Origin: Bacillota bacterium
GTDB taxonomy: Bacteria; Bacillota; Limnochordia; Limnochordales; DUMU01
Assembly (NCBI GenBank): GCA_012839805.1
Contig: DUMU01000016.1
Location: forward strand, 27,131 to 91,130
Length of the DNA stretch: 64,000 nucleotides
Direction of reading: 5' to 3'
The translations under genes were made by a program, and so were the position numbers. The notes under the pieces are model-generated. The model searched no databases. It worked only from the letters and a program-made list of their open reading frames with translations, and was not told where the DNA came from. Positions 1-64,000 of this stretch are shown piece by piece (the first letter of the stretch is position 1; each line of letters starts with the position of its first letter).

Positions 1-662
1 GAGCCCGCCGGCCCGCCCCGCAGGATTGAGCCTTCCGGCTCGACCGCGACCGCCTTCAGGTGAGGAATCCTCGCCTTTAGGTACAGGCTGCAACCGGTGA
101 ACGTTCCGCCGCTTCCCACTCCGGCTACGAAGACGTCCAGCCGTCCACCCAGTTGTTGGTATATTTCGGGCCCGGTCGTCTTGAAATGCGCAAGAGGGTT
201 GGCAGGGTTCCTGAATTGCTGTAGAACGACGGCGCCCGGGATCTCCGCCGCCAGCTCGTAGGCCCGGCGGATCGCTCCGGCCATGCCCGCGGAGGTCGGA
301 GTGTGGACGATCTCACCCCCGAGCGCTCGCATTAACTCCTGCTTTTCCATGGCAAACTTCTCCGGCACGACGAAAATCAAACGGTAACCCCGGCCAACCG
401 CCGCCAGCGCGATGCCGATGCCGGTGTTCCCTGCCGTCGGCTCGATTACCGTTCCCCCCGGCCGCAGCCGCCCTTCCCGCTCGGCGGCCGCCAGCATCTC
501 GAGGCCAATGCGGTCTTTTACACTCCCGCCCGGGTTCATGAACTCGAGCTTGGCGTATATCTCCACTCCCTCGGGCAGCCCGAACCCGTGCACCCGGACC
601 ATCGGCGTATGACCGATCATTTCCTGGACGCTATCGTAGACCCGACTTTCCAAGCACAGCAT
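1..662 (-). CDS. cysK: Cysteine synthase (PLP-dependent), partial at the window edge
   Basis: Reverse-strand translation MLCLESRVYDSVQEMIGHTPMVRVHGFGLPEGVEIYAKLEFMNPGGSVKDRIGLEMLAAAEREG...IEPTAGNTGIGIALAAVGRG; GGSVKDR and PTAGNTG motifs of the cysteine synthase fold. Confidence 0.85.
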   Translation of the reverse strand, partial: MLCLESRVYDSVQEMIGHTPMVRVHGFGLPEGVEIYAKLEFMNPGGSVKDRIGLEMLAAAEREGRLRPGGTVIEPTAGNTGIGIALAAVGRGYRLIFVVPEKFAMEKQELMRALGGEIVHTPTSAGMAGAIRRAYELAAEIPGAVVLQQFRNPANPLAHFKTTGPEIYQQLGGRLDVFVAGVGSGGTFTGCSLYLKARIPHLKAVAVEPEGSILRGGPAG

Positions 663-927
663 CCCGGGAGCCCCCTCTGCCCGCCTGAACTCTGACCAAC
701 ACGCCTCCGCCAGCGGTATTCCCACTATCTTGACTGGTTTACTAGGGATTGAACTGGTGGCATTCTATCCCGCGAACCACCTTCTGTCAAGAGGGGAGGA
801 ACGACTCCCCGGGGTTGAAGACGCAAAAAGGCAGCCAGCCGGGCCTGAGCTAAGAGCTCTGTGACCCGACCGGCCGCCTTTGTCTCCTTTATTTCCTGGG
901 TTTAGTGCCGCACCGTACCGGGCGTCA

Positions 928-2253
928 CTACTTGATGATACCGTAGTGCTTGTTGTAACGGTCCAGAACCTGCTGGGCCTTCCTGGCCGACTCTTCCAGA
1001 GCTGCCTGGACAGCCGCCTCGTGACGCAGTGACCTCCACCAAGCATCCCACAGGTAGCCCTCTATAGACGGGTAGGCCGGATGCGGCGGACGGATGTGGG
1101 CAAACTCCATCGCCTGGATGAAAACCCGCCGGACCGGATCCTGTACCAGCTGCTTGTTGACTGCTGCCTGGACGTTGGCGGGGATGACACCCGTCCCCAG
1201 GGCAAAGCGCACCTGCGTCTCCGGGCTTACGAAGTAGCGGATAAACTCCAGAGCTGCCTTCACCCTCGCAGCAGGGGTACCGGCCGGGATGACCAACCCA
1301 TGTCCCCCCGAAAGGGTGGCCCGCTTTACTTTGAGAGGCGGGAGGCCCGCGCCCAGATCGTTCTGATAGATGTCGGGGAAGTTCCTCAACACCTCGCCGA
1401 GAGTCCACGAACCTTCGTAGAGAATAGCCACCTGGCCTTTCAGCATCGGCCCCAGCGGACCGCCGATGCTCCAGTCAACCTGCCCGCCGAAGGCGTCGAT
1501 TGCCCCCAGACCCCCGTAAAAGTCGGCGAACTCGACGACCCATTGGATCGCCTCGACCGCCGCCTGGGAGTCCCAGACCACCTTCGTTAGCTCAGGGTTT
1601 AGGAGCTCTCCGCCGTTTTGCCAGATGTAGTCCTTGGCCGAGATATTGCCCCAGGTCGGCACATATCCGGCCCTGGTCAGTTTACCGTCCGCCTGCCGCC
1701 GGGTCAGCTTCACGGAAGCCTGCCGGAGCTCGTCCCAGGTGTCCGGCGGGTTCTCCGCGCTGATCCCGGCCTCCTCGAGGACCGATTTCAGGAACAACAA
1801 CACCCGCGAGTCGGTCTGAGTGGGAATACCGTACTGGGCCCCTCTCCAGTTTGCCTCCCGCCAGGTGGCGGGAAAGAAGGTCGACGGCTGGAGGAGCTTG
1901 TCCCCCTTGATCAGGTCGTCAAGACGAGTAAGGGCCCCGTTGGCGGCAAACTCGTTGGTAGTGTACCGGTCGAGTAAGACTACATCCGGTGCCGCGCCAC
2001 CTGCCACCGCCGCCATCAGCTTCTGCCCCAGGCTGGTGGTGAGTACCACCTTGACTTCTACATCTTGTTGACTCTTGTTGAACGCGTTGACGAGCGACCC
2101 GATCACCTCGCCTCCTTCACCACCCCAGTCGTGCCAGAAAGTGATGGTGGTCTTGGCGAAGCCCGGTACCCCCGGTATGAGCACAAGCAACACCACGAAG
2201 AGCAGGCCAGCGAGCTTACGCATGCTTGCCATTGCGCACCTCTCCTTCCACAT
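928..2253 (-). CDS. Carbohydrate ABC transporter extracellular substrate-binding protein (family 1)
   Basis: Signal peptide followed by TTITFWHDWGGEGGEVIGSLVNAFNKSQQDVEVKVV...GGAAPDVVLLDRY; true start probably an internal Met. Confidence 0.85.
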   Translation of the reverse strand: MWKERCAMASMRKLAGLLFVVLLVLIPGVPGFAKTTITFWHDWGGEGGEVIGSLVNAFNKSQQDVEVKVVLTTSLGQKLMAAVAGGAAPDVVLLDRYTTNEFAANGALTRLDDLIKGDKLLQPSTFFPATWREANWRGAQYGIPTQTDSRVLLFLKSVLEEAGISAENPPDTWDELRQASVKLTRRQADGKLTRAGYVPTWGNISAKDYIWQNGGELLNPELTKVVWDSQAAVEAIQWVVEFADFYGGLGAIDAFGGQVDWSIGGPLGPMLKGQVAILYEGSWTLGEVLRNFPDIYQNDLGAGLPPLKVKRATLSGGHGLVIPAGTPAARVKAALEFIRYFVSPETQVRFALGTGVIPANVQAAVNKQLVQDPVRRVFIQAMEFAHIRPPHPAYPSIEGYLWDAWWRSLRHEAAVQAALEESARKAQQVLDRYNKHYGIIK

Positions 2254-2266
2254 GCTACTCCTGCCG

Positions 2267-3562
2267 TTATTCCGCCTCCGGAAGACCGAGCGAGATCGCG
2301 AAAACGTGGATGTTCGGGTTGTCCGGCAGGGTTATGGAAGTCACCGTCTTCGCGGGGTCGAGGTTCCACCAGAGCCGGAAGAGCCGGCAGGCCGGACCGC
2401 TCTTGCCCTTGCGGTCGTAGCGATACGGCATCTCTATCGCCACTCCCTCACCATAGTCAGGGCCGCCGCACCAGTCGCTGACCATAAGATCAACAACCTG
2501 GGTGCTCCCGTCCGCATAGTTGATGGCCAACTTGCTCCGCTGGCCACCGTTGTGCGCCAATGCCAGCATGTACAGCGCATGGTACTGGCCGGCCGGGATC
2601 TTGAGCTCTTGGCCTCTCGCCTCGATGTTGTTCAGCTTTCCGTCCGTGTAATCCGGCATCTGGAAGTCAACGCCGGCCAGCTTGCTTACTTTCCCAGACG
2701 GCGGCATGACCTCCGCCGCCAGGCTCCATCCAACGTTGTCGAGATTCCCGTCGCTGGGGTTAGCGGCCGTAGAGATACCATCCTGGTTGAACGCGCTGCT
2801 GATATCGACCTGCTTCACGGCGACCGGAGGCTGGAAGAGCGGCGCGGCCGCCACCTGCAGGAGGCCCGGCTTCTTGCCCAGAGACAGGGCAAAAAGATGG
2901 ATGTTAACCTCCTCGCCGAACTCGATCCTGGTCAGTTCCTTCTGGGGGTCAACCGCCAGCTTGGTGGCGAAGATCGTTACCTTCAGGTTCTGCTTCCCCT
3001 CGGGCCCGTACCGTCCCGTCATCTGCACCGCCGCGACCTCATGCGGCTTGGCCTCCCCGCACCAATCGCTCACTCGCAGCTCCGACTGGCCGGTGCTGCC
3101 GTCCGCATAGACGAAAGTCACATCTGCCTTCTTCGAACCGTTGGTGGCGGTGGCGAGGAAATACACATCGTAGTACCTTCCAGGAAGCACGTCGATCCTC
3201 TGCCCCAGCAGCTGAACATTATTCTCGACGAACGGCTCGGTAAGAGTCTCGGGGACTCGGAAAGAGACCCCATCAACCTTGATGATGCTGCCAGAAGCCG
3301 GCATTTCCTCGGCCACGAGTGACCAGCCTAACCCGTCTAGATCTCCGTCGATCGGATCGTCAGCCGTGGCCACGCCGTCGTTGTTGTAAAGCCGCGACAG
3401 GTCGACCATGACTACGTCCTCGACAGCCTGGTCCGCCGCCTTCACAGCTCGCGTCGACATCACCACCATCGCCCCGCCAGCCAGAGTCAGGACCAGGAGT
3501 GCTATCAACGTCATACTGGCAACAAACCCGGTTTGCCTCTTCATTCCAGCATCTCCTCCCAA
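2267..3562 (-). CDS. Secreted/membrane-anchored protein with two tandem copies of a galactose-binding-like module
   Basis: N-terminal hydrophobic segment; two internal repeats (VDLSRLYNNDGVATADDPIDGDLDGLGWSLVAEEMPASG / VDISSAFNQDGISTAANPSDGNLDNVGWSLAAEVMPPSG). Confidence 0.7.
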   Translation of the reverse strand: MGGDAGMKRQTGFVASMTLIALLVLTLAGGAMVVMSTRAVKAADQAVEDVVMVDLSRLYNNDGVATADDPIDGDLDGLGWSLVAEEMPASGSIIKVDGVSFRVPETLTEPFVENNVQLLGQRIDVLPGRYYDVYFLATATNGSKKADVTFVYADGSTGQSELRVSDWCGEAKPHEVAAVQMTGRYGPEGKQNLKVTIFATKLAVDPQKELTRIEFGEEVNIHLFALSLGKKPGLLQVAAAPLFQPPVAVKQVDISSAFNQDGISTAANPSDGNLDNVGWSLAAEVMPPSGKVSKLAGVDFQMPDYTDGKLNNIEARGQELKIPAGQYHALYMLALAHNGGQRSKLAINYADGSTQVVDLMVSDWCGGPDYGEGVAIEMPYRYDRKGKSGPACRLFRLWWNLDPAKTVTSITLPDNPNIHVFAISLGLPEAE

Positions 3563-3592
3563 CCATTTCCTCTAACCTGATGGTCGAAGCCA

Positions 3593-6487
3593 CTACTGGC
3601 AACCCCATAGCCACGTAGCAATCTCTTGCGGACGTGCCTGCCACTGCACCCCCTTTCCTTCAGCCAGCTTGGTGAACCCCCTCTCGACCTTTTGGAGCAA
3701 CCCGTTCACGGGGTAGACCTCGGGCTGCGAAGGCGAGGGGGCGATTTGCCAGACGATCTCGGCTCCGGCCTCCTTGCCCAAGGCTTCCACGGCCCGAACC
3801 ACCACTTTCTCCCCAAAGCGGCGGACCGCTGTGACTATCAGATTGGCACTGGTCTGCAGGAAACTTGCCAGAGTGCTCCCTCGCGTCGATCCGGGTAAGG
3901 GCTCTCCCCAAACCGCAATGAGCGGTTCGTTGTATTCCCACGCCTGTCGGTCGACCCGAGCTTCCTGCCAGGTTCCCGAGTGGGGGAAGAGCGCGTACTC
4001 GAAACGGTGGGAGCCGATACCAAGTGCCTGTGGTGAGTCACCATGACGGAAAAAGGTGTAATCGATGCTTCGTAGAAGGGTCAGCCGGTAGCTGCCCCCG
4101 TAGACTTCGTGATCGGGCAGCCCCCGGTTGAGCAGGCTCACTCCTCCGGTTTCCGCACTCGAAGTATCGACCCACTTTACCGCCGGCCATTGCCCCGGCG
4201 ACCGTCCGGTGATGAATCCATACGGAATCTCAAAGGTCGTCTCTCCCCGCCCGGTGGTCGGCATGGTCACTTGTACGACCTTCTTTTTGTCCCGCCAATC
4301 CATGGAGGTAATGAACTCGATTCGTCCCGGTCGCTCTGGAAGGTCGATCTCACGAACGATGACCGCCTGAGGTAACTCGGTCCGATGGATGACCCGCGTC
4401 ATCACCGGTCCCGCCAGCACCCGTGCGGTAGACGGTTGCCCCACGGTCGAGGCGACCAGATGGCTGTTGCCGTCGGGGAAATAGGCGTTGCTTTCGTCGG
4501 TAGCAATGCGAATGCCGTTCCCTCTTACCGGCTCGCTCCATGAGGTGGCCGGAATCTCCTTGATCCATGTGCGATCCGGCTCCGACTCCGAGCTGAGCTC
4601 ACGAATGTTGCCACCTTCGTCCATGACCAGGCGGTAAGCAGCGGTAGTAACCAGTGTGTCTCCCTGCTCGTTTGGCTCGAGGTTGACCTCCTTTTCTTCC
4701 GGTGAACGGGCCGGGGCATGTCCCCATTCCAGCGAGTAGATGCGATAGCCGGCTGCCGGCACGCTGGCTACGAAGGCAATCTCCCAGCCATCCTCGCCTG
4801 CGGCACTTGTTTCGCCGCCGTCGATACCAGCCCGGTCGGCCGCCCCATAGGTACCGGGCGCGAGAGGGGCCCATGCCGTGGTGAGCGATCGGGCGCCAAA
4901 GGCGTCCCGATATTGGCCTACCGGCTGCAGGATCTGGTAGGGGACTTCATTGCCCCGATCGTCCAAAAGCCGAAAGAGCGTCGGCGAAGCGCCCTGTGAA
5001 GCGCCCTGTACCGCTGGTATGCGCAGCCGTACTATCTCCTGGCGGTCCCAGTTCAGCGGGTTGAAAAGAAGCAGGCGGGTCGGCCGGGACGTCTCGCTCG
5101 GATCGACGCCTGCATACCGGGCCAGGCTAATCACGGCCTTACCCGCTATCTCTTGAACGGCAGTTTCCACCTTCTCGTAGCGCTGCTCCATCCGGTCGTA
5201 GACCCCGTCCACGGCAGTCGCCGGAAGGAGGTCATGGAACTGATTGAGCGCTAACGCCGTCCAGGCCTGGGTGAGCTCCGGCTCAGGGTATGTGTAAGCC
5301 GGGTCGAGGAGCGAGGCAAAGGTAGCCAGACGTTCAGCCACCATGAGCTGGTGCTCGGCGGCTCGGTTCCGCTGCTTGATCCAGATGCGAGCGCTGTAGT
5401 AACCCGGGAAGACACGGTTTGACTCTGCGGCAAACTCCGGAATCTTCACGCCGTTGGCCTCCGCGCGCCGGACCGCCGCGAAGAAATCGGCCAGCGTGGC
5501 CACATTCATCTTGACATCCGTGTGCCGCGCGTTCCAGTCCTTCGCCAGACGGACCAGTTCGGAAGGAGGTGCAGCATAATCGCCACCCACCGGGATCAGA
5601 ACGTTGGGGGTTGCGGCGTAGGGGCGCAGTTGCCGGTAAATGTCCATGATCTTGGCCTGTTCTTTGGCGATATTGCTCGAACGGCCAAGAGCTTGTGCCA
5701 CATCATATCCTTTGACCATCCAGGCAGCAAGTACCCTCGAACCATCCGGGGCGACCCACCAGAACTCCGACGCGGGCGGTTTCTGCTCGTCCCCCGCCCG
5801 GGCGAAAGCGAACTCCTCCATGCCACCCGCGCGCAGGATTTGGGGCATCTGCCAGGAGTGGCCGAAAGAATCGATGTCGAAACCGCTGCGGCTGTAAAGG
5901 CCGAAAGTTTCTTTTAGATACCTTTGACCTAGAACTGCTTCTTGCAGGAGCGTTTCACCCTCCGGCAGGTTTTCATCGGGTTGGATGTAAAGACCGCCTA
6001 CTAGCTGGGCACGCCCCTCTTTGACCAGTTGCCCGAGACTATCGGCCTCGATGGGGTAACTAAATAAGAAGGTCTGGAGTGCTGGAACCTGGTCGAGCAC
6101 AAAGCGATACCCGGCCTCGTCCAGAGCCTGACTGACGTGATCTCGGTATCTTTCCGCAATCCGACCGGCCGTGGCAAACTCTGGTTCAAGCCAGGCCACA
6201 TCGTAGTGCGAATGGGGAACGAGCCAGATCGTGCCCTCCGTGCCGTAACTGAATGTATCTTCCACCCCAGTTTCGCCCTCCGCCGCTCCCTGTACGCAGA
6301 CCGCTGCCCGCAGTCCCCCTGCCAGTACCACTCCCATGCCGAGTAGTACGAGTAGCGCGCTCCGCCTGCCGCCCCCGCAACGCAAGCCAGTCCCTCCCCG
6401 TTCTGCATCTAGTTCAATTGATTCGCTCTTCCGGCAGGAACTCCTGCCGGCGCGTAAAAGTTTCTTCAGAGGCTGTGCCAACCTCAT
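3593..6487 (-). CDS. Glycoside hydrolase family 38 alpha-mannosidase, predicted secreted
   Basis: WLVPHSHYDVAWLEPEFATAGR, GFDIDSFGHSWQMPQIL; SD GAAGGAAA before ATG at 6487 (track ORF extends to 6544). Confidence 0.85.
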   Translation of the reverse strand: MRLAQPLKKLLRAGRSSCRKSESIELDAERGGTGLRCGGGRRSALLVLLGMGVVLAGGLRAAVCVQGAAEGETGVEDTFSYGTEGTIWLVPHSHYDVAWLEPEFATAGRIAERYRDHVSQALDEAGYRFVLDQVPALQTFLFSYPIEADSLGQLVKEGRAQLVGGLYIQPDENLPEGETLLQEAVLGQRYLKETFGLYSRSGFDIDSFGHSWQMPQILRAGGMEEFAFARAGDEQKPPASEFWWVAPDGSRVLAAWMVKGYDVAQALGRSSNIAKEQAKIMDIYRQLRPYAATPNVLIPVGGDYAAPPSELVRLAKDWNARHTDVKMNVATLADFFAAVRRAEANGVKIPEFAAESNRVFPGYYSARIWIKQRNRAAEHQLMVAERLATFASLLDPAYTYPEPELTQAWTALALNQFHDLLPATAVDGVYDRMEQRYEKVETAVQEIAGKAVISLARYAGVDPSETSRPTRLLLFNPLNWDRQEIVRLRIPAVQGASQGASPTLFRLLDDRGNEVPYQILQPVGQYRDAFGARSLTTAWAPLAPGTYGAADRAGIDGGETSAAGEDGWEIAFVASVPAAGYRIYSLEWGHAPARSPEEKEVNLEPNEQGDTLVTTAAYRLVMDEGGNIRELSSESEPDRTWIKEIPATSWSEPVRGNGIRIATDESNAYFPDGNSHLVASTVGQPSTARVLAGPVMTRVIHRTELPQAVIVREIDLPERPGRIEFITSMDWRDKKKVVQVTMPTTGRGETTFEIPYGFITGRSPGQWPAVKWVDTSSAETGGVSLLNRGLPDHEVYGGSYRLTLLRSIDYTFFRHGDSPQALGIGSHRFEYALFPHSGTWQEARVDRQAWEYNEPLIAVWGEPLPGSTRGSTLASFLQTSANLIVTAVRRFGEKVVVRAVEALGKEAGAEIVWQIAPSPSQPEVYPVNGLLQKVERGFTKLAEGKGVQWQARPQEIATWLWGCQ

Positions 6488-6631
6488 TAGATTTCCTTCA
6501 TTGTTCTCTTGGGCAGGGTCTCCTCCCCAACCGGCAACCGCCAACGTATGCGAAGAAAGACGCGAAACGGTGGCCTGGATTGCCAGAGCGGGTATGATGA
6601 AGTAGAGTAAGGCAAGAGGTGGATATTTTTC

Positions 6632-9352
6632 ATGGAGCCGGCTTTCAAGCCTCGTTGGGACGAGTTGGACGAACGGATACTGCAGCTTTTACGAACCAAC
6701 GGCAAAATGCCTCTAGCCGACATCGCGATGGCCACCGGCATAGCGATGAGCACGGTGTCCAATCGCATCAAACGGCTGGTGGAAGCCGGAGTTCTGCAGG
6801 GATATCGCGTCGTTGTCGATCCCCGGTTCTCGGTAGCGGGGGTAGAGGCAATCGTAACCATTACCGCACCCTCGCCCAACGGTCTGCAGCTGGTCCTGCA
6901 GGAGCTCGAGGCAACCGGAGTACTGATCAGCGAGGTCTACCGGACGCTGGGTTCGGCCGAGTATGTATGCCGGGTCGTCGCGCCCACCGTCGAGAGCCTG
7001 GATCGAGCCGTTGCCCTGGCCGATCGCCATGAGGGCAGCACGGTCAACGTCTTCATCCTGGCCGAGAGCATGGGGCCAGGGCTTTCGTCCGGGAAGGGCG
7101 GGCCGGCACCCGCTGAGCCGGGACCGGCGAGAACCACCCGGGCCTTGGCGCCCGGCTCCCGGCTCTATTTCGTCAGTCTCACGGAGATCGACCCCGACCG
7201 TATCTCGCCCGAACGCATCGTCCAGACCCTGGCACAAGCCGGGTTTACCACTTTGGTCGTCGACGCCGTCAATCCCTGGGGAGCGTACTACGGGAGCCGG
7301 CGAGTCCCGCTTTCGCCTCACTGCCACGGGCAGGACCTGCTGGCCGCGTTCTGCGAAGCGGCGATGAAGCAGAAAGTAGAGATCCTGGCCGCCGTGGAAT
7401 GCCGGGCCCTGCCGCCTTTCCTCGCCGCCGAGCACCCGCGCTGGCTCCAGCGGCAGGCGAGCGGAGAAGCCTTGATTGCCTACGGCCCGTTTTACCGGGG
7501 TTGTTTTCGGAACGGCTGGCAGGAGTGGTTACGCTCCGTGGCCAAGGAGCTACTGGAAAAGTACCCTCTGGGGGGGCTGGTGGCTCTCAACCCCGAGTAC
7601 GACCCGGCCAGCTGTTACTGCGAGACCTGCCAGAATGGTTTCCGGGCTCAAAAGGGGGTTCACTTGCCCAGGGAAGGAGAGGCGGCCGACCACCCCACCT
7701 GGTGGCGCTGGCTCAAATGGAAGGTAGAATCGGTCAACCAGTTCGTCGAGTCGCTGGCGGATCTGGTTCACCAGGCGACTCCGGCCGGTCGCCTGTTGGT
7801 CATGAGCGACCAGGCGCTGGCGGAACGCCCGCAGACTTACGGGGTGGCGCTCGCCGATCTCGCGACCCGATGCGATGGTGTGATCTCCGCCGGTGAACCG
7901 GGCAAGCGTCTGGCCGCGCCGCTCCTCGATGTCCTGGATCGCTGGGATCGGGGTGCAGCCCAGGCCCCTGTCATTGGCACCTTTGCCGCGTCACTTTCGG
8001 CCTCGTACGCACCGTGGACCTACTACCCGGTCGCTCCCGGACGGCTTGAACTGGGAGTAGAGTTGCTCGCGGCCGCCGGGCAAAACATCGCCTGCCTCGA
8101 CCTGGGCAAACTGGACGAACTGCAGTTTCCTGCCCGCCAGGCCGGGCCTGGAGAAGAACCAGCTCGTGGAGGCCGAGCCGGTGACCTCTTACCTGTCGCT
8201 CGGGAGCCGCTGTGGCACTATACGGCCCTCCTCTACTCCGAGCAAGATTGGTGTTCCCCCCAGGGCCGAGCCGCTGAACCCTCCCATGCTCGCTGTTTCA
8301 GCGGGCTGTATCGCGCCCTCACCGGAGCCAACATCCCGTTTCGGGTGATTAGCCTCGAACATGCGGCGAGCGACCCGGTTCTGCAGAAGACGCTCGAATC
8401 TTTCCACACTGTAATCCTTCCGGCTTTGAACCAGCTTCCAACCAGCTTCGTGCGCTGGCTCCGGCGATACGCCGAACGAGGGGGTGGGGTGCTGGTAACC
8501 TACCCCGGGGTACTGGCCGACCGTCAAAGCGAAGCCGCTCCCCTCCTGCTGGATCTCCTGGGGCTTTCCCGGGTCGATCAGCCCCAGACGGCGGAGGCCG
8601 CCTACTTCTGGCTTCAGCCTCAGGGTCTGTCCGGCGTGGCCGGCGCCGCCGCTGCCACAGGAGCCGCCGCTACCGCTGCCGTCGCGGCCGCCCCAGACGG
8701 CACTGCGGGGGGATTTGCCGCGACGGGTTCAGCGGGTACGGCCGACGGCCCCGACCTGCACGGGCTTCCCGGCGTCTTGCCCGCTTACTCTCGCTGGTTA
8801 CCGGTGGACCCGGGGCGCGCTCGGGTCTGCGGGCACATTCTCGCGCAGGAGAGCGCCTGGGGAGGGGTTTCCCGTACCGGCTATCCGGCCCTGGTGGCGC
8901 ATGAGCTTGGTTCGGGGGCGAACTCCGGACGCACCCTCCTTTTTACCTACCCGCTGGGAGCTTTGTATGGGAGCTTTCCCGACCCGACACTGGAAACACT
9001 GCTCGTCCGCTCGGTGGCCTGGGCTGCCCGGCGTCCGTCACCACTCATGGTCTCCGGCGAACGACCGCTGGTCGTCCGGGTGACCGCCGCCCCCGATTCG
9101 CGGCAAGTCTACGCTCATGTGACCGATGCCGAGACGGTTTTCACCACCCGGCCCTGGCTTGAACCGCCCCCTCTCCCGTCCGGTTTCATCGACCTCGAGC
9201 TTGACCGGCCGCCTCAAGAAGGAGTTTGGCTTCCATCAGGTGAAAAGGCGTCGTGGAGTAAGGTCGGGCCAGTTTCGGCCGGCCCCGACCGTTACCGTTT
9301 TCCACTTCCTAAGAGTCGCGGTCGAGCCCTGCTGGTCTTGACCCTGAGCTAG
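6632..9352 (+). CDS. AsnC/Lrp-type HTH regulator fused to a glycoside-hydrolase-like TIM barrel (GHL6-like) and a beta-galactosidase-trimerisation-like domain
   Basis: N-term DELDERILQLLRTNGKMPLADIAMATGIAMSTVSNRIKRLVEAGVLQGYRVVVDP is AsnC HTH plus RAM-like; then LYFVSLTEIDPDRISPERIVQTLAQAGFTTLVVDAVNPWG...CYCETCQNGF barrel; then GATase-like FHTVILPALNQLPTSFVRWLRRYAERGGGVLVTYPG. Confidence 0.75.
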   Translation: MEPAFKPRWDELDERILQLLRTNGKMPLADIAMATGIAMSTVSNRIKRLVEAGVLQGYRVVVDPRFSVAGVEAIVTITAPSPNGLQLVLQELEATGVLISEVYRTLGSAEYVCRVVAPTVESLDRAVALADRHEGSTVNVFILAESMGPGLSSGKGGPAPAEPGPARTTRALAPGSRLYFVSLTEIDPDRISPERIVQTLAQAGFTTLVVDAVNPWGAYYGSRRVPLSPHCHGQDLLAAFCEAAMKQKVEILAAVECRALPPFLAAEHPRWLQRQASGEALIAYGPFYRGCFRNGWQEWLRSVAKELLEKYPLGGLVALNPEYDPASCYCETCQNGFRAQKGVHLPREGEAADHPTWWRWLKWKVESVNQFVESLADLVHQATPAGRLLVMSDQALAERPQTYGVALADLATRCDGVISAGEPGKRLAAPLLDVLDRWDRGAAQAPVIGTFAASLSASYAPWTYYPVAPGRLELGVELLAAAGQNIACLDLGKLDELQFPARQAGPGEEPARGGRAGDLLPVAREPLWHYTALLYSEQDWCSPQGRAAEPSHARCFSGLYRALTGANIPFRVISLEHAASDPVLQKTLESFHTVILPALNQLPTSFVRWLRRYAERGGGVLVTYPGVLADRQSEAAPLLLDLLGLSRVDQPQTAEAAYFWLQPQGLSGVAGAAAATGAAATAAVAAAPDGTAGGFAATGSAGTADGPDLHGLPGVLPAYSRWLPVDPGRARVCGHILAQESAWGGVSRTGYPALVAHELGSGANSGRTLLFTYPLGALYGSFPDPTLETLLVRSVAWAARRPSPLMVSGERPLVVRVTAAPDSRQVYAHVTDAETVFTTRPWLEPPPLPSGFIDLELDRPPQEGVWLPSGEKASWSKVGPVSAGPDRYRFPLPKSRGRALLVLTLS

Positions 9353-9418
9353 CCCGGGCTCGGAGGCGGGGCACCATCACCGGCTCAACTCAGGCACCGG
9401 CCAGACGGCGCGGCGATC

Positions 9419-9472
9419 GGCCTGTCCCGGGCCACGGGCCGATCCGCAGCCGGCCCGTGGCCCGGACAGGCC
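9419..9472. terminator. Long GC-rich hairpin (arms of about 22 bp with one bulge), putative terminator
   Basis: GGCCTGTCCCGGGCCACGGGCCG-atccgcagc-CGGCCCGTGGCCCGGACAGGCC; no U-tract. Confidence 0.5.
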
Positions 9473-9503
9473 AACTACCCTTCCCAAAGGCCTTCCTAGC
9501 TGC

Positions 9504-9515
9504 TACAATCGTTTG
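9504..9515 (+). promoter_or_regulatory. Candidate LacI-family operator overlapping an extended -10 of the lacI-family gene
   Basis: TGCTACAATCGTTTGTG: TGnTACAAT extended -10 overlapped by CAATCGTTTG. Confidence 0.45.
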
Positions 9516-9536
9516 TGACGAAAGGAGCGGAGAAGA

Positions 9537-10538
9537 GTGCGGTTGAAGGATGTCGCCGGCCAGCTGGGGCTTGCCCCCTCCACCGTCTCCCGGGCGCTCA
9601 ACCATCCGGAGATGGTGGCCGCCGAGACCCGGATTCGCGTCTTGGAGGCCGTGCAAAAAGCCCGTTACCAGCCGGATCGCATCGCTCGGAGCCTGCGCAT
9701 CCGGCAAACCTCAACCATCGGGCTGATTGTATCCGACATCCTCAACCCTTTCCATGCCGAGCTGGCTCGCACCGTAGAACAAGCGGCCCGCCAGCGGGGT
9801 TACACGGTTATCTTCGGAAACAGTAACGAGGAAGAAGAGCAAGAACGCGATTACCTCGAGACCTTCGTGTCCAGCAGGGTTTCGGGCATCATACTTGCTC
9901 CGTCTGGCAATAGCTCCGAAACGTTACGCCGGATGGTCGACCAGGGCATCGTGGTGGTACAGGTGGACCGCCTTACTCCCGGGTTGGAGGCGGACGCCGT
10001 GCTCCTTGACAACTCGCGAGGGGCTTCCCTGGCCGTGACGCACCTCATTGACCTGGGCCACCGGCGAATCGGCATGATTGCCGGGCCACAACACCTCACC
10101 ACCGGAAAAGAAAGACTCGAGGGTTACAAGTCGACGCTTCTCGCCGCCGGGCTCCCCTACAACCCCGACCTCGTCTACGTGGGCAACTTTCGAGAGAGCG
10201 GGGGGTATGAGGGAACACGGGCGCTCCTGTCATTGCCCGACCCGCCCACCGCCATTCTCACCGCCAACAGCGAGATGGCCGCCGGCGCGGTCCGTGCCCT
10301 TCGGGAAGCCAACCTTGTCATCGGCAAGGACATCTCTCTCGTCACTTTCGATGATACCCGGTGGGCCCAATACATGCTCCCGCCCCTTACGGTAGTCGCT
10401 CAACCCGTGGAAGAGATCGGGCGCACCGCCGTGGACGTCCTTTTCCGGCGTCTTGAACGGCGTACTTCCCGTTCCACCATCTACACCTTGCAGCCCTATC
10501 TGATAGAACGCGCCTCGACCGGCCGGCCACCCCGGTAG
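9537..10538 (+). CDS. LacI family transcriptional regulator
   Basis: MRLKDVAGQLGLAPSTVSRALNHPEMVAAETRIRVLEA (LacI HTH) plus periplasmic-binding-like domain; GTG start with SD AAAGGAGCGG. Confidence 0.92.
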   Translation: MRLKDVAGQLGLAPSTVSRALNHPEMVAAETRIRVLEAVQKARYQPDRIARSLRIRQTSTIGLIVSDILNPFHAELARTVEQAARQRGYTVIFGNSNEEEEQERDYLETFVSSRVSGIILAPSGNSSETLRRMVDQGIVVVQVDRLTPGLEADAVLLDNSRGASLAVTHLIDLGHRRIGMIAGPQHLTTGKERLEGYKSTLLAAGLPYNPDLVYVGNFRESGGYEGTRALLSLPDPPTAILTANSEMAAGAVRALREANLVIGKDISLVTFDDTRWAQYMLPPLTVVAQPVEEIGRTAVDVLFRRLERRTSRSTIYTLQPYLIERASTGRPPR

Positions 10539-10574
10539 GCTGCCCCGCCGCCGGCGCCCCCCACTTGAGCAGGG

Positions 10575-13268
10575 TTACAGTACCCACTCCCGGCCGCAGG
10601 CTTTCACTCTCACCCCGGTAAGGTCGCCGTAGAGAACCTCGATCTCCGGGATCAGTTCACCGGTAACGAAGTCCCGTCGCTCCCGATAGATCCCCCAGCC
10701 CCGGCCGGTGCTCCAGAAACACTGAAAGTCACCTTCAGGCCGGACTCGGGGGGCAAAGGACATCTCGCCCTTTGCCATGTCGAAAGTGAACCCGCTCAAG
10801 GCCACCACCAGACCCCAGCTGGCCATCGACCGCGCGTAATGGTGGCCGCATTCCACCTCATTCCAAGGGTTACGCCGCCGCCCGTCGTGCCGTTCCGCCA
10901 CCGCCCGTACGATGGCGAGCGCTTCGTCGACCATTCCCTCATAAACGAGCAGCGTAGCTACCTCGTATTCGATGCCGGTCCAGACCTCGTCCGAGTATGG
11001 AAAAGGAAAGCGCGGGCGCTCGGCCCGGCCTTCCGGCCAGCTGCAGAGAACCAGCCCCTCTTCGTCGTTGAAGACATACGCTCGCCCGATGTTGATCTCT
11101 CCGGCAAAGCTCCGCCGGAAGTTCAAACGGAAGATAGCACTCGCGGCCTGTCGTACGTGCTCCGCCGGCAGGAGGTAACCGAGGCCGTAAAGATGCGCCG
11201 CAGTCTGTGCCAGCAGCTGATCCGACAAGCATCCCTGCCCGAACTGATATTTGTACTGGTTAATATCCTCGAGCCGCTGAACATAATACTCGCCGTTCCA
11301 GGTAAGCCGGTCGAGTCGTTCCGCTGCCGTCCGGGCAGCCTGCTCGTACCATGCCGCCGGCCGGGCTGCCTCGACCGTCCGGGCCATCTCGGCCATGGCC
11401 CGCAGTGCCCCGACCAAGAAGAGTCCCGTCATGGGATTCGGCCCGTAGAATTCGATGTCGTAGGTGTTGTGCTGCTGCCCGTCCAGCACCAGATCCTTGT
11501 CGGTGTCCCATACTCGCAGTGCATAGTCAAGTGCCCGCGTGGCCCCCTCCCAGTTCAGCAGCAGAAAATCGAAATCGCCGCTCAACTTCCAGTCGCGATA
11601 GAGCCTCATAATCGCTCCCAACTGGCCGTCGGCCGCGGCATGGAACTGGAATTGGTAAAGGGGTGAGAAGGCCTTCCCGACCCGGAAAGACATCTTGCCG
11701 TCCTCTGCCGTCTCCAGGGTGAATTCCTGGCGCCGCATATTCCGCTCGAGCGACGGGAAGAGGAAAGCAAGCGCCTGTTCGTAATTCCAGACATGGGTGC
11801 AGTTCCCGTGGCAACAACCTTCCCTGTCAAAGCAGCCCTCCCAACCCATGAACCAGTCGTCCTCCAGCCAGAAGCAGGTTGGGCTTCGGAGCACCGCCAG
11901 GTTGGCCGCCGCCCGATCCAGCACCTCAGGAGGCAGCGTGCTGCCGAAAAAGGCATCATGGAAGGCCAGCGTCTCCCGTTCCAGTCGCTCCAGGTTAAGG
12001 ACGAGATAGCGAGCCACCTCCCAAGCATCCCCAAAGCGGGTGGCGTAGCGGTTGCGCACCACGGGATTGCCTTGATCGAGCGGCTGCCACCAGCCTCGTA
12101 CACGATTTGGGAAGTACCAGGTAAGGATGAACTCGAATACCCGCTCCTCGCCCGGGGAAAGCGTGTCCCATGCCCCGAGGCTCCCCGTGTCGTACCTTCC
12201 CGGGTCCGAAGGGGTGGAATATCCCAGGTCCGTCAGGCGCCCGTCGCTAGCCAGATCGTCCCAGAACTCCTGAACATCGTCCCACCAGCTGCCCCGCAAC
12301 CAGGTCCGCTTGACGGTCACCTGCGGGTGGGTGGTTGCCAGCACCAGATTGCCGAAGCTCGGATGGTCTTGGGGAATCCGGCGGGACGTAAACATTATGC
12401 CGCTCAGGCCTAATTGCCGATCCCGCCGGAACTCGTTCACGTGGCCCCCCATCAGCTGCCCCCGGGGTGCTCCCCACACGTCCGTATCTTCCATTCCCAG
12501 CGGGTTTGCCAGCGAACCGACTACGGTAACGTCAACTTTCACTGACCCGGGATTTCTCACTCGGTAACGCAGAACTGCGCCAGGGATTCCAGAATCTTCA
12601 GGATTGAGCGGAATGAAGGGCGTGAAGGCCTCAAGCGTAACCTGCACCGGCAGACTACCGTCCGCAAAGTCCACCTTGACCAACGGATACTCAGCGTACA
12701 ACGTCGAATGCTCAAGGCGCGGTAGTCCACCAGCAAACTGCGGATAGATACCGTGCGAACTGGTGAACGGCGGGTTCAACCGGGATTCAAGCACCCGCAC
12801 CGCGGCTTTGCTGGATTCGTCAGCCCCACCCGAGCTATTTTGCGGCCGCGCCCAGATGGCAAAGTAGGTGTTCGGCAATCTCACGCCCTTACCGGGGCGA
12901 TTCTGGATCTCCCAGTCCCGGAACTCACCCCGGGCACCGAGTGACACGTTGCCCGTGCCGATCCCACCGAGCGGAAATGCTATCTCCGAGGCTGTACCTG
13001 GGAATGCTCGAAGCTTACCCGACCAGGCCCACGGAGCTCGACTGATTCTCGCATCTGCGGCGCTGTGCGACTCTCTGTTCTCCTGCAGCCAACCGACTGC
13101 TTTGGCGTCAGCATACGGATTGCTCAAGAGACTCGCCTGCCCTTCGGGTACAGTTGGAACACCGGAAAGATCGTCAGCAGCCTGCGCTGGGGTCAGCGAA
13201 CCCCCAGCGATGATCAACAAGCATCCCATGGGGGTTGCGTAAAGGCGGATCAACACCCAACCTGACAC
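10575..13268 (-). CDS. GH116-like glucosylceramidase/beta-glucosidase family protein, predicted secreted
   Basis: GTASEIAFPLGGIGTGNVSLGARGEFRDWEIQNRPGKG; DKDLVLDGQQHNTYDIEFYGPNPMTGLFLVGALRA; CSWPEG...FPFPYSDEVWTGIEYEVA. Confidence 0.82.
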   Translation of the reverse strand: MSGWVLIRLYATPMGCLLIIAGGSLTPAQAADDLSGVPTVPEGQASLLSNPYADAKAVGWLQENRESHSAADARISRAPWAWSGKLRAFPGTASEIAFPLGGIGTGNVSLGARGEFRDWEIQNRPGKGVRLPNTYFAIWARPQNSSGGADESSKAAVRVLESRLNPPFTSSHGIYPQFAGGLPRLEHSTLYAEYPLVKVDFADGSLPVQVTLEAFTPFIPLNPEDSGIPGAVLRYRVRNPGSVKVDVTVVGSLANPLGMEDTDVWGAPRGQLMGGHVNEFRRDRQLGLSGIMFTSRRIPQDHPSFGNLVLATTHPQVTVKRTWLRGSWWDDVQEFWDDLASDGRLTDLGYSTPSDPGRYDTGSLGAWDTLSPGEERVFEFILTWYFPNRVRGWWQPLDQGNPVVRNRYATRFGDAWEVARYLVLNLERLERETLAFHDAFFGSTLPPEVLDRAAANLAVLRSPTCFWLEDDWFMGWEGCFDREGCCHGNCTHVWNYEQALAFLFPSLERNMRRQEFTLETAEDGKMSFRVGKAFSPLYQFQFHAAADGQLGAIMRLYRDWKLSGDFDFLLLNWEGATRALDYALRVWDTDKDLVLDGQQHNTYDIEFYGPNPMTGLFLVGALRAMAEMARTVEAARPAAWYEQAARTAAERLDRLTWNGEYYVQRLEDINQYKYQFGQGCLSDQLLAQTAAHLYGLGYLLPAEHVRQAASAIFRLNFRRSFAGEINIGRAYVFNDEEGLVLCSWPEGRAERPRFPFPYSDEVWTGIEYEVATLLVYEGMVDEALAIVRAVAERHDGRRRNPWNEVECGHHYARSMASWGLVVALSGFTFDMAKGEMSFAPRVRPEGDFQCFWSTGRGWGIYRERRDFVTGELIPEIEVLYGDLTGVRVKACGREWVL

Positions 13269-13341
13269 GTCTAGGGACGTTCCAATCCCCCAGGGAGCGC
13301 TGCGTGTGGCAGCGTGAACATGACGTGCAGTAATGCGCCTG

Positions 13342-13396
13342 CAACCGTTTGTTGAGCACCTGCCCGTACTGTATCACCGGGCGCTTCGGGCGTCAA
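13342..13396 (-). promoter_or_regulatory. Putative promoter (TTGACG-17-TACAGT) and LacI-like operator upstream of the GH116 gene
   Basis: Minus strand: TTGACG (13396-13391), 17-bp spacer, TACAGT (13373-13368), then CAAACGGTTG (13351-13342). Confidence 0.5.
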
Positions 13397-13541
13397 CATC
13401 TTCTCTTGAAGGTCTCGGACTCACGACTCGAACTCTTCCAACATTCGTTCCTGCAACAAGGCCCATTCGGAGCAGCTCATGCGGTCGTGTAGACCGGCCC
13501 GGAGCGGCTGCGATGCCCTTTTCCCCGAACCCGGCGAAGGG

Positions 13542-13591
13542 TTGACAGAAAGACATAAACTGCACTATAATGAAGGTGCCACAATCGATTG
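13542..13591 (+). promoter_or_regulatory. Consensus sigma-A-type promoter with LacI-like operator at the predicted start site
   Basis: TTGACA (13542-13547), 18-bp spacer, TATAAT (13566-13571), palindrome CAATCGATTG (13582-13591). Confidence 0.6.
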
Positions 13592-13748
13592 CACAATCAA
13601 GGAGGACTCACATTGTCCAGGGTGCCGAAAGCCGCGGTACTGACGTCGGTTAAGTTCGTATAATGTCTACGTAATGAACCCGGCGGTCGAGCGGCAAAAC
13701 GAGCAGGGTGACAGTGTGACCAACATCCAACGCAAAGGAGTCTTCGTG

Positions 13749-15164
13749 ATGGCAACGAAACCCAGGATCGGTATCCTGACCTTTTCCGACGGGCGGGAGT
13801 ACGCCCACGCTCCCCAAATCCAGGAGAACAAGACGTTTGAAACCCGGTTGCGCCGGGCGCTGGAAGCGGCCGGCATCGACGTGGTGACCGGTGAACTGGT
13901 CTGGACGAACGAGCTGGCCGCCTCCGAGGGCAAGAAACTACAGGCCGCCGGCTGCGAGGCCACCATCTTCAATTACGCCGTCTGGGCTTTTCCGCAGTTC
14001 AGCGTGATGGCTAGCCGCTTTGCCCCCGGACCTTTCCTGCTCTTCGGGCAGGTCAACCCCTCCAAGCCGGGCATGGTCTCGGTCCTGGCCGCGGCCGGGG
14101 CCCTCGACCAGATCGGCGTCGCTTATCGCCGGGTCTTCGGTGAGATCGAGAACCCGGAGGTTTTGCGCCAGGTAGTCTCTTTCGCCCGCGGGGCCCATGC
14201 TGCGGCCGCGCTCCGGGGCGAAACCTTCGGTCTCTTCGGCGGTCGCTCCATCGGCATCAACACCGCCGTCGCCCCCACCGACCTCTGGGCCAAACAGTTC
14301 GGAGTGGACGTAGAACACGTAGACCAATGGGAGATCGTGCGTCGCGCCGAAGAGTGGATGAAGAAGCCGGAAGTGCTGGCGGCGCAGCAGTGGCTAGAAA
14401 GCAAAGTGCGGAAAGTTCATTATGACGGGCAGCAGCTTACGCCCGAAAAGCTCCGGCTGCAGATCGCGAGCTACTATGCCGTCCGTGACATCGTGCGTGA
14501 ACGCCATTTCGCCTTCACCGGCATCAAAGCTCAGCCGGAGCTGACCGAACACTTCGTCACCGCCGACATCGCCGAAGCCTTCCTGAACGATCCTTATGAT
14601 TTCGACGGGCCGCACGAGCCGATCGTCTGCTCGACTGAGGCGGACATGGACGCCGCTTTGACGATGGAGGTGTTCAAGCACCTCGCCGGGACGCCGGTGC
14701 TCTTTGCCGACGTTCGCCACTACTTTGCGGACATCGATGTTCTGGACCTGGTCAACTCCGGCGAACACGCAACTTACTTTGCCGCCCGCAGCTTCGATCC
14801 GGACGAGAACCTAGCGCACGTGGAGCTAAAGCCGCAGGGTTTCTACTTCCCCGCCGGAGGAGCGGCCGTCTTCCACATCGCCGCCCCCGGGGAAGTGACC
14901 TTGGCCCGCATGAGCCGGAAAGATGGCCGCTACCGGATGCACATCCTGAAAGGGGAGTTTGTCCGTCTCGACCCGGACGATGAGGCCCGCCGCGTTGCCA
15001 GCGTGCAGGACAACTGGCCCCACGCCTTTACCAAACTGGCCTGCAGCATCGATACTTTCCTGCAGAACTTCCCGGCCAACCACATCCATGGCGTCTACGG
15101 GCAGTGGATCGACGAGCTGGTTGCCTTCTGCCACAACACCGGAGTCGAACCGATCGTCTTATAG
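13749..15164 (+). CDS. L-fucose/L-arabinose isomerase family protein
   Basis: MATKPRIGILTFSDGREYAHAPQIQENKTFETRLRRALEAAGIDVVTGELVWTN...LFGGRSIGINTA; fucose-isomerase-like fold; ATG at 13749 (track ORF begins at 13674). Confidence 0.7.
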   Translation: MATKPRIGILTFSDGREYAHAPQIQENKTFETRLRRALEAAGIDVVTGELVWTNELAASEGKKLQAAGCEATIFNYAVWAFPQFSVMASRFAPGPFLLFGQVNPSKPGMVSVLAAAGALDQIGVAYRRVFGEIENPEVLRQVVSFARGAHAAAALRGETFGLFGGRSIGINTAVAPTDLWAKQFGVDVEHVDQWEIVRRAEEWMKKPEVLAAQQWLESKVRKVHYDGQQLTPEKLRLQIASYYAVRDIVRERHFAFTGIKAQPELTEHFVTADIAEAFLNDPYDFDGPHEPIVCSTEADMDAALTMEVFKHLAGTPVLFADVRHYFADIDVLDLVNSGEHATYFAARSFDPDENLAHVELKPQGFYFPAGGAAVFHIAAPGEVTLARMSRKDGRYRMHILKGEFVRLDPDDEARRVASVQDNWPHAFTKLACSIDTFLQNFPANHIHGVYGQWIDELVAFCHNTGVEPIVL

Positions 15165-15243
15165 CATGGCTTATAGCGTGGCGTAGCGGTGCACAACAAG
15201 CAGAGCCAAAACCAGTAAAGTTCGTGAGAGGCAGGGAGTTTAG

Positions 15244-16422
15244 ATGAGCAGTCCGCTGAACCGTCTTTTCGTTCTGAAACCCGCCCGCACTCTCCGGGTC
15301 TCCAGCTACGATCGCAGCGGCGGGAATGCTGATTCCATCCGTATTCCTGCCGGGCAGACCGCTGTGCTGGCAGATATCAAGGGAGCTGGGGTCATCCGGC
15401 ACATTTGGTTCACGATTGCCGCGCCCGACCCGCTCTTTCGCCGGCATGCAGTACTGCGCATGTTCTGGGACGGAGAAGAGCGTCCCAGCGTCGAGTCACC
15501 GCTGGGCGATTTCTTCGGACAGGGCTGGGGAGAAAAGTACAACTTCGTCAGTTTTCCCCTGGCTGCCGCTCCCAGAGAGGGCAACGCCCTGGTCTGTTAC
15601 TTCCCCATGCCCTTTGCCCGCTCTGCCCGGATCGAAGTGGAAAACCAGTCGGAGCAAGACGTTCACGCATTCTATTATTACATCGATCATGAACTGTTTC
15701 CGAGCGAGGCCGAACTGCTGGCCGCGCACGGTACGAGCGGCCGGCTGGCATACTTCCACGCCTGGTGGAACCGGGAGATTACCGGGCCCGACCAGGAGGT
15801 CGCCGGGGGACGCGAAAACGAGTGGGCAGTGCTGGGACCATTCCCGCCCCACCCGACCGACGCCGGTAACTAACTCTTGATCGATGCCGAGGGCGAGGGA
15901 CACGTGGTCGGAGTGAACTACTACGTCGACTGCCCGACCCCCATCTGGTACGGCGAGGGCGATGATATGTGGCTGATCGACGGGGAGGAGTGGCCGGGGT
16001 CACTCCACGGCACAGGAACTGAAGACTTCTTCAACTGCTCCTGGAGTCCTAACGAGACCTACCTTCATCCGTATTTTGGCTACGCTCGTGTGCCGCGCCA
16101 GAACACGGGCTGGCTTGGTCGGACCCATGCGTATCGCTTCTTCCTGGAGGATCCGATACGGTTCAAGAGGTCGATCAAGGGCAGCATCGAGCACGGGCAC
16201 GCCAACGTGCTCACCCTCGACTTGTCCAGCGTCGTGTACTGGTATCAGACCGAGCCTCACAAGCCCTTCCCGGCGCTGCCGCCGGCCAAACAACGGGAGA
16301 ACATGCCGGAGATCGGCGCGGTTGAAATCCACCGCTGGCGGCATGCCTGGCGAGAAACGCTACTCAAGGCCCGGCAGGGCAAGGAAGTGCCGGTCCTCTG
16401 GGGCAACGAGCCCCTGCCGTAG
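15244..16422 (+). pseudogene. DUF2961 family protein interrupted by an in-frame TAA (15871-15873)
   Basis: 15244-15873 and 15877-16422 are in the same frame: ...PFPPHPTDAGN-stop-LLIDAEGEGHVVGVNYYVDCPTPIWYGEGDDMWLIDGEEWPGSLHGTGTEDFFNCSW. Confidence 0.75.
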
Positions 16423-16462
16423 CAGCAAAGAGGAAGGAGAACAAAGAGGAAGGAGAACCCTA

Positions 16463-18082
16463 ATGGCTGAGGCCGAAGTGCGTTTCAGTAATCCTGAAGC
16501 AAGGCAGGTCCTGGTTCAAGTGCTCGTCCCGCCCGACCTTCAAGAGGCCAGCCGCCTCATCATCCACGACTTGCCGATGATGGTCGAGGGGACAGTGCTA
16601 CGCATGGGCGGCATTGGCGGAGTGCAGACGGTGCCGCAACTTCGCCGGCAGGGGTACGCCCGGCAGATGCTTTCGTCAGCAGTTCAGTACATGCGGGAAA
16701 ATGATTACGACGTGTCGGTACTCTTTGGTATTCACAACTTCTACCACCGCTTCGGGTTCGTTACGAGCCTCATCGAAAGCCGGATAACAGTACCCACTCG
16801 CCTCGCCGAAAACGCCGCCGGTTCCAGGATCAACGCCACCGCTAGCGCCGAAGTCAACACCACTACCGGCGCAGGAGCTGACGCCACCGCGCTCCTTTCC
16901 ATCCGGCCCTACGATCCCGAACGGGATCTCGACGCCGTGCTGCGGCTTTATGTCGCCAAGAACGCTCACCGGGTCGGCCCGCTCCTGCGTTCACCCGACC
17001 GCTGGTGGGGCTTCCGGCTGGGCTCGACCTGGGGACGGCAGACCGATGTCTTCGTAGCAGTCAGGGAGAAACCGAATGAAAAGGAGAACGGGAAGGGGGA
17101 GGAGCTGGTCGGATACTTCCTTCTGGATCGTGCCGATGAGGAAGTGACCGTACCGGAGGTGGAAGCAGTCGACGCGGCGACCCTCGAGGCCATTCTCGCC
17201 CACCTCGCCCGGCTCGCCGTGGAACGCCGAGTCGACCATCTCACCTTCCACATTCATCCTGACGCGGACATGGCGCGCCTTTTGCGGTTTTACGGTTCAG
17301 AGGTGACGGTAACGTACTCGTTCGACCGGGGGCCGATGGCCCGGATCATCAACCTGGAAAGCACTCTCCGTAAACTCCTGCCCGTATTGAACCGTCGGCT
17401 GGCCCAAGGTGCCGCCGCTCCCGGCGCCGCTGCTGCTCGCGCCGACGCTACTGCCGGTGCTGCAGGGGCCACCGGGGTTGATGCTACCGCCCCCGCTACT
17501 CCCACCGCCAGTGGCGTCACCCCTGCTACTGCTGCCACGCCCTCCGCCGTCAAGGCCGGAGACGTGCCCGGGGTCGGTGCCGGAACCGAGCCTCAAGGCC
17601 GGTTCTCCGGGGAGAGATTCGAGCTGGGTCTCGTAATCTGGGACGCGAACTCGGCCAGGCCCGATCTGAGCAGCCCCGGCGCCGGTGCGCACTGGCAGGC
17701 AGTTCGCCTCCGATTTGGCTTAACCGGAACACCCGATTCGTCCCGATGGGCAGCACCTGCCATAGTGATAGAGGAGGTAGAAGCGGCCGGCAGCGGAATC
17801 CAGGCCGCACAGGACACCAGCGGGCCTGCACCGGCCGCCGAAGCGAGCCTGCCGCCCTCCAGCGTGGAACGGGTGGTTCACAGGCTGGTCCAGGAAGGAG
17901 TGGCCGCGGTAAGCCTGCCCCAGGAGCTATTCACACAGCTCCTTTTGGGCTACCGCTCGGTGGATGAGGTCTTCGAAGCGAAAGCAGTGAGGATCACTGA
18001 GACGCCGGCCGCGGTACGCGAACTGTTCGCTCTTCTCTTCCCGCCCCGCCAACCTTACCTGCCCCGGGCGGATCGCTTCTAG
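16463..18082 (+). CDS. GNAT N-acetyltransferase (Eis-like tandem architecture) with low-complexity insertions
   Basis: MAEAEVRFSN...VQTVPQLRRQGYARQMLSSAVQYMRENDYDVSVLFGIHNFYHRFGF (GNAT motif A); second domain SIRPYDPERDLDAVLRLY; SD AAGGAG before ATG 16463. Confidence 0.75.
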   Translation: MAEAEVRFSNPEARQVLVQVLVPPDLQEASRLIIHDLPMMVEGTVLRMGGIGGVQTVPQLRRQGYARQMLSSAVQYMRENDYDVSVLFGIHNFYHRFGFVTSLIESRITVPTRLAENAAGSRINATASAEVNTTTGAGADATALLSIRPYDPERDLDAVLRLYVAKNAHRVGPLLRSPDRWWGFRLGSTWGRQTDVFVAVREKPNEKENGKGEELVGYFLLDRADEEVTVPEVEAVDAATLEAILAHLARLAVERRVDHLTFHIHPDADMARLLRFYGSEVTVTYSFDRGPMARIINLESTLRKLLPVLNRRLAQGAAAPGAAAARADATAGAAGATGVDATAPATPTASGVTPATAATPSAVKAGDVPGVGAGTEPQGRFSGERFELGLVIWDANSARPDLSSPGAGAHWQAVRLRFGLTGTPDSSRWAAPAIVIEEVEAAGSGIQAAQDTSGPAPAAEASLPPSSVERVVHRLVQEGVAAVSLPQELFTQLLLGYRSVDEVFEAKAVRITETPAAVRELFALLFPPRQPYLPRADRF

Positions 18083-18153
18083 GAAAAGAAGCAGGACTTT
18101 GCCCTCCACCGCGTTCCACCGCAGCACCGCCCGCTCCCGGCATGGGTTTGCGG

Positions 18154-18552
18154 TCACGGCAGGCAGTCGAAGCCCTGCTCCCGAAAGTGAGCATCGAAAG
18201 CAAAAACCCTGCGTATCCCCAATTGGCGCATTATCTCAAAGCTCGTGCAGTCTACGAGGCTAAGGCTACGCCGGCCCGCAGTGATCAAAGCAGCTGCAGC
18301 TCGCAAATGTAGGTCGTGGTCCACCCATTCGACTCTAAGCAGGGGGAAGATATCCTCATGAAAAGCTCTCATTGCCTCCATCCCCAGCCGGCTTTGAACC
18401 AGGGCATAGGTCTCGACCAGGACAGAGCTACTGCAAACTAGCGGGGTCTGCCCGGTCAGGAGGTCCGTCCACACACGGCGAGCTCGTTCATGATTTTCGT
18501 CGTCAGCGTTGAGGACCGCAAGGAAAGCCGAAGTATCCACGTATATCCTCAC
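18154..18552 (-). CDS. PIN-domain ribonuclease toxin (VapC-like)
   Basis: MRIYVDTSAFLAVLNADDENHERARRVWTDLL...SLVDCTSFEIMRQLGIRRVFAFDAHFREQGF; PIN acidic residues. Confidence 0.85.
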   Translation of the reverse strand: MRIYVDTSAFLAVLNADDENHERARRVWTDLLTGQTPLVCSSSVLVETYALVQSRLGMEAMRAFHEDIFPLLRVEWVDHDLHLRAAAALITAGRRSLSLVDCTSFEIMRQLGIRRVFAFDAHFREQGFDCLP

Positions 18553-18794
18553 TTGTAACTCTCCTCCAGGTAATTGTCATGGTTGGTGGCAAGGTCCCGC
18601 ACGCCGGATCTGAACCGCCCTGCTGCGGCGATCGCCCGCTTGATACGATCCTCCATCTCGGCCCCTCCCGACGTGGCGATAAGAAGCTGAACCCCCTCGC
18701 GTATGAGCTCTGCCACCGAGACTCCACGGGCGACTGCCAGTCGTTTCAGCGCTCTTGATTGCTCGTTCGTAAGTTGAACCTGCGTGCGAACCAC
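18549..18794 (-). CDS. Ribbon-helix-helix antitoxin (VapB-like)
   Basis: MVRTQVQLTNEQSRALKRLAVARGVSVAELIREGVQ; 4-nt overlap with the downstream PIN gene. Confidence 0.8.
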   Translation of the reverse strand: MVRTQVQLTNEQSRALKRLAVARGVSVAELIREGVQLLIATSGGAEMEDRIKRAIAAAGRFRSGVRDLATNHDNYLEESYK

Positions 18795-19003
18795 GGTTCA
18801 TCCCCCCGGTGTGACTACGTGCTTACATTTATGATACCATGGTGGCATGGAGCCGGAATAGTATATCGAACCCACGGCAACTACGCTGCCGCCCCGACCA
18901 CCCCGCCAGCCGCTGCTGTCTCTACCCGGTCCCGCTGCATGAGCAAGGGTTCTGTGGATCGAAGGCGAACATTAACTCGATCGCCAGCACCAGGAGAAGG
19001 GAC

Positions 19004-19555
19004 ATGAGCAGGGTCGTCCATTACTGCTACTGCACACTCTCGCCCGAAGTGGTGGACTACGAGCCCCCCGTGGCTCCGATCCGGGTACTGGTGGCCTGGT
19101 CCGAGCGCGGAATATGCCGTATCGACCTGGGCGGCGCCGCCCCTCCTGGCCAGGGCCAGATCGAGTTCCGGCGATACGACTCGCGTCAGGTCGAGTTGAC
19201 CAGGCTCTTGGAGGAATGGCTCGCGCGCGGAGACGACCCGGCCATCACCGCTATTCCGCTCGACCTGAGTGGCCTTACGCTGTTTACAAAGGAAGTCCTC
19301 TCGACCGTCAGGACCATACCACGCGGTGAGATCCGCTCCTATCGCTGGGTTGCCCGAGAGATCGGCCGCCCCCGGGCCATTCGGGCGGTAGGTCAGGCAT
19401 TGAGGGCTAATCCGATCCCGCTGTTGATTCCCTGCCATCGAGTCGTGCCGGCAAGGGGGGGCGTGGGCGGATACTCGGGTGGTATGGGGCCCGAGTTCAA
19501 GAAATGGCTCCTTCGCCACGAGGGGATCACTCCCCCGTTCCGCCCCCGGTACTGA
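19004..19555 (+). CDS. ogt: Methylated-DNA--protein-cysteine methyltransferase
   Basis: RAVGQALRANPIPLLIPCHRVVPARGGVGGYSGG active-site motif PCHRV. Confidence 0.92.
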   Translation: MSRVVHYCYCTLSPEVVDYEPPVAPIRVLVAWSERGICRIDLGGAAPPGQGQIEFRRYDSRQVELTRLLEEWLARGDDPAITAIPLDLSGLTLFTKEVLSTVRTIPRGEIRSYRWVAREIGRPRAIRAVGQALRANPIPLLIPCHRVVPARGGVGGYSGGMGPEFKKWLLRHEGITPPFRPRY

Positions 19556-19723
19556 CGGCCGGCAGCCTTCTCGCGCCGGGCCGGGTGGTCCGGGCCGCGC
19601 CGTTCCCTTCTGCTTGCTGCTTGAGCGTTGCCCCCGGCGCTGGCCGAGCAGGCGGCCGGCCGGAGGAGCGGCCTGTTCCCCGTTCTCCCAGCTCAGCCTA
19701 CCCCCAGCCGGCCGCGGCCGTCT

Positions 19724-20988
19724 TCATTTTTCTCTGGCCAGGATCTTGTTGACCTGCTCTTCCGCTTCCGCCAGGGCTGCCTCCGGGCTCTTCTGCCCGG
19801 CTACGGCCTCGGCGATGCGAGAACCGAGCGCCGCCGTCCATTCGTTCCAGGTGGAGGTGAACTGCATGTCTACCAGGCCGCTACTGCTTTCTTGCAGGGT
19901 TTCCAGGAGCCGGTAGGGCCGTTGATTCGGGCGAATGAACAGCGGGATGGCAGGTTTGTAAACCGGCAGGACTACCTGATTGGCCCCGAGGATTTTCTGC
20001 CCTTCGGTGATGATGAAGTGCAGCAGTTCCCAGGCTGCGTCCTTGACCCGGCTTTGAGCATTGATGGCAAAGCCAACCGTGTTGGTCACCGCCGCCCGTT
20101 GCTTTCCTTTCGGTAGCGGGGCTACGTCCCAGGCAAACTTGGCAACCTGGCGAAGGCTCGCAAATGGGTTGGGAAAGATGGAAAAATCCATCGCCAGGGT
20201 CTCCTTGCCGAAGTCCCAGTTGGAGTCAAAGTATAGCTGAACCGGCGGCGCCGAGCGGTCCTTTTGTACGATATCGGCCATGAATCGTACCGCCTCCACG
20301 CCGGCCGGGGTGTTGAAAGCGGCCCGAGTCTTGTCCGCGTTGAGAGGGCGCACTCCGTTTTGGGCAAAGAAGTTCATCCAGGAAGCATGCCCGTAGTATT
20401 CCGGTGCCACGTACATGTACATGCCGTACCGGCGTACCTGGTCGCCGGAACGGAGGGTCAGCTTCGCGGCGGCCTGACGCAGGTTCTCCCAGGTCCAGCT
20501 GGCATCGGGCACGGCCAGTGCAGCCTGCTCGAAAAGATCCTGGTTGTAAAGCAGCCCGACGAAGTCGAACGCATCACCCATCCCGTAGATACGCCCGCGA
20601 TAGCGGAAAATGTCCCCGGTCGGTAGGAAATCGTTTGTGTTTACCTTCGATCGCTCAAGGTAGGGCTGCAAGTCCAAAAGGGCCCCCGACCGGGCCAGGT
20701 GGCCAAAAAAGCCCCACTTACCTTGAACACGTCAGGAGCCAGTCCGGCTGCGAACTGCGCTTGCAGCCTGGTAAGGTACGGCCCGAAGTCAGGGCCTGGT
20801 TCAGGGACGACGTCGATGTCGGGGTGGGCCTTCTCAAACGCTGCAATCACTGGTTCGTACGGGTCCGGAGGCCCCCACATCATAAACCTTACCTTGGTCT
20901 TGGCCAGGACGGCCGGGCCGGCACCTCCGGCCAAAACGACTATCGCTACCAGGCCGATGACGAACGCGGACAGGTTTCTACGGACCAT
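19724..20988 (-). pseudogene. Carbohydrate ABC substrate-binding protein, reading frame shifted at a T6 tract (20705-20710)
   Basis: Frame 1: MVRRNLSAFVIGLVAIVVLAGGAGPAVLAKTKVRFMMWGPPDPYEPVIAAFEKAHPDIDVV...GLAPDVFKVSGAF; continues in the -1 frame: GHLARSGALLDLQPYLERSKVNTNDFLPTGDIFRYRGRIYGMGDAFDFVGLLYNQDLF... Confidence 0.75.
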
Positions 20989-21098
20989 CGAACTCCCTCC
21001 TTGTGCTTTTTGTACCATAGTGATGCTATCGATTCCAGAAGGACGTGTCAACCCCGGCCCGCCCGAAGCCGGAGGCCGGCCTCGCGCCGGCCGTCGCC

Positions 21099-22793
21099 TC
21101 AGCGGGCCAGGTTCACCATGGCAGGGAAGATCTGCGCCAGGGCCGGGTAAAGCCGGCGGTAGACTGCGTAACCCTCGTCGTAGCGGGCCTGGTGGGCAGC
21201 ATTCGGCTCTACCGTACTCTTCACCCGCACGCAGGCCCGAGCGGCCTCGGCCACCCCCGGGAACGCCCCGGCGCCCACGGCGGCTAGCAACGCAGCACCA
21301 TAGGCCGGACCTTCGTCTACGGCGGGGATCTCCAGGGGCACGCCCAGCACGTCGGCCAGGATCTGCCGCCAGACCGGGCTCTTGGCACCACCGCCGATGG
21401 CCCGTAGCGGGCCGATACCGCTGCCGACGTCCCCGGTCGCCCCTTTGGACTCGGTGCCACCAGCAGTACCGTCGCCGCTCACTAATGGCCGAATGAGCTC
21501 GAGCGAGTCCCGCAGGCGGTAGGCCACGCCCTCCATCACCGCCCGCACCAGATGGGCCCGGGTGTGATCGAGGGCCAACCCGATCCATCCCCCGCGGGCG
21601 AAGGGGTCGGCGTGGGGGGTACGTTCGCCGTTCAGGTAGGGAAGGAAGAAGAGCCCGTCACTGCCCGGCCGGACCCGGGCCGCCTCGGCGTCCATTAACT
21701 CATAAACCGTCGCCTGGCCGCCCGTTGCCTCCTGGCCGTCCGGCTCGCCCGGTAAGCCCGGCACGTCCGGCATGCCCGGCGCGCCCGGCCGGCCCTGCCC
21801 GCCCCGCACTACCTGATCGCGCAGCCAAGCGTACGATAGCCCGGCGGATAACATGACTCCCATCAGATACCAGGCGTTCGGCACCGCATGCGAGAACGAG
21901 TGGATCCGGCCGCCGGGATCGATGCGGAACCGGTCCGACTGAACCAGCACCACCCCCGACGAACCGATGCTGACCAGCCCCTGGCCCGCCTGAACCACTC
22001 CCGCCCCCACCGCGCCGCAGGCATTGTCCGCCCCGCCCGCCACCACCGGTATCCCCGCCGGTAGCCCGGTGGCCGCCGCTGCCTCTGCCGTCAGCCTTCC
22101 CGCCACCTCATGAGAGGCAACCAGCGGGGGCAGAAGGGACGGACGCAGCCCCAGGAGTTCCGCCAGCCCGGTGTCCCACCGCCCGCGGCCCACGTCCAGA
22201 AGAAGCGTCCCGGCCGCATCGGAGAGATCCATTGCCATTTCCCCGGTCAACCGGTAGCGCACGTAATCTTTGGGCAGCAGAAGGGTGGCCGCCCGGTCCA
22301 GGTTTTGCGGTTCGTGTTTGCGAAGCCAAACCAGTTTCGGGGCGGTAAATCCGGCGAGCGCCGGGTTACCCGTTCGCCGCAGGAGTTCATCCCTCCCAAC
22401 TGCCGCGGTGATCTCCTCGCATTCCGGTTGCGTGCGCACGTCGCACCACAGGATCGCCGGCCGGACTACCTCCCCCCGGCTATCGATCAGAACTGCACCG
22501 TGCATTTGGCCGGAAAACGAAAGCGCCCGCACCGGAATCGACCGGCCTGCCTGGCACAGCAGATCGCCAATGCTGGCCACGGTCGCCTGCATCCAGTCTT
22601 CCGGATCTTGCTCGGCCCAGCCGGGTTGCGGTGTGTAAAGCGGGTAACTCCTGCTCGCCGCCGCCACCACCCGGCCGGCTTCGTCCACCAGTAACGCTTT
22701 GACGCCGGAAGTCCCGATATCTATGCCGATGAAGTGCGCAACCCGCGTCGACTCGTCGGTGAACTGCAAGCCTCCCGGGTTCAACGCTGCCAT
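21099..22793 (-). CDS. xylB: FGGY carbohydrate kinase, xylulokinase type
   Basis: FIGIDIGTSGVKALLVDEAGRVVAAASRSYPLYTPQPGWAEQDPEDWMQAT; MHGAVLID; GGADNACGAVGAGVV; GGGAKSPVWRQILADVLG. Confidence 0.88.
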   Translation of the reverse strand: MAALNPGGLQFTDESTRVAHFIGIDIGTSGVKALLVDEAGRVVAAASRSYPLYTPQPGWAEQDPEDWMQATVASIGDLLCQAGRSIPVRALSFSGQMHGAVLIDSRGEVVRPAILWCDVRTQPECEEITAAVGRDELLRRTGNPALAGFTAPKLVWLRKHEPQNLDRAATLLLPKDYVRYRLTGEMAMDLSDAAGTLLLDVGRGRWDTGLAELLGLRPSLLPPLVASHEVAGRLTAEAAAATGLPAGIPVVAGGADNACGAVGAGVVQAGQGLVSIGSSGVVLVQSDRFRIDPGGRIHSFSHAVPNAWYLMGVMLSAGLSYAWLRDQVVRGGQGRPGAPGMPDVPGLPGEPDGQEATGGQATVYELMDAEAARVRPGSDGLFFLPYLNGERTPHADPFARGGWIGLALDHTRAHLVRAVMEGVAYRLRDSLELIRPLVSGDGTAGGTESKGATGDVGSGIGPLRAIGGGAKSPVWRQILADVLGVPLEIPAVDEGPAYGAALLAAVGAGAFPGVAEAARACVRVKSTVEPNAAHQARYDEGYAVYRRLYPALAQIFPAMVNLAR

Positions 22794-23037
22794 GAAGCTA
22801 CCACCTCTTCGGAAGGCAAGAACACGTCTGGAAAAGAGGGTTCGCCCCCGCCCGTGCTTCTCCTTTGCCGCGGTAAGGACCGGATGCTACAGGAGTCGAG
22901 ACCAAAACATGAGCGGGAAGGATTCGGCCCGCGTCTAGTGAACCTGAAGTCAGCAGTATACAGGCGCCGGCAACGAACGTAGCCGGTCTCGCCGGCAGGA
23001 GCACGGCGCCGGGCGGCCTGTTCGAGGGGGCGCAGGC

Positions 23038-24378
23038 ATGAGAAAGACCGTGCCGGCAGTCCTGATTTGGGCTCTATGTTTCATCCTGCCTGCGGTAGCG
23101 GCGAGTCCCGTGGTGGCCGCCGCCGCGGGCACCGGCCTTCCCACCTGGGCAGCCCATCTGACGCTTTCTACCTCCGCTACGGCTGACCCGGGGAGCCGGC
23201 CGCTTACATCCAATCGAAGTGATCTTAAACTCTGGTTCGAGTACGAGAGCGCCTGGCAGCTGTCCCGGGCCCTCGTCCCGGTGGGTGTACGCCTGGCGGT
23301 CGGTCGGGGAGCGCCAGCCCTGAGTCTCGGGGATCCGGCCGGCAATCTCTTTTTGACTTCCTCTGCCCCACCCTACCCGTTCGCTTACTACCGGCTGACG
23401 ATGCCCCTGTCGCTCGCCCGGACCGCTGCCGGGTCCTCCCTCACCCCCACAGCTACCTACACCCGGCTGTGGGGTGACCTCACGCAAGCCCCGGACGAGC
23501 GGCGATGGCTGGGGGTTCACTACCTGCAGGTCAGACTTCTTCCCCATCTCACGCTGGGCGCCGGCGAAGCCGTGCTCTTCGATACCCGTTTTACAGGGGA
23601 CATCGCCTATACAGTCGTACCGCTTCTTCCATACTATCTGGCAAAGAAAATCCCCGGGCTCCCCAGCAATCATGACAACTCGCTTTTCTTCCTTGATGCT
23701 TCGGGCAGGTTCACCGGCAGCAACACCACCTTCTATGCTTCTTTTCTTGTGAACGAGTTCCCCATGCACCCCGGCGCCGGCAACCCCGCGCTTTACGCCT
23801 GGCAGGCCAAGCTCCAGCAGCAGCTCTCTTCCGGAGTCGGCCGGCCGGATCGCGAGGAGGCCGGTCGCCTTTTCACGGCCGAGTACACCCAGGTGCGCCA
23901 CCTGGCCTATAGTAACGGCAACCGGGCCCTGGTCTACGGTTACCAGGGTCTTCCCCTCGGTTACCCTCGGGGCTCGGACCTCGATCGATTCGAACTGGGG
24001 CTGACACTGGACGAGGGGTTCCTCGGTGACACGATCCGCATCGAGCAGCTCCAGCTCTTTGTCCAACGGCAGGGAGAAGGCAAGCTCGACGATTGGCCTC
24101 AGAACTGGGATGAGTGGCGTCAACGGCCCTTCCTCACGGGTACGGTCGAGACCTGGGCCGGCACCGGCCTGCGTCTCGGAGGTGAGCTCACCTCCCGGCG
24201 CCAGCCGGCTTCCGAGGACCGGTGGCCGCAGGTCTCGCCGGGTAACGGCCCGGCCCGGATGGTTTCTTCGGAGTGGCACATGACCGTCTCCGCCGGTCCG
24301 GCCTGGAATCTCGAGCATCGCCAGGGTGAGCAAGGTTTCCGGATCGAAGCTACGGTCTCCTGGTCTTGGAGTCTTTAA
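23038..24378 (+). CDS. Predicted outer-membrane beta-barrel protein, Wzi capsule-assembly-like
   Basis: Signal peptide; LPHLTLGAGEAVLFDTRFTGDIAYTVVPLLPYYLAKKIPGLPSNHDNSLFFLDASGRF resembles Wzi-like barrels; alternating amphipathic strands; C-term VSWSWSL. Confidence 0.55.
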   Translation: MRKTVPAVLIWALCFILPAVAASPVVAAAAGTGLPTWAAHLTLSTSATADPGSRPLTSNRSDLKLWFEYESAWQLSRALVPVGVRLAVGRGAPALSLGDPAGNLFLTSSAPPYPFAYYRLTMPLSLARTAAGSSLTPTATYTRLWGDLTQAPDERRWLGVHYLQVRLLPHLTLGAGEAVLFDTRFTGDIAYTVVPLLPYYLAKKIPGLPSNHDNSLFFLDASGRFTGSNTTFYASFLVNEFPMHPGAGNPALYAWQAKLQQQLSSGVGRPDREEAGRLFTAEYTQVRHLAYSNGNRALVYGYQGLPLGYPRGSDLDRFELGLTLDEGFLGDTIRIEQLQLFVQRQGEGKLDDWPQNWDEWRQRPFLTGTVETWAGTGLRLGGELTSRRQPASEDRWPQVSPGNGPARMVSSEWHMTVSAGPAWNLEHRQGEQGFRIEATVSWSWSL

Positions 24379-25555
24379 CCGGCCTTACGCTTGCTCGCAC
24401 CACCAGCCGGAAAGGTATCCACTCATGCCGCGGTCCGGTATGGCCGGCCGGTTCCCGTTCCCCGTCTCCGGCTGCTGGCACTTTCGCTTGTCGTTCACCA
24501 ATGCGGGCCAGGAGGAGTTCCACTCCCCGGCGGCCCATCTCGTAGCAGGGTTGGTGGAGAGTAGTTAGTTCGGGAGTGACCCAACTGGCCGCCGGAATGT
24601 CGTCGACGCCCACGACCGATAGGTCGTCAGGAACACGTATCCTGGCCGCGCTCGCCGCTTTGAGGATGCCGATGGCCATGAGGTCGTTGGCGGCGATGAC
24701 CGCGGTGGGGCGAGGGTTTTGCGAGGCGATAACGCCGAGCGCTTGCTGGCCTCCACTCAGGCGCAGGTCACCGGGGATGACCAGCTCGGGGCGGAAGGTT
24801 AGGCCGGACCGCTCGAGCCCCAGGCGGTAACCCTCCAGGCGTCGTACGGCCGCCGGTAGATCACCGGGGCCTCCGACGAATGCGATTCGTTCGTGCCCCT
24901 GGCTGAAAAGCCATTGCACCAGGTCGGCCATGGCCTCACGATTGTTGGCATCCACCCGGTCAATGGGAAGATCCCACTCATCCTCGTCCCGGTCCACCAT
25001 CACCATGGGTAATTCACACTTGCGCAACGCCTCGGCGAGTCCGGGCGACAGTTCACGGCCGCTGATGAAAAGGAGCCCGTCGGCACGCCGCTGGCGCACC
25101 AGACGAAAGAAGGCTGCCTCCTCACGAGCCCAGTCGCCGCTGGTGATGGTGAGCGAGTATCCGGCCGCCGCCGCCGCCTCCCCTGCCCCCCGCAGGAACG
25201 GGGCGAAGAAAGGGTCACCCACGTCGGCCACGACCACCCCGATGTTTTCGGTGCGGCCGCGGGCGAGGCCCCGGGCGGCAGCATCCGGCTCGTAGCCGAG
25301 GGCCCGGGCAGCCGCCAGAACCCGCTCCCTAACGGCCGCCGGGGTGCCGGTGTAACCGTTGAGCACCCGGGAGGCTGTGCTCCGGGAGACTTGCGCCAGT
25401 CTTGCTACGTCCATGATTGTCGGCACGTGTACCACCTCTTCCAGCCGGGTTGGAGGGAGCGCTCCCACCCACACCATCATGCAGTGTTCGGCGTGGGATG
25501 AGCAAGTCCTGCGGGCGGGGAAAGCAGGGCCCGGGCCGCTCGCCGGCGGTGGCAA
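24350..25555 (-). CDS. LacI family transcriptional regulator (likely starts at the VPTIMDVA region)
   Basis: TIMDVARLAQVSRSTASRVLNGYTGTPAAVRERVLAAARALGYEPDAAARGLARGRTENIGVVVADVGDPFFAP. Confidence 0.9.
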   Translation of the reverse strand: MPPPASGPGPAFPARRTCSSHAEHCMMVWVGALPPTRLEEVVHVPTIMDVARLAQVSRSTASRVLNGYTGTPAAVRERVLAAARALGYEPDAAARGLARGRTENIGVVVADVGDPFFAPFLRGAGEAAAAAGYSLTITSGDWAREEAAFFRLVRQRRADGLLFISGRELSPGLAEALRKCELPMVMVDRDEDEWDLPIDRVDANNREAMADLVQWLFSQGHERIAFVGGPGDLPAAVRRLEGYRLGLERSGLTFRPELVIPGDLRLSGGQQALGVIASQNPRPTAVIAANDLMAIGILKAASAARIRVPDDLSVVGVDDIPAASWVTPELTTLHQPCYEMGRRGVELLLARIGERQAKVPAAGDGEREPAGHTGPRHEWIPFRLVVRASVRPVKDSKTRRP

Positions 25556-25585
25556 CTGTTTCTCGCGCGACCGGCGTATCGGCTT

Positions 25586-27100
25586 TCAACCCGGGTCGTT
25601 CCCGAATCGTTGCCGTACCAGCGCCAGCCGCTCCTTCTCCCCCAGGACGAGCAGCGTATCCCCCGGTTCGATGCGGGTTTTGCCGGTCGGTACCAGGTAC
25701 GCGTTATTCCGATGAATCAGCACCACCAGCGTTGATTCGGGAAGCCCCAGTTCCTCCAGGGCCAACCCGATGACCGGGGAATTGGTGGGGATCGAGTACT
25801 CGCACAGTTGCGTCCTATTCTCTTCTACCGGCACCAACTCCAGCGGGTGCCGTCGTCGTCTCTCTTCTTCTGCCGCCACCCCTAGCCAGCGGGCCACGAA
25901 CGGCACGGAACTCCCCTGAAGCAGGGTAGAAGTAAGGACTACGAAAAACACCATATTGAATATGAACTGCGCACGCTCGATTCCCGCCAAAAGCGGCAAA
26001 GTAGCCAGCACGATTGGTACCGCCCCCCGCAGTCCCACCCAGGAGACCAGCGCTTTCTCCGGCAGGCTCATGCGAAAGAAGCTAAGGGTGGTAAAGACCG
26101 CTACCGGGCGAGCCACCAGCATCAGAAAGCCCGCCAGCAGTAGCCCCCGACCGGCAATGGCGACTACCTTGGAGGGAAACGCCAAAAGCCCCAGGGTCAG
26201 GAACATGAGGATCTGCATGAGCCAGGCCACGGAATCGTAGAAACGCATGAGATTCCGCTTGGGGGGCACCTCCGAGTTGCCTATGACCATGCCGGCCACA
26301 TAGACGGCGAGAAAGCCACTACCACCCAAGATGGCGGTAGCGCCGTAAGTAAGGAGGACGATGCCCAAGGTAAGGACGGGGTAAAGCCCCTCGTAGCCAA
26401 ACTTGACACGGTGGAGGAGTACGACGCTCAGCCGTCCGAGCCCGTAGCCGGCCAGACCTCCTACGGCCATTTGCAGGATAAAGAACGGGATCAAGCCGAT
26501 CGGGCTAGCTTCCGGCCTCGTCAACAGTTTAACGAACCCCACTGTTAGGAAAACCGCCATGGGGTCGTTTGTTCCTGACTCGAGCTCGAGCAGGGGAGTA
26601 AGCTTCCCTTTTAACGCCGCCCGGCGTGCCCGCAACACGCTGAAGACGGCCGCCGCGTCGGTGGAGGATATGACCGAGCCGAGCAGCAACCCCTCAACCG
26701 GTGAGAGATCCAGCGCGAGCCAGGCAAACAAGCCCACGGCCAAAGCGGTGACGAGCACGCCTAGCGTAGACAGGGCAATGGCGGGCCGCACACACGGGCG
26801 GACGAAAGACCATTCCGTATCGAGGCCGCCCGCAAACAGGATCAGGGCCAAAGCGGTCACGCCCATGGCCTGGGCCAGCCAAGGGTCATCAAAGTAGATG
26901 CCGCCCGGCCCCTCCGAGCCGGCCACCATGCCGATTACCAAAAAGAGGAGCAGGGCCGGTACGCCCATTTTCTCCCCCAGCCTGCTCGCGCCGACGCTCG
27001 CGATGATCAGCAGCGCGAGTGCGAGGAGCGTTTGTTCGAGGGGGACGCTGCGTATCGCTTCGACCAAATCAGCTTGTGCTGTCATGTGCTTACCGGTCAA
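25586..27100 (-). CDS. Potassium/proton antiporter of the CPA1/NhaP2 (CvrA-like) type with C-terminal RCK_C-like domain
   Basis: LGEKMGVPALLLFLVIGMVAGSEGPGGIYFDDPWLAQAMG; multiple TM segments; C-term STLVVLIHRNNAYLVPTGKTRIEPGDTLLVLGEKE. Confidence 0.88.
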   Translation of the reverse strand: MTGKHMTAQADLVEAIRSVPLEQTLLALALLIIASVGASRLGEKMGVPALLLFLVIGMVAGSEGPGGIYFDDPWLAQAMGVTALALILFAGGLDTEWSFVRPCVRPAIALSTLGVLVTALAVGLFAWLALDLSPVEGLLLGSVISSTDAAAVFSVLRARRAALKGKLTPLLELESGTNDPMAVFLTVGFVKLLTRPEASPIGLIPFFILQMAVGGLAGYGLGRLSVVLLHRVKFGYEGLYPVLTLGIVLLTYGATAILGGSGFLAVYVAGMVIGNSEVPPKRNLMRFYDSVAWLMQILMFLTLGLLAFPSKVVAIAGRGLLLAGFLMLVARPVAVFTTLSFFRMSLPEKALVSWVGLRGAVPIVLATLPLLAGIERAQFIFNMVFFVVLTSTLLQGSSVPFVARWLGVAAEEERRRRHPLELVPVEENRTQLCEYSIPTNSPVIGLALEELGLPESTLVVLIHRNNAYLVPTGKTRIEPGDTLLVLGEKERLALVRQRFGNDPG

Positions 27101-27166
27101 CCCCTCGTGCTACCCTGGCCGGTGATTCGTTGAGCCTAGATACCCGCTCGTTTTCTCTTTCTTTCC

Positions 27167-27263
27167 TTGACATCCTCCCGCGGGGTCGGGATACGCATAG
27201 GGGGTACTCTCCTCTTGGGACAAGTCGTCGGAGTACCGACCCCAGCAAATGAGGAGAGCCCCC
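27167..27263 (-). mobile_element. Possible solo right end / omegaRNA-like relic of an IS200/IS605-type element
   Basis: Minus strand reads CTCTCCTC...GGGGTCGGTACTCCGACGACTTGTCCCAAGAGGAGAGTACCCCCTATGCGTATCCCGACCCCGCGGGAGGATGTCAA; nested stems; no transposase or TnpB nearby. Confidence 0.35.
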
Positions 27264-27541
27264 GCGGACAACGTCCTGCATCGGACAACGCTCAGAAAAA
27301 GCTCGGCGGCTCACCTGCCGATGCCGTCGGGTAGCAGCGGACCTCTAGGTTGTCGACAGGTTGCAGCATTTCCTTTGGGTCCGCCACCGACAAGTGCGGC
27401 CGTGGCGGCCAGCTGCTTCCGACCGATGGGTAGTCCGTCTAGGATAGAATTGGGTTCGCACAGCCGGATGAGACAGGCAGCATGATGAAGAGATGAAGGC
27501 TCAGACAGTCACTACCGCCGGACGAAGGAGCGTGAGTTGGC

Positions 27542-28522
27542 ATGAGGAAAGGGCTTTTCCGGGTTCTCGTCTTAAGCGCCGGTCTTGTTGCTTTCACGTC
27601 GAGCATCACTCTTGTTCGAGTTGACGCCTTCGCGGCAGCAGGCTCCGCTGCTCCCCCCGCCACCGCGGAACCGTCCATGAAACCTGCCGGAGCAAATCTC
27701 CGGATCATACGGGATCTCACGTATGCCACGGTGGACGGTAAAGCACTGCTTCTCGACCTGTACTTGCCTCCGGAACCGGCAGGCCCGCTGCCGCTTATAA
27801 TTTGGGTTCACGGCGGAGGCTGGCGCAGCGGCAGCAAAGAGAATCCCCGGCTTGCCCTCGAGATGGTATACCGGGGATACGCGGTGGCCAGCATCAACTA
27901 CCGTCTCAGCCAGGAAGCTGTCTTTCCGGCCCAGATTCAGGACGTGAAAGCAGCCGTACGCTGGCTCCGTGCCAATTCGTCTACCTACGGACTCGACCCT
28001 GACCGATTCGGAGCGTGGGGGAGTTCGGCCGGCGGGCATCTAGTCGCACTGCTCGGAACCTCCGGGGGCGTCGACCTTTTTGACCGGGGCGGCGGCAACT
28101 ACAACCAGTCCAGCCGTGTTCAGGCTGTAGTAGATTTCTATGGTCCAACCGACTTCCTGCAGATCAACTCCATGCCGGAGGCCGGCAGCTTCCGGCAGAG
28201 ACCAAGTGCGGCTAGCTCGGCCGTATCGTTGCTGCTGGGTGGTCCGATTGAGGACAATCTGGATAAAGCGGCCGCCGCCAGCCCGATTACCTACGTCACG
28301 CCCGATGATCCGCCCTTCCTGATCGTTCACGGCCAACAGGATCGTACCGTGCCCTACCAGCAGAGCGTACTCTTCTACAACGCACTCCGCCGGGCCGGTG
28401 TCGAAGCCACCCTGGTAATCCTCCCCGAAGCGCAGCACGGAGGACCGGCTTTCAGCGACCCCCAGCTTTTAGAACAGATCGCCGGCTTCTTTGATCGCCA
28501 TCTGCGACCAGACCAGCCCTGA
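27542..28522 (+). CDS. Alpha/beta hydrolase, carboxylesterase/lipase-like, predicted secreted
   Basis: LPLIIWVHGGGWRSGSKENP (HGGGW oxyanion), GAWGSSAGGHLVALLG (GSSAGG nucleophile elbow), FLIVHGQQDRTVP. Confidence 0.88.
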   Translation: MRKGLFRVLVLSAGLVAFTSSITLVRVDAFAAAGSAAPPATAEPSMKPAGANLRIIRDLTYATVDGKALLLDLYLPPEPAGPLPLIIWVHGGGWRSGSKENPRLALEMVYRGYAVASINYRLSQEAVFPAQIQDVKAAVRWLRANSSTYGLDPDRFGAWGSSAGGHLVALLGTSGGVDLFDRGGGNYNQSSRVQAVVDFYGPTDFLQINSMPEAGSFRQRPSAASSAVSLLLGGPIEDNLDKAAAASPITYVTPDDPPFLIVHGQQDRTVPYQQSVLFYNALRRAGVEATLVILPEAQHGGPAFSDPQLLEQIAGFFDRHLRPDQP

Positions 28523-28525
28523 GCA

Positions 28526-28552
28526 GAGGGGGGCGCTCCTCGCCCCCCCCTC
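28526..28552. terminator. Hairpin between convergent esterase and flagellin genes
   Basis: GAGGGGGGCG-ctcct-CGCCCCCCCCTC. Confidence 0.55.
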
Positions 28553-28604
28553 AACAACTGCCCAACCGCCTCTCGCGACGCCCCGGTGCCGGCTGCCATC
28601 ATCG

Positions 28605-30398
28605 TTACTGCTTGAGCAGCCCCAGTATGTACTGGATCCGGACGTTCGCCTGGGCTAGCATCGCCATGGCCGACTGTAGCAAAATCTGGTGCTTGGCGAG
28701 CTCCGTGGCCTCGGCGGCCATGTCCGCATCCTCGATCCGTGAGCGAGCCGAGGTGATATTCTCTCGGGACACCTGAAGAACGTTTATCGTACGCTCCAGG
28801 CCACTTTGCAAAGCCCCCACGTGCGCCCGTTCTTTCGACAGCCGGGCAATCGCCGCGTCCAGGCTCGCAATGGCGCTTGTCGCGTGTCCCACCGTATCCA
28901 CCAGCACGCCCTTCTCCACGGTTGCCGGCGTGGTCAGCCGCCCGTCCGCCCCAACCGTCGCTGCCTGCGATTCCCTGGTGACAAGGCCGATGACGTTCGT
29001 GCCCCAACCCGCCTCGCCCGCCAGAACCCGGTTCATCAGTTCGGGATTCCAGGTCAACCTGGCTATGCCTGCAAACGTTACCGAACCGCTATCGTCCGTT
29101 ACCGCCTGAGTTGCCACCGTCTTCCCGTCCATGTCCACCAGGCTGAAGGATATACCGTCGATCTCCAGCTGTGTATCCGGCGGCCATTCGTAAGCCTGTT
29201 GTGTCCCGGAGACGGTTGCCGCTCCGATGCCCGGGGGCGGGACGATGCCGTTTATGGCGGTGACCACCTCATTCCACGTAGCATCCACCTCGCCCCGGTC
29301 GTTCCGTCCCAATACCACCGTCAGCAAACTCTGGGCGCCGTCGTACGTGGCGGTGGTTTGCACCGGGTTAGCACGTGTGATGACTGGAGTCGTTCCGATC
29401 TCGCTTGCCGTCTGGCTACCATCACCCGTGACGCCCGCCTCAATCCCGGTGGTATCCTTCACTGCGTTGATCGCCAGCGCTACGTCGTTCCAGGTCGCAT
29501 CGATGGCACCCGTGTCATCAGTTCCCAAAGTAATTGTAAGCTTCTGCGCCACCTCATCCCAGGTAACGCTGGTTTCACTGTTAGGGGATCCCGACTTGAG
29601 GAACTCAATGTTGAAGTCTCGCGCTGTGGTAGTCGTAAACTCAAGCGTACACTGGGCACTTACCATTAAGGTAGCAACATACTCTGTAGGTTCACTGCTA
29701 TTCACTATTGCTAAACGGAACTGCTTGGGGGAAACGCTCGTCAGCGTCAGATTACCGTCCGCTGTGCTCACTGCCCCGCCAGAGCTAATGAGCTTCACCT
29801 CGTAGGCACCGGAAGGCACCGAAGACGGTTCAATGATCGAAACTTCATCGATACGGTCGCCTTCGATCACATACCCTTGAACTCCGGGCGTAAGGCCGAG
29901 CGATTTCGCGTCCACCGGTGCCAGGTCCACGTTCAAAGTCGTGCCGGCATTCGGACCTATCTGCAAGGAAGCATTGGTCAAGCCGCCACCGAGCAGATTC
30001 TTCCGGTTGAACTCGGTCTGGTTCGTGGTGCGGGATAGCTCTTCGGCCAGCTGATCGATCTCTTGTTGGATCGCCAACCGGTCCTCCCAGGTGAGGGTGC
30101 CGCTCGCCGCCTGCACGGCGAGTTCCCGCATGCGCTGCACTATACCGTGCATCTCTCCCATGACGGCATCCGCCGTCTGGAACAGGGAAACGCCGTCCTG
30201 GACGTTGCGGAGGGCCTGGTCCGTGCCGGCGATCTGGGCCTGCATGCGTTGGACGATGGTGAGACCGGCCGCGCCGTCGGCCCCGCGGTTGATGCGAAGT
30301 CCGGTAGAAAGCCGCGCCAGTGCCTTCGTCAGCCGTTGGTCGTTCCGGCGCAACGTGGCCAGCGCTCGGAAAGCAACCGTGTCGGTGTTGATCCTCAA
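28605..30398 (-). CDS. Flagellin with enlarged central region
   Basis: TTG start after AAAGGAGG; LRINTDTVAFRALATLRRNDQRLTKALARLSTGLRINRGADGAAGLTIVQRMQAQI; C-term SARSRIEDADMAAEATELAKHQILLQSAMAMLAQANVRIQYILGLLKQ. Confidence 0.92.
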   Translation of the reverse strand: MRINTDTVAFRALATLRRNDQRLTKALARLSTGLRINRGADGAAGLTIVQRMQAQIAGTDQALRNVQDGVSLFQTADAVMGEMHGIVQRMRELAVQAASGTLTWEDRLAIQQEIDQLAEELSRTTNQTEFNRKNLLGGGLTNASLQIGPNAGTTLNVDLAPVDAKSLGLTPGVQGYVIEGDRIDEVSIIEPSSVPSGAYEVKLISSGGAVSTADGNLTLTSVSPKQFRLAIVNSSEPTEYVATLMVSAQCTLEFTTTTARDFNIEFLKSGSPNSETSVTWDEVAQKLTITLGTDDTGAIDATWNDVALAINAVKDTTGIEAGVTGDGSQTASEIGTTPVITRANPVQTTATYDGAQSLLTVVLGRNDRGEVDATWNEVVTAINGIVPPPGIGAATVSGTQQAYEWPPDTQLEIDGISFSLVDMDGKTVATQAVTDDSGSVTFAGIARLTWNPELMNRVLAGEAGWGTNVIGLVTRESQAATVGADGRLTTPATVEKGVLVDTVGHATSAIASLDAAIARLSKERAHVGALQSGLERTINVLQVSRENITSARSRIEDADMAAEATELAKHQILLQSAMAMLAQANVRIQYILGLLKQ

Positions 30399-30599
30399 GC
30401 CGATGCCTCCTTTCACCAGCAGGCTGAAGGGCAGCCACCCATGAATTGGGTAGCTATCCTGCTGACTCCAGGAATGGCATCGGCAGCAAGCCGCGGCAGG
30501 TTTAACCACCCCGGCAGGCCGGCCCCGCAGGCTTGACCCGGCACGACCGGCCCTGCCGCCTGGCGGGGGCCGGCGGGCAACCGGATAGCGGGCCTGGCC

Positions 30600-31712
30600 T
30601 TAACCTACCGGCACGGCCTCGGCCCGGCTCTCGGTACGCACCTCGACCTGGACTCCCACCCTCGAGATGGAGAACGGAATAACCCGGGCTCCCGCATTCT
30701 CTAACGCTTCGATCACTCTTTCCCGAACGGCCTTCAGTTCATCAGGAATGCCGATCCCGCCGGCGGTGCCGTCCCCGCTTCCAGCACTGCTCCCACTTCC
30801 ACCCGTGCTTAGCATGGTAACCATGCAGCCGCCACCGCCGGCGCCGCAAAGCTTGCTGGCCCGGGCCCCCGCCCTCGCCGCCGCCTCCATCAGCCGCTCT
30901 ACGTCCGGGGTCGTCACCCCTTCGGCGAGCTCGCGGCGGTTTTGCCACTCCTCGGCGAGCAGTTCGGCCAGATCAACGAAACGGCCGGCAGAGATACATT
31001 CCCGCATGGCGAAAGCGGTTTGTTTGATTCGCTTCATACGTTCAACCGTCTGCCCCCGGTTCTCGATGTAGGCGCGCATCATGCCCCAATTGGTGATAGC
31101 AGAGAAACGAGGAGCGCCCGTGAAGGAGAGAATCATGCGGGCGGATAGCGCCTCGAGGGCTGCCTCGCTTTGGATGAGCCGCTCTACCCGGTTCTCTTCG
31201 ACATCGAACCAGATGGCGTTCACTCCGCCGTAGGTCGCCGCGTAGTAGTCCTGCTTGCCGGTGGGGACCCGGATGGTCTGCGCCTCAAGATTGGCCCCGA
31301 TGTTGATGATGTCTTCGTCGGAACGACGATCGACCCGCAGCTTGTTTAGGGCATGGCTGAGGGCGATGAGCAGGGCGGAGGAAGCCCCCAGGCCCGACCC
31401 TTTCGGCGCCTGGTTTTCGGTAAAGACGTCGATCCCCATAGGCGGAGCATAGAAGCGGATGACCCTGGCCACCAGATCCAGCTCGCCCCCCACCTCGAGG
31501 TGGGCGAGGTCGGCAGCATGACGCTCGGTGTGGGTGTCGAGGGAGTAGATGTGGATCTCCCTATCTTCCCGGGTGCGGATGGTAACGGTACTGTTTACGT
31601 CGATGGCCACGTTGACCGTGAGCCCGCCGTCTTCGAAGAGATAGAGAGGATAAAGGTCAAGGGTACCGCCGGCCAAATCGATCCGGTTGGGAGCAACCGC
31701 TCTTACCTCCAT
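30600..31712 (-). CDS. GHMP-family sugar kinase (heptose-7-phosphate kinase-like)
   Basis: MEVRAVAPNRIDLAGGTLDLYPLYLFEDGG; QAPKGSGLGASSALLIALSHAL (GHMP motif); KLCGAGGGGCMVTML. Confidence 0.82.
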   Translation of the reverse strand: MEVRAVAPNRIDLAGGTLDLYPLYLFEDGGLTVNVAIDVNSTVTIRTREDREIHIYSLDTHTERHAADLAHLEVGGELDLVARVIRFYAPPMGIDVFTENQAPKGSGLGASSALLIALSHALNKLRVDRRSDEDIINIGANLEAQTIRVPTGKQDYYAATYGGVNAIWFDVEENRVERLIQSEAALEALSARMILSFTGAPRFSAITNWGMMRAYIENRGQTVERMKRIKQTAFAMRECISAGRFVDLAELLAEEWQNRRELAEGVTTPDVERLMEAAARAGARASKLCGAGGGGCMVTMLSTGGSGSSAGSGDGTAGGIGIPDELKAVRERVIEALENAGARVIPFSISRVGVQVEVRTESRAEAVPVG

Positions 31713-32033
31713 GCCGATGCCTCCCCGCAGCCCCGCCGTTCCGGCGGACCGGCTCAAACCCTGCCGGTCGGGCCGCTACGTGTTGGTTGAATACTGGTCG
31801 GATAGGACTACGTTCCAGGTTATGCCGAAAGCTCCCCGGGTGCCAGCGCGCGGCGGGTCACCAAACACGGGAGCGCCGGAGTAGATTCGCCGTCCCAGCT
31901 GGGATTCCCTTCAGAGGGGAGGAAACCGGGCCGGCCACGGCGAACCACTGCGGGAAGTTCCGGGGCAAGCCCTCATACTGGCCAACCTTGGCCAGCAGAT
32001 GGGAGAGACCAAACGGGAAAGGAGCAGGCAAGC

Positions 32034-32384
32034 ATGCCTTACGTCTCGTGCGTTACGAGCCAAAACCTGACCGGTCGTGCCGAAGAGGAGTTCAAGGCCG
32101 GTGTGGCCAGAGCTCTGGCGGAGGTGGCCGGTAAACCTGAGGAATATCTCTTTGTCTCTATTGAGGCAGGGCAGACGCTCTTCATAAGGGGACAACGCCT
32201 TCCCGGGGCGGTGATACGCGTCAGCCTCATCGGCTCGCTTAGCTCAGCGCAAAAACAGGAGATCACCTCGCGCCTTTGCCGCTTATGCCAGGATCAATTC
32301 GGACTCCCCGGCGACGCCGTCTACGTCATCTTCGAGCCCGTTTCCGCCGGCGATTGGGGCTGGAACGGCCGCCTCTTCGGCTAG
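32034..32384 (+). CDS. Macrophage migration inhibitory factor (MIF)/tautomerase family protein
   Basis: MPYVSCVTSQNLT... Pro after initiator Met; VYVIFEPVSAGDWGWNGRLFG resembles the MIF C-terminus (NWGWNGSTF type). Confidence 0.78.
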   Translation: MPYVSCVTSQNLTGRAEEEFKAGVARALAEVAGKPEEYLFVSIEAGQTLFIRGQRLPGAVIRVSLIGSLSSAQKQEITSRLCRLCQDQFGLPGDAVYVIFEPVSAGDWGWNGRLFG

Positions 32385-32598
32385 TGACCAGGCAGGGGCA
32401 AGGCGACGTCCACCAGCCGGCCAGCGCAGGTAGTATCCGGCGCTTTTTCCCGGGGCGTGCCGGCGGTGGTGGCTCCCCGGCAGCAGTTCAGCGGGTTATA
32501 ATGAACAGCATGCAGCGCCAGTTGCCTGTCTCCGCAACTTTTAAGGGTGACTGCTGAGGGTGACTGCTGAAAGATCACTCTGAAAGAAGGGTAGCAGG

Positions 32599-33906
32599 TT
32601 GAAAGAGCTCGGAGAGCGGCAAGCCGAACAGGGACGAGCTGCGGCGGTGCGACGGCAGGCAGTACGGTTCATCGTGCTGCTCGGCGTGGTCAGCCTGTTT
32701 TCGGATATGGTATACGAAGGAGCAAGGAGCGCGACGGGGCCGTTCTTGCTATCGCTCGGAGCCAGTGCCGGAGTGGTAGGTACGGTCGCCGGGTTGGGCG
32801 AACTGCTCGGATATGCGTTGCGCCTGGTGTCGGGGGATGTAGCAGACCGGACCCGAAGGTATTGGTTACTCACGGGAATCGGGTACGCGGTCAACTTGCT
32901 GTCCGTTCCCCTCTTGGCCCTGGCAGGGCGGTGGGACGTCGCGGCCGGGCTGGTCCTGATCGAACGGATTGGAAAGGGCATCCGGACGCCGTCCCGGGAC
33001 GTATTGCTGTCGTACGCCACGCGTGAGGTCGGACGGGGATTCGGCTTCGGCCTGCATGAGGCACTCGACCAGATCGGTGCAATCCTGGGACCGCTGGTGG
33101 TGGCAGGAGCAGCTTTCGCCGGCGAGGGTTACCGGACCGGGTTTGCCTGGCTCCTTGCTCCGGCGATCCTGGCCCTGGGAACGCTGGCGGCGGCGCGGCT
33201 CATATACGCCTCGCCGCAGCGATTCGAAGCGACGGGCCAGGGGGAGGGTTCGGACCCTAGCGCAGGTGCGGCTGCGGCCGCCGCGAGGGGTACGGGAACG
33301 GATACGGGCGCAGCCGGTGGTGCGGCCCCTCGACCGGAGTACCTTTGGGGCCTGGGCCGGGGGCTGTGGCTCTACATCGCTTTCTCCGGCCTGACCGTCT
33401 TCGGGTTTGCCCACTTCCAACTGCTTTCCTACCACTTCAAAGCCGTGGGACTCATGAGCGACGCTCTCATCCCTCTGGCCTTCGCCATCGCCATGGGCGT
33501 CGACGCGGTTGCCGCCCTGATCGTAGGCAGGGCTTACGACCGTTCCGGGCTCAATGTCCTGCTGGCGCTTCCGGTCGGAACACTCCTTGCCAGCGTGCTC
33601 GCTTTCGGCTCCCGCCCGGGACTGGCCTGGGCAGGCCTTCTGGTTTGGGGCGTGGTGATGGGAGTTCAGGAGACGATCATGCGGGCTGCCATCGCCGACC
33701 TTTCCCCCCTCGCCATGCGAGGGCGAGCCTATGGCGTTTTCAACACCGTCTTCGGCATCGCCTGGTTCGTGGGCAGCGCCATCATGGGCTTCCTGTACGA
33801 CGTTTCGGTCACCGCAGTGATCGTGTTCGCGGTCGTGGTCCAGCTTCTAGCCCTGCCCGTTTTCGCCGTGCTGCATCGTACTGGTACTGCCAGGGCAGCT
33901 GGCTAA
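32599..33906 (+). CDS. Major facilitator superfamily transporter
   Basis: Multiple TM helices; SDMVYEGARSATGPFLLSLGASAGVVGTVAG; RIGKGIRTPSRDVLLSYATREVGRGFGFGLHEALDQIGAILGPL. Confidence 0.88.
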   Translation: MKELGERQAEQGRAAAVRRQAVRFIVLLGVVSLFSDMVYEGARSATGPFLLSLGASAGVVGTVAGLGELLGYALRLVSGDVADRTRRYWLLTGIGYAVNLLSVPLLALAGRWDVAAGLVLIERIGKGIRTPSRDVLLSYATREVGRGFGFGLHEALDQIGAILGPLVVAGAAFAGEGYRTGFAWLLAPAILALGTLAAARLIYASPQRFEATGQGEGSDPSAGAAAAAARGTGTDTGAAGGAAPRPEYLWGLGRGLWLYIAFSGLTVFGFAHFQLLSYHFKAVGLMSDALIPLAFAIAMGVDAVAALIVGRAYDRSGLNVLLALPVGTLLASVLAFGSRPGLAWAGLLVWGVVMGVQETIMRAAIADLSPLAMRGRAYGVFNTVFGIAWFVGSAIMGFLYDVSVTAVIVFAVVVQLLALPVFAVLHRTGTARAAG

Positions 33907-35645
33907 GGTGACTCCAGCCGATCGAAGAGACGGGCCGCCACCGCCAGCACCAGGGCGGCGATGGCCACCGCCCCGGCGGCGGCAAGCAATAAGGCCAGGC
34001 GCACCGAACCCCCGGCCAGGAGTCCCAGCACCGGTAGTGGCACCACCAGGACCAGGCACAAAACAAACACCATGAACCGCAAGAGACTCCGGGTGAACGG
34101 TGGCAGCCAGGAGGGGACGATGATGGTTCCGAGCAGGACCGTTGCCTGGCCGAGCGCGCAAAGGGCAAGGAGCAACAGCCAGCTGGCCAGAGCGCTGGCG
34201 GCGATGGAGGCGAAGCCGGCACCGGCTCGCCCCACGGTCCCGACCAGCACGGAGGTCCAAAGCATGAGACTAGCATCCAGGGAGACGTCAAACCAAGGGA
34301 CGACGGCAGTTGCCAGGAGCCGTCGCCAGGGCGCGGCCGGGATCAGGAAAATGTGCGGCTGCCGCAGTTCGTCGGCGAGGTAACCCGATCCCTGGGAAAG
34401 CAGTGGCATCGCCAAGGGGACAAGCCAAAGCCAGAATGACGCCAGGTTGAGATAGCGGACCAGAAGACCCAGACCCGCGCCGAACAGGCCGATGAAAACC
34501 AGGCTATATACTGCCGTCGCCCGCTCGAACCGCAGGTAGCGCAAAGCCTGCTCCCAGGTTATCGCCCACGCCCCGCGGCCAAAAGGCGGGACGGACACGT
34601 GGCTGAGGCGGGGATCGGCGCTGCGCCCGAGCATGGTCAGCACCGTACCCTGCAGGTCGGTGGCCTGGGCCTCGCCGGCTTTCTTCGCCACCTCCGCCGC
34701 CTGAATGAACGTCTGCGTTTGCGCTACCGCCGGCTCGTAGTAGTCCTCGGCCAGGTGGAGGGCGGCGGCCGCCAGAGCGCCGACCAAAAGCAACGTGGCC
34801 AGGAAACCCTCCCGGGTCGCGGCCGGCCAGCCCGGAGCTTCTCTCCTGCTTGCGGCACCTGTGGCCTCCCGGGCAAACTGCCACTCGAAAGGCAGGCCGA
34901 AGCTGGCGAGCCAGCGCAGGGGCGGCAGCTCGGCAGCCTTCTCGAGCCGCTCGAAAGTCACTTCAAGGGCAGGCCTGATTCCGGCCACTCCCTGTCCTCC
35001 CTGCCCCCGGAAGGCAGGCCATAATGCCCAAACCGCGAGGATGGTCGCCACGACCACCACTGCCGCCCGCAGCCGGCGACCTATCCCCGCCGCCCGCTCC
35101 GCCGGCTTCCGGTGAACTGCCAACCACCCCACCGCCCCCACCAGCTCCGCCACCATGTGGATCAACACGAAGGCGGCCAGCAGGCTGAATACCCCGCTGA
35201 ATCCCACCGGATAGTCCAGTTTCATCAGCACGAGGAGCGACCAGACGAGGTTCGGGATCGCTCGCAGTAGCTCGAGGAAAAGCTGGCGCAGGAACTGGCC
35301 GGCGAGGACCACCCGCGGGGAGATGGGAGCGGGAAGCAACAGGCTCACGTCGGCGGAACTGAAGATGACCGGCGGCCGGCGGGGGGCGCCGTACAGGCTC
35401 GTGAGTATCGCCACCAGGGCCCAGCCCGCCAGCACGGCCGTGGCCGGCGGTCGGAACCCCATTACCATTGCCTCTGCCTGGGCCTCGTGGTTGCCGGGCG
35501 CGGCCGAAAACCTCGCTACCTGCACCATGACCGCGACGAACCCGATGACGATCAGCCCGTAGAAGACCAGCCAGCCCGGCGAACGCAGAAGGCGCCGTAG
35601 CCGGTTGCGGAATTGCCACCACTCAAGCTGCAGCAGTGCTCTCAC
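33903..35645 (-). CDS. ABC exporter membrane component (putative)
   Basis: Many hydrophobic helices; MRALLQLEWWQFRNRLRRLLRSPGWLVFYGLIVIGFVAVMVQVARF; overlaps the adjacent ABC ATPase gene by 4 nt. Confidence 0.72.
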   Translation of the reverse strand: MRALLQLEWWQFRNRLRRLLRSPGWLVFYGLIVIGFVAVMVQVARFSAAPGNHEAQAEAMVMGFRPPATAVLAGWALVAILTSLYGAPRRPPVIFSSADVSLLLPAPISPRVVLAGQFLRQLFLELLRAIPNLVWSLLVLMKLDYPVGFSGVFSLLAAFVLIHMVAELVGAVGWLAVHRKPAERAAGIGRRLRAAVVVVATILAVWALWPAFRGQGGQGVAGIRPALEVTFERLEKAAELPPLRWLASFGLPFEWQFAREATGAASRREAPGWPAATREGFLATLLLVGALAAAALHLAEDYYEPAVAQTQTFIQAAEVAKKAGEAQATDLQGTVLTMLGRSADPRLSHVSVPPFGRGAWAITWEQALRYLRFERATAVYSLVFIGLFGAGLGLLVRYLNLASFWLWLVPLAMPLLSQGSGYLADELRQPHIFLIPAAPWRRLLATAVVPWFDVSLDASLMLWTSVLVGTVGRAGAGFASIAASALASWLLLLALCALGQATVLLGTIIVPSWLPPFTRSLLRFMVFVLCLVLVVPLPVLGLLAGGSVRLALLLAAAGAVAIAALVLAVAARLFDRLESP

Positions 35646-36481
35646 TCTGGGTTCACCCGTCCGTCATTCATAATCGCTTCGAAGAAGACATCTTCCAGGG
35701 GCGTGCCGGTGGGCAGGTGGAATTGGTCGCGCAGCCGCGCCAGCGATCCCTCGGCTACCCGCCGGCCTTTGTGCATGATCAGTGCCCGGTCGCAGATCCG
35801 CTCCACGCTCTCCAGCATGTGCGTGCTGATCAAGAGGCCTACCCCGGAGTCTCGCAGTTCCAAAAAGAGCTCGCGCAGCTGCCGCTGCGCCGGCGGATCA
35901 AGACCGACCATTGGTTCGTCGAGGATGAGGAGGGAAGGGTGGTGCAGCAGGGCAGTACAGATCAGGAGCTTCTGGCGCATTCCCTTGGAAAGGCCCGAAG
36001 CAAGGGTATCCCGCTTATCCCAAAGGTCGAATCGTTTGAGCAACTTTTCCGCCTCCGCCCGCCAGTTGGCCGGGCCGGAGTGGTCGCCGGCACGTCCCTG
36101 CCGCCCGCCGCGGTGACCTGGCCCGTCGAGACCGTAGGCGAGCGCCACGAACTGCAGATGTTCCCAGGGGGTAAGCAGTTCATAAACGGTGGGCACTTCG
36201 GGTACCCAACCGACGATCTGGCGGGAACGGGGTTTGCGTGCCGGTAGGCCGTCGATGGTGATTTCGCCCCATTGGGGCCGCAAGAGGCCGACTATGCACT
36301 TGAGTGTGGTTGTCTTCCCGGCCCCGTTCGGCCCCAGCATGGCCAGGATCTCGCCCCGGTTGACGGTAAAGGAGAGGTCGCATACCGCCTGCACGCTGCC
36401 GAACCACTTGCTCAGGCCCCTCACCTTCAGCAAGGTTTGGGCCGGCAGCGGCGGCTGCCGGTCGCCCCCGGACGTGGTCAT
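35642..36481 (-). CDS. ABC transporter ATP-binding protein
   Basis: Walker A GPNGAGKTTTLK, signature LSKGMRQKL, Walker B LLILDEPMVGLDP. Confidence 0.94.
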   Translation of the reverse strand: MTTSGGDRQPPLPAQTLLKVRGLSKWFGSVQAVCDLSFTVNRGEILAMLGPNGAGKTTTLKCIVGLLRPQWGEITIDGLPARKPRSRQIVGWVPEVPTVYELLTPWEHLQFVALAYGLDGPGHRGGRQGRAGDHSGPANWRAEAEKLLKRFDLWDKRDTLASGLSKGMRQKLLICTALLHHPSLLILDEPMVGLDPPAQRQLRELFLELRDSGVGLLISTHMLESVERICDRALIMHKGRRVAEGSLARLRDQFHLPTGTPLEDVFFEAIMNDGRVNPE

Positions 36482-36707
36482 TACAATGACAGCCTCCCGG
36501 TCGCAGGCCTGATCCCTGGTTTGCCCAGGCGGCCCTCGGTTCGTCTTCCACTAGCGCGGTAAACTGGATTTTTCCCTCTTTGGCCTCATTCCTGCTTCAT
36601 CGTAGAGGAAGCCGGGTCGGCCCATGCCGGGCTCGAACTCCGGTCTGCCTGCCCGTCTTGCCATCTTATGGCTAGCATGGTAAACTCAGGACTACCGGAC
36701 GGCAGGT

Positions 36708-38492
36708 ATGTCCGGAAAGAGCGAAGGGGAGGCCGATGCCGTGTCCACCGGGGAAGGAACACTGGCCGCCAGGACGGGTATGAATCTGTACATGGCTTGC
36801 GCCCTTGGAACGCTGATGCTTGGTCTTATTGGTTACCGGCCGGCCGAGGCCGCGGCCCCGGTGGTTCAATCCCCGCCCAAGAGCTCGTGGATCGGCCTCC
36901 GGTATACCCCGGAAGAAGGGCTGCGCGGGCTGGTGCAGCTGCAGTTAGAGGTGGCGATCCACGCTCCATTTGAACCCGTCACCGGTACGAGTGATGCGCA
37001 GGAGTGCGGAGTGAGGTTGCAGCTTTGCTCGTACGATGAGGCGTTCTCCTTCTTGGAGACCCCGCGGGAGCTGTCCCTCAGGCCCGAAACCATCACCATC
37101 GAAGGGCGGGGCGCCCTTTGGGAGGGAGGGCAGCCGGTTCACTGGGTGTTGGGAGATTTTCAAATGCCCCTCCCCGCGGAGCTGGCAGGTGACACCCGGA
37201 GAAGCTCCGTTCGCGGCGTCATGGGCGAGGGTACGAATGCTTCGTTTTTCTTCGGCTGGGCCGCCAGCAGCGTGGAGCCTCTCACTCGAAACGAGGAATG
37301 GCCCGGTCAAGACTACCTTGTGTACGGGGGGCAGGTCGCGTGGACGAGGCCCCTGGCCCAGGGCCAGGCCGGCAGAGACGGGGAGCGCAACCTCAAGGGC
37401 AACCTTGCCGTCGCCACCCGCACCGGAACGATTCCGCCTGCGCCAGGTGCTCCGAGCCGGGCTTCGGAGAGTTACCGGGAAACCGCGGGAATGCTGTCGG
37501 GTTCTTTGGAGTGGTGGGACCAGATGCAGGCTGCCGGCTCAAAACCGGGAACCGCTCGGAAGAACCGCATCGAGGGGTTGGCGGCGTGGCAGACGGTGGC
37601 CGAAACGTTCCGCAGTTGGGGACTGTGGTGGGAGCAGGAATGGAGGGGAGAGCGGCAACGACTCCATCGGGTCAGCTTGGGGTTTCACTCGGTTCCTGCC
37701 GGCTTCCTGCCGTGGGCCGCCCGGCGATCCGCGAGCAAAAACCGCCTCTACCGGTGGCGGGGAGAGACGGCGGTGGCGTCGGAGGGAACTGCCTGGGTTT
37801 CACCCGGGTGGGTCTGGCCAGGTCCACCCATGGCCTGGAAACTGCAGTGGGATACGGCAGCCGGCCTGCGGGCCCGCGCCGGCGATGGCGAGCAAGAACG
37901 GGGATTCGCCAGAGGCCGGCTCCAAGCCGAAGGCACGTTCCCTGACGGTACCTGCCTCGCCGGCGTCCAGTGCCGGCTCCGGGCGAACGTTGACCTCACC
38001 AGGCAACCAGAGCCAGAACCGGGATCACCAGCACCGGCAGGGGAGGGCGGGTTAACTCGCGCCGGGTCGGAGACCGTAACGGAGGCGTGGGCAGACTTGC
38101 GCATATCCCGCCAAGCAGGAGCATGGACTCCCTGGTACATGTTGCGTTGGCAAAACTCGACTCCTTCCCAAGACGGTGACGAGAGTGCCGGCGGTGGAGG
38201 CGATGAAGACGCGCCATCGGACGCGAGCCCCGGGGACGACGGCCAAATGTCACTCTTGTCCCGGTTAACCCACACCCTGGGCTTTGCCGTCGATCTCCCA
38301 GCCGGGCCGCTCGAGGGGCTCAAAGCTACCTGGACCAGCTCGCTGGCGGCGGATCGGTCACCGGTTCATTCGGTAGCGGTGAGCTATCTCTCACCGGCCG
38401 GCTGGGAATGGCAGCTGAAGTGGACGTGGCCGGATGATCCCGACCGGACCACGGATTGCCGCGCCCAGCTCCGTAGCCGCTTCGGGTTTTGA
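36708..38492 (+). CDS. Secreted hypothetical protein, predicted outer-membrane beta-barrel
   Basis: Signal-like MACALGTLMLGLIGYRPAEAAA; alternating strands; C-terminal ...WQLKWTWPDDPDRTTDCRAQLRSRFGF with terminal Phe; start codon uncertain. Confidence 0.5.
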   Translation: MSGKSEGEADAVSTGEGTLAARTGMNLYMACALGTLMLGLIGYRPAEAAAPVVQSPPKSSWIGLRYTPEEGLRGLVQLQLEVAIHAPFEPVTGTSDAQECGVRLQLCSYDEAFSFLETPRELSLRPETITIEGRGALWEGGQPVHWVLGDFQMPLPAELAGDTRRSSVRGVMGEGTNASFFFGWAASSVEPLTRNEEWPGQDYLVYGGQVAWTRPLAQGQAGRDGERNLKGNLAVATRTGTIPPAPGAPSRASESYRETAGMLSGSLEWWDQMQAAGSKPGTARKNRIEGLAAWQTVAETFRSWGLWWEQEWRGERQRLHRVSLGFHSVPAGFLPWAARRSASKNRLYRWRGETAVASEGTAWVSPGWVWPGPPMAWKLQWDTAAGLRARAGDGEQERGFARGRLQAEGTFPDGTCLAGVQCRLRANVDLTRQPEPEPGSPAPAGEGGLTRAGSETVTEAWADLRISRQAGAWTPWYMLRWQNSTPSQDGDESAGGGGDEDAPSDASPGDDGQMSLLSRLTHTLGFAVDLPAGPLEGLKATWTSSLAADRSPVHSVAVSYLSPAGWEWQLKWTWPDDPDRTTDCRAQLRSRFGF

Positions 38493-38772
38493 AGCGAGGG
38501 GCGAGACCGGCAGGTGGGGATGACTCGCCGGCCAGGAAGGTTGACGGCGAGTGGAGCTGAGAATATCCTGGCCGGTCGCCGCGCGGTGCAACCGTAGCTG
38601 CAAACAGTCCAAGCTAAGACCGCGGGTGCAGGTGGCGGGATGGCCCGCCTGGCGGCTCTTGCCTTGCCGGCCGGCTAGCCGGCCCGGCTGGGGTCAACGG
38701 CCGGCGGTGGAGGGGCTGCTGCCGGTCTCCGCCGGCGGCGAGGGCGGCGTATCCGAGGGAGGTTCGGGAAGA

Positions 38773-40728
<1,956 letters not shown>

Positions 40729-40835
40729 AACGCTCGCCGGCAGAGACAAGCGCAAGATTCCACGGAGGAATCCTCCCGAGGCCGTCGAAGTCGAGGAGGC
40801 GATGTGCAAAAGCCTTCTTAGGAGGTGCACGGGAA

Positions 40836-42230
40836 GTGACGGTATCACAGGCACGGGGTGGGTCTCGGATCGTTCGTCCTACGCGTGCCGGAGGACCCGG
40901 GCCGGCTGCCAGGGTCACGGTAGGACTTCTGGTGGGAGTAACCTTAATGGCCCTGGGAACAGGCCTGCCCGGGCGGGCGGAGGCGGCGCAAATAAGCGGG
41001 AAGATCCAGGTTTTCGCGTCGGCCGAAGCCGATGAGCAGCGGAACAAGTACCAGGAAAACGTCCTGCGGCAGTTCGAAAAGCTCTACCCGGGGGTCAAGG
41101 TCACGACCGAGCGAGGGCCCTGGCCCTGGTATACGAGATTCCAGTCCTTGTTGGTAAGCGGGCTCGCGCCGGACATCTGGATGTCGGCCGGTATGTACGC
41201 CTCGAACCAGTACGTCGAGCAAGGGGTCTGGAAGGATCTCAATCCGCTCATCGCCCGCGACAAGGTTGACCTGAGCCAGTACTTCCAACCCACGTTGGAC
41301 GCGAGCACGTTCAGAGGGATGCGATACGGGCTGCCGGTGGGCATGTTCACGGACGCGTTGATCTACAACGTGGACCTCTTCAACCAGGCCGGTTTGCCCG
41401 ACCCGCCTCACGATTACGATGATACTAGCTGGACCTGGGACAAGTTCCTCGACTATGGCAAGAAGTTGACCAAAGACAGGAATGGTGACGGTATCCCTGA
41501 GATCTGGGGCATCGACGGCATCGGCCACCTGGACACCGTCGCAGCGTCCTTCGGCTCTTTCCCCCCCTTCTCCTCCGATTTCCGCAAGGCGTTGTACGAC
41601 GCGCCGGGTATGGTGAAGGCGTACCAGCTGGCCCAGGATATACAGTTCAAATACCACATTAGTCCGACCTACGCCGAACGCGTATCGCTCAACCTGGGCG
41701 GGGTTGCTTTCGACCGGGGAGTAGCGGGCATGCTCATCGACTTCACGACCCGGGCCGGGAACTACGTGGGTCGTAAGGACCTCCGCTTCGATCTGGCGGC
41801 CAAGCCACGCGGCCCGGCCGGTCCGAAGGTGCTCCTCTACCTCAACACCTTGAATCTGATCGAGAGCGGCCCCAACCCCGAGGCAGCCTGGGAACTGATC
41901 AAGTACCTGTCGCGCCCCGACGTGCTGCCGGGGCTGGCGGTATACGGGTACAATGCCATTCCCCCGACCAAGAATGGAGCGTTGCTCTTCGTAGAGAACA
42001 TGAAGAAGCAGCGGCCGGAGGTAGACTGGCTGGTCTTCATCAAGGGCGCCAGCTACGCCATCCCGGTGGAGTACTGGCGGCCTAACTACGGCGAGGTGAA
42101 GGCCGCCGTGGATACTATCGGAGGGCAGATCCGAAATAACGAAAAGGACGTCTCGAGCGGCCTGAAGGAGCTGAATGAACGGGTTCAGGCCATTCTGGAC
42201 CAGTACTGGGCGGAGAAAGCCAAAAAGTGA
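40836..42230 (+). CDS. Carbohydrate ABC transporter extracellular substrate-binding protein
   Basis: GTG start after GGAGGTG; KIQVFASAEADEQRNKYQENVLRQFEKLYPGVKVTTERGPWPWYTRFQSLLVSGLAPDIWMSAGMY. Confidence 0.85.
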   Translation: MTVSQARGGSRIVRPTRAGGPGPAARVTVGLLVGVTLMALGTGLPGRAEAAQISGKIQVFASAEADEQRNKYQENVLRQFEKLYPGVKVTTERGPWPWYTRFQSLLVSGLAPDIWMSAGMYASNQYVEQGVWKDLNPLIARDKVDLSQYFQPTLDASTFRGMRYGLPVGMFTDALIYNVDLFNQAGLPDPPHDYDDTSWTWDKFLDYGKKLTKDRNGDGIPEIWGIDGIGHLDTVAASFGSFPPFSSDFRKALYDAPGMVKAYQLAQDIQFKYHISPTYAERVSLNLGGVAFDRGVAGMLIDFTTRAGNYVGRKDLRFDLAAKPRGPAGPKVLLYLNTLNLIESGPNPEAAWELIKYLSRPDVLPGLAVYGYNAIPPTKNGALLFVENMKKQRPEVDWLVFIKGASYAIPVEYWRPNYGEVKAAVDTIGGQIRNNEKDVSSGLKELNERVQAILDQYWAEKAKK

Positions 42231-42238
42231 TCAAAGCA

Positions 42239-42296
42239 GGAGCGGGGGTAAAGGCGGGCACATGATGCCGATGCCGACGACTTCTACCCCCGCTCC
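42239..42296. terminator. Perfect 12-bp stem between convergent genes
   Basis: GGAGCGGGGGTA ... TACCCCCGCTCC. Confidence 0.45.
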
Positions 42297-42332
42297 CGCC
42301 GCCCTACCGCATCGCCTACCGGCGCCGGGCCG

Positions 42333-42467
42333 CTACCGGGACCCCGCTTTGCCGTCCGTTCCCTCATCCTTCTTCCTGAACTCCGTGCCGTCACATTCCG
42401 GGCACTTGCGGGGCTTGCAGCGCCCCTCTTTCTCGTAGCCGCAACGGGTGCAGACCCAAACCGCCAC
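42333..42467 (-). CDS. 44-aa rubredoxin-type zinc-ribbon microprotein (absent from the ORF track)
   Basis: GTG start 7-8 nt after GAGGAGG; VAVWVCTRCGYEKEGRCKPRKCPECDGTEFRKKDEGTDGKAGSR-stop; two CxxC knuckles. Confidence 0.75.
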   Translation of the reverse strand: MAVWVCTRCGYEKEGRCKPRKCPECDGTEFRKKDEGTDGKAGSR

Positions 42468-42635
42468 CGGTCTCTACCTCCTCGGCCAAGCATGAATGTC
42501 TCCCTCAGTCTACCACGCCCGAGGTCCATACGGCGCCGGGTACTTCCCGCCGCCACCTCCGTACCGGGATGTTATAATGAGAGGCGTTGCTAACACTGGC
42601 CGCACCTGCTACTTCGAGAAGGAGGAAACCAACCG

Positions 42636-43607
42636 ATGAACCAAACCGAATACCGGATGGAGTACCGTCATCTCGGCCAATGGGGCGTACGGGTCAGTTC
42701 CATATCGCTGGGCAGCTGGCTCACCTTCGGCGCCTCCGTCGACAAGGCAACCGCCATTCGTACCATCCGGCACGCCTACGATCTGGGGATCAACTTCTTC
42801 GACACCGCCAACGTGTATAACCGCGGCGCCGCCGAAGAGGTGGTGGGCGAAGCGCTGCGACCGCTTCCCCGGGAATCGTACGTGCTGGCCACCAAGGTCT
42901 ACTTTCCCATGGGCGAGGGGCCGAACGACCGGGGGCTTTCCCGCAAACACATCTTTGAACAGTGCCATGCGAGCCTCCGGCGCCTCGGCGTCGACTACAT
43001 CGACCTCTACCAGTGTCATCGCTACGACCCCGAAACGCCGCTGGAAGAGACGCTCCTCGCCCTGGAAGACCTGATCCGGCAGGGCAAGATCCTGTATGCC
43101 GGGGTCAGCGAGTGGAGCGCCGCCCGGATCACCGAGGCGATGGAGCTCGGACGCCGCCTGGGCCTGCACCCGCTGGTTTCGAACCAGCCCCGCTACAATC
43201 TGCTCCAACGGGAAATCGAGCACGAAGTCATACCGACCTGCGCCCGCTACGGGATGGGGATCGTGGTCTTCTCGCCTCTCGCCCAGGGCGTCCTGACCGG
43301 TAAATACCGCCCGGGAGCGGCGCCGCCCGCGGGGAGCCGGGCTGCCGACCCCAATTCCAATATGTTCATGAACCGGCTCCTCCAAGAATCGACGCTGCAG
43401 AAAGTCGAACGTCTTCGCCCCCTCGCGGCCCGTTACGGGCTTACCCTCGCCCAGCTGGCCCTGGCCTGGGTGCTCCGCCGGCCGGAAATCTCCAGCGCCA
43501 TCATCGGCGCCACCCGCCCGGAGCAGCTGGACGAAAACGTGAAGGCGGCGACGGTTCGCTTGAGCGACGAGGATTGGCAGGAGATAGAGAGTATCGTCGC
43601 CGGGTAG
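42636..43607 (+). CDS. Aldo/keto reductase family protein (K+ channel beta-subunit-like)
   Basis: MEYRHLGQWGVRVSSISLGSWLTFG; GINFFDTANVYNRGAAEEVVGEAL; RRLGVDYIDLYQCHRYDPETPLEETLLALEDLIRQGKILYAGVSEW. Confidence 0.92.
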   Translation: MNQTEYRMEYRHLGQWGVRVSSISLGSWLTFGASVDKATAIRTIRHAYDLGINFFDTANVYNRGAAEEVVGEALRPLPRESYVLATKVYFPMGEGPNDRGLSRKHIFEQCHASLRRLGVDYIDLYQCHRYDPETPLEETLLALEDLIRQGKILYAGVSEWSAARITEAMELGRRLGLHPLVSNQPRYNLLQREIEHEVIPTCARYGMGIVVFSPLAQGVLTGKYRPGAAPPAGSRAADPNSNMFMNRLLQESTLQKVERLRPLAARYGLTLAQLALAWVLRRPEISSAIIGATRPEQLDENVKAATVRLSDEDWQEIESIVAG

Positions 43608-43632
43608 CCGGCCCGTCGTACCCGGTTTTTAT

Positions 43633-44382
43633 TTAGCTCGAGCTCTGGGTGGATCTGGCCGGAACGTCTTCGAAGAAGGCATAAGCCTGCACCAGGGCGG
43701 CGGGGATCGCCCCGAAAGCCAGGATACCGATACCCACCGTCCGCAGGGGCCAGCCCAGGTGGGCGTCCGCCAGCAGGTTGAGGAAACCGGTCACGACGAA
43801 AGTGAATTGCAGCCTTCCGGCCAGGTTGGGACGGGGCGGCGCCACTCCGATGGCCAGGCCCGAAAGGGCGGGTGCGCAAGCACCGTAGAGGCGGCTGCGG
43901 TGTAGCTCTGCCGTCCAGACCAGGAGCTGGCTGCCCGCGATCAGGACGAAGAGCCAAAGCGGGGCGGCGGCGGTCCACAGCGTCAACACGCCGAGCCATG
44001 CGCCCAGCAGGGTATCCGCCCGCTGGTCCAGGCGGGCACCCTCGGCGTGGACCTTTCCCCGCCGCCTCGCCAGCGGCCCGTCGATCAGGTCCGTAAGCAG
44101 GGCCGCGCCGATGAAAGCGAGGTGTTCACGGAAGCTTCGGCGGAGCAGGTAATCCAGCGCGGCGATCAGCACCAGTACCAGCCGGGCCGAAGTCAGATGG
44201 TCGGGCTCGAGACCGGCCGGCAGCCGGTCGAGCAGCACTCCCAGAACGCGGTCGCGAAAGGACTCTTCCCGGCGAGTCCAGTCCCTGTTACCCAACAGCC
44301 TAACCCCCCCCACACGTGCTCGATCTTGGTTCAGCAGCGGCAGGGCTTTCCCCTGCTGCATTCTACGACGGAAGTCAACCAA
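43633..44382 (-). CDS. CDP-alcohol phosphatidyltransferase family protein
   Basis: Signature DG(x)2AR(x)8G(x)3D(x)3D matched by DGPLARRRGKVHAEGARLDQRAD; TM helices. Confidence 0.82.
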   Translation of the reverse strand: MVDFRRRMQQGKALPLLNQDRARVGGVRLLGNRDWTRREESFRDRVLGVLLDRLPAGLEPDHLTSARLVLVLIAALDYLLRRSFREHLAFIGAALLTDLIDGPLARRRGKVHAEGARLDQRADTLLGAWLGVLTLWTAAAPLWLFVLIAGSQLLVWTAELHRSRLYGACAPALSGLAIGVAPPRPNLAGRLQFTFVVTGFLNLLADAHLGWPLRTVGIGILAFGAIPAALVQAYAFFEDVPARSTQSSS

Positions 44383-44497
44383 GAGCCCCTCGGGAAAGGT
44401 GTAAAATGGAGGTCGCCGTGATCAACGACAGCTCAAGGCCGAGGCCGGTACGGCCGCGAGCAGTCGACGACATTCTCCCGGTGAGACTACTAAGGAG

Positions 44498-45367
44498 GTG
44501 GCGATGGTGCTGCAGAGGAGAACGCTCGGCCGTACCGGAGTCGAGCTTTCGATCATAGGTATGGGCGGGATCGTAGTAATGGACCTACCCCAACCCGAGG
44601 CGAACCGGATCGTCGCCGAAAGCATAGACCGCGGGGTCAACTACTTCGACGTCGCTCCCAGCTACGGCAACGCCGAGGAACGGCTCGGGCCGGCCCTTGC
44701 TCCCTATCGGAACCAGGTCTTCCTTGCCTGCAAGACCGCGGATCGCTCGGCCGAAGGCGCCCGCAAGGAGATGGAGCAATCCCTCCGACGCCTGCAAACC
44801 GATCACTTTGATCTCTACCAACTCCACGGCATGACTACCGAAGAAGACTTCGAGCGGGCCACCGGCCCGGGCGGCGCGCTTGAGACGCTGGTCAAGGCCC
44901 GGCAGGATGGTCTCGTCCGCTTCCTCGGGTTCTCGGCTCATTCCGTGCCGGTAGCGCTGAAGCTGATGGACATATTCCCCTTCGACAGCATTCTCTTCCC
45001 GTTCAACTGGGTGAACTTCTGGAACGGTAACTTCGGGCCGCAGGTACTCGAGCAGGCGGTGAAGAAAGGAATCGGCCGGCTGGCCCTGAAGGCGATGGCC
45101 CGCGCGCCCTGGCCGGAGGGCGCGCCGAGACGCTACCGCAAGACCTGGTACGAGCCGGTGGATGACCCAGAGCTGGCCGCGCTGGCTTTGCGGTTCACCC
45201 TTTCGCAGCCCATCACGGCGGCGATCCCGCCCGGTGAGCCTTCCCTCTTCCGGTTGGCGCTGGACATCGCCGAGCATTTCACACCTATCACGCCCGAGGA
45301 AGAAAAGGAGCTCAAGGAAAGGGCGGCCGGGCTCACCCCCATTTTCCGGCATTCCGTACCGGCTTGA
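44498..45367 (+). CDS. Aldo/keto reductase family protein
   Basis: RRTLGRTGVELSIIGMGGIVVMDLPQPEANRIVAESIDRGVNYFDVAPSYGNAEERLGPAL. Confidence 0.9.
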   Translation: MAMVLQRRTLGRTGVELSIIGMGGIVVMDLPQPEANRIVAESIDRGVNYFDVAPSYGNAEERLGPALAPYRNQVFLACKTADRSAEGARKEMEQSLRRLQTDHFDLYQLHGMTTEEDFERATGPGGALETLVKARQDGLVRFLGFSAHSVPVALKLMDIFPFDSILFPFNWVNFWNGNFGPQVLEQAVKKGIGRLALKAMARAPWPEGAPRRYRKTWYEPVDDPELAALALRFTLSQPITAAIPPGEPSLFRLALDIAEHFTPITPEEEKELKERAAGLTPIFRHSVPA

Positions 45368-45382
45368 GGAGGGGCTTACGCT

Positions 45383-47284
45383 ATGGATCACGGCGCGGCG
45401 GCGGTTGACCCGGCCCCTGGGTCACGGCTCGACCAGTTGGCCGATTCCCTGCTTGCCTCATTGACGCTGGAAGAAAAGCTGGGACAGCTATTCATGGTCG
45501 GGTTCACGGGTACGAGCCCGGACGCCGGAATCGAAGAGTGGCTCAGGCGTTGCTACCTGGGCAACGTGGTGCTTTTTGCGCCCAACCTGGTCGACCCGGA
45601 GCAGGCGTGGCAGCTGACCAACGCTCTACAGGACCTGGCCCGGTTGCCGCTTTTCATCGCCGCCGACCAGGAGGGCGGCATCGTGGTACGCCTCACCCGG
45701 GGATTTACCGTCTTTCCCGGCAACATGGCGCTGGGAGCAACCCGCGATCCGGGGCTGGCCCGGCAGGCAGCCGCCATCATGGCGAGGGAAATGCGCGCGG
45801 TGGGCATACAGTTCAACCTCGCGCCGGTGCTCGACGTCAACAACAACCCTCAAAACCCGGTAATCGGCGTCCGCTCTTACGGCGAAGATCCCGCGCTCGT
45901 CGCCGAACTGGGTGTCGCCCAGATCCAGGGCTTTCAGCATCCGGGCCCCGGCCCCGGCTACGACGGGGTCGTCGCCTGCGCCAAACACTTCCCCGGCCAT
46001 GGCGATACCGCCGTCGACTCGCACCTGGCCTTGCCCCGCATCGACCACGATCGCGAGCGGCTCGCACAGGTGGAGCTGCTCCCCTTCCGGCGGGCGATCG
46101 CGGCGGGCGTGGGGGCGATCATGACCGCCCACCTTTCCGTTCCCGCTTTTGAACCCAATGCTCACCTGCCCGCCACGCTCAGCCCCCGGGTGATCACCGG
46201 GCTGCTGCGAGAAGAACTCGGCTTTGATGGAATCGTGATTACCGACTCCCTGGGCATGCGCGGCGTGTCGGCCCGGTACAACATGGTGGAGGCGTCACTG
46301 CTCGCCCTCGAAGCCGGCTGCGACCTCCTGTGTGCCAGCAGCCACACCTACTACGGAACTTTCGTCTACGACGCCATCCTGGCGGCAGTGAAAGCCGGAC
46401 GCCTGCCGGAAGCCAGGGTAGACCGATCGGTTAGACGGATACTGCGGGCCAAGCTCCAATTCGGGATCATCTCACCCGATTCCCTCGAGGAACTGCCAAG
46501 AAAGCATCAAGCCCGTCCGGCCTCCCGCCTGTCCTCCTCCCGGCTCGCCGCCGTCGGATCTCCCACCCACCTGGCGGTGGCGCAGGAGGTGGCCCGGCGC
46601 TCCATCACCGCCGTCAAAGGCCCGCCGCAGCTGCCGGGCGGAATCCACCGGGTCGTGGTCATCGAGTTCTCGGCCGAGGCCCAGACCGGCGTAGAGGACC
46701 TTGCCCTCGAACGGGGAATCCCGGCCACCTCACCGGTCTGCCCCGGCCTGCCGGCGGCGCCGGCAGCGCCCTCGCTTGGGCCCGCCCCGGTAGATGGCCG
46801 GGTTGGCCCGGCCCCGCCCCCCACCCGGTTGGGGCAGGCCCTGGCCCTCGCCCTGGCCCAAGCCGCCCATTGCCCCGCGGCAGCCGAAGTGCAGCCAGGA
46901 GCTTCGCCGGACGCCTCCTCCCACCCTCCTGCCGTCTACTTGGTGGTGCTACCCCTCAATCCGGAGGCGAGCCGGCGCCGGCACCTGCTCTCGGCGCTGA
47001 CGCAAACCGGTCCGGCTCAAACCGTCCCGGTGGTCGCCACCCTCGATGCCCTGCGTAACCCCGGCCAGGCCCAACTTATTGAGGAGCTGGCCGCCGCGGG
47101 TTTTCAGGTCTATGTAGTCTCCCTGCGTAACCCGTATGAACTCTGCGCCCTGCCCCATGCTACCACTTTCCTCGTGGCCTACAGCCCGCGGCCGGTGAGC
47201 CTCGCCGCCGCCGCCGAGGTACTGGCCGGCCTGGCGCCGCCGGCCGGCCGGCTTCCGGTCAGCATTCCGGGCCTACTGGTGTAG
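45383..47284 (+). CDS. nagZ: GH3 beta-N-acetylhexosaminidase-like
   Basis: EEKLGQLFMVGFTG; LPLFIAADQEGGIVVRLTRGFTVFPGNMALGATRD; CAKHFPGHGDTAVDSHLALPRIDHDRERL; DGIVITDSLGMRGVS. Confidence 0.9.
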   Translation: MDHGAAAVDPAPGSRLDQLADSLLASLTLEEKLGQLFMVGFTGTSPDAGIEEWLRRCYLGNVVLFAPNLVDPEQAWQLTNALQDLARLPLFIAADQEGGIVVRLTRGFTVFPGNMALGATRDPGLARQAAAIMAREMRAVGIQFNLAPVLDVNNNPQNPVIGVRSYGEDPALVAELGVAQIQGFQHPGPGPGYDGVVACAKHFPGHGDTAVDSHLALPRIDHDRERLAQVELLPFRRAIAAGVGAIMTAHLSVPAFEPNAHLPATLSPRVITGLLREELGFDGIVITDSLGMRGVSARYNMVEASLLALEAGCDLLCASSHTYYGTFVYDAILAAVKAGRLPEARVDRSVRRILRAKLQFGIISPDSLEELPRKHQARPASRLSSSRLAAVGSPTHLAVAQEVARRSITAVKGPPQLPGGIHRVVVIEFSAEAQTGVEDLALERGIPATSPVCPGLPAAPAAPSLGPAPVDGRVGPAPPPTRLGQALALALAQAAHCPAAAEVQPGASPDASSHPPAVYLVVLPLNPEASRRRHLLSALTQTGPAQTVPVVATLDALRNPGQAQLIEELAAAGFQVYVVSLRNPYELCALPHATTFLVAYSPRPVSLAAAAEVLAGLAPPAGRLPVSIPGLLV

Positions 47285-47391
47285 CTTTGTGTTGGTTGTT
47301 TCCCTAGTATGCCATGGGTTTACGTGATATATTGGTGTTTGCAGGCTGGTTCAACCCCACCACGTCTCAACGCAGGAAGGAGCTGTCATGA

Positions 47392-50300
47392 GTGCAACGC
47401 GCGAATGAGTTGCCCGCAGGGGGAGCAAAAGCCGGAATCGCCGGAGTGGAGGAAGGATTTCGTTCCCCCGGGAAGGAGTACCGCCCCGCCCCCTTCTGGT
47501 CGTGGAACGGAAAGATGACTCCCGAACGGGTCAAGCAGCAAGCCCGGCTTCTTCATGAGCAGGGCTTCGGGGGTTATTTCATGCATTCACGAATCGGTCT
47601 CATCACCCCCTATCTGGACCGTGAGTGGATGGCGGCCATCGCGGCCGGGGCCGAGGCGGCACGGGAGCTAGACATGGAAGCCTGGCTATACGACGAGGAC
47701 AAGTGGCCGAGCGGCTTTGCCGGCGGCATCGTCCCCGCCCTGAGTCCTGAGTGCAGGCAGCACGGCTTGCGCTCCCGCCTGGCGGGAGCGAGCCAAGCCC
47801 GCACCGCCCTGGCCGCCGGGCAGCACCGGGAGACGCCCGGAGAGCGCATTTTCGTCTATGAATTGCAATGGTCAGGGGCCGGGCGGCTGTCCGGTTACCG
47901 GCGGGTAAACCGCATCGAACCCGGGCTGCACGAAGAAGAGGGACAACAAGAGGCTGCGCCGGAACAAAAAGAAAACGCACAGAAGAGGTTTCTGATCAGC
48001 GAAGAGTTCACCATGCCGGAGGGTGACGAGTGGTACAACGGTGAGTGTTACGTCGATCTGCTGGATGCCCGCGCGACCCGGGCCTTCCTTGAGGCAACCC
48101 ACGAGGCCTATCGCCGGGCGGTCGGCGGGGAGTTCGGCCCGCACCTTCCCGGAATCTTCACGGACGAACCCAACTTTCGCTGGCCTCTTCCCCCCGACGC
48201 CTCTCCGTGGACGCCGGCGTTACCCCGGGTTTTCCAGGAGTTACACGGTTTTGATCTGCTCGACCATCTGCCGCTCCTCTTTTTCGAGTTCGAGGGCGAA
48301 GCTGCTTCCCGTGTCCGCTACCGGTACTGGCAAACCCTGCTCCATCTTTTCTTGACCAACTTCACCATCCCTTATAGCCGGTGGTGCGAGCAGCACGGAA
48401 TCGCCATGACCGGCCACTACCTGGAAGAAGACTCTCTCGTCTCGCAGGCCACTTGCATCGGGGCGGCCATGCCGCACTACGTCTACCAGCAAGTTCCCGG
48501 CATCGATCACCTGGGGCGAAACATCAATAACCCGTGGACGCTGAAACAGGTAAGCAGCGTCGCCCACCAGACCGGGAAAACCCGGGTGCTTTGTGAGATC
48601 TTCGGCACGGCCGGGCACAGCATGAGCTTTGCCGATCAAAAATGGATGGCCGACTTCCATTTCGCCCTGGGCGTGAACTTCATGAACCAGCACCTGACCC
48701 TCTACTCCATGACCGGCGAGCGCAAGCGTGACTATCCGGCCAACATCAGCTGGGCTCAACCCTACTGGCCTTATTACCGGGTCTTCAACGATTACGCGGC
48801 CCGGGCCGCCTTCTTCACCTCGCAGGGTGAGCCGGCCACCCCGCTTCTTTTGCTCCATCCGGTCGGTTCTGCCTGGGCCCTGCTGCCGGCTTACATCGCC
48901 GGCCAGGACCGCCGGCAGGCCGAGCAACCCGTTCACCAGCTGGATGAGCGCTTTCGTGAGCTCTTTTCCGCCCTCCTCGCCCACCAGCGCGACTTCGACC
49001 TGGGCGATGAGACCATCATGGCGGACATGGGAGCGGTGGACTCAAGCGGCCAGCCGGCCCTGGTAGTCGGCCGTAAGAAGTATCTGGCAGTGGTGGTGCC
49101 GCCGGTGGTTCACCTGGAGAGGAGCACCCTGCACCTGCTGGTCGAATTCGCCCGCCGGGGAGGGCCGGTCATCCTTACCGCCCCGGTGCCCGAGATGGTC
49201 TCCGGTGAACGTGACCCGCAGGCCTGGCAGGAGCTTTTGGCACTTCCCTCAGTCTTCGTCGCCACCGGCGCCCGGGCCGTGCTGGAACAGCTCGACCGGG
49301 TCCTGCCGCGTGAGATCGAGGTGCTGCCGGCCGAGGGCGAGCAAGAGGCAGAGAAAGAGGGAGAAAAAGGGAGTGCGGATACCCTCCCCATCCTCTATAA
49401 CCACCGGCAGGATGGCAACCGCCACTACTATTTCCTGGCCTCCACCGACCGCCGGCACGCTCACCGGGTACACCTTAAGTTCCCCCGGGCGGGTACGCTC
49501 CGGCGGTGGGATCTCTTGACGGGGGATGTCACCCTGATCGGTCACGATCTTGCCGAACTCGACTGGGAGTTCCCTCCCGCTGGGAGCCTCTGCCTGACCA
49601 TCGACCTCACCGACCTGCCGTTCGCCCGGCCTGCTGGGAAGCAAGGCGAGCGCCTGGCGACGCCGGCGCCGCCGCCGCTCCGTTACACACGGTCCGTGAG
49701 CCTCTCCGGGCCTTTCGAGGCCGAACGCCTGCACCCGAACCTGATGGTACTGGACTTCTGCCGGCTGGCCCGGGGCGAGGCGGTTCTTACCGCCGCTCTT
49801 ACCCCCGACACTCCCCTGCGGCCCGTTGCCCACTGGCGGGAGGAAGTGCTGAAGGCAAGCGGCCGGAAGGCGATGACCCAGCCTTACGTTTACCTTACCG
49901 GAAAGCTTCCCTACCGACCGCTACCGGTTAGCCTCGAGTTCCCCTTCTATGCCAGCCCGGACTCGGAAGGCACAAGCTGCAAGCGCCTGCGGGTAGAGCT
50001 GGTAGTGGAGCAGCTGAGCGCGATGCGAGTCTTCGTGAACGGCCAGCCCCTCCAGCTAGGCTCCGAATCGGCTCCGGTTCATTCGTTCCCTTGGGATCCC
50101 GACTTCGAGGCGGTCGACATCTCCAACCTCGTCCGGGAGGGGGAGAACCGTATCCGGCTGGAGTTCACGACGACACCGGAGGGGCCGGACGTAGAGGAAA
50201 TCTACCTGGCCGGCGATTTCCAGGTCCGCCGGGACGCCCGGCGTTACCCGGGAGCCCCCGGCGGGTTCTTCCTCGCTCCCGAACCGGTGGTAGTTCGTCT

Positions 50301-50715
50301 CGCCCCCGGTGACTGGGGGCCGCAGGGCTACCCCTTCTACAGCGGCACGATGCGCTACCGCCTGCCCGTATCCGAGGTTCTATCCGACACCCGGGCCGTG
50401 TCCTCGTTCGGCCTGCGCCTCGTCGAACCGGCCGGCGCTTCGCTCTTCGCCGTCCGGGTGAACGGCCGGGAGGTAGCCGTGCTTCCGTGGGAGCCGTGGG
50501 AGGTGGATCTGACCCCCTGGACAAAGGAAAATCACCCGCTGATCGAGGTCGACGTGGTAAGCAGCCTGCGTAACAGCCTCGGCCCGCTCCACCACCGGGC
50601 GGGTGATACCCTGGGCTGGACCGGTCCGGGCGAGTTCCGGCCGGGGCCTCACTGGACTGACGATTACCGCTTCGCCCCCTACGGCCTGGCCGCCGCCGAC
50701 CTGATGATCGGCTGA
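47392..50715 (+). CDS. Large glycosyl hydrolase, GH106 alpha-L-rhamnosidase-like
   Basis: YRPAPFWSWNGKMTPERVKQQARLLHEQGFGGYFMHSRIGLITPYLDREWMAAIAAGAEAARELDMEAWLYDEDKWPSGFAGG; C-term beta-sandwich. Confidence 0.72.
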   Translation: MQRANELPAGGAKAGIAGVEEGFRSPGKEYRPAPFWSWNGKMTPERVKQQARLLHEQGFGGYFMHSRIGLITPYLDREWMAAIAAGAEAARELDMEAWLYDEDKWPSGFAGGIVPALSPECRQHGLRSRLAGASQARTALAAGQHRETPGERIFVYELQWSGAGRLSGYRRVNRIEPGLHEEEGQQEAAPEQKENAQKRFLISEEFTMPEGDEWYNGECYVDLLDARATRAFLEATHEAYRRAVGGEFGPHLPGIFTDEPNFRWPLPPDASPWTPALPRVFQELHGFDLLDHLPLLFFEFEGEAASRVRYRYWQTLLHLFLTNFTIPYSRWCEQHGIAMTGHYLEEDSLVSQATCIGAAMPHYVYQQVPGIDHLGRNINNPWTLKQVSSVAHQTGKTRVLCEIFGTAGHSMSFADQKWMADFHFALGVNFMNQHLTLYSMTGERKRDYPANISWAQPYWPYYRVFNDYAARAAFFTSQGEPATPLLLLHPVGSAWALLPAYIAGQDRRQAEQPVHQLDERFRELFSALLAHQRDFDLGDETIMADMGAVDSSGQPALVVGRKKYLAVVVPPVVHLERSTLHLLVEFARRGGPVILTAPVPEMVSGERDPQAWQELLALPSVFVATGARAVLEQLDRVLPREIEVLPAEGEQEAEKEGEKGSADTLPILYNHRQDGNRHYYFLASTDRRHAHRVHLKFPRAGTLRRWDLLTGDVTLIGHDLAELDWEFPPAGSLCLTIDLTDLPFARPAGKQGERLATPAPPPLRYTRSVSLSGPFEAERLHPNLMVLDFCRLARGEAVLTAALTPDTPLRPVAHWREEVLKASGRKAMTQPYVYLTGKLPYRPLPVSLEFPFYASPDSEGTSCKRLRVELVVEQLSAMRVFVNGQPLQLGSESAPVHSFPWDPDFEAVDISNLVREGENRIRLEFTTTPEGPDVEEIYLAGDFQVRRDARRYPGAPGGFFLAPEPVVVRLAPGDWGPQGYPFYSGTMRYRLPVSEVLSDTRAVSSFGLRLVEPAGASLFAVRVNGREVAVLPWEPWEVDLTPWTKENHPLIEVDVVSSLRNSLGPLHHRAGDTLGWTGPGEFRPGPHWTDDYRFAPYGLAAADLMIG

Positions 50716-50762
50716 GCTGCGAGCGCCGCGGAAGTTCCGGCCGGAGTGCCGCGTGAAACCCA

Positions 50763-50820
50763 AGGGGACTACCGTCCCGAGCCTCTATCGATCTACGTCG
50801 AGCTCTGACGGTAGTCCCCT
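50763..50820. terminator. Perfect 14-bp stem between convergent GH106-like and GH127-like genes
   Basis: AGGGGACTACCGTC ... GACGGTAGTCCCCT, 30-nt loop. Confidence 0.55.
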
Positions 50821-50913
50821 CCCTCCCCTCCGGCGTTTCTCTTTCCCCGGCACCCGCGGCTTTAAGGTTAGCCCGTGGTTTTAACGTTCCTCACGGGCAG
50901 CTCTCGTTCCCGG

Positions 50914-53004
50914 CTACGGAATGACCTCGGGGAACGCCGAAATCCGGAGCCGGGCGCAACCCATGGGGATGAGAGTGACCTCTTCCTCCGCGGCTTCGGT
51001 CTTATCGGATTCGACCGGGCTTTCCGGAACTTCCCCGATCAGGCCGTTCGTCTCCTGCCGCCAAGTCGGAATCCGCCGGGCCCGAACTTTCAGACGGATC
51101 GGGGCATTCTCCGGCGTGAAGGGCTGCCACTCCCCGGGCGCCGCAGTAGTCGTCTCCACCTCTATTCCCTTGTCGAGAAGCAGCCCGTAATTCCACGGGG
51201 TGGTGGGGAACACCTCGTAGCAGGGGAAATCATCGTTGCCCGCGTAGCGTTCCCACCTTTCGCCTATTTTAAGTGAGAACGCGAGCGGCCCGCGGTATAT
51301 GGAAACCGCTTTCCGGTTCTTTTCCCACCGGTGAACTACCACCTGCATCGGCAGCCTCAGCAGCACCCGATCACCCGGCCGCCAGGTGCGGCTGATGGAC
51401 ACCCACCCTCCCCCGACGGCGACGGTAGCGGTGGGCGGGAAGGGGGGAAGGGTGAGCTCCTGACCGTTCAGGCGAACTTCCGGCCGGGCACACCAGCGGG
51501 GAATCCGCAGGTAGAGCGGGAAGAAGGCCCGGGGATGGGACATGCGCACCAGCCGGAATTCGATCTCCTCCGAAAACGGATACCCGGTTTCTTCTTCCCA
51601 GGTGACCTCAACGCCCTCGGCCCGGGATCGATCGCCCACCTTTGCCGTAACGGTAGAGGGTGCATACAGCACGGCGGCCAGACCCTCATCCCTGGTCGCC
51701 ATCCACAGATGTTCGGCAAAGTAAGGCCAGCCGAAGGCCACGTTGTGCTGGCAGCAGCGGTACTGCTCGAAGGGGCTGTACGAAAGCATGTCGCCCCCGT
51801 TCTCGAGGAGCGGCGCCTTGCTCGCCCGGTCCAGCTGGATCAGGTTGGGCGCCGTCAGATAGTGGAGAGCTTTCAAGTCAGGAGTGAGGGCGGCCGGCAG
51901 AGAGTTAAACGCCACCTCTTCACAGCGATCCGCCCACGTCACGTCACCGGTGATGGAGGTGAGGAGTTCATGACTCCACATGATCTCCACCATCGAGCAG
52001 GTCTCGGCCGCCTGGCGCGGCCCGTTGAACCCGGGCCTCGCGTTTTCGTCTGCACCGAACATCCCCCCCGGCACCTGCCCGTAGAGTTCCATCACCGTCC
52101 GGTAGTTGCGCTCGGTCGCTTGCAGGTAGCGGCGATCGTGAGTTTGCTGGTAGTACTGGGCCGGTTCACGGAACCCCTGGCAGATGTTGACCCCGTGCCA
52201 GCTGGGAATCCCGCCGGCCCAGTCGGAGGTACGCTCGTGGTTCAGCCGGGCGAGGTCCAGTAGCCAGGCCTGGCCGGTCCGGTTGTAGAGCCAGTAGATG
52301 CTGTCGAGATTGTCACCGCCCCGGAGTTTCTGCCAGCTGCCGGGCAGGAACTGCTCAAGCGGCAGCGTCATCTGCCAGCGGAAGTAGCGTTCCATGAAGG
52401 GAAGCACCCGTTCATCGCCGGTAGCTTCATAATGTGAACGGAGTGCATAAAGGACGATCATGTTCGGCCACAGGTCCACCATCGGGCCTTCCCGGTTGCT
52501 TTGCGGGCCGAAGAACCCGTCCGGACGCTGGCTCGCCAGGATGGCGTCGAGCCAGCGCCGGGCGTCGCGGATGATGCGCTCGTCGCCCAGGATGTAGCCC
52601 AGATCGGTGAACCCCCGGAGCCAGTACGGGAGCTCCTCCCAACCCCGTTCGCCGCGCCCCTGCGGGTCGGCCCAGGCGCTCTCTTCAAACTTGCACCACG
52701 GGCTTATCTCCTGAAGCCGCCCCACCATCCCCGAAGCCTCGGCCGTGAGCTGGAAACGGAGCCATCCCGCCGGGCGGATGCTCCCCACCGGCAACTTGAT
52801 CAACGGATTGGGCACAAGAGGAGGCCGGTTCCCCGGGTAAAACGAGTTGCTGCCTTGCACGGGAAGTTCACCCGCCTTCACCTGCGGCGCCTCCCCCGGT
52901 GAACCCGGTGACTTGCTCGCCGCCGGCGCGGCGGTTTCCGCAGGACCGCCGGCCCCCGGTGTCGAATGCTGGCAATGGTTTGCCTGGTTCAGCATGTTTT
53001 CCAC
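50914..53004 (-). CDS. GH127-like beta-L-arabinofuranosidase family protein
   Basis: PVGSIRPAGWLRFQLTAEASGMVGRLQEISPW; AETCSMVEIMWSHELLTSITGDVTWADRCEEVAFNSLPAALTPDLKALHYLTAPN; QYRCCQHNVAFGWPYFAEHLWM (Cys pair). Confidence 0.83.
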   Translation of the reverse strand: MENMLNQANHCQHSTPGAGGPAETAAPAASKSPGSPGEAPQVKAGELPVQGSNSFYPGNRPPLVPNPLIKLPVGSIRPAGWLRFQLTAEASGMVGRLQEISPWCKFEESAWADPQGRGERGWEELPYWLRGFTDLGYILGDERIIRDARRWLDAILASQRPDGFFGPQSNREGPMVDLWPNMIVLYALRSHYEATGDERVLPFMERYFRWQMTLPLEQFLPGSWQKLRGGDNLDSIYWLYNRTGQAWLLDLARLNHERTSDWAGGIPSWHGVNICQGFREPAQYYQQTHDRRYLQATERNYRTVMELYGQVPGGMFGADENARPGFNGPRQAAETCSMVEIMWSHELLTSITGDVTWADRCEEVAFNSLPAALTPDLKALHYLTAPNLIQLDRASKAPLLENGGDMLSYSPFEQYRCCQHNVAFGWPYFAEHLWMATRDEGLAAVLYAPSTVTAKVGDRSRAEGVEVTWEEETGYPFSEEIEFRLVRMSHPRAFFPLYLRIPRWCARPEVRLNGQELTLPPFPPTATVAVGGGWVSISRTWRPGDRVLLRLPMQVVVHRWEKNRKAVSIYRGPLAFSLKIGERWERYAGNDDFPCYEVFPTTPWNYGLLLDKGIEVETTTAAPGEWQPFTPENAPIRLKVRARRIPTWRQETNGLIGEVPESPVESDKTEAAEEEVTLIPMGCARLRISAFPEVIP

Positions 53005-53141
53005 GCCCGGTTCACTCCTTGCTCGAGGCGATGTCGGCGATACGTATTAGCTCGGGGAGAGCGGATTCCTGCTCCCTTTCCATTCTGGGGCGGTCGAAGA
53101 ACTCGCAGGCTGGCAATAATCTCAGGAAGGAGCGAAAAAAT

Positions 53142-54656
53142 ATGAGTCAGGCAAGTCTCGCCGTTCGATCCCTCATCGTCAGCCGGGAAGCCATTCGGCC
53201 CCGCCGCCCGGTCACCGGCACAATTACCAGCACGGTCGCCAGGATGGTAGCCGCGGTGGCAGCCGCCGCCGTGGCGGTTGCCCTGGCCGCAGGCGTCTCG
53301 GCAGGTTGGGGAGCAATGCCGGTAGCCGCTCAAGAGGCGGCCCAACCTAAGAACATCATCCTCATGATTGGCGATGGCATGGGATTCCAGCAAGTGAACG
53401 CCTTGCGCACCTTCAAGCGGGCCATGGGGCTGAAGCTGGCCATGGACGAAGTGGATGATGCCCGGACCACCATGACCACTCGCTCGGCCGATTCTGCCGT
53501 AACCGACTCTTCTTCGGCGGCCGCCGCCATGGCCACCGGCTACAAGACCAACAACAAGTGGATGTCGATCACCCCTGACCGGACGGTCGTGCCAACCATA
53601 CTTGAACAGGCGGAGAAGATCGGCAAGAGTACCGGCCTAGTTTCCACCGCGCCGGCCGCCCACGCCACCCCCGGCGCGTTCGTTTCCCACATTACGAACC
53701 GCGACGATTTCGACACCATCGCACTCGAAGTGCTGGCAAGCGGGGTCGACGTTTTGCTGGCCGGCGGCCGTAACAACTTCGACGCCCGCCGCGATGGGCT
53801 GGATCTCCTGGAGAGGGCCCGGACTGCCAGGTATAGGTATACCTGCGTGACCACGGCCGCGGAATTGAAGGCGGTTACCACCGGCCGCGTCCTCGGGCTC
53901 TTCCACCCGACCGGGGGACTCACCCGCATGATGGACCGACCGGCCGATACGACTGAGCCTACTCTGAGCGAGATGACCGCCAAGGCCTTGGAGTTACTCT
54001 CGCAAGATGATGATGGCTTCTTCCTCATGGTCGAAGGTGGTCAGATCGATTGGGAGTGTCACTCCAACAACTTCGTGGGTATGATCGCCGAAATGGCCGA
54101 ATTCGACAACGCCGTCCGGGTAGCTCTCGACTTCGTGAGGTCGCACCCGAATACTCTCCTTATCGTCGCGGCCGACCACGAAACCGGAGGCCTATCCTTC
54201 GATGAAAGGACGGGCAAGTTCAGCTGGAGCAGCACCGGCCATACCGGCGCCAATGTGCCGGTAATGGCGGAGGGTGCGGGGGCAAGCGCTTTCGCCGTAG
54301 CGCTGATGGACAATACGGAGATGGCGCGTAAAATCGCCGCCCTGGGCGGATACCCGCGGCCGCTCGTGATCCAGTACGAGCGCGCCGGAGCCAGCGTCAC
54401 ATTTACCGTCACCTCCTACGGCGTCCCGGTCGAAGGGGCGACGGTCGAGGTCAACGGCACGATCGTGGGCACGACCGATGCCAAAGGCCAGGTTACCTGG
54501 AGTAACGCCGGCACCGGTACGATATCGGTCAAGGTGACCAAGGAAGGCTTCGAAGAGGGCAAGCGGGAGATTTCGATGGCGGTGAACTTGCTGCTGCCCA
54601 CCCCGGGGCTGTCCACCCCGGCGCCGGCGGCGGCGCCGTTGCCCGAAGCCGCCTGA
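53142..54656 (+). CDS. Alkaline phosphatase (PhoA-type) with C-terminal Ig/carboxypeptidase-regulatory-like domain
   Basis: NIILMIGDGMGFQQVNALRTF; TTMTTRSADSAVTDSSSAAAAMATGYKTNN; MVEGGQIDWECHSNNFVGMIAEMAEFDNAVR; LLIVAADHETGG. Confidence 0.92.
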   Translation: MSQASLAVRSLIVSREAIRPRRPVTGTITSTVARMVAAVAAAAVAVALAAGVSAGWGAMPVAAQEAAQPKNIILMIGDGMGFQQVNALRTFKRAMGLKLAMDEVDDARTTMTTRSADSAVTDSSSAAAAMATGYKTNNKWMSITPDRTVVPTILEQAEKIGKSTGLVSTAPAAHATPGAFVSHITNRDDFDTIALEVLASGVDVLLAGGRNNFDARRDGLDLLERARTARYRYTCVTTAAELKAVTTGRVLGLFHPTGGLTRMMDRPADTTEPTLSEMTAKALELLSQDDDGFFLMVEGGQIDWECHSNNFVGMIAEMAEFDNAVRVALDFVRSHPNTLLIVAADHETGGLSFDERTGKFSWSSTGHTGANVPVMAEGAGASAFAVALMDNTEMARKIAALGGYPRPLVIQYERAGASVTFTVTSYGVPVEGATVEVNGTIVGTTDAKGQVTWSNAGTGTISVKVTKEGFEEGKREISMAVNLLLPTPGLSTPAPAAAPLPEAA

Positions 54657-54720
54657 ACCACCGGGCTGACCCGCCGAACTTGCCCGCCGGCTTGGCCCGC
54701 CAGCTTTACTCGCCGGGCAA

Positions 54721-54744
54721 GCCCGTCGGCCCGGGCCGACGGGC
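54721..54744. repeat. Perfect 24-bp palindrome
   Basis: GCCCGTCGGCCCGGGCCGACGGGC is its own reverse complement. Confidence 0.9.
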
Positions 54745-54792
54745 CGAAACCAGACCAACCCGAAGTCAGCACGCAACGGAACCCGAGGTCGA

Positions 54793-54822
54793 GCCGCCGG
54801 CCTGAGCGCCGGCGGCCTTTAT
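54793..54822 (+). terminator. Rho-independent terminator-like hairpin after the alkaline phosphatase gene
   Basis: GCCGCCGGC-ctgagc-GCCGGCGGC followed by CTTTATAT. Confidence 0.65.
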
Positions 54823-54870
54823 ATGGCTCCCGTTGACCCTGCGCGATCGACGCCAAGGGCCGCCCGGCGG

Positions 54871-56148
54871 TCAGTAGACCACTTGAGCTTTTAGCGGTAC
54901 CTCGCCCCGGCCGTAGCGGCGGAGTAGATCCGGAAAAGCATCAAGGGGTTCGCGATCCGAAACCAACCGTTCAAGGTCAAGACGGCCGGAAGCCGCAAGT
55001 TCTAGCGCCGCCTGGAAGGTCGAGTTGACGGCGAAGGAGCCCGCGATGGTTAGATCCCGCCGGTAGACCAGGTAGGGCGAGAGGTTTATCCGGGCCGAGG
55101 GTGGCGCTACCCCGAAGATGAGAAGTACCCCGCCGGGGGCCACCCAATGGCGGGTAAGCGCCATCTCCAGTGCCCGCGGTGAACCGCTGGCGTCGATGAC
55201 CAGTTCGAACCCGTCCGGAGCGAGCTCCCGCATGATCTCGTCCGGCTCGTTTTCTTCCGGCTCGTCGCCGGTAAGTTCACCGGCGTTAGCCCGGGGTAGC
55301 AGGACGGTATGGGTGGCGCCGAATTCGCGAGCAAGCCGCAGGCGCTCGGGCCGCAGGTCGGCCGCCACAATGGAAGTCGCTCCGCCGGCTAAAGTGGCCA
55401 TTTGAACGTGCATGAGCCCGATCGGCCCCACGCCCAGGATCAGAACCCGGCCACCCAGGGTGCCGAGGCCAACACCCACGCCCCCGCCCGTACCCAAGGC
55501 CTGGCGGGCGCGCTGCCAGCCATAGATGACGCAGGCCAGGGGCTCGACCAGAGCCGCTACCGAGAAAGGGAGGGGGAGCGGCAAAGCCAGCTGGGAGGAG
55601 GTAGCGGCGGGCGCCGGCTCGGGAGGCGCGGGGCTTTTCGAGCCCGTTTGGGCGCTCGCCGCGGAAGCCTGCGAGCCCGCTGTGCTTGCCGGCGTGGGAG
55701 CTTTCGGGCGCACGGCGCTTGCCGGTGCAGGCGAGACGGGCAAGGGAAAGACAACTTGCTGGGGCACGACGACCCGTTCGGCGAAAGCCCCGGGAAGAGT
55801 CACGCCGATCGCCTGCCACCGCTCGCAGTGATTGGGACGGCCGGTGCGGCAGAAGCGGCACTGGCCGCAGGCGAGGTTGGGGTTGGCGGTGACGGGAGTA
55901 CCGGGAGGGAGGCGCTGCGGGTCGACCCGGGAGCCCGTCCGCGACACCACGCCGGCAAACTCGTGGCCGGGAATAATCGGGTAGACGCCCCCGTGTTCGC
56001 CCCGAAAGATATGCCAGTCGGTGCCGCACAGGCCGGCCGCCTTCACCTCGATCTCGACCTCGTCCGGTCCGAGCCCGCGCTCGGCCACCGGGTCGGGAAC
56101 GTCACGGATGGCCACCACACCCGGCTGCTCGATCACTGCTGCCCGCAT
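54871..56148 (-). CDS. Zinc-dependent medium-chain alcohol/sorbitol dehydrogenase with a low-complexity insertion
   Basis: VKAAGLCGTDWHIFRGEHGGVYPIIPGHEFAGVVSRTG; NPNLACGQCRFCRTGRPNHCERW; VLILGVGPIGLMHVQMATLAGG. Confidence 0.9.
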   Translation of the reverse strand: MRAAVIEQPGVVAIRDVPDPVAERGLGPDEVEIEVKAAGLCGTDWHIFRGEHGGVYPIIPGHEFAGVVSRTGSRVDPQRLPPGTPVTANPNLACGQCRFCRTGRPNHCERWQAIGVTLPGAFAERVVVPQQVVFPLPVSPAPASAVRPKAPTPASTAGSQASAASAQTGSKSPAPPEPAPAATSSQLALPLPLPFSVAALVEPLACVIYGWQRARQALGTGGGVGVGLGTLGGRVLILGVGPIGLMHVQMATLAGGATSIVAADLRPERLRLAREFGATHTVLLPRANAGELTGDEPEENEPDEIMRELAPDGFELVIDASGSPRALEMALTRHWVAPGGVLLIFGVAPPSARINLSPYLVYRRDLTIAGSFAVNSTFQAALELAASGRLDLERLVSDREPLDAFPDLLRRYGRGEVPLKAQVVY

Positions 56149-56226
56149 TACGCTACCCCCTTCCTTCCGCGTCCGGTCGGCCGACCCACCGCTCGGCGGA
56201 TCAGCCGGTTACGACCTTCCGATCCA

Positions 56227-56260
56227 TCTAACTTTCCAGCAACTCTAACTTTCCAGCAAC
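56227..56260. repeat. Perfect tandem duplication of 17 bp at the 3' end of dtd
   Basis: (TCTAACTTTCCAGCAAC)x2. Confidence 0.95.
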
Positions 56261-56682
56261 AACGTCACCGGCCCGTCGTTTACCAGGGCCACTTTCATCC
56301 TGGCGCCGAAGCGACCGGTCTCCACGGGCACACCTTCCCGGCGCAGGTAATCCACGAAAGCCTGGTAGAGGGGTTCGGCTTCGGACCCGGGGGCGGCCTC
56401 GGTGAAGCTGGGACGCCGGCCGTGGCTGGCATCGGCATAGAGCGTGAACTGGGACACCACCAGCGCCTCGCCGCCGCAATCCCGCAAGCTCAGGTTTAGC
56501 CGGCCTTCGGCATCCTCCATGATGCGCAGAGCCGCGACCTTCTTTGCCAGCTGGGCCGCTTGCGCCGTCGTATCTCCTCGCTTGATGCCGAGCAAAACGA
56601 GAAACCCCGTCCCGATCGCGGCCACGGTCTCCCCTTCCACCTCAACCCTGGCCTGGCTCACCCGCTGGATCAGCGCCCGCAA
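56245..56682 (-). CDS. dtd: D-aminoacyl-tRNA deacylase
   Basis: MRALIQRVSQARVEVEGETVAAIGTGFLVLLGIKRGDT; GGEALVVSQFTLYADASHGRRPSFTEAAP. Confidence 0.95.
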   Translation of the reverse strand: MRALIQRVSQARVEVEGETVAAIGTGFLVLLGIKRGDTTAQAAQLAKKVAALRIMEDAEGRLNLSLRDCGGEALVVSQFTLYADASHGRRPSFTEAAPGSEAEPLYQAFVDYLRREGVPVETGRFGARMKVALVNDGPVTLLLES

Positions 56683-56726
56683 GTGCTCTTTCCTCCTACC
56701 ATGACCCTGTCTTACTCGACTCGTCT

Positions 56727-57128
56727 TTACCCGACCAGTCCCCGGTCGCGGCCGGCCCCCGCCCCCGCCGTCAACCCGAGCTTTTGCCGCATGGCCTCGA
56801 CCATGTCCGGGGCGATGAGGGGAAGCACCCCCGCCCGCATCGATGCCGGCATCATCCTGGGCATCATCTTGGGCAGGAGCGGCCGCATCGCCACCGCCGC
56901 CGACCGCGCCGTCGCCGGTGTTTTCTCCAACACCTCCATCATCCCCTGCATCATTTCGGGCATGGCTTCCATGAGCGAGGGCAGCAGTTCACGCATCATC
57001 TCTACCATGCCGGGAAGGCTCACCTGGTGGATCGCCCGTTCCAACACACTCCACAGGTAGTGAACATCTTTCGTCGGATCGCCGGTCGCATATCCCGACG
57101 CTTCCGCCACGATAGTGCTGAAGCGCAA
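56727..57128 (-). CDS. Methionine-rich hypothetical protein
   Basis: LPGMVEMMRELLPSLMEAMPEMMQGMMEVLEK...MRPLLPKMMPRMMPASMRAG. Confidence 0.55.
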   Translation of the reverse strand: MRFSTIVAEASGYATGDPTKDVHYLWSVLERAIHQVSLPGMVEMMRELLPSLMEAMPEMMQGMMEVLEKTPATARSAAVAMRPLLPKMMPRMMPASMRAGVLPLIAPDMVEAMRQKLGLTAGAGAGRDRGLVG

Positions 57129-57271
57129 TCCTCGTTACTTCCTGCCCGCCCGGTGTCTGACCTTCCGCTCTCCCGCCCTCCCGGCCTCCCATCCTACGCC
57201 TTCCGCTTTCCCGCCCTCCTCGCCACCGAGGGGGGGCCTCCCATGTATGCGCACGTATGCATAAGTTGTAA

Positions 57272-57330
57272 GTTGGTTGGCGCAAAATGCGCCAACCAAC
57301 GATCTTCCTGATGGCGCAAAATGCACCATC
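57272..57330. repeat. Two adjacent related inverted repeats sharing GGCGCAAAATGC
   Basis: GTTGGTTGGCGC-AAAAT-GCGCCAACCAAC (57272-57300, perfect 12-bp arms) and GATGGCGC-AAAAT-GCACCATC (57310-57330, one G:T). Confidence 0.85.
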
Positions 57331-57605
57331 CTGCCTTCCGGAGACCCCCCGGGAGGGGCGCGGCGACCTCAGATGACCCTGAGCGATAGCTTGAGGGATA
57401 GTTCACGGGTGAAAAAAGCCAGCTAGCAAGGTCACCACTCCGCACACCACTTGCACCGTCCGCACCCCGGCTGGCTGGTGCATCTCACAACATCCGGCTT
57501 CCCGCCGGCTGCCACATCTTGCGCCATCCGTACTCGCGGCGACCGGTCAACCATCGAGCCCCGCGCGGTCACCAGAGTGTCAAGTCGAACATCTCCGTGG
57601 CTTGA

Positions 57606-57929
57606 CTGGACCAAGCTTCCAGGGGTCGTTGCCCTTCGCAAACCGGGGAAGTTGTCGCCACCCGGAGTGAACTCGCCCGAGAACTAGGCGTTGATCGCCA
57701 CACGCTAATCCGCCACATTAGAGAGCTGGTGGAGAGCGGGTGGATGCGGACCGGGCCGGCCGATCGCTACTCTATTCGTTATTCCCCGTGTAATCCCATC
57801 CTTGCCGAGCGGATGGCCGAACTCGAGCGCGACGGGCAAGTGGCCCAGACAACGCTGATCTCACGAGATCCATACGAATCCGAACCGGCACGCCTGGCGG
57901 TGCGAGGCGGTACGAATCAGGCAGGATAA
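57606..57929 (+). CDS. Short winged-HTH protein or 3' remnant of one; start codon unclear
   Basis: Open frame ...SQTGEVVATRSELARELGVDRHTLIRHIRELVESGWMRTGPADRYSIRYSPCNPILAERMAELERDGQVAQ. Confidence 0.5.
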   Translation: MDQASRGRCPSQTGEVVATRSELARELGVDRHTLIRHIRELVESGWMRTGPADRYSIRYSPCNPILAERMAELERDGQVAQTTLISRDPYESEPARLAVRGGTNQAG

Positions 57930-58003
57930 GCAGTGCAAGCGCCGAACGGAACCTCGGGTGTTGCTCCGCTCCTCAGGAAAACCTTGCAGGGGAGGTCAAG
58001 CCG

Positions 58004-59323
58004 ATGGTCGCAAGCAGGTATTGGTTAGCCGTTCACCGTGCCGCCGTAGCCGGACTTCTCCTGGCGCTGGCCTTCGCCACCGCGATGGGCACCGCTTTCG
58101 CTCCGCCCGCCGCTGCCAAGACCAAGATCACCATCATGGTCCCCACCTACCAGTGGTACTTCGAATACCTGCAGGAACAAGCCAAGGCGTACCAGGCCCA
58201 ACACCCTGAAGTTGCCATCGATTTCGACGCCGTGTCCGGACCTGTCAACGACGAAGTGCTGGTCAGAGTGGCGTCCGGGATGACGCCGGACATCCTAGTC
58301 CTTGGCAATGTATCGGATCAAAGAATCCGCGCGCTGCTCGACCAACTGGCGTACGACCTTGGCCCCATAGTCAAAAAGGACCGGGATATCAAGCTAACGG
58401 ACTTCTACCCTACCATCGTTCAGGCCTTCACCCACAAAGGTATGCTCGTTGGCATCCCCATCGAAGTTTCTACCTCGGCCACCTTCGCCAACAAGACGTT
58501 GTTCGACGAATCGGGAGTCCCCCTGCCCGACGAGGGCTGGGACTGGAACGACCTCGTCAGGATCGCAACCAAGCTGACCAAAGTGAACCCGTCGACCCAG
58601 CAAGTAACTCAGTGGGGCTTTGGAGCCGACGGATACAGCCTGATTTATCTCGGAGTCGCGTCTTTCTTATGGGCCAATGATGCCGATATCGTCGACTCAA
58701 CCCAGACCACGGCGACGTTAAACCGCCCCAGGGCCATCCAGGCACTGCAGTTCTTCTATGACATCCACTTCAAGAACAAGGTTGCCTATCCCCCGCGGGC
58801 AGCCCAGTACCAGGCTTTCTGGAACGGGCAGATCGCCATCTGGGAATCGGCTACCTGGAACATTGCCTACAACCGTCAGAAGGCCCGCAAGGATCTGGAC
58901 TGGGACATCATCCCTCAGCTCTGTAGCCCTTATACCGGTAAGGCGGCCGCGCTCGTAACCGGCCACACCATTGCCGTCACCCGCACCACCAAGAACCCGG
59001 AGCTCGCATGGGATTTCATCAAGTATGCCATCCTGTCCCGGCAGGGCCAGGAGAAAGTGGCTCAAGAAGGTATGCTCCCACCGATCATGGCCGCGGCCCC
59101 CTACTACCTTGCGATCATGAAAGCGCCGCCCACTAACGTAAAGCAAGTTATCCGTTCGGCCGGATTTGGACGCACGGCGGTCTGGTTCGACGACCCTGAG
59201 AAGAACAAGAAGATCTGGGAGGCGGTAGAAAAGAAGTGGGATCTGGTGATGCAGCAGAAGCTGGACGTCGCCAGCTTCGCCCAGGAGGCAGACGCTGAAG
59301 TCAACGCGTTGCTGAAGAAGTAG
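58004..59323 (+). CDS. Carbohydrate ABC transporter extracellular substrate-binding protein
   Basis: Signal peptide; TKITIMVPTYQWYFEYLQEQAKAYQAQHPEVAIDFDAVSGPVNDEVLVRVASGMTPDILVLGN. Confidence 0.87.
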   Translation: MVASRYWLAVHRAAVAGLLLALAFATAMGTAFAPPAAAKTKITIMVPTYQWYFEYLQEQAKAYQAQHPEVAIDFDAVSGPVNDEVLVRVASGMTPDILVLGNVSDQRIRALLDQLAYDLGPIVKKDRDIKLTDFYPTIVQAFTHKGMLVGIPIEVSTSATFANKTLFDESGVPLPDEGWDWNDLVRIATKLTKVNPSTQQVTQWGFGADGYSLIYLGVASFLWANDADIVDSTQTTATLNRPRAIQALQFFYDIHFKNKVAYPPRAAQYQAFWNGQIAIWESATWNIAYNRQKARKDLDWDIIPQLCSPYTGKAAALVTGHTIAVTRTTKNPELAWDFIKYAILSRQGQEKVAQEGMLPPIMAAAPYYLAIMKAPPTNVKQVIRSAGFGRTAVWFDDPEKNKKIWEAVEKKWDLVMQQKLDVASFAQEADAEVNALLKK

Positions 59324-59370
59324 GCGCGCGGTCCACACAGAACAATGCCGCCTACCAAAGGAACAGGAAG

Positions 59371-60597
59371 GTGAAACCCATGCTGGACAACCCGCCCGCA
59401 TACGTGCAGTCCTATGAGGCCGAAGCAGAAACCAGCGCGGCCGCGCTGCAGTATGTCACCAAAGCGGGCAACGTGGTACGCGTGGGGTTCAAGTATAACG
59501 CCAACTTCGACATGTGGATCGAGTTTAAGCCGGGTGGCGTCAACCAACTGATGGCACTCGGAAACATCTATCTGATTCGTAACAGCGCCCAAGAAGTCGA
59601 CCCCAACCCCGCCTTCCCGCGGGCGGTCACGTTGACGGTAACCGGTTCAGACTGGGTCGGACCGTACATAATGCGGGCGGCCGTCAACGGAAACGGCGAG
59701 AGTCCGAAGTTTACGGGTGGCTGGCACGGCTCGAACGGCGACGGGACGGGCAAGGCCACGGCCAGGACGGTCTCCTGGCAAGTGGCCGCCGACGGCAAGG
59801 CGTTCACCGAGGATGGCACTATTGCTGCCCGCGAGGTAACCGTCTCCGTAGTGAACCGTATTCAAGCTTACAACACCAAACCAACCGGCGATTTCCCGCT
59901 GCGGGAAGTGGTGGAGGAACGGGTGCAATACGCAGTGCGCCGCGGAACGGTGGACGTGCAGGTAGAAATCGAGGCACTGGAAGACATAGTGATTGAAAGG
60001 TACTACGGCTTGCAGTCCATCAACTCGGGGCACAACGGCACGATCCACTACGTAAATGGAGATGTACAGGATAGAAAGAAGACCCCCAATGCCAGCAACG
60101 ACTCGGGGCCACTTTACAAAGCTCCTGATGTGTCCCGTTACGCGTTACGTTCAGCAAGCCGGCTGCATAACCTGGTTGTCTGGCTCGACCGCAGCTTTGG
60201 CCTGGGAGACATGAAAAACGTCCCCGTCAGCCTGCCGGCCGCCTTCACTGCCTCTTATGGCAAGTCGTATTTCAACCTGATCCGTTCCGATCTCCCCGTG
60301 GCCGCCGGGGAAAAGGTAGCCTGGCGGGGCGGCTGGATCTTCTCCCCCGGCCTGCCGTCTCCCGGTGACCTGGCCTACATCTATCATGGGAAAACGCCAG
60401 CCGATGACCGGCTGGTGATCGACTTCCTGGCCGCGGGCGGCGAAGGCTACTGCACCCTGCCCGCCGAATACTCCGGCAAGAAGGTGGCCGTCCTTTCCGC
60501 CTCCCCCGGAGTGACGGCCGGTGAAGCCGTTTCCGCGGACGGGAAACTGTGGGTTCGTGCCGAAGGCTACGGATCGGTGGTCATTGCGTTTCAATAA
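59371..60597 (+). CDS. Conserved-looking hypothetical protein, no obvious signal peptide
   Basis: 408-aa ORF 48 nt after the SBP gene; start GTG 59371 or ATG 59380. Confidence 0.6.
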   Translation: MKPMLDNPPAYVQSYEAEAETSAAALQYVTKAGNVVRVGFKYNANFDMWIEFKPGGVNQLMALGNIYLIRNSAQEVDPNPAFPRAVTLTVTGSDWVGPYIMRAAVNGNGESPKFTGGWHGSNGDGTGKATARTVSWQVAADGKAFTEDGTIAAREVTVSVVNRIQAYNTKPTGDFPLREVVEERVQYAVRRGTVDVQVEIEALEDIVIERYYGLQSINSGHNGTIHYVNGDVQDRKKTPNASNDSGPLYKAPDVSRYALRSASRLHNLVVWLDRSFGLGDMKNVPVSLPAAFTASYGKSYFNLIRSDLPVAAGEKVAWRGGWIFSPGLPSPGDLAYIYHGKTPADDRLVIDFLAAGGEGYCTLPAEYSGKKVAVLSASPGVTAGEAVSADGKLWVRAEGYGSVVIAFQ

Positions 60598-60664
60598 CAA
60601 TGGGCCTTACCCGGCCGCAAAGGTTCGCCGTCTCAAAAGCCACACCTACCCTGGTCGAAATGCT

Positions 60665-60700
60665 GAGGATCGTCCCTGCCATCCGGCCGGGACGATCCTC
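60665..60700. terminator. Perfect 12-bp stem between convergent genes
   Basis: GAGGATCGTCCC-tgccatccggcc-GGGACGATCCTC. Confidence 0.6.
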
Positions 60701-60759
60701 GCTTGCTCCCCTCCCGCCGGCGGGCGAGCCGGTGACGGTTACCACTACCACTCCTTCCA

Positions 60760-62253
60760 TCACTGGCCGGCGATAACCTGCCAGGTGGTAGCGGGATCGT
60801 TGGTGATGATGGCGTCTACCCCAGCGGTGATCATCCGCTGCAGGTAGTACCGGTCATCCACCGTCCACACGAAAACCGCAATACCCCGAGAATGGAGGTA
60901 ACGGACCAGTTCGGGAGTGACCGCAGCGTAGTGAATGGAGACGGCGTTAGCCCCACTCTCCAGCACCTGCTTGACGATGAATGCTCCCGCGACCGCTGCG
61001 TTGCGAATACCCGGATCATTCAACAAGAGCGCCCGGGGAATGTCCGGGGCAAGCTGAGCTGCCAGTTTCACCGATTCCGGGTTGAACGACTGGATCACCA
61101 CGTTGTTGGTCATTCCCGTCTTCCGGATCGCCGCCACGGTGGCGGCCACGGTCGCCTGACCCGCCTGTTTGATCTCGATCAGAACCTGGGCCTTTTCCTT
61201 CGCCAACTCCAAGAGTTCTTCAAGGGTTGGGATCTTCTCACCGGCGAAGTCCGCGCTCTTCCAGGAGCCGGCATCAAGCTGCTTGATCTGCTCGAGGGTA
61301 AGCGAGGTGATGCTGCCGGAACCGTTGGTGGTACGGTTGAGCGTACCATCATGCAGTAGTACCGGCACGCCGTCGGCACTCAGGTAGACATCGCACTCTA
61401 GCAGATCGGCGTTCAGCTCGATAGCGCGCCGGAAAGCGGCCAGCGTATTTTCGGGCGCCTCTTTAGACGCCCCCCGGTGTGCGACGACGAAGGGAAGAGA
61501 GTTAGCCAAAGCAGCGTTTTTAGTGGTACGGGCCGGAGGAACTATCCCGGCTTGTTGTACGAGACCGGGTGCTTCGTCCCGACGGAGCGGCCGGACGACG
61601 ATGTTGTCGAAAGCTACCGTCGATCCGTTGACGTGCAGGCCGACCAGGCCTTTGGGATTTTGGACGATCCCGATCATCTCGTGAATCTGCTCTCCATTGA
61701 AGAAGTAGCGCACGCTGGAATCTATGACCTGAACCCGCAGATTGAAAGTCTGTCCGTTGGGTATGCGCTTGGGTGCCGGGCGGGTAGCCATTACCTCCCA
61801 GCCGCCGCTCGTCCCGCGGCGGGCTACCTCGGTGCCATTGTAGGCCGTCATGTTGTTGCGGACCGTAAACAGGTAGTAAGGGTAAGCTCCGGTGGCAGGA
61901 GTCCGGTACATCAGCGCGGTCCAGCGGGTTTCCTCGTTGGCAGCGATAAAGGTGACATCGGCCGAAAACTCATAATCCGTCCAGCTGGGATCACCGAAAA
62001 CGATCCGTCCCTGTACGCCAGAGGAGGGACTCTTGCCTATCAGCCGCCCTCCCTCTACCTTCCATTCGCCCTCCACAACCTTCCACCCGGCAGGGAGACT
62101 CCCGTCCGGTATCTGATCGAAATCCTCCTGAAGTAACGGTTCTTGTGGCAATGCCTCTCCCTGCGCGAAGGCACGGCCGGAAGCACCGAGCAGGACTCCT
62201 AATGTCCCTGCGAGAAAGAGCAGCACTACGTTTGCGCCAGCCTGATTGACCAC
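60760..62253 (-). CDS. Secreted glycerophosphodiester phosphodiesterase with N-terminal LamG/DUF1080-like domain
   Basis: VVAHRGASKEAPENTLAAFRRAIELNADLLECDVYLSADGVPVLLHDGTLNRTTNGSG (GDPD); N-term FDQIPDGSLPAGWKVVEGEWKVEGGRLIGKS. Confidence 0.9.
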   Translation of the reverse strand: MVNQAGANVVLLFLAGTLGVLLGASGRAFAQGEALPQEPLLQEDFDQIPDGSLPAGWKVVEGEWKVEGGRLIGKSPSSGVQGRIVFGDPSWTDYEFSADVTFIAANEETRWTALMYRTPATGAYPYYLFTVRNNMTAYNGTEVARRGTSGGWEVMATRPAPKRIPNGQTFNLRVQVIDSSVRYFFNGEQIHEMIGIVQNPKGLVGLHVNGSTVAFDNIVVRPLRRDEAPGLVQQAGIVPPARTTKNAALANSLPFVVAHRGASKEAPENTLAAFRRAIELNADLLECDVYLSADGVPVLLHDGTLNRTTNGSGSITSLTLEQIKQLDAGSWKSADFAGEKIPTLEELLELAKEKAQVLIEIKQAGQATVAATVAAIRKTGMTNNVVIQSFNPESVKLAAQLAPDIPRALLLNDPGIRNAAVAGAFIVKQVLESGANAVSIHYAAVTPELVRYLHSRGIAVFVWTVDDRYYLQRMITAGVDAIITNDPATTWQVIAGQ

Positions 62254-62484
62254 ACTCCCGCCTCCTTAAGTACCGAACATCGAATAGCGAGTAGGGTAAC
62301 GCCGCCGGCGGCGGTTCTGTCCGGATTCTAACAAGGCGCTGGCCTGCAGACAATGGCCAGGCTCGTTATTGCAGGTTATTGGCGGGTTGCGCCCGGTTTG
62401 GAGGGTGTGGTTTGGGCCCTGTAGCCGAAGCTATGGTGCAACTGGAGGTCTGTGCCTCAGCGCGAGCACACGACGCGAAACTCG

Positions 62485-62850
62485 TCAAGGGCTGGGCTCA
62501 ATGCCCGCTTTCCGGGCCAGCTGCGCCACCGCTTCCTCCGTGAGCGGCCGCAAAGCGACGTTGCCGGCCAGCACCACCGCTACCGTTTCTCCGGCCACCT
62601 GCAGGGGAACCGCCACATGCACCAGGCCGGCAAGGCAGATGTCAAGAACCTCCTTCCCCGACACGGCAGCGGTTCTCACAGAGGCCAGGAGCGAAGCTGC
62701 ACACCCGGCTCCCGCTTCAGGACTGCTACCGAGCAGAGCGCAGAAATAATCGCAGCAGGCTCGGGAGGCCGATCCAGAGGCATCAGAGGGCGGGGTTCTT
62801 GCGCGCACTCGGATTAGGGTGCGATTCCAGGTCGCCCCATCGGGGCTCAC
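62485..62850 (-). CDS. Standalone or truncated PocR-like sensory domain
   Basis: CDYFCALLGSSPEAGAGCAASLLASVRTAAVSGKEVLDICLAGLVHVAVPLQVAGETVAVVLAGNVALRPLTEEAVAQLARKAGIEP. Confidence 0.55.
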   Translation of the reverse strand: MSPDGATWNRTLIRVRARTPPSDASGSASRACCDYFCALLGSSPEAGAGCAASLLASVRTAAVSGKEVLDICLAGLVHVAVPLQVAGETVAVVLAGNVALRPLTEEAVAQLARKAGIEPSP

Positions 62851-62994
62851 AATCGGACGGATAGGCCATTCCCCAAATCCAGCCAGAAGCAGGAGATTGC
62901 TCCCGTATCCGCCAATGAAACAACCAGGGTAACAGGGTAACGAGCACGGTACGGCCGCAGGCCGGGTTGCCGCGGCAGGGCTCGGCTACTCGGG

Positions 62995-64000
62995 GTGAAG
63001 ATCGTGGCTATTGCCGCAGACCGTCGCCTGGTTTTTACCGAGGAACAAGTTCGCGAGCTCCTGGGATTGACCGGGGTGGGTGAGGAGCCGGAAACCGCCC
63101 GCGGGCTCGAAGAGCTCTTCGAACCGGGCGCGTTGGGCCACCTCCTCGACATGTTCCACCTGGCCACCGGCATGGGGGTCTTTGCCGCCCGGCCCGACGG
63201 TACGATCGTCTTCCCCCACGACCCCGAAAGGCTCATGTGCGCGTACTGCCGGATGATCCGGGCAACTCCCGCCGGGCGTTCCCGCTGCCAGGCCGACATC
63301 GCCCGGGGTGGGCAGTATGCCGCCCGTCTCGGCAGCCCCTACATCTTCCTTTGCCATGCGGGTCTCGTCGAATGGTCGGCTCCGATACTCGTTAACGGCG
63401 TCTATCTCGGATCGATGTTTTGCGGCGGCGTGGCCATGTGGCCCACCGGTGACACGCTGGCCCGTCAGGACCATGAAAAGCTGGCTCAGACCATCGCCGT
63501 CCCGGTGGAAGAGCTGCATGCGGCGGCGCTGACGATCCCGCAGGTAGAGGCCGCCCGGGTACAAGCCGCGGCCGAGATGCTCTTCGTAATGGTTAACTAC
63601 CTTTCCCGCACTGCTCTCCTCACGCTCTGGCAACAGCGGGCCATGGCCCAGCAGCAGGAACTCCTGGCCGCCCTGCTCCGCCGCCGGCAGGCAAGTGAAC
63701 CGAGTACCACAGCCAAAGGCCGGGCTCAGAACGGGGCCGGCATTGATGTTGATCAGGAAAGCAATGTCCACCGCGTCCACAACGTCGACGGTGTCGACAG
63801 CTACGGCAGGCACAACGGCCAAGGCCGCTCAACCTATCCGTGGGAAATCGAAGAGCAGCTGCTGGCACGGGTGCGCAAGGGAGAACGGGCGGAAGCCAAG
63901 CGACTGTTGAACCGCTTTCTGGGAGAAATCCTGTTTGCCTGCGGCTCCAGCATGGAAGTGATGAAAGCCCGGCTACTGGAGCTGGTCGTGGTTGCCTCCC
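62995..64000 (+). CDS. PocR-domain transcriptional regulator, partial (AraC-type C-terminus expected outside the window)
   Basis: GTG start; HLLDMFHLATGMGVFAARPDGTIVFPHDPERLMCAYCRMIRATPAGRSRCQADIARGGQYAARLGSPYIFLCHAGLVEWSAPILVNGVYLGSMFCGGV; EIEEQLLARVRKGERAEAKRLLNRFLGEILFACG; open to the window end. Confidence 0.8.
   Translation, partial: MKIVAIAADRRLVFTEEQVRELLGLTGVGEEPETARGLEELFEPGALGHLLDMFHLATGMGVFAARPDGTIVFPHDPERLMCAYCRMIRATPAGRSRCQADIARGGQYAARLGSPYIFLCHAGLVEWSAPILVNGVYLGSMFCGGVAMWPTGDTLARQDHEKLAQTIAVPVEELHAAALTIPQVEAARVQAAAEMLFVMVNYLSRTALLTLWQQRAMAQQQELLAALLRRRQASEPSTTAKGRAQNGAGIDVDQESNVHRVHNVDGVDSYGRHNGQGRSTYPWEIEEQLLARVRKGERAEAKRLLNRFLGEILFACGSSMEVMKARLLELVVVAS

Follow-up and report, generated by a model that had tools for sequence, protein, structure and literature searches.

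The window, that is, the whole stretch of 64,000 nucleotides analyzed in this work, embeds a single uninterrupted ORF (6632..9352, + strand) coding for a 906-aa fusion protein, in which an AsnC-type helix-turn-helix (HTH) and a RAM-like module are followed by a GHL6 barrel, a GH42M-like domain, and a beta-rich tail. This fusion is real, conserved, and, in the data searched, limited to one family. The reading that we favor, with a probability of about 0.58, is that of a cytoplasmic one-component regulator using a glycoside-hydrolase (GH) fold, probably non-catalytic, as the sugar sensor of the divergently transcribed operon; inferred in this reading are the binding to DNA, the operon targeted, the kind of ligand, whether the effect is positive or negative, and the loss of catalytic activity. 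We favor this reading because the AsnC HTH and the GHL6 barrel match within one chain; because two further genomes share this fusion, which carries the sole above-cut-off AsnC HTH in each of the three; because it is divergent from DUF and solute-binding-protein genes in all three and from a GH38 gene in two; because the barrel model has a GH fold and the nucleophile Asp is replaced; and because parallel HTH–hydrolase fusions exist in the same genomes. Against it stand three intergenic regions sharing no operator motif, two glutamates (E322 or E422) that might still support chemistry, and structure models whose confidence is low to medium (pLDDT 45 and 60).

Domain architecture and conservation of the fusion

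The ORF is preceded by a Shine-Dalgarno-like AAGAGGTGG (6614-6622), and its N-terminal Met falls at the same aligned place in all three orthologues. The winged HTH (aa 9-60; 6656..6811, +) matches the Pfam family HTH_AsnC-type (PF13404) at aa 10-49 with an E-value of 8.4e-11, above the curated cut-off, and a phmmer search of the PDB aligned aa 9-129 with solved AsnC/Lrp regulators (2cyy, E 3e-12). The GHL6/GH151-like (beta/alpha)8 barrel (aa 171-500; 7142..8131, +) was recognized by Pfam, by profiles, and by a structure model compared through Foldseek; its GHL6 match (PF14871, aa 193-316, E 6e-9) reaches 36.7 bits vs. a curated cut-off of 35, and GHL6 is above the cut-off in both orthologues as well. 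These data agree with the initial annotation, which had described an AsnC HTH followed by a GHL6-like barrel in one 906-aa chain, and contradict the objection considered there that a significant AsnC match might be lacking. With its HTH starting as early as aa 9, the protein has no signal peptide, and its barrel would be cytoplasmic, as had been proposed.

The RAM-like module (aa 61-148; 6812..7075, +) lies partly within the PDB match, which extends to aa 129, and AsnC_trans_reg, probed on aa 1-154 alone, gave an E-value of 0.00045 and 20.5 bits, under the cut-off of 25. The full-length AF2 model (three-row alignment, pLDDT 45), of low confidence and taken for secondary-structure order alone, places the RAM-fold elements in the order beta-alpha-beta-beta-alpha-beta at aa 71-145. 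Judging from sequence and model, the module appears to be real but divergent; of the "full" AsnC and RAM module previously described, the HTH part stands, and the RAM part appears to be present in a divergent form that remains under the Pfam cut-off. The presence of a RAM-like fold would also suit a different scenario, in which the true effector site is the RAM, sensing an amino acid as Lrp/AsnC proteins ordinarily do, the barrel being either a passenger or an oligomerization module. We consider this quite improbable, given the divergence of the RAM and its sub-cut-off score, its lower identity among the orthologues (about 60%) compared to the barrel (63-68%), and the glycan genes that surround the fusion.

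The C-terminal portion consists of a GH42 trimerization/GATase-like domain (aa 525-660; 8204..8611, +), detected by profiles and by a Glyco_hydro_42M match at aa 531-631 (E 6.9e-5, under its cut-off), and of a beta-rich tail (aa 716-906; 8777..9349, +) delimited by orthologue alignment and model; both had been correctly anticipated. Between them, a low-complexity Ala-rich insert (aa 661-715; 8612..8776, +), more precisely Ala/Gly-rich, is missing in both orthologues.

The initial annotation had suggested looking for the same fusion elsewhere, and whole-genome searches retrieved it as single open frames from G061 (same genus) and G060 (same family), both Limnochordaceae (MAG contigs JADBKP010000001 and JADBKQ010000006). 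The three fusions share 58-60% identity over the whole protein, with values of 75-79% for the HTH, 60-61% for the RAM, 30-39% for the variable linker (aa 149-170; 7076..7141, +), 63-68% for the barrel, 50-58% for the GATase-like domain, and 50-52% for the tail. Unlike the linker, the HTH and the barrel are conserved, which argues that both modules are selected; the two ends of the fusion are, as far as these alignments indicate, under purifying selection. The same pattern, found in two further genomes, speaks against an assembly artefact. Although the source genome of the window is in 51 contigs, the same continuous, stop-free frame at about 60% identity in three genomes makes an artefact or a missed stop a practically negligible explanation. 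A frameshift or missed stop between two genes, also envisaged at the outset, is ruled out by the single open frames of the two independent orthologues at 58-60% identity.

In principle, the HTH might be vestigial and the protein a plain cytoplasmic hydrolase, most of the chain length being GH-like. This is very hard to reconcile with an HTH that is the most conserved region of all (residues S40-T41-V42-S43-N44-R45-I46 are invariant in the three fusions) and with a divergent gene placement that is also conserved; we regard it as highly improbable.

Concerning its distribution, searches covering the other 11 genomes of the order, a further 59 from the class, and a phylum sample scored for at most two candidates per genome did not reveal the fusion. 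A scan of 84,980 species with the barrel profile and a pattern retrieved it only from the two Limnochordaceae MAGs. A single-protein query found no relatives; tblastn against plasmids yielded, among the matches listed, only unfused GHL6-like or AsnC sequences, none spanning 80% of the query; and viral contigs, used as a source for a deeper alignment, left no conserved stretch. In none of the three genomes does any protein other than the fusion have an AsnC HTH that exceeds the Pfam cut-off, and most other members of the order harbor AsnC HTHs in ordinary short frames.

The barrel and its putative active site

The barrel-only AF2 model (aa 168-505, three rows, pTM 0.67, mean pLDDT 60) consists of eight strands alternating with helices, and its top Foldseek matches in the PDB are GH-type barrels, namely Cwp19, PgaB, a GH164 beta-mannosidase, GH42, and GH151. 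Sequence profiles of the fusion reach 3tts (GH42) and 6tvk (GH151); the three fusions together with five close homologues match a GH151-like profile with a probability of 99.9 over 455 columns, across both the barrel and the Rossmann-like domain, and the three fusions alone with a probability of 97.5. On the strength of these profiles and of the model, the barrel can be grouped with GHL6/GH151/GH42-type proteins.

In GH151, the nucleophile is D154 and the acid/base is E235 (PMC10154630). The 6tvk chain numbering corresponds to the native one plus 29, an offset deduced from the agreement of these two residues, and under it D154 lies on the strand DGIFLD, which precedes the Cys cluster, and E235 lies within LELES. 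The nucleophile position is occupied by Asp in 11 out of 11 GH151-like homologues and in four nearer unfused ones (from G084, G003, G014, and G000-C42). None of the three fusions has it: the corresponding end of strand 4 (GLVALNPEYD, aa 315-324; 7574..7603, +) reads GLVALNPEYDP or GLVLLNPEYDP, which puts Leu (L319) at the nucleophile position in an ungapped alignment and Asn (N320) with a one-residue shift. Two HTH-free GHL6 proteins (L043 and L044) also carry Asn there; thus, Asn alone is no proof of inactivity. Taken as sequence evidence, the replacement of the Asp is suggestive of a loss of catalysis in the fusion barrel.

The CYCETC cluster (aa 328-333; 7613..7630, +), already noticed in the initial annotation, belongs with C291 to a Cys set (C291, C328, C330, and C333) invariant across all eight homologues in the alignment, whose identity is about 21%. 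The corresponding set of GH42 enzymes binds a structural zinc. As for the acid/base, the invariant E422 (7895..7897, +), which the alignment and the model put just after strand 6, may be the counterpart of E235, in a register that the profile alignments do not fix. In GH42, the nucleophile Glu sits on strand 7; the corresponding segment of the fusion, FAASLSASYAPW, has no acidic residue.

These residues bear on the alternative that the fusion is a trigger enzyme, whose barrel would be an active intracellular glycosidase, regulation depending on turnover, with the active site occupied or empty. Bifunctional regulators of the PutA or BirA type offer a precedent for it. The invariance of E322, D324, and E422 in the three fusions fits this possibility, as do the barrel being the best conserved region after the HTH and the Asp that the GHL10 barrels of other fusions of the same genomes retain on strand beta-4 (HLDYLRY). 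Nevertheless, the missing Asp at the GH151 nucleophile position and the lack of acidic residues in strand 7 make it rather unlikely. The idea of a one-component regulator with a hydrolase-derived sensor is supported by homology, orthologues, and synteny; of the two forms left open for that sensor, catalytic or degenerate, the absence of the nucleophile Asp favors the degenerate one, as far as alignments can tell.

Genomic context and proposed mechanism

The fusion gene is separated by a divergent intergenic region (6488..6631), the presumed operator, with one sigma-70-like match at 6580-6608 (+), from three genes on the opposite strand: a secreted GH38 alpha-mannosidase (3593..6487, -), the likely target according to neighbor annotation and synteny; an exported protein of 426 aa that consists of two repeated modules and matches no Pfam family (2267..3547, -); and a sugar-type ABC solute-binding protein (928..2253, -), the last two being syntenic in all three genomes. 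The exported two-module protein (2267-3547) possibly represents a new carbohydrate-binding family. Downstream lies a gene for a LacI-family regulator (9537..10538, +), a neighbor also in G060, and elsewhere the window harbors genes for GH116, L-fucose isomerase, DUF2961, and GH106- and GH127-type enzymes.

The divergence from the DUF and solute-binding-protein operon is found in three out of three genomes, and the operon products common to them share 55-65% identity. Regulators that act locally on a glycan locus are usually placed in this way. The window and G061 have the GH38 gene in between, whereas the G060 copy lacks it as a neighbor; the link to mannosides, for which GH38 is the one basis, is therefore weak. 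In the three intergenic regions, no shared operator motif was found, the best 12- and 16-mers being no better than those of shuffles.

Between GH38 and the fusion, the G061 locus contains further debris (L010:9295-10625), comprising an AsnC-HTH remnant with 55% identity to aa 11-39 of the fusion, two GH38 fragments, and a truncated solute-binding protein; these look like what is left of a decayed second copy of the cluster.

According to the regulator reading, the AsnC winged helix would bind an operator within 6488-6631, and the RAM-like module would build a dimer or a higher assembly. The GHL6/GH151-like barrel, the GH42M-like domain, and the beta tail would form the effector-sensing module, whose ligand might be a sugar or a small glycan from the substrate of the divergent GH38/DUF/solute-binding-protein operon. 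Ligand binding, with little or no hydrolysis, would switch the assembly between DNA-binding states, and this, in turn, would control the divergent operon and possibly the fusion gene itself.

Parallel fusions and comparison with known systems

The fusion is not isolated, since the same genomes harbor other fusions of DNA-binding domains with hydrolases. GHL6 searches of the relatives revealed, in all three family genomes, an XRE HTH (HTH_3, about 1e-9) joined to an F5/8-type C domain and a GHL10 barrel (L065:5579-7906, +; L069:5506-7803, -; L071:5920-8589, -), the GHL10 match in G000 being 3.8e-29. An HTH-free paralogue with the same domains directly adjoins this fusion and has, in G061 and G060, a hydrophobic, signal-like N-terminal segment; in G000, a solute-binding protein adjoins the locus. 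In G000, an ADP-ribosylglycohydrolase follows an XRE HTH related to this one. Loci with this arrangement are L098:3273-5327 (+) and L099:1808-3376 (-) with its upstream frame, and the gene at L099 has solute-binding-protein genes on either side. In G061, the matching open frame spans the HTH region, although the first-start ORF begins inside or after the HTH. Lastly, a 630-aa protein of G000 (L102:303-2195, +) combines an inosine-uridine nucleoside hydrolase, a cupin, and an AraC HTH.

The nearest unfused relatives of the AsnC barrel differ from the nearest relatives of the XRE barrel; hence, the AsnC and XRE fusions are independent. GHL6-like barrel matches number 15 in G000, 14 in G061, and 8 in G060, compared with 1-3 per genome in the rest of the order. 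Tentatively, and at somewhat short of even odds, Limnochordaceae may have repeatedly made cytoplasmic regulators out of hydrolases and a DNA-binding domain, the AsnC member being a bacterial glycosidase-pseudoenzyme sugar sensor. If so, a glycan locus could have as its sensor a paralogue of its own enzymes, and a glycan-degrading lineage would obtain one sensor per locus by copying an enzyme, dropping its secretion, and adding a DNA-binding domain. The ligand would then be predictable from the enzyme family, and such proteins would be a natural source of glycan-responsive biosensors.

The XRE–GHL10 proteins (L065, L069, and L071) resemble the AsnC fusion in joining a cytoplasmic HTH to a GH-like barrel near solute-binding and hydrolase genes; they differ in their HTH and barrel families, in the retained strand-4 Asp, and in the adjacent HTH-free paralogue. 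With the Lrp/AsnC family (PH1519, 2cyy) the fusion shares the winged HTH and, probably, a RAM-like module, but normal members are about 150 aa long and sense amino acids, whereas here about 750 GH-like residues follow. The GH151 alpha-L-fucosidase ALfuk2 (6TVK) and the GH42 beta-galactosidases have the same succession of barrel, Rossmann/trimerization domain, and beta domain, with the Cys cluster after strand 4; in contrast to them, the fusion (about 20% identity) lacks the nucleophile Asp and has gained an N-terminal HTH-RAM. In MocR, ROK, BirA, and PutA, a DNA-binding domain is likewise combined with an enzyme, or former enzyme, as sensor; to our knowledge, none of them has a glycoside-hydrolase barrel.

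In the literature searched, no sensor fusion of AsnC, or of another bacterial DNA-binding domain, with a glycoside hydrolase was found. The initial statement that no example had been described was nonetheless too strong, since two GH-fold sensors are on record. RsgI6-GH10 of Clostridium thermocellum has a GH module that shows very low activity and has been proposed to sense polysaccharides for the control of glycan genes (PMC4711584); it is bacterial and uses a GH module as sensor, as proposed here, but that sensor is extracytoplasmic and belongs to a transmembrane anti-sigma factor without a DNA-binding domain. In the plant proteins BZR1-BAM7 and BZR1-BAM8, a BZR1 DNA-binding domain lies, as in the fusion, N-terminal to a GH barrel, in that case a GH14 beta-amylase fold; one catalytic residue is poorly conserved and another is kept, and the activator function of BAM8 needs a predicted ligand-binding residue and not residual catalysis (PMC6394054). 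These are nuclear plant proteins with BZR1 and GH14 folds, neither half sharing common ancestry with the fusion; as an analogy, BZR1-BAM8 is the closest working model for it. If the regulator reading is correct, the plant beta-amylase transcription factors would have in the fusion a soluble bacterial counterpart. The idea of a GH-fold sensor thus already has its analogues in BZR1-BAM7/8 and RsgI6-GH10, to which the fusion would add an enzyme-derived one-component regulator.
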